Shown here: positions 1-56,232 of the stretch, piece after piece | Layout of the letters: each line of letters opens with the position of its first letter | How positions within the stretch are numbered: the first letter of the stretch is position 1 | Source of the DNA: Erysipelothrix sp. | GTDB taxonomy: Bacteria; Bacillota_I; Bacilli_A; Erysipelotrichales; Erysipelotrichaceae | DNA: 56,232 bases | Direction of reading: 5' to 3' | Assembly: GCA_012512595.1 (NCBI GenBank) | Contig: JAAZDW010000022.1 | Location: forward strand, 1-56,232 | Position numbers and translations under genes: made by a program | Notes under the pieces: model-generated | Told to the model about the DNA's origin: nothing | Databases searched by the model: none | Seen by the model: the letters and a program-made list of their open reading frames with translations, nothing else

Positions 1-229
1 TATTTTACTTTCATACAATAGTCAAAAATACTTAATTTTAGCCTAATATAAAGCTAAATTAAATTTTAAATAAGATTATTTTGACCTATAATAATGGGAT
101 TGTCTTATCTTTTTAATATACTCGAATAATAAAAACTAATGCATTTTATGAATGTACTAAGAATCTAAATTATTGAGATAAATTATTAAATTTCATTGCA
201 GACATTTATTGTTTAACGATAAATAAACA

Positions 230-258
230 TTGACTTAAGATATGAATGGGTGTATAAT
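230..258 (+). promoter_or_regulatory. Sigma-A type promoter of the first gene
   Basis: A -35 TTGACT (230-235) and a -10 TATAAT (253-258) are separated by exactly 17 bases, 33 bases upstream of the first start codon. The rest of positions 1-290 is AT-rich with only a weak hairpin near 33-60 and no gene that I can support. Confidence 0.75.
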
Positions 259-290
259 TATGATATATATTTGCTAGAGGAGGATTCTAA

Positions 291-956
291 ATGTTTCATA
301 CAAAAAGTAATAGATTAGACAAGTTATTATTAATGGTATTAATTATTGGCTTTATTAGCGTTGTTTCAATCGAAAAGTTAAATAAGCCGATTCCATTAAA
401 TTCTGTCGAAGCAATAAAAGAAGTAAAAGAAATATTCAATGGCGTTGAAATAACATTTAATGAAATTGTAGATGGTTATGAAATAAATGATAACAATAAA
501 ATTATAACGGCTTGGAAAACAAGGATAAATAACTTCAATACTAATTTTGGTGAAAAGTCTATAAAAGTAGATTTTAATGAAAATGAGACTAAACAAATCG
601 GTTACTACGAAATTGAAAATGATGGTAAAATCATTATAATTTATGGTAAGCCACTAATGGGCGGCTCGAATATCCTACCTCGACTTGCAATGAGTTATTA
701 CTCTACTTTAGCAATAATTTTATCAATTATTTCTCTTATTTTAGCAATTGTTTTCAAAAATGCTAAATATGTAAAAAAATTATTTGTCTTAAGTTTTGCC
801 TTTGGTATAGCATATTTATTCTCTAGCTTAGTTATTATGGGTTGGGCACATTCGACATATTTTATGATTAGGGATTTGTCATATGTTATTATTAGCACCT
901 TGATACTTTTTGCAGGCTTCTACATTTTATTGTCTAAACATAATATAATTCAATAG
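291..956 (+). CDS. Hypothetical membrane protein with four predicted TM segments
   Basis: I do not recognise a family. The 221-residue protein has one hydrophobic segment at about residues 11-28, a polar stretch of about 105 residues that probably lies outside the membrane, then three closely spaced hydrophobic segments (about 136-157, 165-187 and 193-214). The start is supported by a strong AGGAGGA ribosome binding site 6 bases upstream and by a near-consensus promoter. It appears to be transcribed alone. The shape, with an extracytoplasmic domain between one N-terminal and three C-terminal helices, would suit a sensor or envelope protein, but no motif in the sequence supports a specific role. 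Confidence 0.8.
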   Translation: MFHTKSNRLDKLLLMVLIIGFISVVSIEKLNKPIPLNSVEAIKEVKEIFNGVEITFNEIVDGYEINDNNKIITAWKTRINNFNTNFGEKSIKVDFNENETKQIGYYEIENDGKIIIIYGKPLMGGSNILPRLAMSYYSTLAIILSIISLILAIVFKNAKYVKKLFVLSFAFGIAYLFSSLVIMGWAHSTYFMIRDLSYVIISTLILFAGFYILLSKHNIIQ

Positions 957-1116
957 ACTAATCATAAGACATGTAGATGCAATTTTATATCCCTCTTGGA
1001 AGTTTATTAACTGCAAATTTTAAAAATGAATGAACATAATAGATATAAATTATTTGACTATGTCGTATAATGTACCAACAGAAGATTAGATTTAAATATA
1101 AGAAAAGGATGATCCC

Positions 1117-1365
1117 ATGTTTAATCACAGGTTTAACAAATTTAAAATAAAACTTAAAGCTTCACTTACACTTAAAATTGCACTTATCTCAGCGATAATC
1201 GCAAACCTTTGCCTATTTGCTTACTCAATAATTGGAAGTAGTGTTGATGTGAATGGTTTTTTACAAGAACCTTTCTTTTTAGTTCCAATCGCCTACTTTT
1301 TTGTTTTAATCGCAATAATCAGCGGATTACTATTCATGGCAAAAGAGTCAAGAAGTGGTGACTAA
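1117..1365 (+). CDS. Small two-helix membrane protein, DUF3955-like
   Basis: The 82-residue protein has a basic N-terminus, a hydrophobic segment at about residues 19-39, a short extracytoplasmic turn carrying the motif EPFFLVPIAYFF, and a second helix (about 55-74). The GS-x-VD-x-x-G-x-x-EPFFL-x-P pattern resembles my recollection of DUF3955 proteins, which are small membrane proteins of unknown function common in Bacillota. The start is supported by AAAAGGA upstream. A TATAAT at 1066-1071 may be its -10 box, but the TTGACT found nearby (1054-1059) is too close to act as its -35. The family assignment is from memory and should be treated as tentative. Confidence 0.7.
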   Translation: MFNHRFNKFKIKLKASLTLKIALISAIIANLCLFAYSIIGSSVDVNGFLQEPFFLVPIAYFFVLIAIISGLLFMAKESRSGD

Positions 1366-1445
1366 AACGAAAATTATTAGTTTCAAAATTGATTAATATA
1401 ATTTCATAATGACTCAAAAGTAAGATAACTCATCAAAATATGTCG

Positions 1446-1471
1446 TTAATATACAAAAGTTTGTATATTAA
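1446..1471. promoter_or_regulatory. 26-bp palindromic operator candidate upstream of PTS IIC
   Basis: Two perfect 12-base arms (TTAATATACAAA and TTTGTATATTAA) flank a central AG. The right arm contains the apparent -35 TTGTAT (1461-1466), which is followed after 17 bases by TACAAT (1484-1489), so a bound repressor would occlude RNA polymerase. No regulator gene adjoins it, so the cognate factor is unknown. Confidence 0.6.
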
Positions 1472-1489
1472 AGCGCTTTCATGTACAAT
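1461..1489 (+). promoter_or_regulatory. Promoter of the PTS IIC gene
   Basis: TTGTAT (1461-1466), a 17-base spacer and TACAAT (1484-1489). The promoter is overlaid by the palindrome and the cre-like site. It leaves a leader of roughly 40 bases that can form a small TATGTG/CACATA stem before the ribosome binding site. Confidence 0.5.
1467..1481 (+). promoter_or_regulatory. Catabolite responsive element (cre) candidate
   Basis: ATTAAAGCGCTTTCA matches the Bacillota CcpA-binding consensus WTGNAANCGNWNNCW at all fixed positions except the third, and contains the AAGCGCTT core. It lies between the -35 and -10 boxes of the putative PTS promoter and partly overlaps the 26-bp palindrome. Carbon catabolite repression of the downstream PTS gene is therefore likely. 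Confidence 0.6.
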
Positions 1490-1537
1490 GTATATATATA
1501 TGTGATATCATATACACATAGATTAAGGGAGGATAAT

Positions 1538-2809
1538 ATGGATAAATTTGTTAAATTTGTTGACGAGAGATTGTCAGGGCCAATGAACAAGTTAGCGAAC
1601 CAACGGCACTTATTAGCAATTCGTAATGGTATTATTGCGACATTGCCATTAATTATTGTTGGGTCTGTTTTCTTAACAGTGGCTTTTTTACCGTTTGGTA
1701 AAGATTGGCCAATATTTGGCTTAATTCAAGCAAACGCAGGCGCAGTATTACTGCCGTACCGTGTAACAATGGCTATTATGACATTGTATGCGGTCTTTGG
1801 TATCGGGCTTAATTTAGCTGAATCATATAAGTTAGATGGTTTGTCAGGTGGGATTTTAGCCACTGCAGCATTCTTGCTTACAATTAATCCGGCAGTTACG
1901 GAAGAAATTGGTTGGGCTATTCCAATGGGGCCACTTTCAGGTGGAGGTATGTTTGTTGGTATTGTAGCATCAATTATTGCGGTAGAGATTTATCGCTTTA
2001 CTGATCGTTCTAATTTTAAAATTAGTATGCCAGAACAAGTTCCGCCATCAGTCGCACGTTCTTTTGAAGCACTAGTACCTACAGCTATTATAGTTCTAGG
2101 ATTTGGAGCAGTTACTTATTGGATCGGATTTGACTGGCATGGATTTATTGCAACACTAATCGTGCCACTTGTATCTGCAGCAGATACCTTACCAAGCGTT
2201 TTGGTTTTAGTGTTTTTAGTAACATTCTTTTGGTCATTTGGTATTCATGGTGTTTCAATAGTAGGCTCGATTGCTCGACCACTATGGTTAACACTGCTTG
2301 CAGGAAATGAAACAGCACTAGCGGCTGGGGAAGCAATTCCTCATATCGCAGCTGAGCCATTCTTCCAATGGTTTATTTGGATTGGTGGATCTGGTGCAAC
2401 AATTGGACTTGCAATTGCAATGGCATTTTTCGCTAAGTCTACTTATGCAAAAACATTAGGGAGAACCGCAATTGGCCCAGCAATATTCAATATTAATGAG
2501 CCAATAATTTTTGGTGCACCAATAGTTTTAAACCCAATCTTAATGGTACCGTTTATGATAGTACCTTTAGTTAATGCAACAATTGCATGGTTTGCAACTA
2601 AACTATTCTTAGTAAATCGTGTTACTTCAATAGCACCTTGGACATTACCAGGACCTATTGGAGCCTTACTTGCGACAAACTTTGACTGGAGAGCATTAGT
2701 ACTTAACGTGGTCTTGATTATTACTTCATTTTTAATGTATTACCCATTTTTCAAGTTATATGACAATAAGTTATTAGCTGAAGAAAATGAAGAATTAGAA
2801 GTAGAATAG
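1538..2809 (+). CDS. PTS sugar permease, EIIC of the lactose/cellobiose family
   Basis: Membrane-embedded IIC component of a phosphoenolpyruvate-dependent phosphotransferase system, CelB-like. It imports a beta-glycoside or related sugar and hands it to a phosphorylated IIB. The N-terminus MDKFVKFVDERLSGPMNKLA, the long run of hydrophobic segments and the NINEPIIFGAPIV motif are typical of the family, and 423 residues is the usual length. The ORF track starts at 1481, but that ATG lies inside the cre and palindrome region without a ribosome binding site; the ATG at 1538 follows AAGGGAGGA. The matching IIB lies at 4346, and the intervening MupG gene suggests that the substrate is a MurNAc-containing sugar. 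No IIA is encoded nearby. Confidence 0.92.
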   Translation: MDKFVKFVDERLSGPMNKLANQRHLLAIRNGIIATLPLIIVGSVFLTVAFLPFGKDWPIFGLIQANAGAVLLPYRVTMAIMTLYAVFGIGLNLAESYKLDGLSGGILATAAFLLTINPAVTEEIGWAIPMGPLSGGGMFVGIVASIIAVEIYRFTDRSNFKISMPEQVPPSVARSFEALVPTAIIVLGFGAVTYWIGFDWHGFIATLIVPLVSAADTLPSVLVLVFLVTFFWSFGIHGVSIVGSIARPLWLTLLAGNETALAAGEAIPHIAAEPFFQWFIWIGGSGATIGLAIAMAFFAKSTYAKTLGRTAIGPAIFNINEPIIFGAPIVLNPILMVPFMIVPLVNATIAWFATKLFLVNRVTSIAPWTLPGPIGALLATNFDWRALVLNVVLIITSFLMYYPFFKLYDNKLLAEENEELEVE

Positions 2810-2820
2810 ATTAATCAATT

Positions 2821-2862
2821 TGCACCTTTAAAGTTATCCAACCTTAAGGGTGCATTTTTCTT
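2821..2862 (+). terminator. Rho-independent terminator after PTS IIC
   Basis: An 11-base-pair stem (TGCACCTTTAA / TTAAGGGTGCA, one G-T wobble) is followed by a run of T. It separates the IIC gene from the downstream mupG-IIB genes unless read-through occurs. Confidence 0.85.
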
Positions 2863-2890
2863 TAAACAAAGAGTTTTGTAAGGAGGAGTT

Positions 2891-3058
2891 ATGCAAGAAC
2901 TGTCAGATAGTTTTGGATGGCCAATTGCTATTGGTCTATTAATTGGCTTCATTATAGGCTTATTGATTAAAAACTTTTATATAGGACTAGGCATAGGAAT
3001 TGTTGGAGCAATTGTTTATGTAGCTTATAAGCATAAGCAAAGAACAAATAAAGTTTAA
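2891..3058 (+). CDS. 55-residue glycine-rich membrane protein
   Basis: This small gene is absent from the ORF track. An AGGAGG ribosome binding site at 2881-2886 precedes an ATG and 55 sense codons ending in TAA. The product starts MQELSDSFGW, then has a continuous hydrophobic stretch with repeated small-residue motifs (GLLIGFIIGLLI, then GLGIGIVGAIV) that fits a helical hairpin, and a basic tail (YKHKQRTNKV). Glycine-zipper-like spacing suggests tight helix packing. It lies between a PTS IIC gene and mupG, so a role as a small accessory of that transport system is possible, but this is only inferred from position. I do not recognise a family. Confidence 0.65.
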   Translation: MQELSDSFGWPIAIGLLIGFIIGLLIKNFYIGLGIGIVGAIVYVAYKHKQRTNKV

Positions 3059-3067
3059 ATGTAGAAA

Positions 3068-3099
3068 CCGGATTTTAAATATAATCTTTTAAAAGTCGG
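3068..3099. other. Hairpin in the gap before mupG
   Basis: CCGGATTTTAAA and TTTAAAAGTCGG can form an imperfect stem around an AT loop. No T-run follows on the plus strand, so it is a weak terminator candidate or an mRNA 3' end for the 55-aa gene. A TTTACA-18-TATAAT pair (3180-3209) could be a mupG promoter, but its start point would fall on the ribosome binding site. Confidence 0.35.
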
Positions 3100-3231
3100 A
3101 TATTCAAGTTTACAGTTACTATAAATAGATTAAAATTTATTTTTCTAATAATTAGTACTTTAAATTAAGGGTCACAAACTTTACAAATCTATATTTCTTT
3201 ATATATAATTTAAACGAGGAGGCAATGAATA

Positions 3232-4320
3232 ATGATAAATTTAGGTATTTCAATTTACCCAGACAAATCAAAGCTCGAAGATGATTTGAAGTACATTGAA
3301 TTAGCAGGAAAATATAATGTTAAAAGAGTTTTTACCAATCTGTTGGGGTTAGGCGGCAAATCTAAAGAAGAGATTAAAGAAGAATTTACATCAAGAATCG
3401 ATCTTGCCCATAAGTATAATATGGAAGTTATCGTCGACGTTTCACCAAAAGTATTTGATGACCTTGGCATATCATACGATGACTTGTCATTTTTTAATGA
3501 AATAGGGGCAGATGGAATTCGACTTGACCAAAGTTTCGGTGGACAAAAAGAAGCAATTATTTCGTATAATCCATATGGACTAAAGTTGGAGCTAAATGCA
3601 AGTGGCAGCACACAACAGTTAGATAGTATTCTCTCTTTTAAACCAAATAGAGAGAAAATTATTGCGTCACATAACTTTTATCCACAACGACATGCTGGTC
3701 TAGCCTTAGATTTTTTTGTTAGAAATAGTCTAGAAGTAAAAAAACATAATCTTTATTTATCAGCGTTTATTTCAAGTAATACTAAGGATGCCTATGGCCC
3801 ATGGCCAGTCACTGAAGGATTATGTACATTGGAAATGCACAGAGATTTACCGATAGATTTGCAAGCTCGACATTTAATGGCTTTAGGATTTATTGATAAT
3901 GTAACTATCGCCAATGTATATGCTAGTGAAGATGAGTTTAAGTCATTAAGAGATATCGTTCAAGGCAAAATAAATATAAAAGTGATCAAAGAATATGAGT
4001 TATCAGATATAGAAGAAAAGATTCTTTATTATGATCAACATTTTGTAAGAGGCGATCTAAATGATAATGTACGTAGAAGTACAATGACAAGAGTGATATA
4101 TCGTGATTATGAAATAGAGCCTAAAAACACAAGAGATTTAAAGCGTGGAGATGTCGTTATTGTCAATGAGGAATATGGCCAATACAAAGGTGAGTTACAT
4201 ATTGTTTTAAAAGATATGGAAAACCAGGGCAATAAAAATGTTGTAGCTAGAATAAAAGAAGAAGAACTAATATTACTAGATAGTTTAGATTCATGGAATC
4301 ATTTTGTAATAATGAAATAA
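3232..4320 (+). CDS. mupG: DUF871/MupG-family phospho-glycosidase
   Basis: Predicted cytoplasmic TIM-barrel glycosidase of the family that includes MupG, the 6-phospho-N-acetylmuramidase that splits imported MurNAc-6P-GlcNAc during cell wall recycling. The N-terminal MINLGISIYPDKSK start, the SHNFYPQRHAGLAL block in the middle and a beta-rich C-terminal domain of about 110 residues fit the family, and 362 residues is the usual length. The start is fixed by GAGGAGG 9 bases upstream; an ATG seven bases earlier is out of frame. It is followed after 25 bases by a PTS IIB gene and preceded by a PTS IIC, which fits import and phosphorylation followed by hydrolysis of the same disaccharide. Exact substrate specificity cannot be read from the sequence. 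Confidence 0.85.
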   Translation: MINLGISIYPDKSKLEDDLKYIELAGKYNVKRVFTNLLGLGGKSKEEIKEEFTSRIDLAHKYNMEVIVDVSPKVFDDLGISYDDLSFFNEIGADGIRLDQSFGGQKEAIISYNPYGLKLELNASGSTQQLDSILSFKPNREKIIASHNFYPQRHAGLALDFFVRNSLEVKKHNLYLSAFISSNTKDAYGPWPVTEGLCTLEMHRDLPIDLQARHLMALGFIDNVTIANVYASEDEFKSLRDIVQGKINIKVIKEYELSDIEEKILYYDQHFVRGDLNDNVRRSTMTRVIYRDYEIEPKNTRDLKRGDVVIVNEEYGQYKGELHIVLKDMENQGNKNVVARIKEEELILLDSLDSWNHFVIMK

Positions 4321-4345
4321 AATCAATAAAAAAAGGAGGTTTAAA

Positions 4346-4663
4346 ATGGTAAATGTATTATTAGTATGTTCGGGTGGAATGTCCACCAGTATTTTGGTGA
4401 AAAGAATGGAAAAAGCTGCAGAAGATAGAGGAGTCGAGGCTAAGATATGGTCTGAAGGTACAGGAGTATCAGATGATATCGTTAAGACGGCAGATGTAGT
4501 CTTACTTGCTCCACAGATTCGGTTCTTATTGTCTGAAATGAAGAAAAAACTCGAAGGCAAAATTCCAGTAGAATTGATTGATATGCGAGTTTATGGAACA
4601 ATGAATGGTGAAAAAGCTTTAGACTTTGCGTTAGAAGTAATGGAAAAATTTGACTCAAAATAA
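4346..4663 (+). CDS. PTS EIIB of the lactose/cellobiose family
   Basis: Small cytoplasmic phosphocarrier that passes phosphate from IIA to the sugar held by the IIC protein. The phosphorylatable cysteine is Cys8 in LLVCSGGMSTS, the family's P-loop-like N-terminal motif, and 105 residues is the expected size. The start follows AAAGGAGGT closely. It is co-directional with mupG (25-base gap) and belongs functionally with the IIC at 1538. The missing partner is a IIA of the lactose/cellobiose type, which must come from elsewhere in the genome. Confidence 0.92.
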   Translation: MVNVLLVCSGGMSTSILVKRMEKAAEDRGVEAKIWSEGTGVSDDIVKTADVVLLAPQIRFLLSEMKKKLEGKIPVELIDMRVYGTMNGEKALDFALEVMEKFDSK

Positions 4664-4734
4664 AAGCAACATTTAAATTAATTTCTTTGTTATAAAGGCT
4701 TAATTCATTAAAACCTATAAATAAATGCTTTTTG

Positions 4735-4775
4735 AAGGCTTATCTTCTTGATAATAAAGGAGACAAGCCTTTTTT
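4735..4775 (+). terminator. Terminator after the PTS IIB gene
   Basis: AAGGCTTATCT and AGACAAGCCTT form an 11-base stem with one mismatch around a 14- to 15-base loop, followed by T6. Confidence 0.75.
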
Positions 4776-4853
4776 AAATTAACTCAATTATTTCATTAAT
4801 AGCACATACTCTTTAAGTATAATTAAAATATCAGATAATTATTCATAAAAGTG

Positions 4854-4882
4854 TTGACATAGCCGCTATATAATTGTTAAAT
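4854..4882 (+). promoter_or_regulatory. Promoter candidate for the uracil permease operon
   Basis: A perfect -35 TTGACA (4854-4859) is followed after 17 bases by a weaker -10 TTAAAT (4877-4882). A better TATAAT at 4869-4874 is only 9 bases from the -35 and cannot pair with it. Confidence 0.45.
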
Positions 4883-5048
4883 GTTTATAAGAGAAAAAGA
4901 TATAGGTAAGAGCACTTTTTAAAATTTATAGCACTATATGCGTTCTATTGCTTAGTGTAGCAATATTGTTAACGTTGTTTTAGAGTATTACTATTATACT
5001 AATGCTATGAGAATATTAAGAAAAGAGATCTAAGAAAGAGGGGATTTT

Positions 5049-6299
5049 ATGAATAAAAAAGACTTGTTATTAGGGGTTAGAGATAAACCTGGATTATTTT
5101 TATGGTTTGTCCTTAGTTTTCAACATGTTATTGCTATGTTTTCAGCCACAATATTAATTCCAATTATTGTTGGGATACCACCATCAATTGCTTTATTCAC
5201 ATCAGGGCTTGGAACATTAATATATTCATTTATTACTAAAGCAAAAGTACCCGTCTATCTAGGGTCTTCTGCTGCTTTTGTAGGGGCTATGTTAGCAGCA
5301 CAAGAAGCGACAGGAAGTATGGCCGCATCACAAACAGGCTTAATACTGGTTGGATTTGTATATGTATTAATAGCTTTTATTATAAGAAAGTTCGGAAGCG
5401 ATTGGTTAAGTAAACTTTTACCACCAGTTGTTATAGGTCCCATGATCTTAGTAATTGGTCTAGGTTTAGCTCCTTGGGCAGTAGAACAAGCAGGCTTTGT
5501 TCAAGGTGGTGACCTTAAAAATATGGTTGTAGCGACTTTCACTTTATCGATTACACTTTTCTTTTTAGTTAAAGGTAAGGGTTTAATGAAGTTTATTCCT
5601 TTTCTAGTAGGCATCCTTGCTGGATACATATTTGCGGGCTTATTGAACATGGTAGACTTTGCACCTGTTTTAGAAGCACCCCTTTTTCAATTGCCAGAAT
5701 TTTCAATATGGGGCTTAAATTATAGGCCGGATTTTAGCTTTGCAGCGATAGCCTTAATACCAGTTGTCATTGTATCTATTAGTGAACATATTGGTGATCA
5801 CACAGTTCTAGGGAAAATTTGTGGAGAAGATTTTTTAAAAGATCCGGGAATGGATAAGACATTAATGGGTGATGGTATAGCAACGGCTGTCTCGGCATTT
5901 TTTGGTGGTCCAGCTAATACAACATATGGAGAGAATACTGGAGTAATTGGAATGACAAAGGTCGCATCTGTTTATGTTACAATCGGTGCAGCTTTTATAG
6001 CAATTCTACTAAGCTTTAGTGGAGTAGTATCAGCTTTAATCGCTTCAATACCACCACCGGTTTTAGGCGGCGTCAGCTTATTATTATATGGCGTAATAGC
6101 AAGTAACGGATTAAAAGTATTAATTGATGAGAAGGTTGATTTTAAAAAACAAAGAAATCTTATTATAGCTTCAATTATGTTAGTCTTAGGACTTGGCGGA
6201 GCTACGTTGCCACTTGTAGGCTCAGCTGTTTTATCTGGCTCAGCCTTATCCGGAATCGCCGGAACATTTTTAAATTTTATCTTGCCAAAGCACGAATAA
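5049..6299 (+). CDS. uraA: Uracil/xanthine-type nucleobase permease (NCS2 family)
   Basis: Multi-pass symporter that imports a nucleobase, most likely uracil or another pyrimidine. The SEHIGDH motif in the centre and GGPANTTYGENTGVI shortly after correspond to the substrate-binding helices of UraA-type NCS2 carriers, and 416 residues is the normal length. The start is set by GAAAGAGGGG upstream. The next gene, 90 bases on, encodes a cytosine deaminase-type enzyme, so the pair probably serves pyrimidine salvage: the base is imported and deaminated to uracil. A preference for cytosine is possible, although cytosine carriers usually belong to a different family (NCS1). Confidence 0.88.
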   Translation: MNKKDLLLGVRDKPGLFLWFVLSFQHVIAMFSATILIPIIVGIPPSIALFTSGLGTLIYSFITKAKVPVYLGSSAAFVGAMLAAQEATGSMAASQTGLILVGFVYVLIAFIIRKFGSDWLSKLLPPVVIGPMILVIGLGLAPWAVEQAGFVQGGDLKNMVVATFTLSITLFFLVKGKGLMKFIPFLVGILAGYIFAGLLNMVDFAPVLEAPLFQLPEFSIWGLNYRPDFSFAAIALIPVVIVSISEHIGDHTVLGKICGEDFLKDPGMDKTLMGDGIATAVSAFFGGPANTTYGENTGVIGMTKVASVYVTIGAAFIAILLSFSGVVSALIASIPPPVLGGVSLLLYGVIASNGLKVLIDEKVDFKKQRNLIIASIMLVLGLGGATLPLVGSAVLSGSALSGIAGTFLNFILPKHE

Positions 6300-6389
6300 G
6301 TAATTACTTGCCACTTTTATTGCATAGAACATCGCTTTAATAAATAAAGTTTTAAAGATAATAACTCAATAAAAAAGGAGAAATATTAA

Positions 6390-7664
6390 ATGAAAAAGAA
6401 ATTCATAAATGCTGTTATATATAAACACGAAAATGCATCAGAATTTATAATCGAGGATGGTAAATTTAAAGAGATTGGAACAAATTTAGAGGAGGTTAGT
6501 GAAGTTATAGATTTAAAAGGTTGTCTAGTTTTACCACCTTATGTTGATTCACACTTGCATTTAGATTATTACTTTACTGGACAAACAGATAAAGCTACCA
6601 ACCAAACAGGGACTTTATTTGAAGCCATTGATATTTGGAATGATTTTAAAAAAGGTACTTCAAAACAAGAAATGAAGGATCGGATGCGACAAGCAATCAT
6701 GGATGTTGCATCATATGGCACACAATTTATAAGAGCTCAAACTGATTGTACAGACCCTAACTTAACTGGTATTAAAGCTGCGATTGAACTTAGAGATGAG
6801 TTAAAGGATAAGATCACAATTCAAGTTGTTGCCTTTCCACAAAATGGGATGTATTCTTACAATGAAGAGGGCAAATCAGGCCGAGACCTGGTTGAAGAAG
6901 CTCTTAAATTAGGAGCTGATTGTGTAGGTGGTATCCCACACAATGAATGGTCACGTGAAATTGGTGAAAAATCAGTCCATGAGATAGTTAGGTTAGCTGT
7001 TAAATATGATAAATTAATTGATGTTCATTGTGATGAAACAGATGACACACATGCCCGCTTTTTAGAAGTATTAAATGCTGAGGCAATGAAACAAGGATAT
7101 GGCAAATTTACAACAGCTAGTCATACCTGTTCCTTTGGTTCAGTTGATAACTCATATGCATTTAGAATGATGGGATTATTTAAAAAATCAGGAATTCATT
7201 TTGTTTCTTGTCCAACCGAAAATGTCTTTTTACAAGGACGTCAAGACAATTATCCTGTGCGTCGAGGAATTACTCGGGTACGTGATTTCGTAAGAAATGA
7301 TATCAATGTTGCCTTTGGCCAGGATTCAATTGTTGATTTATGGTATCCTGCTGGAAATGGTAATATGATGAACATTTTAGATCATGGAATCCACTTAGCT
7401 CAATTAATGACTAAAGATGATTTTAACAATAATTTTGATTTAATTACTTACAATGGCGCCAAGCTAATGAAGTTAGAATCTGAATATGGTCTAGAAGCTG
7501 GCAAACCAGCAAACTTTATTGTCTTAGATGCCCCAAATGTTTTTGAAGCACTCCGAAATAGGTCTGAATGTATTGCCTCAATCAGAAATGGTGATTATCT
7601 ATTTAAAAAACAACCTAGCGTTTATAAGATTGACTTAGATATAAGCAATACTAATAAAATATAG
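6390..7664 (+). CDS. codA: Cytosine deaminase-family amidohydrolase
   Basis: Predicted cytoplasmic metal-dependent deaminase converting cytosine to uracil and ammonia. It aligns by eye along most of its 424 residues with CodA: the metal-binding HLH (His55, His57), AFPQ (Gln151), HCDE (His213, Glu216), SHT (His245) and the catalytic Asp312 in FGQDSIVD. In E. coli CodA the residue before that aspartate is His (FGHDD); here it is Gln. NEW-SRE also replaces the E. coli HFEFTR loop, so specificity could extend to related bases such as isoguanine, 5-methylcytosine or creatinine, which CodA relatives deaminate. Linkage to a uracil-type permease favours pyrimidine salvage. An AAAAAAGGAG ribosome binding site lies upstream. 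Confidence 0.85.
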   Translation: MKKKFINAVIYKHENASEFIIEDGKFKEIGTNLEEVSEVIDLKGCLVLPPYVDSHLHLDYYFTGQTDKATNQTGTLFEAIDIWNDFKKGTSKQEMKDRMRQAIMDVASYGTQFIRAQTDCTDPNLTGIKAAIELRDELKDKITIQVVAFPQNGMYSYNEEGKSGRDLVEEALKLGADCVGGIPHNEWSREIGEKSVHEIVRLAVKYDKLIDVHCDETDDTHARFLEVLNAEAMKQGYGKFTTASHTCSFGSVDNSYAFRMMGLFKKSGIHFVSCPTENVFLQGRQDNYPVRRGITRVRDFVRNDINVAFGQDSIVDLWYPAGNGNMMNILDHGIHLAQLMTKDDFNNNFDLITYNGAKLMKLESEYGLEAGKPANFIVLDAPNVFEALRNRSECIASIRNGDYLFKKQPSVYKIDLDISNTNKI

Positions 7665-7683
7665 AAGTTGGGAGATGTAAATA

Positions 7684-8228
7684 ATGTCAAAGTTAAATGA
7701 ATTCATACAATTGTTACAAGGCAGATTTGATAATAAAGAACAATTTGAAAGTCTAAATGACGAAGATTTTCCATATGCGAAACATGTAAATACCATTTGT
7801 AATAATAAGATAGTAAACTTACCAAATGATTTTAAAGGTGTGTTCATGGTCCAGGAAAGTTATTACATCACAAAAGGCAGAAAAAATGCACAACCACACT
7901 TTTTCTTATTTACAGAAGAAGATAATCAAATAAAACTTACTTCTTGTGACACACCTGATGGATATGATAAAAACACTTTCACTTATGCGAATTTAAAAGA
8001 TTAGATTATAACAATCTCAAATATTCAGAGAAATTTACACCCGCGATTTATGTTGAAAACGATGGCGTGTGGGAGGGTGGAAGTGTAAGTATGTTTTCTC
8101 CGGTACTAAAATTTAATTTGCATCAACGCTTATCGACAGAATGTTTAGAAGTAACTGAAAGTATGGAAGTTAATGGTAAACAAACCTTTGGTTTTGACCA
8201 ACCAATTTTATATAAGCGGATTGCTTAA
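7684..8228 (+). pseudogene. CpeT/CpcT-like protein split by a -1 frameshift (possible programmed slip)
   Basis: The first frame gives 106 residues ending at a TAG (8002-8004). The -1 frame continues without a stop to a TAA at 8226-8228 and encodes a coherent 76-residue tail beginning RLDYNNLKYSEKFTPAIYVE. Joined, they make 181 residues, the size of CpeT-like beta-barrel proteins, whose N-terminal xGxFDNxxQ pattern is also present (GRFDNKEQ); that family call is weak. The join coincides with T TTA AAA (7992-7998), in frame as a classical -1 slippery heptamer two codons before the stop. Either one A was lost from a run, in life or in assembly, or ribosomes slip. The gene follows codA by 19 bases, so it shares that operon. 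Confidence 0.6.
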
Positions 8229-8293
8229 GACGATTTCTTTAACCTAATATACAATAATTTTTAAAGCATAATTAGATTATTTCAAGTAAATTT

Positions 8294-8343
8294 AAAAACA
8301 CCCCTAATTTCCATCAAATGATGTCAAGAGGGGGGTGTTTTTA
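8294..8343. terminator. Bidirectional terminator between convergent genes
   Basis: AAAACACCCC and GGGGGTGTTTTT form a strong stem with A- and T-runs at either side. It can end transcription of the codA operon on the plus strand and of the UPF0316 gene on the minus strand. Confidence 0.85.
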
Positions 8344-8373
8344 TACCAAAATTTTTAAAAAAACATTTAATCA

Positions 8374-8925
8374 TTAATTGTCTTTTGTTTTATTTGGCAC
8401 TAATATTTTTTTAGAACTCTTCATTGTGTTAACTAAGAAGCCACCTTTAAATCTTCTCGGTTCATAAGAAACTATAAATGCCCTAGGCTCGTATTCATCA
8501 ATTAAATTTAGCAGTTCTTCTTCACGATTTCTTTTTGTTAAAATATCTAATCTGAATCTTTTACTATTTCTTCCTTCACCTTCATAAACAGTAACACCAA
8601 ATCCCTCATTTCTTAAATGAGTGATTAAATCGTTATTTTTATCTAAAAGATTTACAACAAAGTTATTATAACCAATCGCAAGTTTGTTTTCAACAGCGCC
8701 ACCAATAAGGATTCCTATTCCAAATCCAAGTGCATATACTAACATTGCAAGAGGACCTTGGTCACCACTAAAAACAAGAGACAAACCAAACACATATATA
8801 AGTGCTTCTGCAAAGCCAAGAACAGCGGCAATCGCAGTCATGTTTTTAACTAAAAATATCGTTCTAAGTGTTAATATTGGAACATATATTAATTGCAAAA
8901 CTAGAATTAGAATTATATCTATCAT
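8374..8925 (-). CDS. UPF0316 (YebE-like) membrane protein, DUF5698/DUF2179
   Basis: The 183-residue protein has three hydrophobic segments (about residues 2-24, 30-53 and 60-80) followed by a cytoplasmic C-terminal domain of about 100 residues with the G-x-G-x-N-S-x-R pattern (EGEGRNSKRFRLDIL) and the YEPRAFIVSYEPRRFKGGF block typical of DUF2179. This organisation matches the UPF0316 family (B. subtilis YebE); its function is unknown. An AAGGTGATTTT ribosome binding site precedes the start on the minus strand. It is a single gene, divergent from the oxidoreductase at 9062 and convergent with the codA operon. Confidence 0.88.
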   Translation of the reverse strand: MIDIILILVLQLIYVPILTLRTIFLVKNMTAIAAVLGFAEALIYVFGLSLVFSGDQGPLAMLVYALGFGIGILIGGAVENKLAIGYNNFVVNLLDKNNDLITHLRNEGFGVTVYEGEGRNSKRFRLDILTKRNREEELLNLIDEYEPRAFIVSYEPRRFKGGFLVNTMKSSKKILVPNKTKDN

Positions 8926-9061
8926 AAAATCACCTTCCCGAAATTATCCAGTATTAACAGTATAAACTAATACTACAACTTTTCCAAATCTATCACAATA
9001 TTATCAAACGTTCTCACATTGTATTAAAGAAAGAATGATATAATAAATATAGGTGATAAAG

Positions 9062-10024
9062 ATGAAAAAACTAAATTATGGAATTATTTCTGCAGCTACC
9101 ATTGCCCCGCGTTTTGTGGCAGCACTTAACACAACTAAGCATTCAAGAGCTTTAGCGATAGGAGCATCTAGCCTTAATAGAGCAAAGCAGTTTGCAAAGG
9201 ATTATGATATCGCTAAAGCTTATGGAAGTTATAAGGAAGTATATGAAGACCCTGAGATTGATGTAGTATACATAGCTAGTATAAATGACCAACACTTTAC
9301 TCAAATAATGGAGGCCTTGTCGCACAAAAAACATGTTATATGCGAAAAACCAATGGTTCTAAACCTAAAAGATGCTCAAGAGGCTTTTGCTTTTGCTCGT
9401 CAACAAGGTGTATTTTTAATGGAAGCCCAAAAAACGGTATTTTTGCCTACAAGTCAATTTGTAAAAGATAAAATTTTAGATAAGGATTTTGGAGAACTAA
9501 AGCATATTAACCTAAGTGCCTCTTGGCTGATAGATTTCCCCAAAAAACATTGGGTCTATGATCATCACCAGGCGGGAGTCCTATTTAGCTCTGCCTCCTA
9601 CCTTATCGAATATTTATTATACCTACTTGATAATCCACAGTTTGAATATGTAACTCAAATGCATCTAGGGACTAAGACAGAAATAGATGACATTTTAATT
9701 TCCTTTAAGTTTAACAATAAACTATTAGCCTCAACTCATCTTACAATGACGGCCAAAACAAATAACGAAGCGATTTTTTATTTTGAAAAGGCGATAATCA
9801 CAATTAAAAAGTTTTGGAGTGCTAACCAATTAGTTGTCTACACCCACAGTAGTGATGAGTATCAAACTATATCATACGAAAAAGTTCCAGAAATGGTTTA
9901 TGAGATTGAACATGTTTATGACTGTATTACAAAAGGCCTTCTCCAATCACCAATAATGACTGAAGAAATCACTACAACCTGTGTCAGTTTAGTTGAAGAA
10001 ATTTATAAATCTACACAAAAATAA
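9062..10024 (+). CDS. Gfo/Idh/MocA-family oxidoreductase
   Basis: NAD(P)-dependent dehydrogenase of the Gfo/Idh/MocA group, cytoplasmic, acting on an unknown sugar, cyclitol or diol. The Rossmann start GIISAATIA, the CEKPMVL motif (about residues 95-101), the MEAQKTVFLP segment and the alpha/beta C-terminal domain are in order. The ORF track begins at a GTG (9053) that lies inside the AGGTG ribosome binding site; the ATG at 9062 is better placed and gives 320 residues. MEAQ after the NAD domain resembles the dimeric dihydrodiol/xylose dehydrogenase branch rather than inositol dehydrogenases. A TATAAT lies at 9039-9044. It stands alone, about 13 kb from the two relatives in the uronate locus, and is not closely similar to them. 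Confidence 0.85.
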   Translation: MKKLNYGIISAATIAPRFVAALNTTKHSRALAIGASSLNRAKQFAKDYDIAKAYGSYKEVYEDPEIDVVYIASINDQHFTQIMEALSHKKHVICEKPMVLNLKDAQEAFAFARQQGVFLMEAQKTVFLPTSQFVKDKILDKDFGELKHINLSASWLIDFPKKHWVYDHHQAGVLFSSASYLIEYLLYLLDNPQFEYVTQMHLGTKTEIDDILISFKFNNKLLASTHLTMTAKTNNEAIFYFEKAIITIKKFWSANQLVVYTHSSDEYQTISYEKVPEMVYEIEHVYDCITKGLLQSPIMTEEITTTCVSLVEEIYKSTQK

Positions 10025-10047
10025 AAAATCGAATTAATATTTACTCT

Positions 10048-10086
10048 AGCTTACTCCCATATTTGACATGGAGGTAAGCTTTTTAT
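10048..10086 (+). terminator. Terminator after the oxidoreductase gene
   Basis: AGCTTAC...GTAAGCT forms the base of a stem that extends through CC/GG pairs, followed by TTTTTA. Confidence 0.75.
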
Positions 10087-10228
10087 ATTGCTTTAGCATT
10101 AAAACCTAAATATATATTAATCAATAGATTTTCCGAAAGTAAATATCAAGGGTATTATAAACTATTTAATGTAGTCTTTACTCTATAAGTCTAAAAATTA
10201 ACTAGATTATAATTCTATCCTTTCATAA

Positions 10229-10257
10229 TTGACATAGGGTGTGACATAACATATAGT
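10229..10257 (+). promoter_or_regulatory. Promoter of the tetR-glycosidase operon
   Basis: Perfect -35 TTGACA (10229-10234), 17-base spacer and -10 TATAGT (10252-10257). The -35 is embedded in the first of two operator boxes. Confidence 0.75.
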
Positions 10258-10281
10258 AAAATTGTGACATAGGGTATGACA
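10230..10281. repeat. Two direct copies of a 17-bp TetR operator box
   Basis: TGACATAGGGTGTGACA (10230-10246) and TGACATAGGGTATGACA (10265-10281) differ at one base and are 35 bases apart. Each is itself a near palindrome (TGACATA / TATGACA around GGG). The first overlaps the -35; the second covers the expected transcription start and abuts the AGGAG ribosome binding site of tetR. This is the arrangement expected for autorepression by the encoded TetR protein. Confidence 0.75.
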
Positions 10282-10292
10282 GGAGCGCAATT

Positions 10293-10922
10293 ATGGATAG
10301 AAAAGAACGAATCAAGGCATTAATTATAGAAAAATCAAGAGATGTATTTCTTGAAAAAGGGATTGTAAACACAGTAATGAATGATATTGCTTTAAGTGTT
10401 GATTTAAGCGTTAGAACGATTTATAGATACTTTCCAACCAAAGAAGATATTGCTTATGAAATTATAATAGAACTTATCAATGAATGGAATAATTATCAAA
10501 AATTAGTTTTTGATGAGTTAAAAGGCAGTGGTCTGAGAAGGTTAGAGTTGTTTTTGAATAGTTTGATTTTAAATATGAGTAAAAAGCCTGAGGTAATGCG
10601 GTATATAAGTGAATTTGATTTTTATTTTAATGACAGAGTTGTTGTGACGATAAGTTTGGATCATCAAAAACGCTTTAACGATATTATTTTAAAATCAGAC
10701 TATTTGATTGAGAGTATTATTGAGTTAGGTAAAAAGGATGGTTCAATTAAACAAGGTACTGATACTCAGTTAATGGTTGCAACGATATCTAATGTACTCT
10801 GGAGTTTTGGCCAAAGAATTGCGATAAGGGGGGAAATAATAAAAAAGGAGTCAGGATTTGATGGAATAGAGTTAATTAAACACCAAGTTGAAATATACAT
10901 TAAACACATTAAGGAGGTTTAA
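10293..10922 (+). CDS. TetR/AcrR-family transcriptional regulator
   Basis: A 209-residue repressor with an N-terminal TetR DNA-binding domain. The helix-turn-helix spans about residues 26-45 (MNDIALSVDLSVRTIYRYFP), followed by the family's typical KEDIAYEI. The rest is a helical ligand-binding and dimerisation domain. It is the first gene of an operon with a GH1 hydrolase, a GPH symporter and a GH2 hydrolase, and its promoter carries two matching near-palindromic boxes. It therefore most likely represses its own operon until a glycoside or product binds. Its TAA is immediately followed by the ATG of the GH1 gene, and the ribosome binding site of that gene lies inside the tetR end, implying coupled translation. 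Confidence 0.92.
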   Translation: MDRKERIKALIIEKSRDVFLEKGIVNTVMNDIALSVDLSVRTIYRYFPTKEDIAYEIIIELINEWNNYQKLVFDELKGSGLRRLELFLNSLILNMSKKPEVMRYISEFDFYFNDRVVVTISLDHQKRFNDIILKSDYLIESIIELGKKDGSIKQGTDTQLMVATISNVLWSFGQRIAIRGEIIKKESGFDGIELIKHQVEIYIKHIKEV

Positions 10923-12230
10923 ATGAAGCCAATTAAATTACCAAGTAGTTTTCTTTTAGGAAGTGCCACAGCTGCGACACAAATTGAAGGTGGCGATAAG
11001 AATAGCAATTGGTACCACTGGTCTTTGAAAGGTATGATCGCTAATAATGAAAGTTCTATTGTTGCCGCTGATCATTACAATCGAGTCATTGAAGACATTA
11101 ATCTTATGAAAGAGATGAATCATGAAATCTATAGGATGAGTATTGAGTGGAGCCGGATTGAACCAGAAGAAGGTGTTTGGTCGCAAAAAGGGATTAAGCA
11201 TTACCAAGATGAGATTCAGGCATTAGTAGAAGCTGGCATCAAGCCACTTGTTACCCTTCATCATTTTTCTCATCCCCAGTGGTTTGAAGAAAAAGGACAA
11301 TGGACTAATAGAGATAGTGTAAAATATTTTAGCCGTTTTGTTAAAAAAGTAGTTTCTTTTTTAGGTGACAGTGTTAATGAGTATTGCACAATTAATGAAC
11401 CAAATGTTTTTGCAATGGACACTTTTATGGATGGAAAATATCCCCCAGGCAAAAAAGATGATATTTTATCATATTTTAAGGCATCAAAAAATCTTATTTT
11501 AGCCCACCTAAAAGCATATAAAATAATTCATAGTGAACGAAAAAAAATGGGCTATAACGATACCATGGTTGGAATTGCGATTCATTTAGCCTATTTTGAG
11601 GTTAGTGGCAACAACATCTTAACTAAATTAAGTGAAAAATTAATGAACTATTCCTTCCATCAAATGTTTTTAAATGGGATGATAGAGGGACATTTAACCT
11701 TTCCAGTTGGTTTGGGATATCCTCATGGCAAAGGCATTTATTGTGACTTTATTGGAGTAAATTATTACTCAAGACATCTAATCCATTCTTCTAACAATCC
11801 CGCAATGTTGTTTGGAGAGGTAAAAGTAGAAGCAGGTTTACCAGATGAAAAACTAAATGATTTAGGTTGGGAGATCTATCCTGAAGGTTTATATAAAGTT
11901 GTTAAAGAAGTCTTTGAAAAGTATAAACTGCCTATATATATTACAGAGAATGGTATACCTGACGCAAATGACAGTAAACGAGCTAAATTTATTTATAACC
12001 ACTTAAAAGAAATCGAGAAATTGATTGCGGATGACGTAGATATTCGGAGATATTATCACTGGTCATTATTAGATAATTTAGAATGGAATGATGGTTATGC
12101 GCCAAGGTTTGGTTTAATTGAAGTTGACTACTATACACAAAAAAGAACAATAAGAGAAAGTGGCCGATTTTATGGCACTATCTGCAAAGAAAAGGAAATT
12201 ACAAAGAAAATGATAGATAAGTATCTATAA
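10923..12230 (+). CDS. GH1 beta-glycosidase acting on unphosphorylated substrate
   Basis: Cytoplasmic family 1 glycoside hydrolase, a retaining beta-glucosidase or beta-galactosidase. The acid/base Glu159 sits in TINEP, the nucleophile Glu342 in ITENG, and the N-terminal FLLGSATAATQIEGG is diagnostic. Residues SLLDNLEWNDGYAPRFG (Glu387, Trp388) correspond to the sugar O4/O6-binding EW pair of enzymes for free glycosides; 6-phospho-beta-glucosidases usually carry other residues here with an S/K/Y phosphate site. This fits the next gene, a symporter that delivers unphosphorylated glycosides. Length (435) is slightly short for the family. AAGGAGG lies 5 bases before the ATG, inside the end of tetR. 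Confidence 0.92.
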   Translation: MKPIKLPSSFLLGSATAATQIEGGDKNSNWYHWSLKGMIANNESSIVAADHYNRVIEDINLMKEMNHEIYRMSIEWSRIEPEEGVWSQKGIKHYQDEIQALVEAGIKPLVTLHHFSHPQWFEEKGQWTNRDSVKYFSRFVKKVVSFLGDSVNEYCTINEPNVFAMDTFMDGKYPPGKKDDILSYFKASKNLILAHLKAYKIIHSERKKMGYNDTMVGIAIHLAYFEVSGNNILTKLSEKLMNYSFHQMFLNGMIEGHLTFPVGLGYPHGKGIYCDFIGVNYYSRHLIHSSNNPAMLFGEVKVEAGLPDEKLNDLGWEIYPEGLYKVVKEVFEKYKLPIYITENGIPDANDSKRAKFIYNHLKEIEKLIADDVDIRRYYHWSLLDNLEWNDGYAPRFGLIEVDYYTQKRTIRESGRFYGTICKEKEITKKMIDKYL

Positions 12231-12244
12231 TTAAGGAGAAAATT

Positions 12245-13678
12245 ATGAACACAATAACCAAAAGAAATAAATGGACATATAGCGTTGGTTGTATTGGTCG
12301 AGATATGATATTTATCCTTGTCTCAATGTTTATGTTGCCTTACATTCAATACACAATGAATTTAACTGTTGCCCAATTTAGTGCTATCTCAACGATAATG
12401 ATATTTTCTCGAGTTTGGGATGCCTTTAATGACCCAATCATGGGAATGATTATTGAGAATTCAAGATTAAAAGGCGGCAAATTTAGACCTTGGGTGATGC
12501 TTGGTGGTGTAAGTAATTTTGCCATCACTATTTTATTATTTTTAGTTAGGCCGACTGGCTGGGCATTTGTGTTATTTTTTGGGATTGCATATATTGCCTG
12601 GGGAATGACTTTTACAATCAATGACATTGCCTATTGGTCACTTTTACCAAATTTGTCATCAAATAATGATGAAAGAAATGAACTAACTAATTTAGTTCTA
12701 ATTTTTGCAAGTATTGGCCAATTCATAGCAGGTGGTCTAATACCGATTTTAGTTACAGGTAACGCCGTATGGATGTATAAAGTTTTAGGTATAAGCATTT
12801 CGTTTATATTTTTAGCTTTTACCCTACTTACATATTTTGGAGTTTCTGAAAGAATAGTTGTCGAAGAAAAACAGGGAAAAGTAAATTTAAAGAAAATGTA
12901 CAGTATATTATTTAAAAATGATCAGTTAATAATCGTTGCTATTGCCTTGTTACTTTACACAATTGCAATTGAATTATTCATGGCTTTCGGAATTAACTTC
13001 TTTTACTTTGAATTTGGTTATGGTGGTGTTCAATTGACAATCTTCACCGTATTTTTTGCACTTGGGTCTCTGACAGCTCTGCTCGTTTTTCCTTTTTTGA
13101 CCAAACACTATAAACGGATGAAGATAATGGGCATTGGAACATTAATTTCTGTCATTGGATATCTCTCATTTTTATCACTGGGATATCTTATTCCAATGAA
13201 TGAAATTATTCTATATACCAGTGCTTTTTTCATCTTTTTTGGGCTTAATTTATTCTTTGTTGTATTGGTTGTTATGACAGCCAATGTCATTGAATATAAT
13301 GAAATAAAGACAGGTGAACGTAATGAAAGCATCATATTTTCAATTAGACCATTTATGACAAAACTTGGAGCCGCCTTGCAACAGGCAATCGTGACCTTGG
13401 TTTTGATAATATCAGGAGTCTATGTTTACTCTCAACAAATAGCTGACTTAGAGATCCAAAAATCTCAAGGATTACTTCAAGAAATAAGTAGTCAAGCTAA
13501 TGTCATTTTGTCTAGTGCGACACCAAAAATGTTGTTAATGTTGAGAATTGGGATGGGGCTAATCCCGATGATTAGTATTGTTATTGCCTATTTACTAATT
13601 AAAAGTAAGTATACGATCACTGAAGAAAAATATGACCAAATACTTATTGACTTGGCAAAGATTAAGTTAGACAAATAA
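12245..13678 (+). CDS. GPH-family glycoside:cation symporter
   Basis: Twelve-helix carrier of the glycoside-pentoside-hexuronide family (MelB/XynT type) that imports a glycoside with Na+ or H+. The D-x-x-x-DP signature near the N-terminus (FSRVWDAFNDPIMGMIIE) and KGGKFRPW after helix 2 are the usual cation- and sugar-site motifs; 477 residues is normal. It has no IIA or IIB extension, in contrast to the carrier at 20348. It sits 15 bases after the GH1 gene and 22 before the GH2 gene, so it probably supplies both enzymes with the same plant- or host-derived glycosides. The ribosome binding site is AAGGAGAAA. Confidence 0.92.
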   Translation: MNTITKRNKWTYSVGCIGRDMIFILVSMFMLPYIQYTMNLTVAQFSAISTIMIFSRVWDAFNDPIMGMIIENSRLKGGKFRPWVMLGGVSNFAITILLFLVRPTGWAFVLFFGIAYIAWGMTFTINDIAYWSLLPNLSSNNDERNELTNLVLIFASIGQFIAGGLIPILVTGNAVWMYKVLGISISFIFLAFTLLTYFGVSERIVVEEKQGKVNLKKMYSILFKNDQLIIVAIALLLYTIAIELFMAFGINFFYFEFGYGGVQLTIFTVFFALGSLTALLVFPFLTKHYKRMKIMGIGTLISVIGYLSFLSLGYLIPMNEIILYTSAFFIFFGLNLFFVVLVVMTANVIEYNEIKTGERNESIIFSIRPFMTKLGAALQQAIVTLVLIISGVYVYSQQIADLEIQKSQGLLQEISSQANVILSSATPKMLLMLRIGMGLIPMISIVIAYLLIKSKYTITEEKYDQILIDLAKIKLDK

Positions 13679-13699
13679 TTACATATAGGGAGGCAAACC

Positions 13700-16108
13700 A
13701 TGATTAAGAAAACTGATATTAATTTCAATTGGAAGTACACACCAAATTTTAAAAATGAATATATATTAAAAGATTTTGATGATAGTTCTTTTCAAAATGT
13801 GCAAATTCCTCACACAAATATTGAAGTGCCATATAACAACTTTGATGAAAGCATTTATCAATTTGAAAGTTGTTATCGAAAAAACTTATGGATAGATGCT
13901 ATTACCGATCAGCAGCGTGTTTACATCAAATTTAATGGGGTAATGGCGTATGCAAAGGTCTATCTTAATGGTAATTATATTGGAGAGCACAAAGGTGGCT
14001 ATACCCCATTTAGATTAGATTTAACTGAGTTTGCCATCATCAATGAATATAATACACTAGCTGTTTATGTAGATTCTAATGAACGAGAAGAGATACCACC
14101 TTTTGGTTTTGTAATTGATTATTTGACTTATGGTGGGATTTACCGCGAAGTATCACTTGAATATGTAAATCAGACTCATATAGAGAATGTTGCTATTACG
14201 ACCAAAGATGTTCTTACAGAGTCACCAGCACTTAATATTGATCTTTATTTTACCAATCACAAGCAAACCGCTCAAAGTTTGATATGTGAGTTTTCACTTT
14301 TAAAAGAAAAGAAAATTGTCCAAGAGTTTAAAGAAGAAGTAGAATTGACCTCTAACTTTAAGCAAAAACATACTATTAATGAAGTTGTCAGCAGTGTTGC
14401 CTTATGGAGTTTAGATGACCCAAATTTATATACATTGAAAGTTAACCTTATATTAAATAATAAAATAATTGATAGCCATAATCTTCGTTTTGGCTTTAGA
14501 GATATTAATTTTACAAGTAAAGGTTTTTATTTAAATGGTGAAAAACTAAAGTTACGTGGTCTCAATCGCCATCAATCATTTCCATATGTAGGCTATGCAA
14601 TGCCAAAAAGTGCTCAATATAAAGATGCTGATATTCTTAAGTATGACTTAGGATTAAATATAGTGAGACTATCTCATTATCCGCAAAGTGATCATTTTTT
14701 AGACAGATGTGATGAAATAGGTTTATTAGTTTTTGATGAAATTCCAGGCTGGCAGCACATCGGAAATCAAAAGTGGCAAGATACGTCAATAGAAAATGTT
14801 TCTGAAATGATTTTAAAGGATATAAATCATCCTAGTGTTATCATCTGGGGAGTTAGAATCAATGAATCTCAGGATAACCAGAAATTCTATACTCAAACTA
14901 ATGCAATTGCAAGAAAATTAGATGATTCAAGACCAACTGGTGGTGTAAGAGACATGGCTGCAAAAGAGATAATTGAAGATGTCTATACATACAATGATTT
15001 TGTGCATACTGGAGATAATCAAGGACTCGATAAAAAGAAAAAGATTACTAAAAGCAAAAAACCTTATCTTATAACTGAATATAATGGGCACATGTTTCCG
15101 ACTAAAAAATTTGATAATGAATCACGGCGTATAAGCCATGCCCTAAGGCATTTAAATGTCTTGGCGGCAATGGAAAACGATGATGACATATCTGGGGCAA
15201 TTGGCTGGTGTATGTTTGACTACAATACTCATAAAGACTTTGGAAGTGGTGATAGAATTTGTTATCACGGAGTTATGGATATGTTTCGTATTCCTAAGTA
15301 TGCAGCTTATGCATACCAGTCTCAGCAAATGGAAACACCTGTGATGCATGTTGCAAGTTCTTTAAATATCGGTGAATATGATGCCTCTTTAATGGAAGAT
15401 ATTCATGTCTTTACTAATTGCGACTACATTAAATTATATAAAAATAATCAATACATCAACACCTTTTATCCAGATCAAAGAAAGTATAAGAGTCTTTTGC
15501 ATCCGCCAATTATAATTGATGATTTAATTGGTGATGAAATCGAAAACAATGAAATATTCACTCCTAAGGATGCAGAAACGATTAAACAACTTTTGATCAA
15601 AGTAAACAAGAGTGGGCTGAATTTAAACTTAATTGACACTATAAAAATGGGAAAGATATTTCTTAAGTATAAACTAAATATGAACGATGCAGAGGCATTG
15701 TATACCAAGTATTTTGGTGGATGGGGAGAAAAGGCAACTAGCTACTTCTTTGAAGGTTATATAAATGATGAAAGTGTTGCCAAGGTTGTAAAAAGTCAGG
15801 TGTCAAAGCCAAATTTAAAAATGACTATCGACAAAGATTTTTTGATTGAAGATAAAACCTATGACGTCACACGAATAGTTGTGGAGTTATTAGATGAATT
15901 TAATAATAATATCGTCTATGCAAATGACGTATTAAAAGTTGAATGTGATGGACCACTTGAAATTATCGGTCCAAAAGCGATATCTTTAATAGGCGGCTCA
16001 ATTGGTTTTTGGGTTAAAACAATTGGTGAATCAGGCGTAGCTAGTGTAAAAATCACTTCTGATCGATTTGGCATTATAAAAAAGGATATTCAAGTACAAA
16101 AGTTTTAA
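13700..16108 (+). CDS. GH2 family glycoside hydrolase
   Basis: Retaining glycosidase of family 2, 802 residues, without signal peptide and hence cytoplasmic. Order: sugar-binding domain (about 1-180, with NGVMAYAKVYLNG and HKGGYTPF), immunoglobulin-like domain (about 185-285), catalytic TIM barrel (about 285-580) and beta-rich C-terminal domains (the last about 90 residues resemble a further Ig-like module). The acid/base is Glu389 in WGVRINES and the nucleophile Glu460 in ITEYNGH. It lacks the NxK carboxylate-binding motif and the NRYxGWY segment of the other GH2 here, so a beta-galactosidase-like or other neutral-sugar activity is more likely. Last gene of the tetR operon. Confidence 0.9.
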   Translation: MIKKTDINFNWKYTPNFKNEYILKDFDDSSFQNVQIPHTNIEVPYNNFDESIYQFESCYRKNLWIDAITDQQRVYIKFNGVMAYAKVYLNGNYIGEHKGGYTPFRLDLTEFAIINEYNTLAVYVDSNEREEIPPFGFVIDYLTYGGIYREVSLEYVNQTHIENVAITTKDVLTESPALNIDLYFTNHKQTAQSLICEFSLLKEKKIVQEFKEEVELTSNFKQKHTINEVVSSVALWSLDDPNLYTLKVNLILNNKIIDSHNLRFGFRDINFTSKGFYLNGEKLKLRGLNRHQSFPYVGYAMPKSAQYKDADILKYDLGLNIVRLSHYPQSDHFLDRCDEIGLLVFDEIPGWQHIGNQKWQDTSIENVSEMILKDINHPSVIIWGVRINESQDNQKFYTQTNAIARKLDDSRPTGGVRDMAAKEIIEDVYTYNDFVHTGDNQGLDKKKKITKSKKPYLITEYNGHMFPTKKFDNESRRISHALRHLNVLAAMENDDDISGAIGWCMFDYNTHKDFGSGDRICYHGVMDMFRIPKYAAYAYQSQQMETPVMHVASSLNIGEYDASLMEDIHVFTNCDYIKLYKNNQYINTFYPDQRKYKSLLHPPIIIDDLIGDEIENNEIFTPKDAETIKQLLIKVNKSGLNLNLIDTIKMGKIFLKYKLNMNDAEALYTKYFGGWGEKATSYFFEGYINDESVAKVVKSQVSKPNLKMTIDKDFLIEDKTYDVTRIVVELLDEFNNNIVYANDVLKVECDGPLEIIGPKAISLIGGSIGFWVKTIGESGVASVKITSDRFGIIKKDIQVQKF

Positions 16109-16132
16109 ATTAAATGAGATTTAACAATAAAA

Positions 16133-16183
16133 AACAATCGGATTTATATATCAACTTAACTGATTATAACCCGGTTGTTTTTA
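16133..16183. terminator. Terminator after the GH2 gene
   Basis: AACAATCGG and CCGGTTGTTTTT form a 9-base stem with one wobble. The flanking A-run means it may also act for the convergent AraC gene. Confidence 0.8.
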
Positions 16184-16240
16184 ATTGTTTTAACTAAACG
16201 ATACTTCAACACTTTAATTAAATATTATAATATGTGGAAA

Positions 16241-17485
16241 TTATCCTATTTTCTGTCGAAATTTACTAGGGGTAATACCTTTTACTTTTTTAAATACCTT
16301 AGTAAAATAATTGCCATCATTAAAGCCCACCATATAAGCAATATCTGTAATCAACATCTTTTGATTTTGTAAAAGGTAGGTGGCTTCATTAATTCTTTGG
16401 ATATTTATATAGTCCACCAGCGAGATATTTGTTTCCTTTTTGAATTGTCTAGAAAGTTCAGATACACTTAAATTTAAAGAGGTGGCAATATTAATTAAAC
16501 TTAAATCCTGGTCAAGGTTACTGCGAATGTATTCAATTATTTTTCGAGTTGTATAAGTGTAATCTTTTAGTGAATATTTGCGGGTAGCGCTACAATAAGT
16601 TTGAACCATAGTGTTTATGATTTTTAAAAGAGTAGCGATGTTTGTTGCTTTTTCTATTTCAATTGCAAATCTTTCTGAAATACTGTGCAGTGTTATAGAA
16701 TCCAATCCACCTTTTTCAGCAGCTTTGCGCAATAAGGTGTTTAAAACAATTGATAAATTCTTACGCGAGCGTATAACGTCTTGAGGCAATCGGTCAGGAA
16801 TATTTTTTGCGATTGAAAGAAATTCTTTTGTTAATCGCTCTACTTCTTTTTTGTCACTTTTTTCAATTGCTTCAATTAATCTATTTTCTAATCTATAAAT
16901 TGTATTGATGTCTTTAACCGACATACTTATACTTGCTACAGGATTATAAGGTATAAAACAATCTTGATTGTCGGTCTTGTATTCAATTGTTTCAATACTT
17001 ATATCTTTTGTTGATCTTAAATTTAAGTTATTAATGTTGAAAACTAAAAACTCAGCAAGTTTTTTTGCCTTATATGGTGAAATTAGTGGTAGTGAAGCAT
17101 AGTATTGATTAAGTGTTGTTTTTAGTAAAATAGAGAGTTTATTTTCAAATAGTACATCTTCAATCATTAATAAAGATGGCTCATCTATAAGGTAGGGCCC
17201 TAAAATAATATTTCCAATATATTTTTCATTAACGTGAACTTTTGCCGAAATAAAGTTTGTTTTATTTGTGGTCGTAATTATAGATACCATTTGCTTTGAG
17301 TCGATATGTTCATTTTTAACAAAATCTACTGGTTTAGCAAAATGAGGTTGCAGGGAAATTGGTAGTAAGTTATAGCTATAATTAATTACTGTGTTAAAGT
17401 TATCATCAATAAAATATGTATCCATATCTGAAAAACTAAAAATCAAAGTACAAATGTTATCAACATGTTTGATTATTTCCTTCAT
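16241..17485 (-). CDS. AraC-family transcriptional regulator
   Basis: A 414-residue regulator. The last 100 residues form the two helix-turn-helix AraC domain (DLSLINIATSLNLSVSELSRQF and ITDIAYMVGFNDGNYFTKVFKK, with the typical GITPSKFR ending). The first 300 residues form a sensory region like those of YesN-type regulators of sugar use in Bacillota, with no receiver phosphorylation site. The ORF track starts at 17494, but ATGATGATAATG follows AAAGGA; the third ATG (17485) has the best spacing (9 bases). It lies just downstream of, and in the same direction as, a GH2 gene, so regulation of that gene or of the neighbouring GH operon is likely. Confidence 0.88.
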   Translation of the reverse strand: MKEIIKHVDNICTLIFSFSDMDTYFIDDNFNTVINYSYNLLPISLQPHFAKPVDFVKNEHIDSKQMVSIITTTNKTNFISAKVHVNEKYIGNIILGPYLIDEPSLLMIEDVLFENKLSILLKTTLNQYYASLPLISPYKAKKLAEFLVFNINNLNLRSTKDISIETIEYKTDNQDCFIPYNPVASISMSVKDINTIYRLENRLIEAIEKSDKKEVERLTKEFLSIAKNIPDRLPQDVIRSRKNLSIVLNTLLRKAAEKGGLDSITLHSISERFAIEIEKATNIATLLKIINTMVQTYCSATRKYSLKDYTYTTRKIIEYIRSNLDQDLSLINIATSLNLSVSELSRQFKKETNISLVDYINIQRINEATYLLQNQKMLITDIAYMVGFNDGNYFTKVFKKVKGITPSKFRQKIG

Positions 17486-17621
17486 TATCATCATTCCTTT
17501 GTTTAACTGTTATTATGGGTGTTCTACAGCAGTATAATATATTTACCTAGTCATTAATACAAGAAGTTGTTTTGTAATGTAATTGACTAACGTTATGAAT
17601 TAGTTTAATGAGATATTTTTA

Positions 17622-17683
17622 ATAAAAAGTCCTCTCTTTAGATTATTATGTAAAATTTACAAAAAATCAAAAATAGAGGACTA
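17622..17683 (-). terminator. Terminator of the minus-strand GH2 gene
   Basis: On the minus strand AGTCCTCT and AGAGGACTTTTT form a stem ending in a T-run, just after the GH2 stop codon and before the AraC gene. The two genes are therefore probably separate transcripts. Confidence 0.75.
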
Positions 17684-17719
17684 AATTTTATGTTATTTTA
17701 TAACGATGTAATTAATAAG

Positions 17720-20017
17720 CTATTTTTTAATTTTTATTAACTCGCTATTAATAGCATACATCATTTTATCATTAAACTGTTTTGAGTCAAAATTAGCTAA
17801 GAAACTTAATTTAAATCCTTTTGCCATTTCAAGCATTGGGTTATTTTCAAAATCACCTAAATATTTTCTCAAGACAACCATTGCTTCTTCACTTTCAAGA
17901 ATTTCTGCGAAAGTTGATTCAATTGAGTAAACATTATCAGCGATTATTAATTCTTTTATTTCAATATCGTCAACATCTGGTGAATCAAACCAGTTACCGA
18001 CAAATGTTTTATCACTTTTTTTGATAAGATAACTTTCATTTGGTGCTGTGACCTTATTAAACATTGCAACATCTTTTATGTCTTTATCTCCATCTTTAGC
18101 TTTTGCAGTTATATAATTAACACCATCTTTTAAAACAATATCATCAAAAGTCACTGTATGATTAATAGCTGTCTTTGTAGAAACTTCGACATCATTTAAG
18201 TACAAAGTAACTTCTTCACAGTTTGTGTAAACTTTTACTGCAATAGTTTTGGTTGCTCTATCGATAAAACGTTTGCTAGTTATATGCACAAGCTTTTCAT
18301 CTGACCAATTAGCCTTGTACATATAGAAGGCGTCTTTCTTTATTTTTCGGTCATAAGTAATTAGGCCCTTGTTATTTCGCCCTTTAACTCCGCCTTCATC
18401 TCTAATATTGGCGCCAAAGTCAAACATATTCCAAACATAAGTTGCCCACAAAAACTCAAATTTATTGAAAATATTTAATACTATTTCATGGTATAAAGTA
18501 TGGTACTCTTCAGTATAATCGCCAACCGCTGGATTGGCAGTATGATATTCTATAATTCCCTCTGCACCATATTCAGATATACATAAAGGGACTTTTGGAT
18601 TAGTACTGTGGTAGTCTTTTATCCACTCTTCAAAATCTTCGGCTTTACCTTCATACCAGCCAAAATAACGATTAAAGCCAACAATATCTGTTAAGAAGTT
18701 ATATTCATCATCTTTACCAAATAGCATAATATTAGCCATTGTTGTTAATCTTGTTGGGTCTTCTTTTTTAGTTAACTGATTTAATTCATTAACAACTTTC
18801 CTAACTTCTGGTCGATCTCCTCCAATTTGAATTTCATTTTGAATTCCCCAAAACATTATTGAGGGGTGGTTATAGTTTTGTCTAATTAATTCTGTCATTT
18901 GTAACTTAGCATTTTTTCCTTCTAAATCTGTTTCTGACATTTTTGATATGAATGGTATTTCTGCCCAAACTACCATACCTTCTTGGTCACATAAATCATA
19001 GAAGTATTGATCTTGTTGATAATGAGCTAGCCTTATCGAGTTTGCCCCGACCTCTTTAATTAACTCCATGTCTTCTTTATGCTCTTTTGGTGTAATTGCC
19101 CATCCCATATTTTTTCGGTCTTGGTGTCTTGAAACACCCTTTAATTTTGTTTGTTTTCCATTTAAGAAAAAGCCCTTTTCAGGATCGACATTAAATGTTC
19201 TAACCCCAAAAGGAATAATAAGCTCATCTAAAACATCATTAAAACTTGTTAAATAAACTTTTGCTGAATACATATAAGGGTTATTGCGTGCCTGCCATAA
19301 AGTAGGTTTGTCAATAACTATTGGCATTTCAATTTCTTTATTTTCCTTTGCCGATAAAACAACTTCTTTAGCTGCATAAGTTACAATATTATTGTCGGCA
19401 TCTAATATATCAATCCACAACCTAACATTTTTATCTTCATTGTTTGAGTTAACCAGCTTGGACTTAATAGTTAAACAAGCTTCTTGCTCACTTACACTAT
19501 CTTGGCTAATGTATACACCTTGGGAACCATAGTCCATTAAGTCAAGGTGGACATTATTTGTGATAATAAGATTTACATCTCGGTAAATACCGCCAAAAAA
19601 GGTAAAGTCAGCCATTAGTGGATAAACATCGTCAACATATGTATTATCAACCTTAACCGCTAATACATTATTTCCACCGGGATTCATTGCTTGTGTGATA
19701 TCAAATCTAAATCTTGCATAGCCACCCTTATGTTGGCCTAAGTGCTGTCCATTTAAGTAGGCGTCGGTAATACTGTTAGAACCATTAAATTCAATAAATA
19801 CTCTGTTTCCCTTTGCCATTGAATCGATGTTTAGATCTTTTCGATACCAAGATGCACCTCGGTGATAATCACTACCAGTCGTACCATCGATGGCGTTCCA
19901 AGTATGCGGAACATTTACTGTTTCCCATTGACTATCGTCAAAGTCAATATTTTTAGATAATTCTACATCTTCTTTTAAAAACTTCCAATTCTTGTTGATA
20001 TTAATAAATTCTTTCAT
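17720..20017 (-). CDS. GH2 hydrolase with beta-glucuronidase-like active site (beta-glucuronidase or beta-galactosidase)
   Basis: Cytoplasmic family 2 hydrolase of 765 residues: jelly-roll sugar-binding domain (about 1-160), Ig-like domain (165-275), TIM barrel (280-575) and C-terminal extension. The acid/base is Glu395 in WGIQNE and the nucleophile Glu482 in ISEYG. N-x-K (Asn548, Lys550 in GRNNKGLITYDRK) aligns with the carboxylate-binding Asn566/Lys568 of E. coli UidA, and NRYFGWY (Tyr451, Tyr455) with UidA NRYYGWY. The divergent neighbour is a glucuronate operon. Many annotated Bacillota beta-galactosidases also have NNKGL, so both activities remain possible. The last 60 residues form a helical tail. 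A GGAGGTAA ribosome binding site precedes the start. Confidence 0.88.
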   Translation of the reverse strand: MKEFININKNWKFLKEDVELSKNIDFDDSQWETVNVPHTWNAIDGTTGSDYHRGASWYRKDLNIDSMAKGNRVFIEFNGSNSITDAYLNGQHLGQHKGGYARFRFDITQAMNPGGNNVLAVKVDNTYVDDVYPLMADFTFFGGIYRDVNLIITNNVHLDLMDYGSQGVYISQDSVSEQEACLTIKSKLVNSNNEDKNVRLWIDILDADNNIVTYAAKEVVLSAKENKEIEMPIVIDKPTLWQARNNPYMYSAKVYLTSFNDVLDELIIPFGVRTFNVDPEKGFFLNGKQTKLKGVSRHQDRKNMGWAITPKEHKEDMELIKEVGANSIRLAHYQQDQYFYDLCDQEGMVVWAEIPFISKMSETDLEGKNAKLQMTELIRQNYNHPSIMFWGIQNEIQIGGDRPEVRKVVNELNQLTKKEDPTRLTTMANIMLFGKDDEYNFLTDIVGFNRYFGWYEGKAEDFEEWIKDYHSTNPKVPLCISEYGAEGIIEYHTANPAVGDYTEEYHTLYHEIVLNIFNKFEFLWATYVWNMFDFGANIRDEGGVKGRNNKGLITYDRKIKKDAFYMYKANWSDEKLVHITSKRFIDRATKTIAVKVYTNCEEVTLYLNDVEVSTKTAINHTVTFDDIVLKDGVNYITAKAKDGDKDIKDVAMFNKVTAPNESYLIKKSDKTFVGNWFDSPDVDDIEIKELIIADNVYSIESTFAEILESEEAMVVLRKYLGDFENNPMLEMAKGFKLSFLANFDSKQFNDKMMYAINSELIKIKK

Positions 20018-20347
20018 TATTTACCTCCTAAAGTATTTTTTCAATGATATAGATTCATTATAATAAATCAACTACTTTAAAGATAGTAATATTTTGTGTC
20101 GATTAGAAATAAATCGTATTATTTTAGAAATATTTGATTATTTAAAGATTACAAAAATAAGAAAATTGAGAATTGTATTTAAAAATATTCAAAAAAGACC
20201 AAGTATATGAACGATTAAAAGACTTTAAGAAGTTTTTCACATTAGGCTTGACACTTGTATACAAGTTGGTTATAATGTTTTTGTGATACCGCTATCAAGG
20301 CGGAGAATCATTTGTAAAACAACTAAGTTTGTTTTGAGGAGGAAAAG
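20018..20347. promoter_or_regulatory. Divergent control region between GH2 and the uronate operon
   Basis: 330 bases. The plus-strand promoter and GntR-type palindrome lie at 20248-20276. The minus strand has a TATAAT about 45 bases upstream of the GH2 start but no convincing -35. The leader of the plus-strand operon can form CCGC/GCGG and AAAACAA/TTGTTTT stems just before the AGGAGG ribosome binding site. Confidence 0.6.
20248..20276 (+). promoter_or_regulatory. Promoter with embedded palindromic operator
   Basis: Perfect TTGACA (20248-20253) and TATAAT (20271-20276) with a 17-base spacer. The spacer carries the perfect 14-bp palindrome ACTTGTATACAAGT (20253-20266), which fits the T-x-GT...AC-x-A type bound by FadR/FCD-class GntR regulators. 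Such a regulator is encoded at the end of this locus (31861). Confidence 0.82.
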
Positions 20348-22057
20348 ATGGATTATAAAAAAGTTTCACGTAGAATTCTTAAAGCTGTAGGTGGTAGAAA
20401 TAATATTCTACTACTAGAACAGTGTGCAACAAGATTGCTTTTTTCGATTAAAGACGAGTCTTTAGTAGATATAGCTGCTCTTGAAAAGATTGATGGTGTA
20501 TTAGGGGTTAATCAATCAAGAAATTTAGAAGTTGCTATAGGTACAGAAGTGGGCCAAGTTTTTGCGGCTCTTGCGCAAGCAGAAGTTACTATTAAAGGTA
20601 AAGTTGGCCAAAGCGTTTATAATGAAGTTGCTCTTTGGAGATTAGGGCTCTTTGCATTTAATAACACAGCTACTAATCTTTACATGATTGGTATGGCTTA
20701 TGTTTCTTATTATGCAAGTGGTATTGCCGGTTTAGCGGTAGTTACAGTTGGTACAATTTTAACTTTAATGAGAATTTTTGATGGATTTACAGATCCTATT
20801 GTTGGATATTTTATTGATAAAACAGACGGTAAGTTTGGTAAGTTTAGACCATTTATGGTTGCGGGTAACGTTATCTTAGGGATAATGACACTTACTATTT
20901 ATCATACAACTCACTTAGTTGATCCTAAATATAGACTAGTTTACTTCATAGCAATGTATGCAATTTATATTATTGGTTATACATTTCAAACAGCATGTAC
21001 AAAAGCTGGACAGGCTGCTATGACTAATAATCCTGAAACAAGACCAAAATTTGGATTGTTTGATATGCTTTACAATAGTATTATAATGACAGGTATTTCA
21101 TTATATGTTTCAACATATTTGGTGCCAAAACATGGTGGTTTCCAAGAACTTGCTTTATTTCATGAATTAGCCTTAACAGTAGTTATCTTCTCAGGAATAC
21201 TGACAGCACTAGCAGTAATTGGTATTTGGACTAAAGATAGAACAGAATTCTTTGGTTTAGGTGAAGGTTCTACTAAAACTACGTTTAAAGATTACTGGCC
21301 AGTTCTTAAAGGTAATAGACCTCTTCAAATGTTAATTGTAGCTGCAGGTACTGATAAAATTGCTTTAAGTGTTGCTGGTAACGCAACAGTAGCAGTAATG
21401 TTATACGGAATTATTATTGGCGACTTCTCATTAAGTGGATTGATAGGGATGATTGTGTTAGTTCCAACTCTACTAATAACTCTATGGGGAACAAAGTATG
21501 CTGGTAAATTTGGGCAGAAAAAAGCCTTAGTATTTGGTACTCAAGCATCAATTGTAATGTATGGTATCTTATTTCTATTCTTTTTATTAGCTGACCCAAC
21601 TCAAATTAGTCTTAAAAACTTTGGGTTGACAACTGCACTATTTTTAATACTACTTATAATATCAAACGGAGCAAAGACAATTTCTGGAGCCTTTGTTATT
21701 CCGATGATTTCTGACTGTGCTGACTATGAAACTTATAAGAGTGGACGCTTTGTACCAGGTATGATGGGAACACTATTCTCATTTGTTGATAAGCTTATAT
21801 CTTCTTTTGCTTCAATGATAATTGCATTTTCAGTAGCGGCTATTGGGTTTACTGATAGAATGCCAGATATTACAGATGGCGCGACTCCACAAATATTCTG
21901 GCTTACAATGGCTCTGTTTATTGGCTTACCAGTTTTAGGTTGGATTGCTTCACTAATAGCTATGAAATTCTATGACTTAGACAAAGAGAAAATGATTGAA
22001 GTTCAAAAACATATTCAATCTGAAAAAGAAAAATACATACTATCACAAGTTGAATAA
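20348..22057 (+). CDS. GPH-family symporter with N-terminal PTS EIIB domain
   Basis: An unusual fusion of 569 residues. Residues 1-75 form a PTS EIIB domain of the glucose family with the cysteine phosphorylation signature intact (NILLLEQCATRLLFSIKD, Cys26). Residues 90-550 form a twelve-helix GPH carrier (RIFDGFTDPIVGYFIDKTDGKFGKFRPF), here expected to carry glucuronides or glucuronate. Known GPH proteins such as streptococcal LacS carry a C-terminal IIA domain whose phosphorylation regulates transport; an N-terminal IIB is a different solution that I have not seen described. Cys26 could let the PTS phosphorylation state control uptake. First gene of the operon, after AGGAGGAAAAG and an operator-promoter. 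Confidence 0.9.
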   Translation: MDYKKVSRRILKAVGGRNNILLLEQCATRLLFSIKDESLVDIAALEKIDGVLGVNQSRNLEVAIGTEVGQVFAALAQAEVTIKGKVGQSVYNEVALWRLGLFAFNNTATNLYMIGMAYVSYYASGIAGLAVVTVGTILTLMRIFDGFTDPIVGYFIDKTDGKFGKFRPFMVAGNVILGIMTLTIYHTTHLVDPKYRLVYFIAMYAIYIIGYTFQTACTKAGQAAMTNNPETRPKFGLFDMLYNSIIMTGISLYVSTYLVPKHGGFQELALFHELALTVVIFSGILTALAVIGIWTKDRTEFFGLGEGSTKTTFKDYWPVLKGNRPLQMLIVAAGTDKIALSVAGNATVAVMLYGIIIGDFSLSGLIGMIVLVPTLLITLWGTKYAGKFGQKKALVFGTQASIVMYGILFLFFLLADPTQISLKNFGLTTALFLILLIISNGAKTISGAFVIPMISDCADYETYKSGRFVPGMMGTLFSFVDKLISSFASMIIAFSVAAIGFTDRMPDITDGATPQIFWLTMALFIGLPVLGWIASLIAMKFYDLDKEKMIEVQKHIQSEKEKYILSQVE

Positions 22058-22070
22058 TTGATTAAATAAT

Positions 22071-22100
22071 AGTGAGCAATGACCTTGGTCCTTGCTCACT
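22071..22100 (+). other. Strong intra-operon hairpin
   Basis: AGTGAGCA and TGCTCACT close a stem that contains an inner GACC/GGTC pair, in the 73-base gap between the carrier and the first TIM-barrel gene. No T-run follows, so it is more likely an mRNA processing or stability element than a terminator. Confidence 0.6.
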
Positions 22101-22130
22101 TATGTGATTAAAAAGGAAGGGACTGATTAA

Positions 22131-23015
22131 ATGATAGAAAATATTCACGTTTCTGGATTTTCGGATGAAATATCTTCTGATTTTATAGAACAGTTAGAAC
22201 ACGTTACAAAGTTAGGTATGTCTTATATATCTATAAGAGGTGTTGATAAAAGAAACATTAATGATTATACAATTGAAGAAATTAATGACTATGTCAAACC
22301 GACTTTAGAAAAATACAAAGTTTCAATTTCTAGTATTGGATCTCCTATTGGTAAAGTGTTTATTGATGATGAAGAAGGATTTATTAAACAAAAAGAAGAT
22401 TTACACCGCCTTTGTGAAATAGCTAATATTCTGGGTACCAAGTATATAAGGATATTTAGTTTCTACATTCCAAAGGATGAAGGAGCAGATGCTTATCGTG
22501 ATAATGTAATTAGTAAATTGAAGGAATATGTTGCTATTGCAGCTAAATATGATGTCATTTTACTCCATGAAAATGAAAAAGATATCTTTGGTGACACTGA
22601 TGTTCGTTGTTTAGAAATTTTAAAGGGCGTAAATTCTTCGTATTTCAAAGCGATTTTTGACTTTGCTAACTTTGTCCAAGTTAATGTTGAGACACTACCA
22701 GCTTATAAATTGCTAGAATCAGAAATTGTTTATATTCACATCAAAGATGCCGTATTTGATTTAAATGAAAATGTTCTTTGTGGAACAGGTGACGGAAATA
22801 TTAAAGAAATTCTAAAAGATTTAATTTCAAAAGGTTACCAAGGGTTTTTAACTCTTGAGCCGCATCTAGTTATGTTTGATTCCTTGCAAGATTTAGAACT
22901 CGAAGCAGCAGAAGATGTAATTAAGGCTGACAAGGCAAAAGATGGTGCAGAAGGTTATCAAATGCAATATGATGCCTTATTAGAAATATTAAAAGAAATA
23001 GAAGGAGAGATATAA
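22131..23015 (+). CDS. Xylose-isomerase-like TIM-barrel protein (sugar epimerase/eliminase class)
   Basis: A 294-residue protein of the sugar phosphate isomerase/epimerase (AP endonuclease 2-like) fold. Likely metal ligands are in place at the strand ends: HENE (Glu147 or Glu149), Asp177 in IFDFANF, His203 in YIHIKD and Glu243 in TLEPHL. Members include epimerases, dehydratases and the lyases that cleave 3-keto-glycosides. Its position between a glycoside carrier and two Gfo/Idh/MocA dehydrogenases suggests it acts on a 3-keto sugar made by one of them (elimination, hydration or epimerisation). It ends TAA directly before the ATG of the next gene. The reaction cannot be fixed from sequence. 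Confidence 0.85.
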   Translation: MIENIHVSGFSDEISSDFIEQLEHVTKLGMSYISIRGVDKRNINDYTIEEINDYVKPTLEKYKVSISSIGSPIGKVFIDDEEGFIKQKEDLHRLCEIANILGTKYIRIFSFYIPKDEGADAYRDNVISKLKEYVAIAAKYDVILLHENEKDIFGDTDVRCLEILKGVNSSYFKAIFDFANFVQVNVETLPAYKLLESEIVYIHIKDAVFDLNENVLCGTGDGNIKEILKDLISKGYQGFLTLEPHLVMFDSLQDLELEAAEDVIKADKAKDGAEGYQMQYDALLEILKEIEGEI

Positions 23016-24182
23016 ATGAAAAAAGTAAGACTTGGAATTATTGGTTTCGGTGCAGAAGGTGGACTATATGGTCAACTTCTTAATAATGGCTTAGTTTCAA
23101 ATATGGAAATTGGTGCGATTTGTGATATTGACCCAGCTAAAGAAGCTTTAGCAGAGGAAAAACATCCAGGAGTACCATTTTATGACCATTACATTAAAAT
23201 GTTAGAAAGTGGAGATGTAGATGCAATTGTTACTACTGTTCCTCACTTTTTCCATACAGAAATGGCAATTGAAGCTTTAGACCGTGGATTTCACGTTCTA
23301 GGTGAAAAACCAGCAGGTGTTTATACTAAAGAAGTTGAGAGAATGAATGCTAAGGCAGCACAGCATCCAGAATTAACATTTGGAGTATTCTTCAACCAAA
23401 GAATGAACCCTCTATATCAAAAATTAAAAGAAATTGTAGAAAATGGCGAGATTGGTCAAATAAGACGTTCTAGCTGGATAATCACTAACTGGTGGAGACC
23501 ACAAGGGTACTTTGATCAAAGTGATTGGAGAGCAACTTGGGGTGGCGAAGGTGGAGGAGTTTTAGTTAACCAAGCACCACACCAATTAGACTTATGGCAA
23601 TGGATTTGTGGAGTACCAAAAAAGGTTTTTGCAAAGAATGCTTACGGATTTAGAAGAGACATTGCAACTGAAGACGAAGTTAACTGTATTGTTGACTATG
23701 GAGATGGTGTAACGGGTTCATTTACAACATGTACTCATGATATTGTTGGTACTGATAGATTTGAAATCTTGGGTGACCAAGGGAAAATTGTAGTTGAAAA
23801 TAGTAAGACGGCAACAATTACTCGTTTAAAGAAACCTGAAGTTGAATTAAGTAATAATATGGACATGAGTGATGTTATGAAACTGTTCATGGGTGGAATG
23901 GATTTATCAGAAATTTGGGAAGTTGAAACTCTTGAATTTGCACCAGAAGGACACGGATTACAACATGCAAGAGTTTTAGAAAACTTTGCGGCTAATATCC
24001 TAGACGGCACACCACTAGTTGCACCAGGATCTGATGGAATTGTTGGCGTTAGATTAGCAAATGCAATGCACTTATCAAGCTGGCTTGATAAAGAAGTAAG
24101 TATGGACTTTGATGAAGATGAATATTTAAAACTATTAAATGAAAGAATCGAAGCTGAAGGAAAATACGAAACAAGAGACTAG
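23016..24182 (+). CDS. Gfo/Idh/MocA dehydrogenase A of the uronate locus
   Basis: NAD(P)-dependent sugar dehydrogenase of 388 residues, cytoplasmic. Rossmann motif GIIGFGAEGG (about 8-17), GEKPAGV (96-102) and the catalytic-site block GGGVLVNQAPHQLDL with His189 and Asp192. This subgroup typically oxidises or reduces C3 of glycosides (compare DgpA-type glycoside 3-oxidases and E. coli YcjS). A GGAGAG ribosome binding site sits in the end of the preceding gene. With the dehydrogenase at 24202 it could supply the oxidation and re-reduction steps of a redox-neutral glycoside cleavage. The partner reaction and cofactor are inferred, not visible. Confidence 0.87.
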   Translation: MKKVRLGIIGFGAEGGLYGQLLNNGLVSNMEIGAICDIDPAKEALAEEKHPGVPFYDHYIKMLESGDVDAIVTTVPHFFHTEMAIEALDRGFHVLGEKPAGVYTKEVERMNAKAAQHPELTFGVFFNQRMNPLYQKLKEIVENGEIGQIRRSSWIITNWWRPQGYFDQSDWRATWGGEGGGVLVNQAPHQLDLWQWICGVPKKVFAKNAYGFRRDIATEDEVNCIVDYGDGVTGSFTTCTHDIVGTDRFEILGDQGKIVVENSKTATITRLKKPEVELSNNMDMSDVMKLFMGGMDLSEIWEVETLEFAPEGHGLQHARVLENFAANILDGTPLVAPGSDGIVGVRLANAMHLSSWLDKEVSMDFDEDEYLKLLNERIEAEGKYETRD

Positions 24183-24201
24183 TTGTTATAGAGGAGATAA
24201 T

Positions 24202-25206
24202 ATGCTTAGAGTTGGAATAATAGGACTTGGAGATATAGCACATATTCATGTGCCATTAATAAACAAAAGCGAAAAAGTTAAACTTGTTGCTATTTGTGAT
24301 ATTGATGAATCCAAAAGAGACTTTGTAAAGGATGTAAATTTCTATACTAATTATGAAGAAATGGTAGAAAAAGAAAACCTGGATATTGTTCACGTATGCC
24401 TGCCACATTATCTACATTATCCTGTAACAAAATTCTTGGTTGAAAACAATGTTCACGTACTACAAGAAAAACCATTAACCCTTGATTATAAAGAAGCTTT
24501 AAAAGCAATTGAATTAAGTAAAAATACTGATGCTAAAATTGCCGTCTGTTTCCAAAACAGACGCAATGCCTCAGTTATAAAATTGTTAGAAATGGTCGCT
24601 AGTGAAGATTATGGAAAAGTCAAAGGCGTAAAAGGCTTAGTAGCTTGGGCACGTCCTAAGGCTTACTATGAAGATAAATGTTGGCGTGGAACATGGAAAT
24701 ATGCTGGTGGTGGAGCAATGATTAATCAATCAATTCACACCTTAGATATTATGCAATTGGTAGGGAAAAACATTATCAGTGTCACTGGATCAACAAGTCA
24801 ACTGCTAGATTATGAAATTGAAGTTGAAGATACAGTAGTGGCAAACATTGAATTTGAAAACGATGTTAAAGGATTTTACATGGCTACAAATGCAAATGTT
24901 GTTAATGATAGTGTTGAGATTAAAGTATATTTGGAAAAAGCAGAGTTAACGATTAGAAATAGTAAGTTATATATAACAGATGATAAACATGACGAGTTAG
25001 AATTAATTGAAGATGCCACTCTTGGTGGCCCTAAATCATATTATGGAGCAAGTCATGAGATTATTTTTGAAGAGTTTTATGACGCAGTCATAAATGATAC
25101 TGATGATTATGTGACGGTCGAAGATGCCGCTGTTTCAATCAAAATGATTGATGCAATCCATATTTCATCAAAAGAGAAACGTAAAGTAAAGATGGAGGAA
25201 GTATAA
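24202..25206 (+). CDS. Gfo/Idh/MocA dehydrogenase B of the uronate locus
   Basis: A 334-residue NAD(P)-dependent sugar dehydrogenase. Rossmann GIIGLGDIA (5-13), QEKPLTL (88-94) and GGGAMINQSIHTLDI with His179 and Asp182. The ORF track begins at 24139, inside the preceding gene; the ATG at 24202 follows GAGGAG and is the real start. It is only distantly similar to dehydrogenase A, so the two are unlikely to be recent duplicates and probably act at different steps or on different faces of the sugar. The stop codon is one base before the start of the next TIM-barrel gene. Confidence 0.87.
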   Translation: MLRVGIIGLGDIAHIHVPLINKSEKVKLVAICDIDESKRDFVKDVNFYTNYEEMVEKENLDIVHVCLPHYLHYPVTKFLVENNVHVLQEKPLTLDYKEALKAIELSKNTDAKIAVCFQNRRNASVIKLLEMVASEDYGKVKGVKGLVAWARPKAYYEDKCWRGTWKYAGGGAMINQSIHTLDIMQLVGKNIISVTGSTSQLLDYEIEVEDTVVANIEFENDVKGFYMATNANVVNDSVEIKVYLEKAELTIRNSKLYITDDKHDELELIEDATLGGPKSYYGASHEIIFEEFYDAVINDTDDYVTVEDAAVSIKMIDAIHISSKEKRKVKMEEV

Positions 25207-25207
25207 T

Positions 25208-26074
25208 ATGAGTAAAGCAAAAATTGGCGTACAAGCAATGATGTTAAAAGGAAAATTTGATGAGCTTGGAGCATATGAAACATTAAAAAAAGTTAGTGAA
25301 ATCGGTTATAACACTATTGAAATTTCACAAATTAAAATGACTGAAGAAAATGTTTCTGAAATGAAAAGAGCATGTGATGACTTTGGAATTAGAGTAGTCG
25401 CAATGTCACCAGCCCTTGAAGGAAATCCAATGATGCCACAAGAAAACTTACAAGATGACTATGACAAAATTGTTGCAGATGCAAAAACACTTAACTGCGA
25501 GTTTTTTAGAATTGGAATGTTACCTATCCCAAGTATGTTTTCATTAGAAAAAGTACTGGAATTCTGTGAGAAGTTAGAAGCAATGGCAGTCAAACTTCAA
25601 GATGATGGAATTAAGTTATACTACCACAACCACCATGTTGAATTTGAAAAGTTTGAAGGTAAATATTTATTAGATATTATCAGAGAAAAAGCTCCTTCAG
25701 TTGGCTTTGAGTTAGATGTTCACTGGGTACAACGCGCCGGTGAAGATCCAGTAAAAATTATTGAAAAATATGCTGGTCTTGTAGATTTAATTCACTTAAA
25801 AGACTACCGTGTTGGATCACTTGATCCATCGGCTTTAGACCATTTAGCAAAAGGCGATTTCAAATCATTCATGGATGAGTTTGCAAATGTAATTCAATTT
25901 GCAGAAGTTGGAGAAGGAAATCTTGACTTTCACGCAATTATTGCTGCAGGACTTAAATCTGGAGCTAAGTATTTCTTAGTTGAACAAGATGACACTTATG
26001 GAAAAGACGCCTTTGAAAGTTTAAAGATTTCATATGATAACCTTGTTGAAATGGGTTATGGGGACATGTTTTAG
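25208..26074 (+). CDS. Second xylose-isomerase-like TIM-barrel protein
   Basis: A 288-residue sugar epimerase/isomerase-fold protein. Motifs YYHNHHVEF (138-146), ELDVHW (168-173, Asp170), LIHLKDY (194-200, His196), GEGNLD (235-240) and LVEQDD (257-262, Glu259) are those of the branch with YcjR-like epimerases and glycoside-cleaving lyases. It differs from the protein at 22131, which has LLHENE in place of YYHNHH, so the two barrels should catalyse different steps. An ATGGAGGAAG ribosome binding site overlaps the end of dehydrogenase B. Last gene of the first half of the locus. Confidence 0.86.
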   Translation: MSKAKIGVQAMMLKGKFDELGAYETLKKVSEIGYNTIEISQIKMTEENVSEMKRACDDFGIRVVAMSPALEGNPMMPQENLQDDYDKIVADAKTLNCEFFRIGMLPIPSMFSLEKVLEFCEKLEAMAVKLQDDGIKLYYHNHHVEFEKFEGKYLLDIIREKAPSVGFELDVHWVQRAGEDPVKIIEKYAGLVDLIHLKDYRVGSLDPSALDHLAKGDFKSFMDEFANVIQFAEVGEGNLDFHAIIAAGLKSGAKYFLVEQDDTYGKDAFESLKISYDNLVEMGYGDMF

Positions 26075-26426
26075 AGATTAGTTTTTATTAAATAATAAAA
26101 TGACACAAACAATTATTAGTATAAAACTGCTAATATTAATTAGATATTTATGACAAATGAATTTTATTAGTATGGGCTTTTCTCAACATGTAATTGGAGA
26201 AGAGTCCATAAAAATATAATGTAGAGATTGTAAAGACAAGAAAAGTTTCTAAAGTTATATCAAATAAATTCTAAGATTTAATTAACGTACTAATGAGTCC
26301 AACATATTATAGTGCTTATGCTTATAAAAGTGTTATATAATAAGTTTATAAGGAATGTGAAGAAACTTTTTAAAAATTAGATAGTTAATAATAAATTCAT
26401 AATTGTTATAAGAAAGGGAGAATAAT
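26075..26426. other. Intergenic gap splitting the uronate locus
   Basis: 352 bases without an ORF I can support. It holds the hairpin at 26172-26209. TATAAT elements occur at several places (for example near 26214 and 26336), none with a good -35, so a second promoter for uxuA onward is plausible but not proven. No copy of the 14-bp palindrome found at 20253 is visible. Confidence 0.5.
26172..26209 (+). other. Long G-U-containing hairpin
   Basis: ATGGGCTTTTCTC and GAGAAGAGTCCAT pair over 13 bases in RNA with two wobbles around a 12-base loop. It is followed by AAAAATATAATG rather than a T-run, so it is at best a weak terminator; a processing or 5'-protecting structure for the downstream uxuA mRNA is an alternative. 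Confidence 0.5.
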
Positions 26427-27473
26427 ATGAAAATGACATTTAGATGGTACGGAAAAGATGACCCGGTCACATTAAATTATATTCGCCAAATTCCAAATAT
26501 GACAGGTGTTGTAACAGCTGTATACGATGTTCCAGTAGGAGAAGTTTGGCCAAATGAGAAAATAAAAGAATTAAAAGATGAAGTGCATAGTTATGGTTTA
26601 GATATGGAAGTTATTGAGAGTGTTCCAGTCCATGAAGATATCAAGCTTAAAAGAGGAGATTATCAATTATATATTGACAACTTCAAAGAAAATATTAGAA
26701 GACTTGCTGCTCATGGAGTAAAGACAATCTGTTATAACTTTATGCCAGTTTTTGACTGGACTCGATCAGAGTTAAATAAAGAGTTAGAAGATGGAAGTAA
26801 CGCCCTTGTTTTTTATACAGATCAAATCGATAAACTAGACCCAACAAAACTTTCATTACCAGGATGGGACTCCTCTTATTCACCAGAAGAAGTTGCAGAT
26901 TTAATTAAATCATATCAAGATATTGGCAATGAAGGACTATGGGATAACTTAACTTACTTCATCTCCGAAATATTGCCAGTAGCAATTGAAAATGATATCA
27001 ATATGGCAATTCATCCAGATGATCCACCTTGGCCAATTTTTGGAATTCCAAGAATTATCACCAATGAAGAAAACCTTGATAGATTTTTAGCTTTAAATGA
27101 TGACAAACGTCATGGTTTAACTTTATGTTCAGGAAGTTTAGGTTGTTCAACAACTAACGACTTTGTGGCAATGGTAAAAAAATATGCAGGCGCAGAAAGA
27201 ATTCATTTTGCCCACCTTCGTAATGTTAAAATAATTGGTGATGATGGCTCTTTTGAAGAGACAGCTCACTATTCAAGCTGTGGATCATTAGATATGGTTG
27301 AAATCTTAAAAGCCTATCATGATGCTGGCTTTAAGGGTTATGTAAGACCAGATCATGGTCGAATGATTTGGGGCGAAACTGGAAAACCAGGATACGGATT
27401 ATATGATCGTGCCTTAGGTGCAATGTACTTAGGTGGAATCTGGGAAACCTTAGAGAAATTAGGAGGCAAATAA
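26427..27473 (+). CDS. uxuA: Mannonate dehydratase
   Basis: Converts D-mannonate to 2-keto-3-deoxygluconate (EC 4.2.1.8) in glucuronate breakdown. The N-terminal [24 protein letters not shown] and [15 protein letters not shown] blocks and the C-terminal [11 protein letters not shown] are hallmarks of the metal-dependent TIM-barrel UxuA family, and 348 residues is the usual length. The stop codon is followed at once by the ATG of the SDR gene (GGAGGC within the uxuA end), showing translational coupling. It is the first of five consecutive genes that together convert glucuronate to pyruvate and glyceraldehyde 3-phosphate. Confidence 0.96.
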
Positions 27474-28331
27474 ATGAAGTTACCTTTACAAGTAGATTTA
27501 AATAATAAAGTTGTTGTAGTTACAGGTGGAACCGGAGTGTTAGGCAATATTTGGGTTGATGCCTTAGTCGCTTCAGGTGCAAAAGTTGCTCTGCTTGGTC
27601 GTGATCAAGAAAAACTTGACGCCAAAGTTGAAGAGATATTAGCCAATGATGGGATGGCAATTGCGGTCAAAGCTGATATTTTAAGTAAAGAAGATTTAGT
27701 TAAAGCACACAAAATTGTATTAGATAAACTAGGCCCTTGTGACATATTATTAAATGGAGCAGGTGGCAACCATCCAAAGGGAAATACAAGCAAAGAATAT
27801 TTATACGAAGAAGATTTAAATAATAAGGATGAAAACGTTACAACGTTTTTTGACCTAGATGAAGATGGCATTAGATTTGTCTTTGATTTAAACTTTTTGG
27901 GAACATTTTTACCATCACAAGAATTTGCTAAGGACATGGTTGGAAGAAGTGGCTGTACAATTATAAACATATCTTCTATGAATGCTTATACTCCTTTAAC
28001 AAAGATTCCTGCATATTCTGGAGCAAAATCAGCAGTGTCTAATTTTACTGAGTGGTTAGCAGTTCATTTATCAAAAGTTGGAATTAGAGTAAATGGTTTA
28101 GCACCAGGATTTTTCTTAACAGCTCAAAATGAAGCCTTACTTTTAAATGAAGATGGAACTTATACTGAAAGATCAAATAAAATACTAAATAGTACACCAA
28201 TGGAAAGATTTGGAAAACCAGAAGAATTAGTCGGAGCCTTATTATTTTTAGCAAGTGAAGAAGCATCATCATTTGTTAATGGTGTAGTACTTCCTATTGA
28301 TGGTGGCTTTTCAGCTTATAGTGGAGTCTAG
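27474..28331 (+). CDS. uxuB: SDR-type D-mannonate oxidoreductase (fructuronate reductase)
   Basis: NAD(P)H-dependent reduction of D-fructuronate to D-mannonate. Short-chain dehydrogenase with the cofactor motif TGGTGVLG (about 18-25), NGAGG (about 92-96) and the catalytic Tyr-Lys in YSGAK, with SS in the preceding NISSMN. The SDR form is the one used by B. subtilis (YjmF) instead of the long-chain UxuB of E. coli; the GNHPKGNT loop is typical of this group. 285 residues. Located between uxuA and eda in an unbroken run, so the assignment is strong by context. Confidence 0.9.
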   Translation: MKLPLQVDLNNKVVVVTGGTGVLGNIWVDALVASGAKVALLGRDQEKLDAKVEEILANDGMAIAVKADILSKEDLVKAHKIVLDKLGPCDILLNGAGGNHPKGNTSKEYLYEEDLNNKDENVTTFFDLDEDGIRFVFDLNFLGTFLPSQEFAKDMVGRSGCTIINISSMNAYTPLTKIPAYSGAKSAVSNFTEWLAVHLSKVGIRVNGLAPGFFLTAQNEALLLNEDGTYTERSNKILNSTPMERFGKPEELVGALLFLASEEASSFVNGVVLPIDGGFSAYSGV

Positions 28332-28332
28332 T

Positions 28333-29289
28333 ATGAGTGAAAAACTTTTTAAGGAAATATCAAACTATGGTATTGTTCCAGTAATTCAAATTAATAGAGT
28401 TGAAGATGCAATTCCCTTGGCTAAAGCTTTAATTGATGGTGGGCTACCAGTTGCTGAAGTAACCTTTAGAACTGATTGTGCTGAAGAAGCAATTAGACAA
28501 ATGGCTAATGAGTTTCCAGAAATGTTAGTTGGAGCAGGTACAGTTTTGACAGTTGAACAAGTAGACTTAGCAGTCGCGGCTGGTTCAAAATTTATTGTTT
28601 CACCAGGACTTAATCCTAAAATTGTTAAATACTGCCAATCAATTAACATACCCATCATCCCAGGTACTGCATCACCAAGTGACTTAGAACTAGCTATAGA
28701 GTTAGGGCTTGATACAGTCAAATTTTTTCCGGCCGAAGTTAATGGTGGTATTAATGCAATCAATGCAATGTCAGCACCATATGGTCAACTAAAATTCATG
28801 CCTACAGGAGGAGTCAACGAAAATAATCTTATGGATTATTTAAGTTCAGACAAGATTCTTGCCTGTGGCGGTACATGGATGGTTAAAAGTGATTTAATTG
28901 ATAATAAACAATTTGATACAATAAGAGATTTAACGCGCTTAGCAGTTAAAAAAATGTTAGATATAAAGCTTGACCATGTTGGTATAAAAAATGCTGACAT
29001 CAAAAATGATCAAGACATACAATTGTTAAAAAAGTTATTGATGACAGAAGAAAATGTAACTAGTGAAGAAACAACTGTTGGCGAAGTAAAATTTATTAGC
29101 GATATTTATAATGATCAAAAAGGTGACTTAGCTTTTTCTTGCAGCAATGTCGATAGAGCGGTATTTCATTTAGAGAAAACCGGAGTCAACTTTGATCATG
29201 ATACAGCAGTATATAATAATGGTAATTTAAAGTTAATTTACATTAAAGACAGTGTCGCAGGTTATGCGATACACTTATTAAGAAAGTAG
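28333..29289 (+). CDS. eda: KDPG aldolase with C-terminal VOC-like domain
   Basis: Cleaves 2-keto-3-deoxy-6-phosphogluconate to pyruvate and glyceraldehyde 3-phosphate. Residues 1-205 are the class I Eda barrel: PVIQINRVEDA, AEVTFRTD (with the catalytic Glu), GAGTVLT, FIVSPGLNP, the Schiff-base Lys in TVKFFPAE, and MPTGGV. About 100 further residues from LDHVGIKN, ending AGYAIHLLRK, resemble a glyoxalase/VOC domain; the standard enzyme is about 210 residues. The track start (28297) lies inside uxuB; the ATG at 28333 lies one base after the uxuB stop and is the only reasonable choice. No clear ribosome binding site of its own, so coupling to uxuB is likely. Confidence 0.92.
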   Translation: MSEKLFKEISNYGIVPVIQINRVEDAIPLAKALIDGGLPVAEVTFRTDCAEEAIRQMANEFPEMLVGAGTVLTVEQVDLAVAAGSKFIVSPGLNPKIVKYCQSINIPIIPGTASPSDLELAIELGLDTVKFFPAEVNGGINAINAMSAPYGQLKFMPTGGVNENNLMDYLSSDKILACGGTWMVKSDLIDNKQFDTIRDLTRLAVKKMLDIKLDHVGIKNADIKNDQDIQLLKKLLMTEENVTSEETTVGEVKFISDIYNDQKGDLAFSCSNVDRAVFHLEKTGVNFDHDTAVYNNGNLKLIYIKDSVAGYAIHLLRK

Positions 29290-29296
29290 GGGTTTT

Positions 29297-30316
29297 ATGA
29301 AAGTAGTAACATTTGGAGAAATTATGCTTCGTTTATCGCCGCACGGTTATCATCGCTTCACTCAAGCAGATTCTTTTGAAGCAACTTATGGTGGCGGGGA
29401 AGCAAACGTTGCCGTCTCTTTATCAAATTATGGTATGGACGCAGCTTTTGTAACAAAAGTACCAGAACATGCAATCGGACAGGCTGCAGTTAACGACTTA
29501 AGAAGATATGGAGTTGACACAAGCAAAATAGTTCGTGGTGGCGAAAGACTTGGTATTTATTACTTAGAAAAAGGGGCTAGTCAAAGAGCAAGCCAGGTTA
29601 TATATGACCGTGCTCATTCATCAATTGCCACTGCAAAACAAGAAGATTTTAATTGGGACGAAATATTCGATGGTGTAGATTGGTTCCACTTTACTGGAAT
29701 TACGCCAGCGCTCAATGATGATGTTGCCGCAATATGTTTAACGGCTGTTAAAAAAGCAAGAGAACTTGGAGTAAAAGTATCTTGTGATTTAAACTACCGC
29801 AACAAGTTGTGGAGTAAAGAAAAAGCAAACGAAGTAATGAGCGGTTTAATGCCTTATGTTGACTTAGTTGTCGCTAATGAAGAAGATGCTTATGATACAT
29901 TTGGAATCAAAGCCGGTAATACGGATGTAACATCAGGAGAACTTGAACATGATAGTTACATTGATGTAGCCCGTCAACTTAATGAGAAGTTTGGTTGTGA
30001 ATATATTTCTATAACTTTACGCGAAAGTGTTTCAGCATCAATAAACAATTGGGCTGGAATGCTATATACGGGTGGCAAGGCATATTTCTCACCAACGTAT
30101 AAAATCCATATTGTTGACCGTGTTGGTGGCGGTGACTCTTTTGGTGGCGGATTAATTTATTCAGTTTTAAATGGCAAAAAACCACAAGATGCGATTAATT
30201 TTGCTGTTGCTGCAAGTTGTTTAAAGCACACAGTTCAAGGTGACTATAACCGCGTAAGTATTCAGGAAGTTGAAACTTTAGCCGGTGGAGATGGTTCAGG
30301 AAGAGTCCAGAGGTAA
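29297..30316 (+). CDS. kdgK: 2-keto-3-deoxygluconate kinase (PfkB family)
   Basis: Phosphorylates KDG to KDPG with ATP. Ribokinase-like fold of 339 residues with the N-terminal GEIMLRLSP, GGGEANVAVSL substrate loop and the C-terminal PfkB signature DRVGGGDSFGGGLIY carrying the catalytic aspartate. It lies seven bases after eda. The product feeds the Eda enzyme encoded just upstream, completing the pathway started by UxaC. Confidence 0.94.
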   Translation: MKVVTFGEIMLRLSPHGYHRFTQADSFEATYGGGEANVAVSLSNYGMDAAFVTKVPEHAIGQAAVNDLRRYGVDTSKIVRGGERLGIYYLEKGASQRASQVIYDRAHSSIATAKQEDFNWDEIFDGVDWFHFTGITPALNDDVAAICLTAVKKARELGVKVSCDLNYRNKLWSKEKANEVMSGLMPYVDLVVANEEDAYDTFGIKAGNTDVTSGELEHDSYIDVARQLNEKFGCEYISITLRESVSASINNWAGMLYTGGKAYFSPTYKIHIVDRVGGGDSFGGGLIYSVLNGKKPQDAINFAVAASCLKHTVQGDYNRVSIQEVETLAGGDGSGRVQR

Positions 30317-30320
30317 TAAA

Positions 30321-31721
30321 ATGAAAAACTTTTTAGATAATGATTTTTTACTGTCAACTAAGACAGCCCAAGATTTATACCATAACCATGCTGCAAAGAT
30401 GCCGATATATGATTTTCATAATCATTTATCAGCCCAAGAAATATACGAGGATAAAAAATTCAAAGATATAACAGAGGCTTGGCTCCAGTTTGACCACTAC
30501 AAATGGCGTGCCTTACGCAGTAATGGAGTTAGTGAACATTTTATAACTGGGAAAGCCTCAAGTTATGAAAAATTTGAAAAATGGGCAGAAACAATGCCAT
30601 ATCTGTTTGGAAATCCACTGTATCATTGGACACATTTAGAGTTACAAAGATACTTTGATATTGACACACCTTTAAATAAAGAAACATCTAAAATGATATT
30701 TGATGAGTGTAATCTTAAACTTCAAAATGATGACTTTAGTGTTAGAAATATATTATTAAAGTCTAATGCAAATACCTTGTGTACTACAGATGATCCTTGT
30801 GATGACTTAAGATTTCATAAAGCTCTTAAAGATGAAGGTTTTGAAGTAAAAGTTCTGCCAACCTTTAGAACGGATAAGATTGTTAATATTCAAAAAGATT
30901 CATTTATCCCTTACCTTAAACAAGTATCAGAAACAGTTGGTTATCCAATTGAAACCTATTCAGACTTTGAAAGAGCAATCTTTGAAAGATTGGAATACTT
31001 TGTAGAAGTGGGAGCGTTATTTGCAGACCATGGCTTGGATCAAATACTTTATGAAGACGCAAATTTAGACGAAGTGTCCGTAATCTTTTTAAAAGGAAAA
31101 AACGGAGAAAAACTAACTCAATCTGAAATTGCTAAATATCAAGGTTATGTTCAAAATCAAATGGGTAAAAAATACGCAGAAAATGATATGGTTATGCAAT
31201 TACACATAGGTCCACTTAGAAATAACAACACTAGAATGTTCAATGAAATAGGCCCGGATACAGGATTTGATTCGATGCAAGATAAAGAAGTTGCACAACA
31301 TCTATCTAATTTTTTAGATAGTTTAGATAAAACAAATGAATTGCCAAAGACTATTTTATATAATTTAAATCCAAAAGATAATCAAGTTTTATCTTCAATG
31401 CTTGGAAACTTCCAAGATGGAGTAACACCTGGAAAGATTCAATTTGGTCCTGGCTGGTGGTTTAACGATCATAAAACTGGGATGTTTGAACACCTAGAGG
31501 TTTTAGCTTCCACAGGTTTAGTGTCACGCTTTGTTGGGATGTTAACTGATTCAAGAAGTTTCTTATCCTTTCCAAGACATGAGTACTTTAGAAGAATTTT
31601 ATGCGAGTTTATTGGAAATATAGTAGAAAACGGTGAATTTCCTAATGACCAAAAGTTTTTAGGCGAAATGGTTGAAGACATTTGCTATAATAATATCGTT
31701 GAGTATACAAAAAAGAAATAA
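30321..31721 (+). CDS. uxaC: Glucuronate isomerase
   Basis: Isomerises D-glucuronate to D-fructuronate (and usually galacturonate to tagaturonate), the entry step of the pathway. 466 residues with the amidohydrolase-like N-terminal motif YDFHNHLSAQEI and the UxaC blocks WRALRSNG, TTDDPCDDL, FRTDK and MLTDSRSFLSFPRHEYFRR. The track start (30285) overlaps kdgK; the ATG at 30321 follows AGAGG and lies 4 bases after the kdgK stop. Its presence shows that free uronic acid is the intermediate delivered by the upstream enzymes. Confidence 0.96.
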   Translation: MKNFLDNDFLLSTKTAQDLYHNHAAKMPIYDFHNHLSAQEIYEDKKFKDITEAWLQFDHYKWRALRSNGVSEHFITGKASSYEKFEKWAETMPYLFGNPLYHWTHLELQRYFDIDTPLNKETSKMIFDECNLKLQNDDFSVRNILLKSNANTLCTTDDPCDDLRFHKALKDEGFEVKVLPTFRTDKIVNIQKDSFIPYLKQVSETVGYPIETYSDFERAIFERLEYFVEVGALFADHGLDQILYEDANLDEVSVIFLKGKNGEKLTQSEIAKYQGYVQNQMGKKYAENDMVMQLHIGPLRNNNTRMFNEIGPDTGFDSMQDKEVAQHLSNFLDSLDKTNELPKTILYNLNPKDNQVLSSMLGNFQDGVTPGKIQFGPGWWFNDHKTGMFEHLEVLASTGLVSRFVGMLTDSRSFLSFPRHEYFRRILCEFIGNIVENGEFPNDQKFLGEMVEDICYNNIVEYTKKK

Positions 31722-31726
31722 AATAC

Positions 31727-31762
31727 AATCCTAAAGGTAAAGAACATTTTACCTTTAGGATT
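31727..31762. terminator. Perfect 15-bp stem after uxaC
   Basis: AATCCTAAAGGTAAA and its exact complement flank a 6-base loop. The following bases (ATTAATTT) are only moderately T-rich, so termination may be partial and some read-through to gntR is possible. Confidence 0.7.
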
Positions 31763-31860
31763 ATTAATTTAAATGTCAATTTCTCTATAAATTCACAAAA
31801 AATAAATTTGATTTGTTTTATGGCTAGCTATTTTGCTACAATAAGTAAAGGTGATATACA

Positions 31861-32547
31861 ATGATTATAAAAAATGGAAATAGCCTAGTATATAATACAG
31901 TAAAAGAGGATATACTGTATATGGACTTGCTCCCAGGTGAACTAATAAGTGAGATAGAAACATCAAAACGTTTTTCTATATCTCGGACTCCTGTTAGAGA
32001 AGCTTTTAAGAAACTTGAATATGAAGGACTTTTAGAAATTGTGTCACACTCAGGCACCTATGTCACATTAATCGACTTAGAAAAGATAAGTGACATAAGA
32101 TTTATGCGTGAGCAAATCGAACTTAAGGTTATTCAACTTCTAATTGAGAAATTTGATGATAAAATAGACGAGAAGTTTAGAAAAATTTTAATGAAACAAG
32201 AAAGTTTATTTGAAGCGAATTTGGATTCGAGTGTCTTAGCTAAAAGATTTATAAAAAGCGACAATGAATTTCACGAAGCAATGTTCGAAAGTGTTGGTAG
32301 ACTTGGTGTATGGGATTATTTGAAAAGTTTAGAACACCACTATGAAAGATTAAGGATGTTTTTAAATATTTATGATGAAGGACACTTGTACTCCTTGCAT
32401 AAAGATCACCTAAATATATATGATAATATTATAAAAAAGGACTATCCAAAAATAGAGAAAATATATATTGAACACTTACAAAGAGGAATTGACCGCGGGT
32501 CAGATTTTATTGCGAAAAACCCTCAATACTTTAAAAATGTTGAGTGA
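31861..32547 (+). CDS. GntR/FCD-family regulator, probable uronate repressor
   Basis: A 228-residue regulator. N-terminal winged helix (about 8-75, with LLPGELISEIETSKRFSISRTPVREAFKKLEYEGLLEI) followed by the helical FCD ligand domain with the metal/ligand residues in SDNEFHEAMF and a distal H-x-x-H-x-x pattern (HKDHLNIYD). This class includes UxuR/ExuR and senses uronates or their products. The position at the end of the locus and the palindrome ACTTGTATACAAGT inside the promoter of the first gene point to it as the repressor of the operon. The start follows AAAGGTGA. No copy of the operator is visible in front of its own gene. Confidence 0.92.
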   Translation: MIIKNGNSLVYNTVKEDILYMDLLPGELISEIETSKRFSISRTPVREAFKKLEYEGLLEIVSHSGTYVTLIDLEKISDIRFMREQIELKVIQLLIEKFDDKIDEKFRKILMKQESLFEANLDSSVLAKRFIKSDNEFHEAMFESVGRLGVWDYLKSLEHHYERLRMFLNIYDEGHLYSLHKDHLNIYDNIIKKDYPKIEKIYIEHLQRGIDRGSDFIAKNPQYFKNVE

Positions 32548-32574
32548 ATTATTATTTTATAATTTAGATTTATA

Positions 32575-32605
32575 GCCCAAACTTTGCATATTAGGTTTGG
32601 GTTTT
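32575..32605 (+). terminator. Terminator after gntR
   Basis: CCCAAAC/GTTTGGG stem followed by TTTT. Confidence 0.7.
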
Positions 32606-32792
32606 AGATTATTTCTAACTATATAGCAATAATTGTCTGTTGTTTAAATAATATACCAGGCTTATATTTTAGGTAACTTTGAGAAATTTAATTACATATA
32701 CTTTTGAAATATCTCAGAGACATTGGGACTGTATCATATTAGTATGTGGGCATTCTTTAATGTATAATGTAGAGGCAGAAAAGGTGATTATA

Positions 32793-35700
32793 ATGTTAAA
32801 ACTTAATAAAATAACAAAGTCATATCGGACAAAAGATTATGTCCAAAATGCTTTAGATGAAGTATCTATCGCATTTAGAGAAAATGAATTTGCCTCTATA
32901 CTAGGGGCATCTGGATCAGGAAAAACTACTATGTTGAATATTATTGGGGGTTTGGACAAGTATGATTCAGGCGATTTATTAATTGATGGTGTTTCAACAA
33001 AAAAATATAAGTCATCAAATTGGGATACTTATCGAAATAATCGCGTCGGTTTTGTTTTTCAAAGTTTTAATCTTATTCCTCACCAAACAGTTTTATCTAA
33101 TGTAGAATTAGCACTTACTTTAAGTGGAGTTTCGTCAAAAGAACGGAAAGCACGAGCTGTTGAAGCTTTAGATGAAGTGGGTCTAATTGACCACATCCAT
33201 AAATTACCTACCCAATTATCTGGTGGCCAAATGCAGCGGGTTGCAATTGCAAGAGCACTTATTAATGACCCAGAAATAGTTTTAGCTGATGAGCCAACCG
33301 GCTCACTTGATAGTAGCACTTCTGAGCAAGTTATGGATTTACTTGAAGGAATTGCAAAAGATCGACTTGTGATTATGGTTACCCATAACCCTGAGCTTGC
33401 CCATAAATATACAAACCGAATCATTGAACTAAAAGATGGTCAAGTAATTGGGGATACTAACCCTTATATAATTGATTCAGACAAAAAAATTATATCCAAA
33501 GCGGCATCAAAGAAGACCAAGATGTCATTTTTAACTGCGATATCACTTTCCGTTAGTAATTTAATGACTAAAAAAGGCCGAACCTTTATTACAGCAGTTG
33601 CAGGCTCGATAGGGATTATTGGTATTGCGGCAATTCTTGCCTTAGCGAGCGGTATCAATCTTTACATTGATGGTATTGAGCAAGAAACAATGAGTGCTTA
33701 TCCACTAAGTGTCGATTCTTCGGGTATTGATATCACAAGTTTTATTGGTGGTGAAGGAAGCGACTTCGCGCCTTTGAATAGAGACGAAGTAAAGGAAAAT
33801 GAAATACCGGTTATTAATACAATCACTTCGGTTTTTTCGCTTCAAAATAAAAATGACTTAAAAAGTTTTAAAGCATATATTGAAAGTAACCACAATAAAA
33901 TTGATCCATATGTTAAAAACGTCCAATACAAATATGGAATAACTCCAGAGATATATTTAGAAAATGAAAAGCCAGGGCTTAGACAAGTAAATCCTGACAA
34001 TATCTTTTCTAAATTTGGTTTTGGTAGTCCAGCCGGTTTAGACATGATTTCAGGCGCTGGTGATTTTGGCATGAAAAATTTTAGCGAGCTGCCGGGTGAT
34101 GCCAATCTTTTTGAAGACCAATATGATGTTGTTGTCGGCAAATGGCCAGAAAGCATTAACGAGGTCGTAGTGGTTTTAATGGATAGCGGATCATTAACAG
34201 ATACAACCATGTACACCCTAGGTTTAAAAGATCGTAAAGCCTTAGAAAATATGTTTGAAAAATTTGTAAACGAGGAAGATTTTGAAATAGAAGAAAACAA
34301 AGATGAAAAAATCATATTCGAGGAAATATTGGCGGTAAAATTTAAACTTGTCAATCCTGCTGAAAAGTACGCCTATGATAGTTTATACGACTTATGGATA
34401 GATAAGTCAGATGATGTTAAACATATGGATACAATAATCGCGGCAGGAATGGATTTGAATGTTGTTGGTATTGTTAAAGCTAATCCGGATACAAAAACTC
34501 CAATGTTATCATCAGGGATATACTATCCTTATGAACTTACTACACATTTAATCGAGCAAGCAGCTACTTATGAAATTGTTAAAAAACAAATTGATAGTCC
34601 AGAGGTAAATATTTTTACTGGTCAGCGATTTGATGATGAAACAGAACTAGCTCCAAATGAACTTTTTAAGTTGGATGATTTTATTTCGATCGATGAAACG
34701 ATGATTCAGAATTCATTTAATATCGATATGTCTGCTTTAAACATAGATTTTTCAGATTTTGAAATAAATATTGACCAACTTATCTTGCCAAGTTTAGATT
34801 TAGAAACACTAGCTTTAAGTATTGCGACACAAATTAATGTACCTATTGAAGAAATTCAAATAATTTTGACTAATGTACTTCAAGACTTTGTAGATACTCA
34901 AGAACAACAAGGAATAAATCCATCAGAAGAATGGATAGTTAATTTTGACGAATACATCAGAAGCGAAGCAGTTCAAAATAGTTTGATTCAACAATTTGAA
35001 AATCTTAACACAGAAACACAAATCGCCCAAAAGTTAACAGAAATCGTGCAAAATTATTTCAGCTCATACATAAAGCTTGCTTTTGACCAAATTATGGAAA
35101 CTGTTCAACAAGATTTCACAAGACAAATTGAAGCAAAAATAGGCGACTTGGCGACAAACCTACAAAATGCGTTTACAATTGATACTAATGCATTGGCGCA
35201 GGCATTCAAATTCAATCTTGACGAAGAAGAATTTTTTAACCTGATTCGCAGTCTTGGCGAACGAGGGCAAATTAGTCAAAGTTCTAATTTGACTACCCTT
35301 GGATATAGAGATATAAATGATCCAACTCAAATTAATCTATTTCCTAAAGATTTTACTACAAAAGAAAACGTGATTGATTTCATTGATAACTATAATACTG
35401 AAATGCAAAATACGGATCAAGAAGTTAAGGTAGTGAAATATACTGATTTTGTTGGAGCAATAATGTCATCTGTGACAACGATTATTAATACTATTTCTTA
35501 TGCCTTGATCGCTTTTGTTGCTATATCTTTAGTCGTTTCTTCAATTATGATCGGGGTTATTACTTATGTATCAGTTTTAGAAAGAATTAAAGAAATTGGT
35601 ATTCTAAGGGCTATAGGTGCAAGTAAAAAAGATATCCGTAGAGTCTTTAATGCTGAGACTTTATTAGTTGGTTTTATAGCGGGTACATTTGGAATTTTAG

Positions 35701-35894
35701 TAACCTATGTAATTAGCTTTATTGCTAATATAATTGTTTATAATACATTTGCGATTCCAAACATTGCCCATTTAGAGAGTAAGGCTGCGCTAGTATTAAT
35801 TTTGATAAGTATGTTTCTGGCGTTTATTTCTGGCTTAATTCCAGCCTCAACAGCTGCAAATAAAAACCCTGTAGAAGCATTAAGAAGTGAGTAA
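32793..35894 (+). CDS. MacB-like ABC transporter, fused ATPase and FtsX permease
   Basis: 1033-residue fusion. Residues 1-230 form a LolD/MacB-class ATPase with Walker A GASGSGKT (38-45), Q-loop FVFQSFNL, signature LSGGQ (142-146) and Walker B VLADEPTG. Residues 266-287 form a first TM helix, followed by about 600 extracytoplasmic residues that include a Gln-rich coiled-coil-like stretch (about 700-840), then three FtsX-type helices (about 898-925, 955-980 and 1000-1020). Members act as mechanotransducers or exporters of peptides and antimicrobials. The track start (32679) has no ribosome binding site; the ATG at 32793 follows AAAGGTGA and a TATAAT (32763). The very long external domain is unusual compared with MacB (about 650 residues). 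Single gene. Confidence 0.92.
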   Translation: MLKLNKITKSYRTKDYVQNALDEVSIAFRENEFASILGASGSGKTTMLNIIGGLDKYDSGDLLIDGVSTKKYKSSNWDTYRNNRVGFVFQSFNLIPHQTVLSNVELALTLSGVSSKERKARAVEALDEVGLIDHIHKLPTQLSGGQMQRVAIARALINDPEIVLADEPTGSLDSSTSEQVMDLLEGIAKDRLVIMVTHNPELAHKYTNRIIELKDGQVIGDTNPYIIDSDKKIISKAASKKTKMSFLTAISLSVSNLMTKKGRTFITAVAGSIGIIGIAAILALASGINLYIDGIEQETMSAYPLSVDSSGIDITSFIGGEGSDFAPLNRDEVKENEIPVINTITSVFSLQNKNDLKSFKAYIESNHNKIDPYVKNVQYKYGITPEIYLENEKPGLRQVNPDNIFSKFGFGSPAGLDMISGAGDFGMKNFSELPGDANLFEDQYDVVVGKWPESINEVVVVLMDSGSLTDTTMYTLGLKDRKALENMFEKFVNEEDFEIEENKDEKIIFEEILAVKFKLVNPAEKYAYDSLYDLWIDKSDDVKHMDTIIAAGMDLNVVGIVKANPDTKTPMLSSGIYYPYELTTHLIEQAATYEIVKKQIDSPEVNIFTGQRFDDETELAPNELFKLDDFISIDETMIQNSFNIDMSALNIDFSDFEINIDQLILPSLDLETLALSIATQINVPIEEIQIILTNVLQDFVDTQEQQGINPSEEWIVNFDEYIRSEAVQNSLIQQFENLNTETQIAQKLTEIVQNYFSSYIKLAFDQIMETVQQDFTRQIEAKIGDLATNLQNAFTIDTNALAQAFKFNLDEEEFFNLIRSLGERGQISQSSNLTTLGYRDINDPTQINLFPKDFTTKENVIDFIDNYNTEMQNTDQEVKVVKYTDFVGAIMSSVTTIINTISYALIAFVAISLVVSSIMIGVITYVSVLERIKEIGILRAIGASKKDIRRVFNAETLLVGFIAGTFGILVTYVISFIANIIVYNTFAIPNIAHLESKAALVLILISMFLAFISGLIPASTAANKNPVEALRSE

Positions 35895-35933
35895 GAAGGT
35901 ATTTATAAAATATTAAAGTCTAAATAAGCAAGA

Positions 35934-35958
35934 GCAGTTCATTTTCGAACTGTTTTTT
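35934..35958 (+). terminator. Terminator after the ABC gene
   Basis: CAGTTC/GAACTG stem with a 6-base loop, followed by T6. Confidence 0.82.
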
Positions 35959-36139
35959 CTTTGTAAAAATATTTTAGAAAAATAATTATTGTCAACAACC
36001 TAATAGTTAATGATTCTTTTAGCATTCTGTTGACTTTATTGCTCTAATACCGCATATTGCATTGTTAATAAGCATTATATGTATTATAATTAATTATTAG
36101 CAAAATACAGTACAACTTGAGAAAGTGAGAATTACGATT

Positions 36140-37480
36140 ATGGAAAAGAAAGAGTCTTATGGATTATTCACTACTATTGCGATGATAGTAGGCATTGTTA
36201 TTGGGTCTGGAATATATTTTAGAGCTGATGATATTTTTATGTATACAAATGGCAACCTAGCGTTAGGGTTATTTGTTTTGGCGCTGGGAGCCTCATGTAT
36301 TGTTTTTGGATCATTAACTATTTCAGAATTATCTAAAAGACATTTATCAAGTGGCGGACTTGTTGCTTACTTTGAACATTTCATATCTGAAAAAATGGCC
36401 AGTGGTTTTGGTTGGTTTCAGTTGTTTGTTTATTTGCCTGCTATTGCGATAGTCGTTGGCTGGGCGGCTGCAATATACACGTTTATGTTATTTGATATTG
36501 AGGCAACACTTTTTATGCAAGTCAGCCTAGGTCTAGCGTATAATTTATTCTTTGTACTAATTAATACGTTAAGTCGTAGTTTTGGAGGTCTAGTGCAAAG
36601 ATTTACAACAGTAATAAAGCTTGCACCACTAGTTATAATAGCTGTCTATGGGATATTTTTCGCAAAACCAATCGATGCGAGCGTACTCTCCAATTCTAGT
36701 TTTCTAACGGAGTTTTCAAATTATCACTGGATTACGGCTCTTGTACCTTTGGCATTTTCATATGATGGCTGGGTTGTCGCTTTATCAATTGCTCCGGAAG
36801 TTATAAATCAAAAGAAAAATATGTCGAGAGCATTAATACTAAGTCCCTTAATTATCTTAGCTGTATACTTAGCTTATATTTATGGGATTGCTAATATATT
36901 AGGTACCCAACAAATACTAAGTATAGGTGATGGAGCTGTTTTTGAGGCCGGTAAAATGATCTTGGGCGATAGAAATGGAAATATACTTTTGGCAGTCGTC
37001 GTAGTATCAATGTTAGGTGTTTTAAATGGGGTTAACCTAGGGACGATTAGAATGCCACAAGCATTGGCTGAAAAGAAAATGATTCCAGATTATGGACTAT
37101 CAGAAATAGATCCTAAAAAACAGTTATCGATTAAATCAGCAATAATGGTAGCTGTGCTTGAAATTATTTGGGCATCTATTCATTTCATGGTCATGAAATT
37201 GAACTTATTTAATGGTAGAGATGTAAGTGAAATATCGATTGTATTTTCTTATGTTAGCTATATTATTCTTTATGTTTTAGTATTCAATATATTAAGAAAA
37301 GAAGGAAAAAAATTAAAGTTAATTATACCAATTTTAGCAACACTGGGGTCGTTAACAATATTGATGGGTTCACTTATTACTAGCCCATTTTACATATCTA
37401 TATTCATTCTTATTTGTTCATCTGTTATGGGAGCTGGCTACATATATAAAAGTAGCGTCATTGCCAAACATAACGTATAA
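36140..37480 (+). CDS. APC-superfamily amino acid permease
   Basis: Twelve-segment secondary transporter of the APC superfamily, close in pattern to the LAT/SteT-type amino acid exchangers. The helix 1 motif IGSGIYFRADD (family GSGIF), the SYDGWVVAL segment in helix 6 (family F-x-x-DGW) and 446 residues support this. The track begins at a GTG (36125); the ATG at 36140 follows AAAGTGAG and directly precedes the cytosolic N-terminus MEKKESYGLF. Substrate cannot be read from sequence; a neutral amino acid is the default for this group. Single gene. Confidence 0.88.
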   Translation: MEKKESYGLFTTIAMIVGIVIGSGIYFRADDIFMYTNGNLALGLFVLALGASCIVFGSLTISELSKRHLSSGGLVAYFEHFISEKMASGFGWFQLFVYLPAIAIVVGWAAAIYTFMLFDIEATLFMQVSLGLAYNLFFVLINTLSRSFGGLVQRFTTVIKLAPLVIIAVYGIFFAKPIDASVLSNSSFLTEFSNYHWITALVPLAFSYDGWVVALSIAPEVINQKKNMSRALILSPLIILAVYLAYIYGIANILGTQQILSIGDGAVFEAGKMILGDRNGNILLAVVVVSMLGVLNGVNLGTIRMPQALAEKKMIPDYGLSEIDPKKQLSIKSAIMVAVLEIIWASIHFMVMKLNLFNGRDVSEISIVFSYVSYIILYVLVFNILRKEGKKLKLIIPILATLGSLTILMGSLITSPFYISIFILICSSVMGAGYIYKSSVIAKHNV

Positions 37481-38089
37481 AGAACTTCTTTAGGATTTTA
37501 TAATATAAATATAATGCATCAACCAAAATGATGATCAAGATAAACATAAAAATGTTGGAATTAGCCTATATTGCTCTTTCAACATTTTTTAATTGTCTAT
37601 TTAATTATAATAATATTACTTAACTACTAGTAAGTAGCTACCATAAATGCTTTTTACAACTTTAAAAACATTATATAAAACCGAATAAAGTCGTCCGCTA
37701 ACATTGCTTTGTACTACCTATATTGTGTGTTTACCCTGTCTGTAAATTTATCTATCTTTGGAAAGTACCGTGGGATCTTAAGATATTGTTGAAAGATATC
37801 TTTAGTAAAATTTTAATGAAATATTAATCTCAAAACACAATAGAAAAGTGTAAATAAAACATTGAATTATGATAAGATATAAGCATCAATACGTAAAATA
37901 AATATTGTCAGAAGGATATTTTGAAAGTATTTATAACTATTTACTTTGGGTATCAACATCATTATTAGGACTAATTTATCGAATAGGTTTAGTCATAATT
38001 ATTAATAAACAAAATGTAGTTGTTGTATTTTTGAAGAGTCAAAATTGAGTTATTTTATGTTTAAAAATAGAAAACAAGGGAGGAGGACT
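37481..38089. other. Long intergenic region upstream of the pyrophosphatase
   Basis: A terminator occupies 37548-37590. The following 500 bases are AT-rich, with an AAGATAT/ATATCTT hairpin near 37779-37802 and no gene I can support. An unassigned ORF of about 46 codons with a possible TTG start near 37910 encodes a hydrophobic peptide but has no ribosome binding site. I searched by eye for a fluoride or other riboswitch in front of the pyrophosphatase and saw none. Confidence 0.5.
37548..37590 (+). terminator. Terminator after the amino acid permease
   Basis: AAATGTTG/CAACATTT stem followed by TTTT. Confidence 0.75.
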
Positions 38090-38137
38090 ATGAGGTCTTC
38101 TTATCTACTAAGCAAGATACTCATACAAAATTTATGA
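38090..38137 (+). CDS. 15-codon leader ORF overlapping the pyrophosphatase start
   Basis: A very strong ribosome binding site (GGGAGGAGGA) precedes an ATG that encodes MRSSYLLSKILIQNL and ends in a TGA at 38135-38137. That stop overlaps the ATG of hppA (38134-38136) as ATGA. The hppA start has no ribosome binding site of its own, so hppA is most likely translated by termination-reinitiation coupling from this leader. Whether the peptide sequence itself matters (for example attenuation) is unknown. Alternatively the leader is only a device to load ribosomes. Confidence 0.6.
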   Translation: MRSSYLLSKILIQNL

Positions 38138-40236
38138 AAATAACCATGTCTAGTGTTTATGTTTTCACTTTGTTAGTTGCTGCGGGGGCTTTTATTGTTG
38201 CTTTTTACTTTTATAAATGGATTAAGCAAATAGAGGTGAAAAATCAGCAAGTGTCTGCGATAAGTAATTTAATCGCAAAGGGTTCAGATACCTTCTTAAG
38301 GAAAGAGTATTCAATTTTAGCGAAGTTTTCCGTTGTAATGATAATTCTAATTTTCATCTTTTTGCCACATCCTTTATGGCGCAGTAATATTACGGACAAT
38401 CTAGTAATGAGTACTGCCTATTTAGCCGGAACTATATTTTCTGGACTTGCGGGATTAATTGGAATGAAGGTAGCAACGATGGCTAATGCAAGAACTGCAG
38501 AGGCAGCTACCAAGGATATATCTCAGGCCTTTATGTCGAGTTTTAGAGGAGGGTCTGTAATGGGGATGGCTGTTGTTGGTTTTTCGACCCTAGGAGTAGC
38601 CCTTTTGTTTTGGTTAACAGAAGACACAACCGCCTTGTTAGGTTTTAGTTTTGGTGCATCATCCTTAGCGCTTTTCGCAAAAGCGGGTGGAGGAATATTT
38701 ACTAAAGCTGCAGATATTGCTGCTGATCTAACTGGTAAAGTTGAATTAGGAATTCCGGAGGATGATCCACGAAATCCAGCCGTTATTGCCGATAATGTTG
38801 GTGATAATGTTGGTGACTGTGCTGGTATGGGAGCAGATTTATTTGATAGTCATGTTGCATCTTTAAGTGCTGCCCTTGTCATGGCAGTTACCTTAGATAA
38901 AATAGCCACAAATGGACAAAATACTATAATGGTATTTCTTTTTGCAGCACTTGGACTCCTTGCTTCAATGATAGGGGTTTTATTTGCTCGAATGGAAAAA
39001 AATCAAGACCCAACCCATGCCCTTAATGTGTCAACATACACTACGTCTTTAGTGTTCTTCGCTTTGAGTGCTTTTACAACTTATTTGTTTGGTTTTTTTT
39101 GGAGACTTTGGATTGCGACGATTATTGGTTTAATTGTAGGAGTACTAATCGGAGTTGTTTCAGACTATTTTACAAATGATGAAAATCTACCTGTTAGAAA
39201 TGTGGCCGAAATGTCTCAAACTGGTCCTGCTTTTACGATTTTAGGTGGTATGTCTTATGGGTTTATTAGTGTTTTACCAGCATTGATTGGCATCGGGCTA
39301 GCAAGTATCTTATCATTTAAAGTTGCTGAACCCCTTGGTGAGGGTTATGCTTTGTTTGGGATTGCCATGGCTGCGGTTGGAATGCTTTCGATTGTGGGGA
39401 TGATTATTTCAAATGATGCCTATGGTCCGATAGTAGATAATGCGCGTGGGATTGTTGAAATGGCAAGTTTAGGAGATAAGGCGTTAGAAGTTACAGATAG
39501 TTTAGACAGTGCAGGTAATACTGTCAAAGCGGTTACCAAGGGCTTTTCAATTGCCGCCGCTGGTCTTACTGTTATATCACTACTTGCAGCCTTTATGACA
39601 ACCGTCAACGAAAGTGCAATAGAATTAGGACTTGTCAGTGTCGGTGAAGTTTACTTAAACGGCTTTGATGTTATGAACCCAACTGTATTATTTGGTTTAT
39701 TAGTAGGTACAGCCGTACCTGCCGTATTTTCAGCCTTACTTATTCAAGGTGTTACAAAAAACGCGGGCTTGCTTGTAAAAGAAATTCATCGTCAATTCAA
39801 TGAAATTGAAGGGTTAAAAGAAGGTTTGCCAAATGTAGTGCCTGATTATGATCGTGTAATTGAATTAGCAACTGAAGGGGCTTTAAGAGAATTAATCCCA
39901 GCAGGAGCATTTGCAATTATAATGACTTTAGCCGTGGGACTAATTGCCGGTGTATCTGCGATTGGTGGCTTTTTAGTTGGTAATATTCTTGGTGGTCTCT
40001 TACTTGCATTGTTTATGAGTAATTCAGGCGGGCTTTGGGACAATGCTAAAAAATATATTGAGTCAGGAAACTTTGGTGGAAAAGGATCAGATGCGCACAA
40101 AGCAAGTGTGATCGGTGATACTGTAGGTGACCCATTTAAGGATACTGCCGGACCATCAATTAATACTCAAATTACAGTAGTATCATTAGTAGCAAGCCTA
40201 ATGGCTTCAATATTTCTAATGTACTCAATTTTATAA
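38134..40236 (+). CDS. hppA: Membrane-bound proton-pumping pyrophosphatase, K+-independent type
   Basis: Integral membrane enzyme coupling pyrophosphate hydrolysis to ion export. 700 residues with about 16 helices, catalytic motifs KAADIAADLTGKVE, DNVGDNVGDCAGMGADLFDSH, and near the C-terminus GDTVGDPFKDTAGPSIN. At GNTVKAVTKG (Lys465) it has the lysine that marks K+-independent enzymes; K+-dependent ones carry alanine (GNTTAA). By family knowledge, K+-independent enzymes pump H+. The start lacks its own ribosome binding site and overlaps a 15-codon leader ORF. It is followed by two small genes that may be co-transcribed. It would recover energy from PPi and build proton motive force. Confidence 0.95.
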   Translation: MKITMSSVYVFTLLVAAGAFIVAFYFYKWIKQIEVKNQQVSAISNLIAKGSDTFLRKEYSILAKFSVVMIILIFIFLPHPLWRSNITDNLVMSTAYLAGTIFSGLAGLIGMKVATMANARTAEAATKDISQAFMSSFRGGSVMGMAVVGFSTLGVALLFWLTEDTTALLGFSFGASSLALFAKAGGGIFTKAADIAADLTGKVELGIPEDDPRNPAVIADNVGDNVGDCAGMGADLFDSHVASLSAALVMAVTLDKIATNGQNTIMVFLFAALGLLASMIGVLFARMEKNQDPTHALNVSTYTTSLVFFALSAFTTYLFGFFWRLWIATIIGLIVGVLIGVVSDYFTNDENLPVRNVAEMSQTGPAFTILGGMSYGFISVLPALIGIGLASILSFKVAEPLGEGYALFGIAMAAVGMLSIVGMIISNDAYGPIVDNARGIVEMASLGDKALEVTDSLDSAGNTVKAVTKGFSIAAAGLTVISLLAAFMTTVNESAIELGLVSVGEVYLNGFDVMNPTVLFGLLVGTAVPAVFSALLIQGVTKNAGLLVKEIHRQFNEIEGLKEGLPNVVPDYDRVIELATEGALRELIPAGAFAIIMTLAVGLIAGVSAIGGFLVGNILGGLLLALFMSNSGGLWDNAKKYIESGNFGGKGSDAHKASVIGDTVGDPFKDTAGPSINTQITVVSLVASLMASIFLMYSIL

Positions 40237-40298
40237 CTGAATACCTGATATATGAGATTTAATTAATAAAGTTAAAAGAAAAACAAGGAGAGAATATT

Positions 40299-40610
40299 AT
40301 GGATCAAATAGAACGTATAAAACATATGGAAAAAAATTTAAACGATGGACTAAAAGCTGTTGGAAATCTTCAAAAAGCAATTGTAGAGTATATAAAAGTG
40401 AAGAAACAAATTGAAGAACTTTCTGCTTATTATGGAAGTAAAATTTGGTTTCAAGACTTTGAGGATGAGAGAAACGATATGATACCAAAAGATTTAAATC
40501 GAGGTGTATTATCTGAGGATGGAATTCACACTTTGTTAATCGATGATTTTGATTTACAAAAGATGATAAAAGCCATCAAAGTTGAAGAAATAATTGATGA
40601 AGAGGATTAA
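40299..40610 (+). CDS. DUF4298 protein
   Basis: A 103-residue, cytoplasmic, mostly helical protein. The order RIKHMEKNLNDGL, a long coiled-coil-like helix, YYGSKIWFQDFEDE and PKDLNRGVLSEDGIHTLL matches the DUF4298 family, whose function is unknown. It begins after CAAGGAGAG, 62 bases downstream of hppA, and may be in the same transcript. Nothing in the sequence suggests catalysis. Confidence 0.85.
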   Translation: MDQIERIKHMEKNLNDGLKAVGNLQKAIVEYIKVKKQIEELSAYYGSKIWFQDFEDERNDMIPKDLNRGVLSEDGIHTLLIDDFDLQKMIKAIKVEEIIDEED

Positions 40611-40648
40611 ATTCTTTATTTTGACGATAAAATATTGGAGAACAAACT

Positions 40649-41212
40649 ATGAAAAAAGGTCGGTATAATTTTATAAGCCAAGCGAATTTACCAAAGGGAC
40701 CCTATCTAGGCCAAGAGTTGTCACTGCCAAGTGATATAAAATGGGCCCAAACCAGTGATTTTAATGATATCGCTAAAAATCACTGTGGGGCTGTGTTTAT
40801 AACTAATCTGGCTTTGTATTATAAAAACATTGGTTATGACAAAGTGCTGACAAACAATCTGTCCGATACTTTTAGTGCAGTACACACGATTGTGGGAAAT
40901 GGCCCCAAAATGTTAATTGCAAAAAATTCAAAAACCTATTTTTTACAAAAAGGTTATAAATTAAAATATAAAACATTTAGGTCTTTTAAAAAAGTAAAGA
41001 CATCATTAGCTAAGGGGCAACCACTAGCGGTTTTACTTACTACCGGAATACTGGATTGGCATTGGGTTATGGCTGTTGGATGGCGCGAGTATAGTTGTGG
41101 GGAAAGATATCTTAGAGTTATAACGGGCTGGGACTTTACTTCTAATAAATTTTATAGGATTAACAAAAGTGCTTATTTGTGGTCTATAACTAAATATTGG
41201 ATAGATTTATAA
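40649..41212 (+). CDS. Cysteine-peptidase-like (C39/papain-type) protein
   Basis: 187 residues without signal peptide or TM segment. Cys46 in IAKNHCGAVFITNLALYY sits at the start of a helix as in C39/papain-like enzymes; His138 in DWHWVMAVGW and Asp162 in TGWDFTSN complete a plausible Cys-His-Asp triad. The layout resembles the Peptidase_C39_2 group. There is no ABC transporter fusion or double-glycine substrate nearby. Whether it is a peptidase, amidase or inactive relative is unknown. Located 38 bases after the DUF4298 gene, likely in the same transcript. Confidence 0.7.
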   Translation: MKKGRYNFISQANLPKGPYLGQELSLPSDIKWAQTSDFNDIAKNHCGAVFITNLALYYKNIGYDKVLTNNLSDTFSAVHTIVGNGPKMLIAKNSKTYFLQKGYKLKYKTFRSFKKVKTSLAKGQPLAVLLTTGILDWHWVMAVGWREYSCGERYLRVITGWDFTSNKFYRINKSAYLWSITKYWIDL

Positions 41213-41240
41213 TAGTTCACTGGTTTTGGTAAAACAAAAT

Positions 41241-41288
41241 AAAAACTGAAACCTTTCTTTTTTTAAAAGATAAGGTTTCAGTTTTTTT
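41241..41288. terminator. Strong bidirectional terminator
   Basis: AAAACTGAAACCTT and AAGGTTTCAGTTTT form a perfect 14-base-pair stem flanked by A- and T-runs. It serves the plus-strand genes ending at 41212 and the minus-strand oppD ending at 41339. Confidence 0.88.
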
Positions 41289-41338
41289 GTTAATTAGTAT
41301 TAATTATAATTGATAAATTGAAAGTTAATCATTTATTT

Positions 41339-42274
41339 TTATTTTAGATTTACGGAAACAAAGTGGTCAGTATCTATTTCTATCCAGTCTTTATCAGCTT
41401 GTCGTAGTTCTTTAAAGTTTTTAAAGTCGAATTTTTCATTTTCCTTTTCATAGTTATCTAGAACTTGAAGATTATCGATATCAGTATCAATATCCGTTCT
41501 TAAAAAGGCTGAGATTAAAGTTCTTGTGTAAGGATGGATTGGATTTTCAAACAACTTCCTTATTGGAGCCTGTTCGACAACTTTACCATTAATCATTACG
41601 ATGACATCATCTGCCATTTGACTAACAACTCCTAAGTCATGTGAGATAAAGATAATTGATGTGTTAAAGTCTTTCTTTAAATCATTCATTAACTGTAGGA
41701 TGTCAGCTTGGATGATGACGTCTAAGGCGGTTGTAGGCTCATCTGCGATTAGAATTGAAGGTTCGCATGCAAGAGCCATCGCAATCATTACTCGCTGTCT
41801 CATCCCACCTGACAGTTGATGTGGATACTTTTCAATTAAAGCTTTTGGGTCTTCTAACTTAACGGCTTCTAACATTTTTAATGATATTTTAGTTGCTTCA
41901 TCCTTGCTTACATTTTGATGTAAGATAATAGCTTCATTTAACTGTTTTTTTATCTTAAAAACTGGATTTAACGAAGTCATAGGTTCTTGGAAAATTACAG
42001 AAATATCATTTCCGCGCATTGAACGCATTCTTGCCTCACTTACTTTTACCAAATCTTCACCTTGGTACAAAACTTCGCCAGACATTATTTTTCCAGGATA
42101 GTCTAACAAGCGAATTACCGACATTGCGGTAACACTCTTGCCAGAACCACTTTCGCCAACAATTCCAAGTGTTCTTCCGGCTTTGACTGAAAAGCTTACT
42201 CCATCAACAGCTTTTATAACGCCAGCATCGGTATCAAAATATGTATGCAGATTATTTACTTCTAATAGATTCAT
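41339..42274 (-). CDS. oppD: Oligopeptide/dipeptide ABC transporter ATPase OppD/DppD
   Basis: ATPase subunit of a peptide importer. Walker A GESGSGKS (40-47), Q-loop VIFQEPMTSLNP, signature LSGGMRQR, Walker B ILIADEPTTALD and the C-terminal oligopeptide domain HPYTRTLISAF, then an ADKDWIEIDTDHFVS tail. 311 residues, slightly short: the Cys-rich Fe-S-like tail of many OppD proteins is absent. Its ATG directly abuts the stop of oppF (upstream on the minus strand). No permease (OppB/C) or binding protein gene is in the window, so the pair must serve components encoded elsewhere. Confidence 0.93.
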   Translation of the reverse strand: MNLLEVNNLHTYFDTDAGVIKAVDGVSFSVKAGRTLGIVGESGSGKSVTAMSVIRLLDYPGKIMSGEVLYQGEDLVKVSEARMRSMRGNDISVIFQEPMTSLNPVFKIKKQLNEAIILHQNVSKDEATKISLKMLEAVKLEDPKALIEKYPHQLSGGMRQRVMIAMALACEPSILIADEPTTALDVIIQADILQLMNDLKKDFNTSIIFISHDLGVVSQMADDVIVMINGKVVEQAPIRKLFENPIHPYTRTLISAFLRTDIDTDIDNLQVLDNYEKENEKFDFKNFKELRQADKDWIEIDTDHFVSVNLK

Positions 42275-43753
42275 CTAATTTACCGCCTTTTCTAAATTTC
42301 GACAAGCTACAAAATGATTTGGCCTTACTTCAACCCAATCCTTATCCATGATTTTATTTTTTTCAAAGGATGCAAAGTCAATTTTTACATCACTTATATT
42401 GTCAAATTCTAATTCTTTATCACTAAAGCGTGGGATAGCTTTCAAGAGGGCTTTAGTATATGGGTGTTGAGGATTTTTGAAAATATCAGCTGTTTTAGCT
42501 AACTCTACCAAGTGTCCTCCATACATAACGGCGATTCGATCGGAGATATATCTTACGACACCTAAGTCATGTGAAATGAATAAGTAGGTCAAATCTCTCT
42601 CTTCGCGTAATTCTTTTAATAAATCAATTATTTGTGACTGAATCGAAACATCAAGGGCACTAACGGCCTCATCGGCAACTATAAATTTAGGGTTGACTGC
42701 CAATGCTCTAGCGATTCCAACCCGTTGTCTTTGTCCACCTGAAAATTGATGTGGGTAACGGTGCATCATATGTGGCTCTAAGCCACTTTCTTCCATCACT
42801 TTTGCAATATAATCAGTTAGCCTTTGAGTGTTTTTCTTGTACATTCCATGGGCGACTAAAGCCTCCCCAATTATTTGAGCAACGGTCATTCTTGGGTCAA
42901 GTGAAGAGTATGGGTCTTGAAAGATTATTTGTAAGTCAGTTCTTAATGGACGTACTTCTTCATCAGTTAACCTTGTTAAATCAATGCCAGAATCTTTTCG
43001 ATCTTGGTAGCGTTGGTATTTATCACTTTCCATTGCAGTAAGTCTAATTTGTTCGATCTTACTATCAACTTGAGCTAGTTCTGCCTCTTTGCTTTTTAAT
43101 TCATTTACTAATTGTTGTATTTTAGATTTTAACTTATTACCACGTTTTGTATCTTGTTCATTTCTCTCTGTTAAAGCATCTAAGCCTAATTCTTCAAGGG
43201 ATAGCTCTTTACTAAGAGTAATTATGTTTCCGCGGATTGTGTACCACTTTTCGACTGTTTTAGATGTTTCTGATAAGTCTTGGCTAAAGACTAAGCCTCC
43301 AAATATTTTAACTGTAGTATCAAAAAACTCATCAATTTTTTTATCAACTTTCACAAAGGCTGATTGTAATTTGTTTTTATTTTTTTCATCAACAGCATTA
43401 TCTAATTGAGATTTAAGTTTTCGCCTATCGATTCTATTTGATTCAAGGGCTTTGACATCTTTCTCTAAGTTTCTAATTGTCTTAAAAACATAGTTAGGTG
43501 CTACCTCTTCTAAAGTCTTTCCGTAGTAGTAAGTGGAACCCTCAGTTTGTTGATAGAGTTGCAGGAGGGCTCTACCAAGGGTAGATTTACCAGAACCACT
43601 CTCACCAACTAAACCTAATGTTTCACCTTTTTTAATATCCAAGGTAATTCCATCATTAGCCTTTACATATGTCGCCTCATCAAAAAAAGTTTTTGAAGAA
43701 GTTAAAAAATATTTTTTCAAGTCTTTTATTCGCACAATTGTATTATTACTCAT
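42275..43753 (-). CDS. oppF: OppF-type ABC ATPase with large coiled-coil insertion
   Basis: ATPase partner of OppD, 492 residues against about 320 for standard OppF. Walker [10 protein letters not shown] (50-58), Q-loop [13 protein letters not shown] (277-288), signature FSGGQRQR (337-344), Walker [13 protein letters not shown], and C-terminal [12 protein letters not shown]. The Walker A-to-Q-loop distance is about 225 residues rather than about 50. The extra part (about 85-260) is charged and helical ([40 protein letters not shown]), predicted coiled coil. It ends with a [14 protein letters not shown] tail like that of OppD. An AAAGGAG ribosome binding site lies upstream, next to a 25-bp palindrome. 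Confidence 0.92.
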
Positions 43754-43771
43754 AGAAAAAATCTCCTTTCA

Positions 43772-43796
43772 TACAATAAAAATGATTTTTATTGTA
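43772..43796. promoter_or_regulatory. 25-bp palindrome adjoining the oppF ribosome binding site
   Basis: TACAATAAAAA, a TGA centre and the exact complement TTTTTATTGTA. It ends one base from the AAAGGAG ribosome binding site on the minus strand, so it could be a repressor operator or an RNA hairpin affecting translation. The arms do not match Fur, Zur or PerR consensus sites well enough to name a regulator. Confidence 0.6.
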
Positions 43797-43836
43797 ATAA
43801 TTTTAAAGAAGATTATTATTAATACATTAAAAGGTT

Positions 43837-43854
43837 TTGTTTTGTTCAAAACAA
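43837..43854. promoter_or_regulatory. 18-bp palindrome at the expected oppF transcription start
   Basis: TTGTTTTG, TT centre and CAAAACAA. On the minus strand it begins 4 bases after the TATAAT at 43864-43859, the usual position for a repressor site. Confidence 0.45.
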
Positions 43855-44082
43855 CATTATTATATGGCTAAAATATTTTAAAATATATATATATAATTGG
43901 AAACAAAATGCCAATTTAAATGTAAAATAAAATCACTTTCTCTAAAATGTAAATTAAGTATAACAAGACTATTGTAAAATTACAATCATTTGCATCTTTT
44001 TGAAACTTATTTCATTTAATCTTGACGGTTTTCAGAAAAACAGCTAAATGTTTTAAAAATAAACTAAGATAATCATAATAGT

Positions 44083-44514
44083 TTATCTTTTTAAAATGTT
44101 TTTATAAAAGATTCTAAACATTGAGTCAACCGATAAAATGGCCAGTGCAATCATTCCGGATATAAATATAGTTTCTAAAAAATATTGATTTCCTAATCCA
44201 GGCTTGTTAGTAATATAAAAGTATACAGATTGATATATCTTAGCTCCTGGCACTAATGGAAAAAAGCTTGGAATAAAGAAGACTGTTACTGGAACTTTAA
44301 ATTTCCTGGCGCCCAAGTGTGATACAAAAGCAATGACGACACTACTTAAGTAAGTTGCCAATATATAATCATAAGTACTTATTAGAATTAGGTATGTGAG
44401 CCAACCAAGTCCACCAAGCAGGCCAATGTAAACATTTAATTTCTTTGGAGCATCAAGGACTATTGCGGTACAGTAAACGGTAACTACAGCTGCGAAAACT
44501 TGAAAGATTAGCAT
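44083..44514 (-). CDS. Threonine/serine exporter, small subunit (ThrE C-terminal half, YjjB-like)
   Basis: 143 residues with five hydrophobic segments and the ThrE_2 motif FFIPSFFPLVPGAKIYQSVYF. Together with the protein encoded directly upstream it reconstitutes the ThrE-type exporter, which in other bacteria is a single 10-helix chain. Its ATG lies directly against the stop of the large-subunit gene, with GGAGG inside that gene's end, so the two are translationally coupled. Confidence 0.88.
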   Translation of the reverse strand: MLIFQVFAAVVTVYCTAIVLDAPKKLNVYIGLLGGLGWLTYLILISTYDYILATYLSSVVIAFVSHLGARKFKVPVTVFFIPSFFPLVPGAKIYQSVYFYITNKPGLGNQYFLETIFISGMIALAILSVDSMFRIFYKNILKR

Positions 44515-45279
44515 TTAAATTATACCTCCAGACAATAATAACCCTAAGGCGACCCCAATTGAGACTGATAAGGCTATTACAAATGCTTCTAGCATTCTTG
44601 CGGCTCCTGAATTGTAATCACCTTGAAAAGTATCGCGAATGGCGTTTGTAATTGCCGTGCCTGGAACTAAAGGCATAATAACGCCGATGATTGAGAGACC
44701 TTCATTTAAATCTAATAAGAAATATTTTTTTGAAAGCATAATTAAAAAGACCATTGGTATTAGTGATAAAACATTTTTGAAAAACGAGCCTAAATCAATT
44801 TTACTATCCAATATATTTACAATCGGCAAAATACCAGATATTACAAAAGAAACAAGAATTTCTGCTGGTCCGCCACCAAACAAAGCGGCAAAGGATCCAC
44901 ACATGACCATGAGCGCAATATTCTTTATTAATGTATCACTATCCTTGGCTTGTAAGGACTCTAATTTATCGTAAGCAGTATAAACGTCAATTTCGCCACT
45001 AATGATTTGTCTTGATACAGCATTCACTTCGGAGATTTTGCTTAAATTGATCCGTCTTGTTTTAACACGCTTTATAATTGTTATATTTTTTATTGTAGGA
45101 TCATCTAAAGTTACAAATACTCCTGTGGCCATAGCGTATGCTTCACAGGTTTTAAATGAGGAAGATTTCAAAATAAAATTCATAGTATCTTCTACCCGAT
45201 AAGACTCAGCATTACACTCCAACATAATTTGTCCAGCTAACACGGCTGTGTCGACTAACTTCTTTGAATAAACTTCCAA
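44515..45279 (-). CDS. Threonine/serine exporter, large subunit (ThrE N-terminal half, YjjP-like)
   Basis: 254 residues. A cytoplasmic N-terminal region of about 110 residues with the family's AGQIMLECNAESYRVEDTM and YAMATGVFVTLDD motifs is followed by five hydrophobic segments, including GVIMPLVPGTAITNAIRDTFQGDYNSG. This is the ThrE_1 half of an amino acid exporter. The start is a TTG (45279-45277) chosen because AAGGGGTGG lies 6 bases upstream and no ATG fits; MEVYSKKLVDTAVLAGQIM begins where homologues do. Exported substrate by family: threonine and serine. Confidence 0.88.
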   Translation of the reverse strand: MEVYSKKLVDTAVLAGQIMLECNAESYRVEDTMNFILKSSSFKTCEAYAMATGVFVTLDDPTIKNITIIKRVKTRRINLSKISEVNAVSRQIISGEIDVYTAYDKLESLQAKDSDTLIKNIALMVMCGSFAALFGGGPAEILVSFVISGILPIVNILDSKIDLGSFFKNVLSLIPMVFLIMLSKKYFLLDLNEGLSIIGVIMPLVPGTAITNAIRDTFQGDYNSGAARMLEAFVIALSVSIGVALGLLLSGGII

Positions 45280-45497
45280 GATACCACCCCTTTAAATTAA
45301 TAAGATACGTATAGTTTAGCATATTTCAATAACACAGATAAAAACTTCACCATTAAAAACTGTTTTATAATAGAAGTGATTAATCTAAAGTAGTTATTTG
45401 TTAAGATAATAAATATTCTTTAAAGTACTTGCCTTTCATAATGTTCATTGCTTTGATAAAATGAAAGAGTAAGCAACAAAAGAGAAAGAGAGATAAT

Positions 45498-46463
45498 ATG
45501 ATAAAAATAGGAATTGTAGGTTATGGAAATTTAGGCAAAGGTGTCGAGTTGGCAATTGCTAAGCAGCCAGACATGGAAGTATTTGGTGTTTTTACAAAAA
45601 GAAATAAAGAAAATGTTCAAACCCAAGGTAGTATTGTTTATCATTATGATGAATTGCTAGACTACAAGGAACAGATTGATGTCTTAGTTTTATGTGGTAG
45701 TTCAGAGCGAGACTTACGATTACAATCACCAGAGTTGGCTAAAAACTTTAACTTAGTTGATAGTTTTGATATGCATGCGATAATTTTAGATCACGTAAAT
45801 ACAGTTGACAAAGTAGCTTTGACAAATAATACGACTGCTATTGTATCAGCTGGTTGGGATCCTGGAATTTTTAGTTTGCAAAAAACAATTATGGACGCCA
45901 TTCTAACTGATGGTGAAACCTTAAGTTTTTGGGGACCAGGTATTAGTCAAGGTCACAGTGATGTAGCTGGTCGAGTTGAAGGTGTGAAAATGGCTAGAAA
46001 CTATTCAATACCTAATGAAGATAACCTTAAAAAGTTTAAAAAAGGAAAATCGATTGACGCTAAAAACAACCATCACAAAATTTGTTATGTAGTTGTTGAA
46101 GATGATAATGAACGCAATCGCATAGAAAAAGAAATTAAAAACATTCCACATTACTTTAAAGGTAGCAGTACAACAGTTAAGTTTATTTCAAAGGAAGAAA
46201 TGGAAAAAGATCACTCTAATTGGCCTCAAGGTGGTAGAATTATTAGAACTGCGAAAACTTCAGATGACAATAATCATATAATCGAATTTACGGTAAATTT
46301 AGATTCTAATCCAGAATTTACTTCAAGTGTAATGGTTGCCTATGCTCGTGCGACTTATAAGATGCACCAGCGAAAAGAATATGGTGCCTTTACCGCATTA
46401 GATGTAAGAGGTCAAGACTTGTCTAATAAGTCTCGAGAGCAGTTAATCAAAGAAATGTTATAA
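45498..46463 (+). CDS. ddh: meso-diaminopimelate D-dehydrogenase
   Basis: NADPH-dependent one-step synthesis of meso-diaminopimelate from tetrahydrodipicolinate, providing the peptidoglycan cross-linking residue and lysine precursor. 321 residues with the N-terminal GIVGYGNLGKGVELA, DSFDMHAII, SAGWDPGIFSL, FWGPGISQGHSDVAGRVEGV and C-terminal ALDVRGQDLS motifs, all diagnostic. The start follows AGAGAAAGAGAG. No other lysine genes are nearby and no lysine riboswitch is visible. Its presence implies a DAP- or lysine-containing cell wall. Single gene. Confidence 0.94.
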   Translation: MIKIGIVGYGNLGKGVELAIAKQPDMEVFGVFTKRNKENVQTQGSIVYHYDELLDYKEQIDVLVLCGSSERDLRLQSPELAKNFNLVDSFDMHAIILDHVNTVDKVALTNNTTAIVSAGWDPGIFSLQKTIMDAILTDGETLSFWGPGISQGHSDVAGRVEGVKMARNYSIPNEDNLKKFKKGKSIDAKNNHHKICYVVVEDDNERNRIEKEIKNIPHYFKGSSTTVKFISKEEMEKDHSNWPQGGRIIRTAKTSDDNNHIIEFTVNLDSNPEFTSSVMVAYARATYKMHQRKEYGAFTALDVRGQDLSNKSREQLIKEML

Positions 46464-46472
46464 AACAAGACT

Positions 46473-46502
46473 AAAAAAAGCCTTTTTAAAAAAGGCTTTT
46501 TT
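46473..46502. terminator. Bidirectional terminator between ddh and ahpF
   Basis: AAAAAAGCCTTTTT and AAAAAGGCTTTTTT fold into a GC-capped hairpin with T-runs on both strands between convergent genes. Confidence 0.85.
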
Positions 46503-46521
46503 GATAATATAATAAATCTAT

Positions 46522-48057
46522 TTACTTGTCGAAATTTTTCATTAAGTAGTCAGCAACACTTAAAGCTGCGGTTGCTCCAGAACCCATTGCAATAACAATT
46601 TGTTTATAAGAGCTATTAGTACAGTCACCAGCAGCGTAAATTCCTTTAATACTTGTTTCACCTTTTTGGTCTACTATAATTTCGCCCATAGGGCTTTTGG
46701 CTAAATAATCACCAAGCCACTCTGTATTTGGGGCTAATCCAATTTGCACAAAAACACCTGCTAATTTTATGTCATGAATTTGGTTAGTCTCTCGGTCTTT
46801 ATAGCTAAGCCCACTAACGCGACTGTCGCCTGAAATTTCTGTTGTTTGAGCATTGAGAATAACATTAATATTTTTACGTTGTTCCATCTTTTTCTGTAAG
46901 ACTGCATCAGCTTTCAATTCTGGCATAAATTCTAAAACAGTGACCTTACTAGATGTATTAGATAAGTCGATCGCAGCCTCGATTCCAGAATTACCACCAC
47001 CAATAACGGCAATATCTTTGTTTTCAAAAAGTGGTCCATCACAGTGAGGGCAGTAAGCAACACCCTTATTTTTAAATTCTTTTTCACCAGGAACATTTGC
47101 ATTTCGCCAACGAGCGCCAGTGGCAATAATTACTGATTTAGCTGTAATTTCATCACCATTATTGAGGGTTGCATTGATTAGTTCGTCTTTTTCTAATTTG
47201 GATACTGTTTGGTTTTTAACTATTTCAATATTGTATTCTTGCATATGTGTGTTTAAAGCTTGGGCAAGTTTGGGACCTTCAGTATAGACTGTGCCAATTA
47301 AATTTTCAATTGACAAGGTGTCTAATACTTGGCCGCCAACTTTATCGGCTACCATAATAACACTTAAACCTTTTCTAGCAGCATAAATTGCTGAACTGCT
47401 ACCAGCTGGCCCGCCTCCAATAACCATTACATCAAATGGTTTAGAATATGATATTGTTGTCTGTTTTTCTCCGACTATTTTGTCAAGAATTTCTTCAATC
47501 GAAGTTCTTCCTGCCATAAACTCTCTACCATTAAGCATAACAGTTGGGACAGCCATAATATTAAGGTCGTCAATTTCATCCTTAAAAAGGGCCCCATCAA
47601 TGGTTGTGTGAGTTATATTATCATTTAGTACAGCCATAATATTTAAAGCTTGCACCACATCGGGACAGATATGGCAAGATAAACTTATATAAGTTTCAAA
47701 ATGATAAGCTTGATCAATTTCTTGTATTCTTTTTTTGCTTTCTTCACTTATTTTTGGAACAACTCCACTGCTTTGTAAAAGTGCTAAAACAAATGAAGCA
47801 AATTCATGACCAAGTGGAACAGCTGCAAAGACTATATTTCCAACTTTAGCCTTTGTATCAATTCTAAAACTTGGTGTTCTACTTAGACTGGCTTCTTTTA
47901 TTACAATTTTCTCTGAAATACTTGAGATGTCATCCAAAAAGTCTTTGACTTTCTTTGAGTTTTCACTATCATCTAGTGAAGCTGTAAGAATGATATCATC
48001 TTTTAGCAAGTCCATGTAACCTGTAAATTGTTTTTGTAATTCACTATTTAATTTCAT
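46522..48057 (-). CDS. ahpF: Alkyl hydroperoxide reductase subunit F
   Basis: Flavoprotein that passes electrons from NADH to the peroxiredoxin AhpC. 511 residues: N-terminal tandem thioredoxin fold with CHIC (Cys128, Cys131), then FAD-binding [17 protein letters not shown], the redox centre CPHC (about 334-337), NAD-binding [10 protein letters not shown] and the FAD-binding C-terminal [13 protein letters not shown]. The active-site pairs are complete. It follows ahpC by 7 bases on the minus strand, as usual. Role: peroxide defence in an anaerobe or microaerobe. Confidence 0.95.
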
Positions 48058-48064
48058 TGGATAC

Positions 48065-48628
48065 CTATATCTTTCCGACTAAGTCTAAGCCAGGAGTTAG
48101 AGTTTGTTCTCCTTCTTTCCATTTAGCAGGGCAAACTTCACTTGGATTTTTTCTTACATACTGAGCCGCTTTAATTTTGTCAATTAAGTGACTTGCATCT
48201 CTTCCAATTCCATCCGCATTTATTTCTATGGCTTGAATAACACCATCTGGATCAATAATGAAAGTGCCTCGTTGTGATAAGCCTTGTGACTCGTCTAAAA
48301 CATCAAACATTTTCGATAATACATGTGATGAATCAGAAATCATTGGATACTCAATTGTATTTATGACTTCAGAGTGATCATGCCAGGCTTTATGTGTAAA
48401 ATGCGTATCCGTTGAAACCGAGTATGCATTTACCCCTAATTTTTTAAAACTCTCGCTTTGATCTTGTAAATCACCTAACTCAGTTGGGCAAACAAATGAA
48501 AAATCAGCTGGGTAAAACAAGATAACACTCCAATCACCAATAAAATTTTCATGAGTTACATCAATGAACTCCTCGTTATGATATGCTTTCGCAGTAAATT
48601 CTTCTATTTTCTTTCCTATTAAAGACAT
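48065..48628 (-). CDS. ahpC: Peroxiredoxin AhpC
   Basis: Typical 2-Cys peroxiredoxin reducing H2O2 and organic peroxides. Peroxidatic Cys47 in FSFVCPTEL and resolving Cys166 in SEVCPAKW, with the C-terminal tail [12 protein letters not shown]; 187 residues as in other bacteria. Upstream on the minus strand lie AGGAGGAATAAATT and a promoter with an embedded palindrome. Partner of AhpF, encoded just downstream. Confidence 0.96.
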
Positions 48629-48657
48629 AATTTATTCCTCCTATTTAACATGAATCT

Positions 48658-48691
48658 ATTCTCTAACATATATATGTTGCTGTCAATTATA
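48658..48691 (-). promoter_or_regulatory. ahpCF promoter region with 14-bp palindrome
   Basis: On the minus strand TTGACA (48686-48681) is followed by 17 bases and GAGAAT (48663-48658); the spacer holds the perfect palindrome AACATATATATGTT (48665-48678). A TATAAT (48691-48686) overlaps the -35 and may serve an alternative start. The palindrome is a candidate peroxide- or redox-regulator site, but it does not match the PerR box (TTATAATNATTATAA). Confidence 0.5.
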
Positions 48692-48864
48692 ACGATATCT
48701 GAATTGTCTAAACAGTTTTATAGAGTCAGCAAAAAGATGGTATCATATACATAGCAAAAATGTTAAAAAAATATTTGAAAAAAATAAAGCAAAAGTAAAT
48801 ATATGATAGAAACTTAGTCCAATTTATGTTGGACATTAGCATGTATTAGTGAAAGGAGCAAAAA

Positions 48865-49509
48865 ATGATAAAATCTAAAATCGAAAAACCAAAAGTGTCA
48901 CAAGTAATAAACAAGGGGTCATTTCTTGATTTATCTGAGAAAGAGGATTTTAATCTAAGCAACTGCTTGATATCGGATACAATTATTAATACCGAAATCT
49001 TTCATCGTATAACATTGACAAAAATAATATTTAAGAATGTTATATTTAAGGCAATTAATTTTGAGAATATTGAACTTAATGATGTTGTATTTGAAAATTG
49101 TGACTTGTCTAATATCAATTTTGCAGAAGCTAGTTTATTTAGAGTTGAGTTTAGAAATTCAAAGTTATTAGGTATTGACCTTTCTAGTTCAAGTCTTATA
49201 AATGTAACGTTTGACAACTGTGTTTTAAACCTTAGCTCATTTGGTTATAGTAAGTTAAAAAAAGTTGCTTTTGATAACTGTGCCCTTTTAAAGGCGGATT
49301 ATTATGAGTGTATCTTTAATAATGTAAGATTTTTTAAATGCGATTTAGATGAGGTGAATTTTTCTGGGACACCTCTTAAAGAAATTGACCTTACTACTTC
49401 TAGGTTTGAAAAACTCTGGGTATCATTGGCCGATCTGCAGGGATGTATAGTATCAAATAACCAAGCTATCGGTTTTGCAAAATTATTAGGTTTAACAGTT
49501 AAAAACTAA
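48865..49509 (+). CDS. Pentapeptide repeat protein
   Basis: 214 residues made largely of five-residue repeats with a central Leu/Phe/Ile (for example FENCDLSNINFAEASLFRVE), forming a right-handed quadrilateral beta-helix over about residues 25-195. A small-residue/Cys-rich face (NCDL, NCVL, NCAL) recurs. Such proteins can mimic DNA and protect gyrase (Qnr/MfpA), but many have no known role, and nothing here indicates gyrase binding. The start follows AAAGGAGC. Single gene with no obvious partner. Confidence 0.9.
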   Translation: MIKSKIEKPKVSQVINKGSFLDLSEKEDFNLSNCLISDTIINTEIFHRITLTKIIFKNVIFKAINFENIELNDVVFENCDLSNINFAEASLFRVEFRNSKLLGIDLSSSSLINVTFDNCVLNLSSFGYSKLKKVAFDNCALLKADYYECIFNNVRFFKCDLDEVNFSGTPLKEIDLTTSRFEKLWVSLADLQGCIVSNNQAIGFAKLLGLTVKN

Positions 49510-49660
49510 TGGCTTTCAACTAATTATAAATGGAAAGACAGCTTAATTTCATACTTATATAAAGCTTATTGTACAAACATAAAAAATTGTTTAATTTAAA
49601 AATAGTTGATTAATTATAAAAAGATAAAAGCTAGTAAAACATATAAGTCTGCTTAATTCA

Positions 49661-49688
49661 TTGATGTTCTATAATTTTAATATACAAT
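49661..49688 (+). promoter_or_regulatory. Promoter candidate for murT-gatD
   Basis: TTGATG (49661-49666), 16-base spacer and TACAAT (49683-49688). The rest of the 255-base gap after the pentapeptide gene shows no further feature. Confidence 0.4.
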
Positions 49689-49764
49689 AGGGGTGTTTAG
49701 GCGTATAGCTATTGCTTTAAAGATGGTTTAGGGGTAAAATTAGACTATTGATAAGGGGTATAAA

Positions 49765-51132
49765 ATGATGTCAATAAGGTTTTACTTAGCAATGTTTATT
49801 TCTAGAGCCTCATTCTACATATTAAAAATATTTGGAAAAAATGCCAGCCATTTCCCAGGAGTTGTGGCACAAAAGATTTGCCCAGATGTCTTAAAATATT
49901 TAGAAGCACCGGAAATAATAGTTGCGGTCACGGGTACAAATGGCAAAACAACTACAACTAATATGATAGTTGATTTTTTAGCTTATAAAAAAGTAGATTT
50001 CGTCAGTAATACTTCCGGAAGTAATATTGAAGGTGGTATTATTAGTTCCCTTTTAAGGTCAACTAGCTTTTTTGGTAAAAACAAAAAAGATTTAGCTGTT
50101 TTCGAAGTCGATGAAAGGGCCTCTGTCCATATCTTTCCTTACAAAAAGCCAGATATTCTACTTGTGACAAATCTTGGAAGTGACTCCTATAAAAGAAATG
50201 CTCATGTGGAGTATATTTTTAGTATATTAGAATCAAGTATTCCTAAAACATCGCATTTATTATTAAATGCAGATGATGTTATATCAAGTAATTTATGTAA
50301 AAATAATCGGCGTAGTTACTTTTCTATTGCGCCACAAATTTTTGAAGAACAAATTACTGATAGTATTATCCAAGATGCACCTTACTGTCCAATATGTAAC
50401 GGTGTTTTGACTTACAAGTTTAAACGATACCATCATATTGGAAATGCAAATTGTGAAACATGTGGATATAAACTTCCAAAAATTGATTATGAAATTACAG
50501 AAATAAATGATACAGAATTTAAAATCGTGGAAAACAACACAATTTATTCTTACAAAAATAAAACCGGAAATATTACCGATAATTATAATAAACTAGCTGC
50601 CATTTCCACCTTAAGACAACTTGGCTATCAACACAGTGAAATTAAAGCAAGCTTTGATGAAGATGTTTTTAAAGTGACAGAAACTCGCTATGATATATCC
50701 CTTATAAATGGTAAAAACATTATTAGTATTTTAGCCAAAGGTCAAAATCCGGTCGCAAACTCAAGAGTTTTTGATTTCATTAGAAAACAGCCAGATTGGG
50801 GCAGTATCACCCTAGTTTTTATGAACGAAGAATCAAATCACAGCTATCATATTAATGAAGTTGAAAATACTAGTTGGCAGTATGAAACTGATTTTGAATA
50901 CCTAGACCATCCAAACATTAAAAAAATATACTGCATGGGTAATAGAAATTTAGAGGTCAAGACCAGATTAGTATTAGCAGGTATAGATGAATCCATTATT
51001 AGTCTGCTTGATCCATCTCCAATACTTGATATAGAATTTACTACGGATAGTGTAATTTTGCTTCATGATACGACAAACTTGGACCAAGTAAAAGTTTTTA
51101 GAAAAACTCTAGAAGCGGAGGCTGCTAAATGA
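49765..51132 (+). CDS. murT: Lipid II isoglutaminyl synthase subunit MurT
   Basis: Mur-ligase-like subunit that activates the D-Glu carboxylate of lipid II for amidation. 455 residues: an N-terminal segment, ATP-binding TGTNGKTTTTN (56-66), a four-cysteine zinc ribbon (Cys208/Cys211 and Cys230/Cys233, CPIC and CETC) typical of MurT, and the C-terminal DUF1727 domain (ILAKGQNPVANSRVFDFI). In the region where staphylococcal and pneumococcal MurT have the Asp of the shared glutaminase triad (SWIWD), this protein has SWQYE (Glu374). It overlaps gatD by 4 bases (ATGA). The start is ATG ATG after AAGGGG. Confidence 0.9.
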   Translation: MMSIRFYLAMFISRASFYILKIFGKNASHFPGVVAQKICPDVLKYLEAPEIIVAVTGTNGKTTTTNMIVDFLAYKKVDFVSNTSGSNIEGGIISSLLRSTSFFGKNKKDLAVFEVDERASVHIFPYKKPDILLVTNLGSDSYKRNAHVEYIFSILESSIPKTSHLLLNADDVISSNLCKNNRRSYFSIAPQIFEEQITDSIIQDAPYCPICNGVLTYKFKRYHHIGNANCETCGYKLPKIDYEITEINDTEFKIVENNTIYSYKNKTGNITDNYNKLAAISTLRQLGYQHSEIKASFDEDVFKVTETRYDISLINGKNIISILAKGQNPVANSRVFDFIRKQPDWGSITLVFMNEESNHSYHINEVENTSWQYETDFEYLDHPNIKKIYCMGNRNLEVKTRLVLAGIDESIISLLDPSPILDIEFTTDSVILLHDTTNLDQVKVFRKTLEAEAAK

Positions 51133-51821
51133 AAATAGAAATACTTTTTCCAGAGCTGTGTTCCTTATTTGGTGACAAAGGTAATATTTTAATTCTGGAG
51201 AAAACCTTTGGAAAAGCCAATGTAATTAAGACATCAATTTTACAACAACCAGTATTTTTAAATGGTGAAATCGACCTTGTTTATCTAGGATCAATGAGTG
51301 AAAACTCTCAACTGTTAGTTCTAAAGAAACTACTTCCTCATCGTAAACAGTTCAAAAAGCTTATTGATGCTGGAATGAAAGCATTGTTTACGGGTAATGC
51401 TATGGATATTTTAGGAAAGACAATAATTGAAGAAAATGGGAAAGCTATAAAAGGCATGGATTTTTTTAACTTTGAAACGATAATAAAAAGAAACCCTCGT
51501 TTGAATTGCGTTGTCTATGGTTTTTATGGAGAGATTCCAATGGTTGGTAATAAAACTCAGTTTACCCAAAGTTATCCTATAAATCATGACAATTATTTTT
51601 TCAAGGTTAAAAGAGGTATGGGTATAAATAAAAAATCAATGTTAGAAGGCTTTAAATATAAAGGCCTTGTCGCGACCAATATGACTGGCCCTTTATTAGT
51701 ATTTAATCCAGGCTTTGCAAATGATTTTTTAGGGGTCAAATTGCCTTACCAAGAACTTTTGGAAAAAATGCAGCTACAGAGAATCAATGATATTAAAAGG
51801 GTTAAATCAGTATTCTACTAA
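51129..51821 (+). CDS. gatD: GatD-like amidotransferase with substituted catalytic residues
   Basis: 230-residue protein in the position of GatD, the glutaminase that feeds ammonia to MurT. N-terminal ILFPELCSLFGDKGNILIL matches GatD. But where GatD has the nucleophile in ICGGxQLLG, this protein reads FTGNAMDILG (Gly89 for Cys), and the catalytic His of FHGPIL is replaced in MTGPLL (Thr186). The conserved ENHxGRT segment is also absent. It is intact, without frameshift, and coupled to murT by ATGA. It may be a structural partner using free ammonia, or MurT here may do something else. Glutaminase activity is not expected. Confidence 0.82.
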   Translation: MKIEILFPELCSLFGDKGNILILEKTFGKANVIKTSILQQPVFLNGEIDLVYLGSMSENSQLLVLKKLLPHRKQFKKLIDAGMKALFTGNAMDILGKTIIEENGKAIKGMDFFNFETIIKRNPRLNCVVYGFYGEIPMVGNKTQFTQSYPINHDNYFFKVKRGMGINKKSMLEGFKYKGLVATNMTGPLLVFNPGFANDFLGVKLPYQELLEKMQLQRINDIKRVKSVFY

Positions 51822-51825
51822 TAAT

Positions 51826-51851
51826 AAAAGGACGGAGCCGTCCTTTTTTTT
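51826..51851 (+). terminator. Terminator after gatD
   Basis: AAAGGACGG/CCGTCCTTT, a tight GC-rich stem followed by more than six T. Confidence 0.9.
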
Positions 51852-52093
51852 TATTTTGTTTTACTACAAGCATAATTTTTATAATAAGTAATAGGTTTTA
51901 AAAAAGACTATAAATGAGCTAAGGTTAACATTATGGGAATAATTGGTAATTAAATATTACTTGCAAAAAAGGCTTGAAACCGGACTATTTTTGATTGTGA
52001 AAACATGTGATGTATGCACAGTGCCTTCATATTTGATAAACAATCTAAATTTAGGTATGATTTTAGTGTCGTTAGAACCACTAAGGAGGCACT

Positions 52094-53209
52094 ATGACAA
52101 AGTTAAAAAGCAATCAAATATTTCTGATATACATAATAATTTTTGCTTTGGCAGCCTTAATATTTAAGACTGTCATCATTAATGCTGAAGAAGTAGTATC
52201 AGTAAGCAAAGAAAAACCAATGAAAGTTGTAAAAGTTGAAATAAATAATAATCCTAATTTTAAAGATGTAATAAAATCTGTTTTAAGTAAGGACTTGAAA
52301 TATATTATACATCCCAAGGCACTAGAAAAAGATGTTTCATTAAGTGAAATTGTTGCGAGTGACATTGATTACTCAAGTTATGAAGTTCAAGAAGTTGTGG
52401 TCGAAGTTCAAAGATATACTGATTCGAAAACAGGTAAAATAAAGATCGATTCAGTCCAAAAGCTTGTAAAATTGCAATTTATTGACTTAACACCACCTGA
52501 GATTACGCTTAAAAAAGCAAGTGTCACGATTACTGAAGGTGAAGACTTAGATGTAAATGAATATCTAGAAAGCGTAACTGACAACAGCTTTGAAGCAGTC
52601 TTAGTTGATGTTGAAGATGATGTCGATACAAACTCACCAGGAACATATACAGCTGTGTTTAGTGCAACTGATAGTTCGAAAAATACTGCTAGTAAGACAC
52701 TAACTGTTATAGTTAAAGAAAAACCAAAACCAGTCATTATCCCTGTACAGGTTCTTTCTCAAACAAAAACTGTAGTTGATACATCGAGTTTCTCAAGTGG
52801 GGTTCAATATAGTCCAAGTCGAGTTACTAGATATGGATTTGATTGTCGAGGTTGTAATATCAACTCAGAGGGCTATTCAAGTACTGCAGGCGGCATAAAG
52901 GTCGCTGGTGACAGTGTTAGACAGCCTAATGGAGAATGGCACTCAGGCTATACATATGACGGGTATTATATTGTGGCGACATCTAGAGATATTCCATTGT
53001 TTAGCATCTTAAAGATTAGTAACCATCCATTTGCAGGTGGCGGTATTAGTGCCGGAGAACCATTTTATGCAATTGTTGGTGACCGTGGCGTTAGTGGAAC
53101 TGCTTTAGACTTATTTATTGGAACAGAAAGAAATTTAAATGTTATTAGCCAAAGAGGAAATCCAAATTCATCTAATACAGTAGTTGAAATTGTTAGATCA
53201 GGAAGATAG
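52094..53209 (+). CDS. Secreted 3D-domain cell wall protein with Ig-like domain
   Basis: 371 residues. A signal or anchor segment (about 10-30) is followed by a helical region, an Ig/cadherin-like domain (about 130-215: DLTPPEITL ... SPGTYTAVFSATDSSKN), a linker with KPKP, and a C-terminal 3D domain (about 250-370) with the three-aspartate barrel pattern: GDSVRQ, VATSRDIPLFS, AIVGDRGVSGTALDLFIG. 3D domains occur in peptidoglycan lytic transglycosylases and Rpf/Sps-type proteins. CRGC provides a possible disulphide. The start is set by AAGGAGG. It follows murT-gatD, so it may act on the cell wall. No sortase motif. Confidence 0.85.
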   Translation: MTKLKSNQIFLIYIIIFALAALIFKTVIINAEEVVSVSKEKPMKVVKVEINNNPNFKDVIKSVLSKDLKYIIHPKALEKDVSLSEIVASDIDYSSYEVQEVVVEVQRYTDSKTGKIKIDSVQKLVKLQFIDLTPPEITLKKASVTITEGEDLDVNEYLESVTDNSFEAVLVDVEDDVDTNSPGTYTAVFSATDSSKNTASKTLTVIVKEKPKPVIIPVQVLSQTKTVVDTSSFSSGVQYSPSRVTRYGFDCRGCNINSEGYSSTAGGIKVAGDSVRQPNGEWHSGYTYDGYYIVATSRDIPLFSILKISNHPFAGGGISAGEPFYAIVGDRGVSGTALDLFIGTERNLNVISQRGNPNSSNTVVEIVRSGR

Positions 53210-53233
53210 GTCTTATAAAATAATAAAAACTGC

Positions 53234-53286
53234 TAAAGTTGAGGTTTTATTTCAAAATTAATTGAGATAAAATTTCAACTTTTTTA
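53234..53286 (+). terminator. Terminator after the 3D-domain gene
   Basis: AAAGTTGA and TTTCAACTTTTTT close a long stem that also pairs GTTTTAT with ATAAAAT. Confidence 0.8.
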
Positions 53287-53456
53287 TTAGGTTATTTTTT
53301 CTAAGGAGGAAGTAATTTAAAATATGCTAATTGGCTCTATTAAAGTGATATTATATAAGAAGATAATAAAATCAATAGTTTAAGCAATTAAAGATATTAA
53401 TGTTTTTTACCTAAATTTAAGACTTGTTAAAGAAATTATAGAAAAGGATGATTTAA

Positions 53457-53732
53457 TTGTTTTATGTTTATATATTAGAGTGCCAAGATAAAACACTATA
53501 TACGGGTTATACAGTAGATTTAGATAATAGATTACTAGCTCACAATCAAGGTCAAGGTGCAAAATATACTAGGGGCCGACTTCCAGTCAAACTAGTTTAT
53601 CAGGAAAGTTTAGACAGTAAAAGTGAGGCAATGAAAAGAGAAATTAGTATAAAAAAATTAAGTCGGAAAGAAAAAATTGATTTGATTTTTAACATGCAAA
53701 AAAATAGGAGGACTTTATGCCATTTAAAATAG
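53457..53732 (+). CDS. GIY-YIG domain protein (UPF0213)
   Basis: 91-residue stand-alone GIY-YIG domain: VYILECQDKTLYTGYT contains the two motif halves (YVYIL, YTGYT), followed by the basic helix NRLLAHNQGQGAKYT and KREISIKKLSRKEK. UPF0213 members are small nuclease-fold proteins of uncertain role, possibly in DNA repair. The start is a TTG (53457) after AAAAGGA, because homologues begin at FYVYIL and no ATG fits. It overlaps the macro-domain gene by 16 bases, so the two are one operon. Confidence 0.9.
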   Translation: MFYVYILECQDKTLYTGYTVDLDNRLLAHNQGQGAKYTRGRLPVKLVYQESLDSKSEAMKREISIKKLSRKEKIDLIFNMQKNRRTLCHLK

Positions 53733-54709
53733 TAAGAAACGATATTATCAAGATGAATACAGAAGCGATCGTAAATACTGCAAACTCAAGCCTTAAAATG
53801 GATGGTGGTCTTAGTGAGCAAATTTTTAGGGCTGCCGGAAAAAAAGAGTTACAAGCAGAATGTGACAAAATTGGCTTTTGTCAGACTGGACAGGCTGTAA
53901 TAACTAAAGGTTATAAACTAACTGCTAAAAACATTATTCATACAGTTGGCCCTGTTTGGAATGAGGGCAAAAGCAATGAAAAACAGCTTTTATACAATGC
54001 GTATAAGAATTCTTTAGATTTAGCTTTAAAACATAATATTAAGTCAATTGCATTTCCACTTATTTCATCAGGTGTATATGGCTATCCTAAAGACCAAGCT
54101 ATACGAACTGCGATAACGGCAATTACAGATTTTTTACTTGACTATGATATGGATATTTACTTGGTTGTTTACGGCAAAGAATCAGTTTTAATTAGTGAAA
54201 AACTATTTGACACTATTGATAAGTATATTGATGACAAGTATGTTGAAGATGCAAACTTACAATTTAACACATATAATCTTGAGAGAAGATCATATTTAAA
54301 TTCTCAAATTCAAATTAATGAACAAAGAGAATATGAGAAAAGAAGTTTAAAGGATGTTATTTCAGAAAAAGAAGAAACCTTTTCAGAAATGTTGTTAAGG
54401 CTAATAGACCAAAAAGCAATTACTGATGTACAAGCATATAAAGGGGCGAACATAGACAGAAGACTTTTCTCTAAAATTAGAAGTGATGTCAACTATAATC
54501 CAAGTAAGGTAACGGTAATCGCCTTTGCCATATCACTTAGTTTAAATTTAGATGAAACCTATGACATACTTCAAAGGGCCGGCTATGCACTATCTCCAAG
54601 TAATAAGTTTGATTTGATTATTGAATATTTTATTGAAAGTGGCAATTACAATATATATGAGATAAATGAAGCACTTTTTAGTTTTGGTCAAATGTTGCTT
54701 GGGGCTTAA
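53717..54709 (+). CDS. Macro domain protein with C-terminal helical domain
   Basis: 330 residues. Residues 1-170 form a macro domain binding ADP-ribose or related ligands: AIVNTANSSLKMDGGLSEQIFRAAG, HTVGPVW and PLISSGVYGYP. The usual GGGGVDG loop of MacroD deacetylases is reduced to DGGLSEQI. Residues 215-330 form a separate helical domain (FSEMLLRLIDQK ... NIDRRLFSKIRSD ... SKVTVIAFAISLSLNLDETYDILQRAGY), a Cro-like module found attached to or beside macro, kinase and vWA proteins in Bacillota. AGGAGG precedes the start. It sits between a GIY-YIG gene and a vWA gene, suggesting a stress, defence or nucleotide-signalling unit. Confidence 0.9.
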   Translation: MPFKIVRNDIIKMNTEAIVNTANSSLKMDGGLSEQIFRAAGKKELQAECDKIGFCQTGQAVITKGYKLTAKNIIHTVGPVWNEGKSNEKQLLYNAYKNSLDLALKHNIKSIAFPLISSGVYGYPKDQAIRTAITAITDFLLDYDMDIYLVVYGKESVLISEKLFDTIDKYIDDKYVEDANLQFNTYNLERRSYLNSQIQINEQREYEKRSLKDVISEKEETFSEMLLRLIDQKAITDVQAYKGANIDRRLFSKIRSDVNYNPSKVTVIAFAISLSLNLDETYDILQRAGYALSPSNKFDLIIEYFIESGNYNIYEINEALFSFGQMLLGA

Positions 54710-54779
54710 TTGTCGCATTGCAAGCGACCAAGATGCTTTTCTTTTTTGATAAGATTGAACTAGAAAAGGAGAGATAAAG

Positions 54780-55421
54780 ATGAAAAAGACAGAATTAGTA
54801 TTTATATTGGATAGAAGTGGCTCGATGTCAGGACTTGAAGAAGACACAATTGGCGGTTATAATTCAATGCTTTCTAAACAAAAAAAAGAAGTTGGTGAAG
54901 CAATTGTTACAACAGTATTATTCGATGATGAATATGAAGTAATTCATGACCAAGTGGATATTAAGCAAATAAAACCCTTGACGGAAAAACAATACTTTGT
55001 AAGAGGAAGCACGGCACTTTTAGATGCAGTTGGTATTAGCATTAGCAAAACTATTAGTACAACTAAAAACACAAACAAGAAAGATCAGGCTAGTAAAGTA
55101 ATGTTTGTAATAATTACAGATGGCATGGAAAACGCTAGCAGCGAATACAATTACAAAAAGGTAAAAAGTTTGATTGATAGACAAAGTGAAAGATATAACT
55201 GGGAGTTTGTATTTCTAGGAGCCAATATAGATGCGGTAGAAACGGCTTCAAAATTTGGCATTAGCTCAGATAGAGCTGTTACTTATCATTCAGACAGTGT
55301 TGGTACAAAACTGAACTATGAAGTAGTAAGTGAATTAATTGCCGATATCAGAATGGAAAAGAAAGTCGACATTAATTGGAAACAAAAAATTGAAGAGGAT
55401 TTTAAAAGCCGCAGCAAATAG
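54780..55421 (+). CDS. vWA domain protein (TerY-like)
   Basis: 213-residue cytoplasmic von Willebrand A domain. The metal-ion adhesion site is complete: DRSGSM (Asp11, Ser13, Ser15), RGSTALLDAVG (Thr about 79) and ITDGMENAS (Asp about 121). It begins at the first residues and lacks a signal peptide, as in TerY-type proteins of tellurite-resistance-like stress systems, where vWA proteins are paired with macro-domain, phosphatase and kinase partners. The start follows AAAAGGAGAG, 70 bases after the macro gene. A probable protein-protein interaction module. Confidence 0.9.
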   Translation: MKKTELVFILDRSGSMSGLEEDTIGGYNSMLSKQKKEVGEAIVTTVLFDDEYEVIHDQVDIKQIKPLTEKQYFVRGSTALLDAVGISISKTISTTKNTNKKDQASKVMFVIITDGMENASSEYNYKKVKSLIDRQSERYNWEFVFLGANIDAVETASKFGISSDRAVTYHSDSVGTKLNYEVVSELIADIRMEKKVDINWKQKIEEDFKSRSK

Positions 55422-55432
55422 TCAAAAATAAA

Positions 55433-55466
55433 GAAGAATAGACTTTTAGTCCTATTCTTTTTTTTC
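55433..55466 (+). terminator. Terminator after the vWA gene
   Basis: AAGAATAG/CTATTCTT stem followed by T8. It separates the macro-vWA unit from the FRG gene. Confidence 0.82.
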
Positions 55467-55601
55467 TGGCCCAAAACTTTAGGTTAAAGCTACATATAAA
55501 CCATCAATTTGAATTAATTGATCCAAAAAGTGATATTATGAATTTAAGCTAAATAAAACTATTTTAAAGAAACACTTAATCATAATAGAACAGGAGTAAA
55601 T

Positions 55602-56232
55602 ATGTACAAAAAAATAGAAGAAGTCCAATTAAATAGCATGGAAGATTTTGAAGAGGCAATATTAAACAATAACTATGACTACTTTAGAGGTCAATCAAAT
55701 TCCAAATGGTTTTTAAATTCAACGATTTTAAGAGGGCAAAAAGAAGATATTGATCAGATGCGCTTAAAAGAATTAGTTTCGGGTTATAAAGAAAGATATG
55801 ATAAGGTAATTTCTAATTCTAAAAAGCATACTTTTTCTCGCTTTTTATTTTACATTCAACATTCAATTTCTTTTTCACCATTTATAGATTTGACTAAAAA
55901 CCCGTGGATAGCTATATCTTTTATTTTACAAAACTTTCAAGAACAAAATGATAAAAACATTGAAACACCGGCCGCGCTTTATGCCATAAAGTTACATGAT
56001 AATAAAGAAGACAATCCTATAATACTTTCAACACATACAAAAATCGAAGAAGTATTAGATAGATTAAATATGTCAGTATCAAAATTAAATAATATTGAGT
56101 CCTTTATTATTGAGCCTTCTGATTTATCAATTCTAAATGATAGGATGCAATATCAACAAGGAGCCTTTCTTTTGTTAGAAAATGATTCACTTAACCAACA
56201 ATCTAAATATAATCAAACAAGTATGACAATAA
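55602..56232 (+). CDS. FRG domain protein, truncated by the window edge
   Basis: Not in the ORF track because it runs off the end. ATG 55602 follows CAGGAG; 210 codons are open to the last base. The N-terminal half is an FRG domain: YFRGQSNSKWFLNSTILR (27-44), QHSISFSPFIDLTKNPWIAISFIL and RMQYQQGAFLL, which follow the family's FRGQ...W.L...R / QH....LD.T.NP..A / R...Q.G.F pattern. FRG proteins are of unknown biochemical function and are frequent in defence islands. The leader has TTGAAT and TATTAT (19-base spacing) as a weak promoter. The 3' end and any second domain lie outside the window. Confidence 0.85.
   Translation, partial: MYKKIEEVQLNSMEDFEEAILNNNYDYFRGQSNSKWFLNSTILRGQKEDIDQMRLKELVSGYKERYDKVISNSKKHTFSRFLFYIQHSISFSPFIDLTKNPWIAISFILQNFQEQNDKNIETPAALYAIKLHDNKEDNPIILSTHTKIEEVLDRLNMSVSKLNNIESFIIEPSDLSILNDRMQYQQGAFLLLENDSLNQQSKYNQTSMTI

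Follow-up and report, generated by a model that had tools for sequence, protein, structure and literature searches.

What does a glutaminase subunit do for its partner ligase once the residues of the glutaminase itself have gone? The question is raised by a gene pair in a stretch of 56,232 nucleotides from Erysipelothrix sp. (contig JAAZDW010000022.1), which is referred to here as the window. The first gene, murT (49765-51132, forward strand), encodes a MurT-like Mur ligase of 455 amino acids, and the second, which we call gatD' (51129-51821, forward strand), encodes a 230-residue pseudo-glutaminase of the GatD fold. The original prediction held that all three positions of the glutaminase triad had changed, that the genes were nonetheless intact, overlapping and coupled, and that selection rather than decay was at work. 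Three outcomes were offered without ranking: the use of free ammonia, lipid II left unamidated, or some other modification.

The genes are intact, as had been described. Translation of 51129-51821 gives an open reading frame of 230 amino acids with no internal stop, and the stop of murT overlaps the start of gatD' in the tetranucleotide ATGA (51129-51132, forward strand). The motif GGAGG, read directly at 51117-51121 on the same strand and likely to be the ribosome-binding site of gatD', lies within murT, 7 bases 5' of the ATG, and translational coupling is likely. GatD' matches the NCBIfam GatD family (E-value 1.8e-16) and the solved structures 5n9m and 6gs2 (phmmer, about 3e-12), and a sequence search gives the S. 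aureus and streptococcal complexes as the closest solved structures to the pair as a whole. The AlphaFold2 model of GatD' has a mean pLDDT of 91.3 and aligns with S. aureus GatD (6h5e_A) over 222 residues, with a Z score of 26.0 and an rmsd of 2.4; no fold closer than GatD is listed for the model in the fold comparison. The scores of the protein on the models NF045636 and NF052463 are 58.7 and 60.7 bits, against equivalog cut-offs of 400 and 450, and among 39 members of its type none is matched by any further NCBIfam model.

Alignment with S. aureus GatD places G89 at the nucleophile C94 and T186 at the catalytic H189, which confirms both of the substitutions that had been read. The nucleophile elbow carries T88-G89-N90 (51390-51398, forward strand) in place of I-C-G, a motif that gives the name TGN to pairs of this type, and T186 is encoded at 51684-51686 on the forward strand. 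The glycines of the oxyanion hole have also gone, as the GGG strand reads G54-S55-M56 and the glycine that follows the cysteine is N90. R124 (51498-51500, forward strand), the equivalent of the glutamine-capturing R128 of S. aureus, is retained. Model and alignment together show that GatD' has the GatD fold without the residues of a Cys-His glutaminase.

The ligase partner has fared differently from the glutaminase. Window MurT contains a Mur ligase middle domain (Pfam Mur_ligase_M, 4.7e-10), a MurT C-terminal domain (MurT_C, 1.2e-13) and a Cys4 zinc ribbon, and matches the structure 6gs2_B at 3e-42; its match to the NCBIfam MurT model (5.6e-54, 183.7 bits) lies under the equivalog cut-off of 800. 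It has the P-loop GTNGKT (57-62), the acidic residues E114, D116 and E117, the zinc ribbon cysteines C208, C211, C230 and C233, and both R308 and K325, so that its ligase motifs are, on the evidence of the sequence, mostly intact. Outside the ATP site the motifs of MurT in pairs of this type are shifted in comparison with canonical MurT, with DQLDR becoming DSxxR, E147 becoming H and NPxGxN becoming NxxAxS, and the window protein has an extra change of its own, FRD to GSD at 138-140. The third member of the triad is disputed, being assigned either to D349 of MurT (PMC6113224) or to Asp32/Asp19 of GatD (PMC6085368). E374 of window MurT (50884-50886, forward strand) does align with S. aureus D349, at the SWxxD position, but the claim that all three triad positions have changed goes too far. 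The MurT residue is Asp in 93 of 100 TGN pairs (Glu in 5 and Ser in 2), and Asp16 is present in GatD' and is Asp or Glu in 96 of the 100; the replacement at 374 is, from the alignment, a conservative and minor variant.

How far this state extends was followed by comparing the window protein with 60 relatives and then by profile searches. This turned up further genera in which GatD shares the TGN motif and lacks the His, as well as genomes whose GatD is canonical, of the form CGG...HGP. Within the same family, profile searches find the type in about 50 of 195 genomes, some with up to three copies, and TGN-type pairs are also found in a second family of the class. A profile search of GTDB species genomes gave 270 matching stretches, the best 80 of which were kept. 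The 100 TGN pairs used for residue counts come from Erysipelotrichaceae-like genomes and many clostridial ones, and named members include Mogibacterium timidum, Mobilibacterium timonense, [Eubacterium] infirmum, Baileyella intestinalis, Alterileibacterium massiliense and Sporobacter termitidis. The nearest relative of the window pair, with 66% identity, is from another genus of the family. In a tree of 58 concatenated MurT and GatD pairs, all 35 TGN pairs form one clade, and the 35 TGN, 16 canonical and 7 pairs of a second Cys-less group are each separated from the rest by a single branch, with support of 100, 100 and 97, respectively. No paper describing the TGN clade was found in the open-licence literature, the papers found there dealing only with canonical pairs or with archaeal MurT-like ligases that have no GatD, although an earlier description elsewhere is possible.

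Residues were counted in the 100 TGN pairs, 23 canonical pairs and the 7 pairs of the second Cys-less group. The nucleophile position is Gly in every TGN pair and in all 7 of the second group, and Cys in 23/23 canonical pairs. The His position is His in none of the TGN pairs, where it is always Ile, Leu, Thr or Val, and His in 23/23 canonical pairs, whereas the P-loop, E114, D116, E117, R308, K325 and the four zinc cysteines of MurT are 99-100% kept among the TGN pairs. The alignments thus show a Cys-less, His-less state fixed across an old clade in which the catalytic residues of MurT are preserved, and this combination points to an old, selected pseudo-glutaminase subfamily that is wider than a single gene. 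Sequencing error as the cause of the Cys and His loss was rejected because the changes are fixed across the clade. A substitute nucleophile at Cys11 or Cys127, the finding that was to have overturned the original prediction, is also unlikely: Cys11 is present in 57 of the 100 pairs (Ala in 31), Cys127 in 6, and neither has a conserved His partner.

It might still be argued that the amidotransferase has lost its function and is decaying. Presence within the genus is indeed patchy, as neither MurT nor GatD has a match in two other genomes of the genus of the window, whose own genome is 66% complete, and the pair is to this extent dispensable there; a few relatives, moreover, have an in-frame stop. 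Specific replacements fixed in 100 pairs, intact reading frames and invariant catalytic residues in MurT refute decay for the clade, and we regard it as very improbable. Selection, as had been proposed, is strongly supported. As the catalytic motifs of MurT are intact, an inactive complex that leaves lipid II unamidated is the least likely of the three outcomes first offered.

Several other variants of GatD were seen in these searches. The second Cys-less and His-less group (L022, L057, L088, L107 and L054-L056) has its own MurT, in which SWLWD is kept, groups in the tree as the sister of the canonical pairs, and co-occurs with a TGN pair in some genomes. In L252 (G576:C41:24854-25504), a canonical-looking GatD that retains the His, the elbow reads CIGGGYQ, which may mean that the Cys was lost or shifted independently; the genome has a second, canonical copy. 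L128 (G423:C2:216653-217336) is a divergent GatD that has kept CGG and HGP and lost the oxyanion GGG (FGTNITG), and there is a canonical pair elsewhere in its genome. Stop codons, in-frame or near-terminal, occur in the GatD' relatives L082 (G035:C45), L057 (G004:C8) and one at G441:C15.

The former glutamine pocket of the TGN proteins has acquired a conserved set of residues of its own, whose placement in the pocket comes from alignment with the solved GatD structures. N90, directly after the nucleophile position, is Asn in 99 of the 100 pairs; positions 55 and 56 no longer carry the oxyanion glycines; residue 58 is Glu in 99 (Asp in canonical pairs); position 93 is Glu or Asp in all 100 (Gln in canonical pairs); and N126 is found in 95. 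Positions 142-145 are mostly K-S-Q-F where canonical proteins have E-N-H-G, with K142 in 95, Q144 in 95 and F145 in 96. R124 is kept in 96 of the TGN pairs and in 23/23 canonical ones, and the corresponding R128A variant of S. aureus GatD is inactive (PMC5871853). Loss of the glutaminase together with a new conserved set at the same pocket argues for a changed function rather than decay. In some genomes there are two or three Cys-less pairs, with 25-43% identity to one another and different residues at pocket positions, and two genomes of a single genus have second copies with the same altered pocket. One way to read a remodelled pocket in which the Arg is retained and the catalytic pair has gone is that GatD' has become a sensor, binding glutamine or another amino acid and regulating MurT while the nitrogen donor comes from elsewhere. 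Such an arrangement needs a separate donor and has no known example in the family, and we think it improbable.

The genomic setting bears on the substrate. Genes for MurC, MurF and a MurJ-like flippase are found among the neighbours of TGN pairs. At 17 of 80 named loci, compared with 0 of 20 canonical loci, murT has an ATP-grasp ligase (PF14397) immediately upstream, a count that is weakened by relatedness among the loci; 4 of 20 other regions also have this ligase beside the pair. Cys-less pairs are present in about 52 of the 195 family genomes and pairs that score as canonical in about 68, with no genome in both sets. The classes are score-based, with residues read from the sequence for several dozen loci, and the genomes are related, so that the count does not amount to a statistical test. 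It could be held that the pair modifies a different envelope carboxyl from the D-Glu of lipid II, such as that of the third stem-peptide residue or of a non-murein polymer, since gene neighbourhoods vary and MurT, away from its ATP site, departs from the canonical motifs (DSxxR, H at E147, NxxAxS). The recurrence of MurJ-like, MurC and MurF neighbours and the replacement of canonical pairs point instead to the same substrate, and a change of carboxyl seems to us a poor prospect.

The main rival to our own reading concerns the donor. MurT could make D-isoglutamine lipid II from free NH3, with GatD' as a required scaffold and nothing more, as in CPS1, and the pair would then be an ammonia-dependent amidotransferase. 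The rumen and the gut are rich in ammonia, and by their record titles many members of the clade come from rumen or gut samples. Ammonia would also account for the replacement of canonical pairs. In S. aureus, where MurT alone is inactive, MurT with GatD C94G, which bears the same change as GatD', does not use Gln but retains unaffected NH3-dependent amidation of lipid II at pH 8.5 (PMC3266927). A dead GatD can therefore support MurT, and a new nucleophile is not required. The C94G enzyme is, however, inactive with NH3 at pH 7.5 (PMC3266927), and ammonia explains neither the 95-100% conservation of the new pocket residues, with the retention of R124, nor the presence in one genome of two or three diverged pairs with different pockets. 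We rate this explanation as rather unlikely, although it is well ahead of the sensor and the different carboxyl.

The explanation that we favour, with a probability a little short of even, is that the pair consists of a MurT ligase and a conserved pseudo-glutaminase, in which a lipid II carboxyl is activated and then attacked by a GatD'-bound amino acid or amine. MurT would still use ATP to activate the carboxyl, most likely the alpha-carboxyl of D-Glu, a substrate suggested by the replacement of canonical and Cys-less pairs by each other between genomes and by the murein-gene neighbours. GatD' would serve as a scaffold and, less surely, its former glutamine pocket would be the putative site for another nitrogen nucleophile. 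In place of glutamine-derived ammonia, an amino acid or a small amine would then most likely attack the acyl-phosphate, and the product would be D-Glu bearing the amino acid or amine in place of isoglutamine. Such a nucleophile is favoured over ammonia by the strong constraint on pocket residues, including R124, that ammonia would not need, by the occurrence of two or three divergent pairs in one genome, as copies that all used ammonia would be redundant, and by the ATP-grasp ligase upstream of murT. R124 and the new residues could instead serve subunit contact or stability. Among the three outcomes first offered, another modification thus fits best.

Substituents on the D-Glu alpha-carboxyl and bridges of group B are known from wall chemistry, and we know of no enzyme identified as placing residues other than NH2 at this position. 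An amino acid on the alpha-carboxyl would match both. A bolder proposal, which we hold with less confidence than the general one, is that the ATP-dependent ligases missing from this picture are the Cys-less pairs, which would couple amino acids or amines to lipid II at the alpha-carboxyl of D-Glu, as substituents or bridges of the group B type, with the former glutaminase pocket as the donor site and multiple pairs in a genome dealing with different donors or successive additions.

A strict link of the pair to a group B wall or to loss of MurE was considered and is unsupported, as most genomes that bear the pair have MurE. No named species with a group B wall was matched to the clade, and the open-licence literature yielded nothing usable on group B enzymes and wall types. 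The MurE motif varies, being DDPR in the genome of the window, DNPR in Sporobacter and HDNR in others; in Sporobacter the pair occurs alongside a MurE whose motif, DNPR, is that of the DAP type, so that the pair is not tied in any simple way to a single type of peptidoglycan. Where MurE has no match the genome is incomplete, as in G464, G520 and G017 (completeness 93, 89 and 91%), two of which have three Cys-less GatD pairs. Within the window, a diaminopimelate dehydrogenase (45498-46463; TIGR01921, E 5.9e-105) is encoded a few kb upstream of the pair, in the genome whose MurE carries DDPR, and a pentapeptide-repeat protein with weak Qnr/MfpA-like scores (48865-49509) just upstream of murT. 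Downstream of gatD' is an Ig-like surface protein (52094-53209), the C-terminal region of which resembles by eye a cell-wall domain of the 3D type; no Pfam model confirms this resemblance.

In Gram-positive bacteria, amidation of D-Glu governs both cross-linking and susceptibility to antibiotics. The existence of a widespread clade that has kept the ligase and discarded glutamine chemistry predicts a differently modified wall precursor in many gut and oral anaerobes, and suggests that bacteria with a TGN pair attach something else to the precursor. The clade offers a concrete gene pair with which this modification can be tested. It also carries a warning for annotation: TGN genes score as relatives of GatD and should not be called glutamine-dependent amidotransferases.

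The closest known system is the MurT/GatD lipid II isoglutaminyl synthase of S. aureus, S. pneumoniae and S. pyogenes, with which the TGN pairs share gene order and overlap, folds, the P-loop, acidic and Lys residues and zinc ribbon of MurT, the equivalent of GatD Arg128 and the GP motif after the His position. They differ from it in the absence of the catalytic Cys, the His and the oxyanion glycines and in their new conserved pocket residues, at about 20-30% identity. Human CPS1, which is ammonia-dependent and retains a glutaminase-like domain, is among the fold matches of the GatD' model; here too a class I glutaminase domain has been kept after loss of the nucleophile, but the synthetase and its product are unrelated. 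The archaeal MurT-like ligases (PMC11915815) likewise represent a MurT branch that works without a glutaminase, but they lack GatD altogether and form a separate clade in archaea that make pseudomurein. The engineered S. aureus GatD C94G has the same change from Cys to Gly at the nucleophile as GatD', yet it is a laboratory mutant in which His189 and the rest of the pocket are kept, and the one donor shown for it is ammonia, at pH 8.5.
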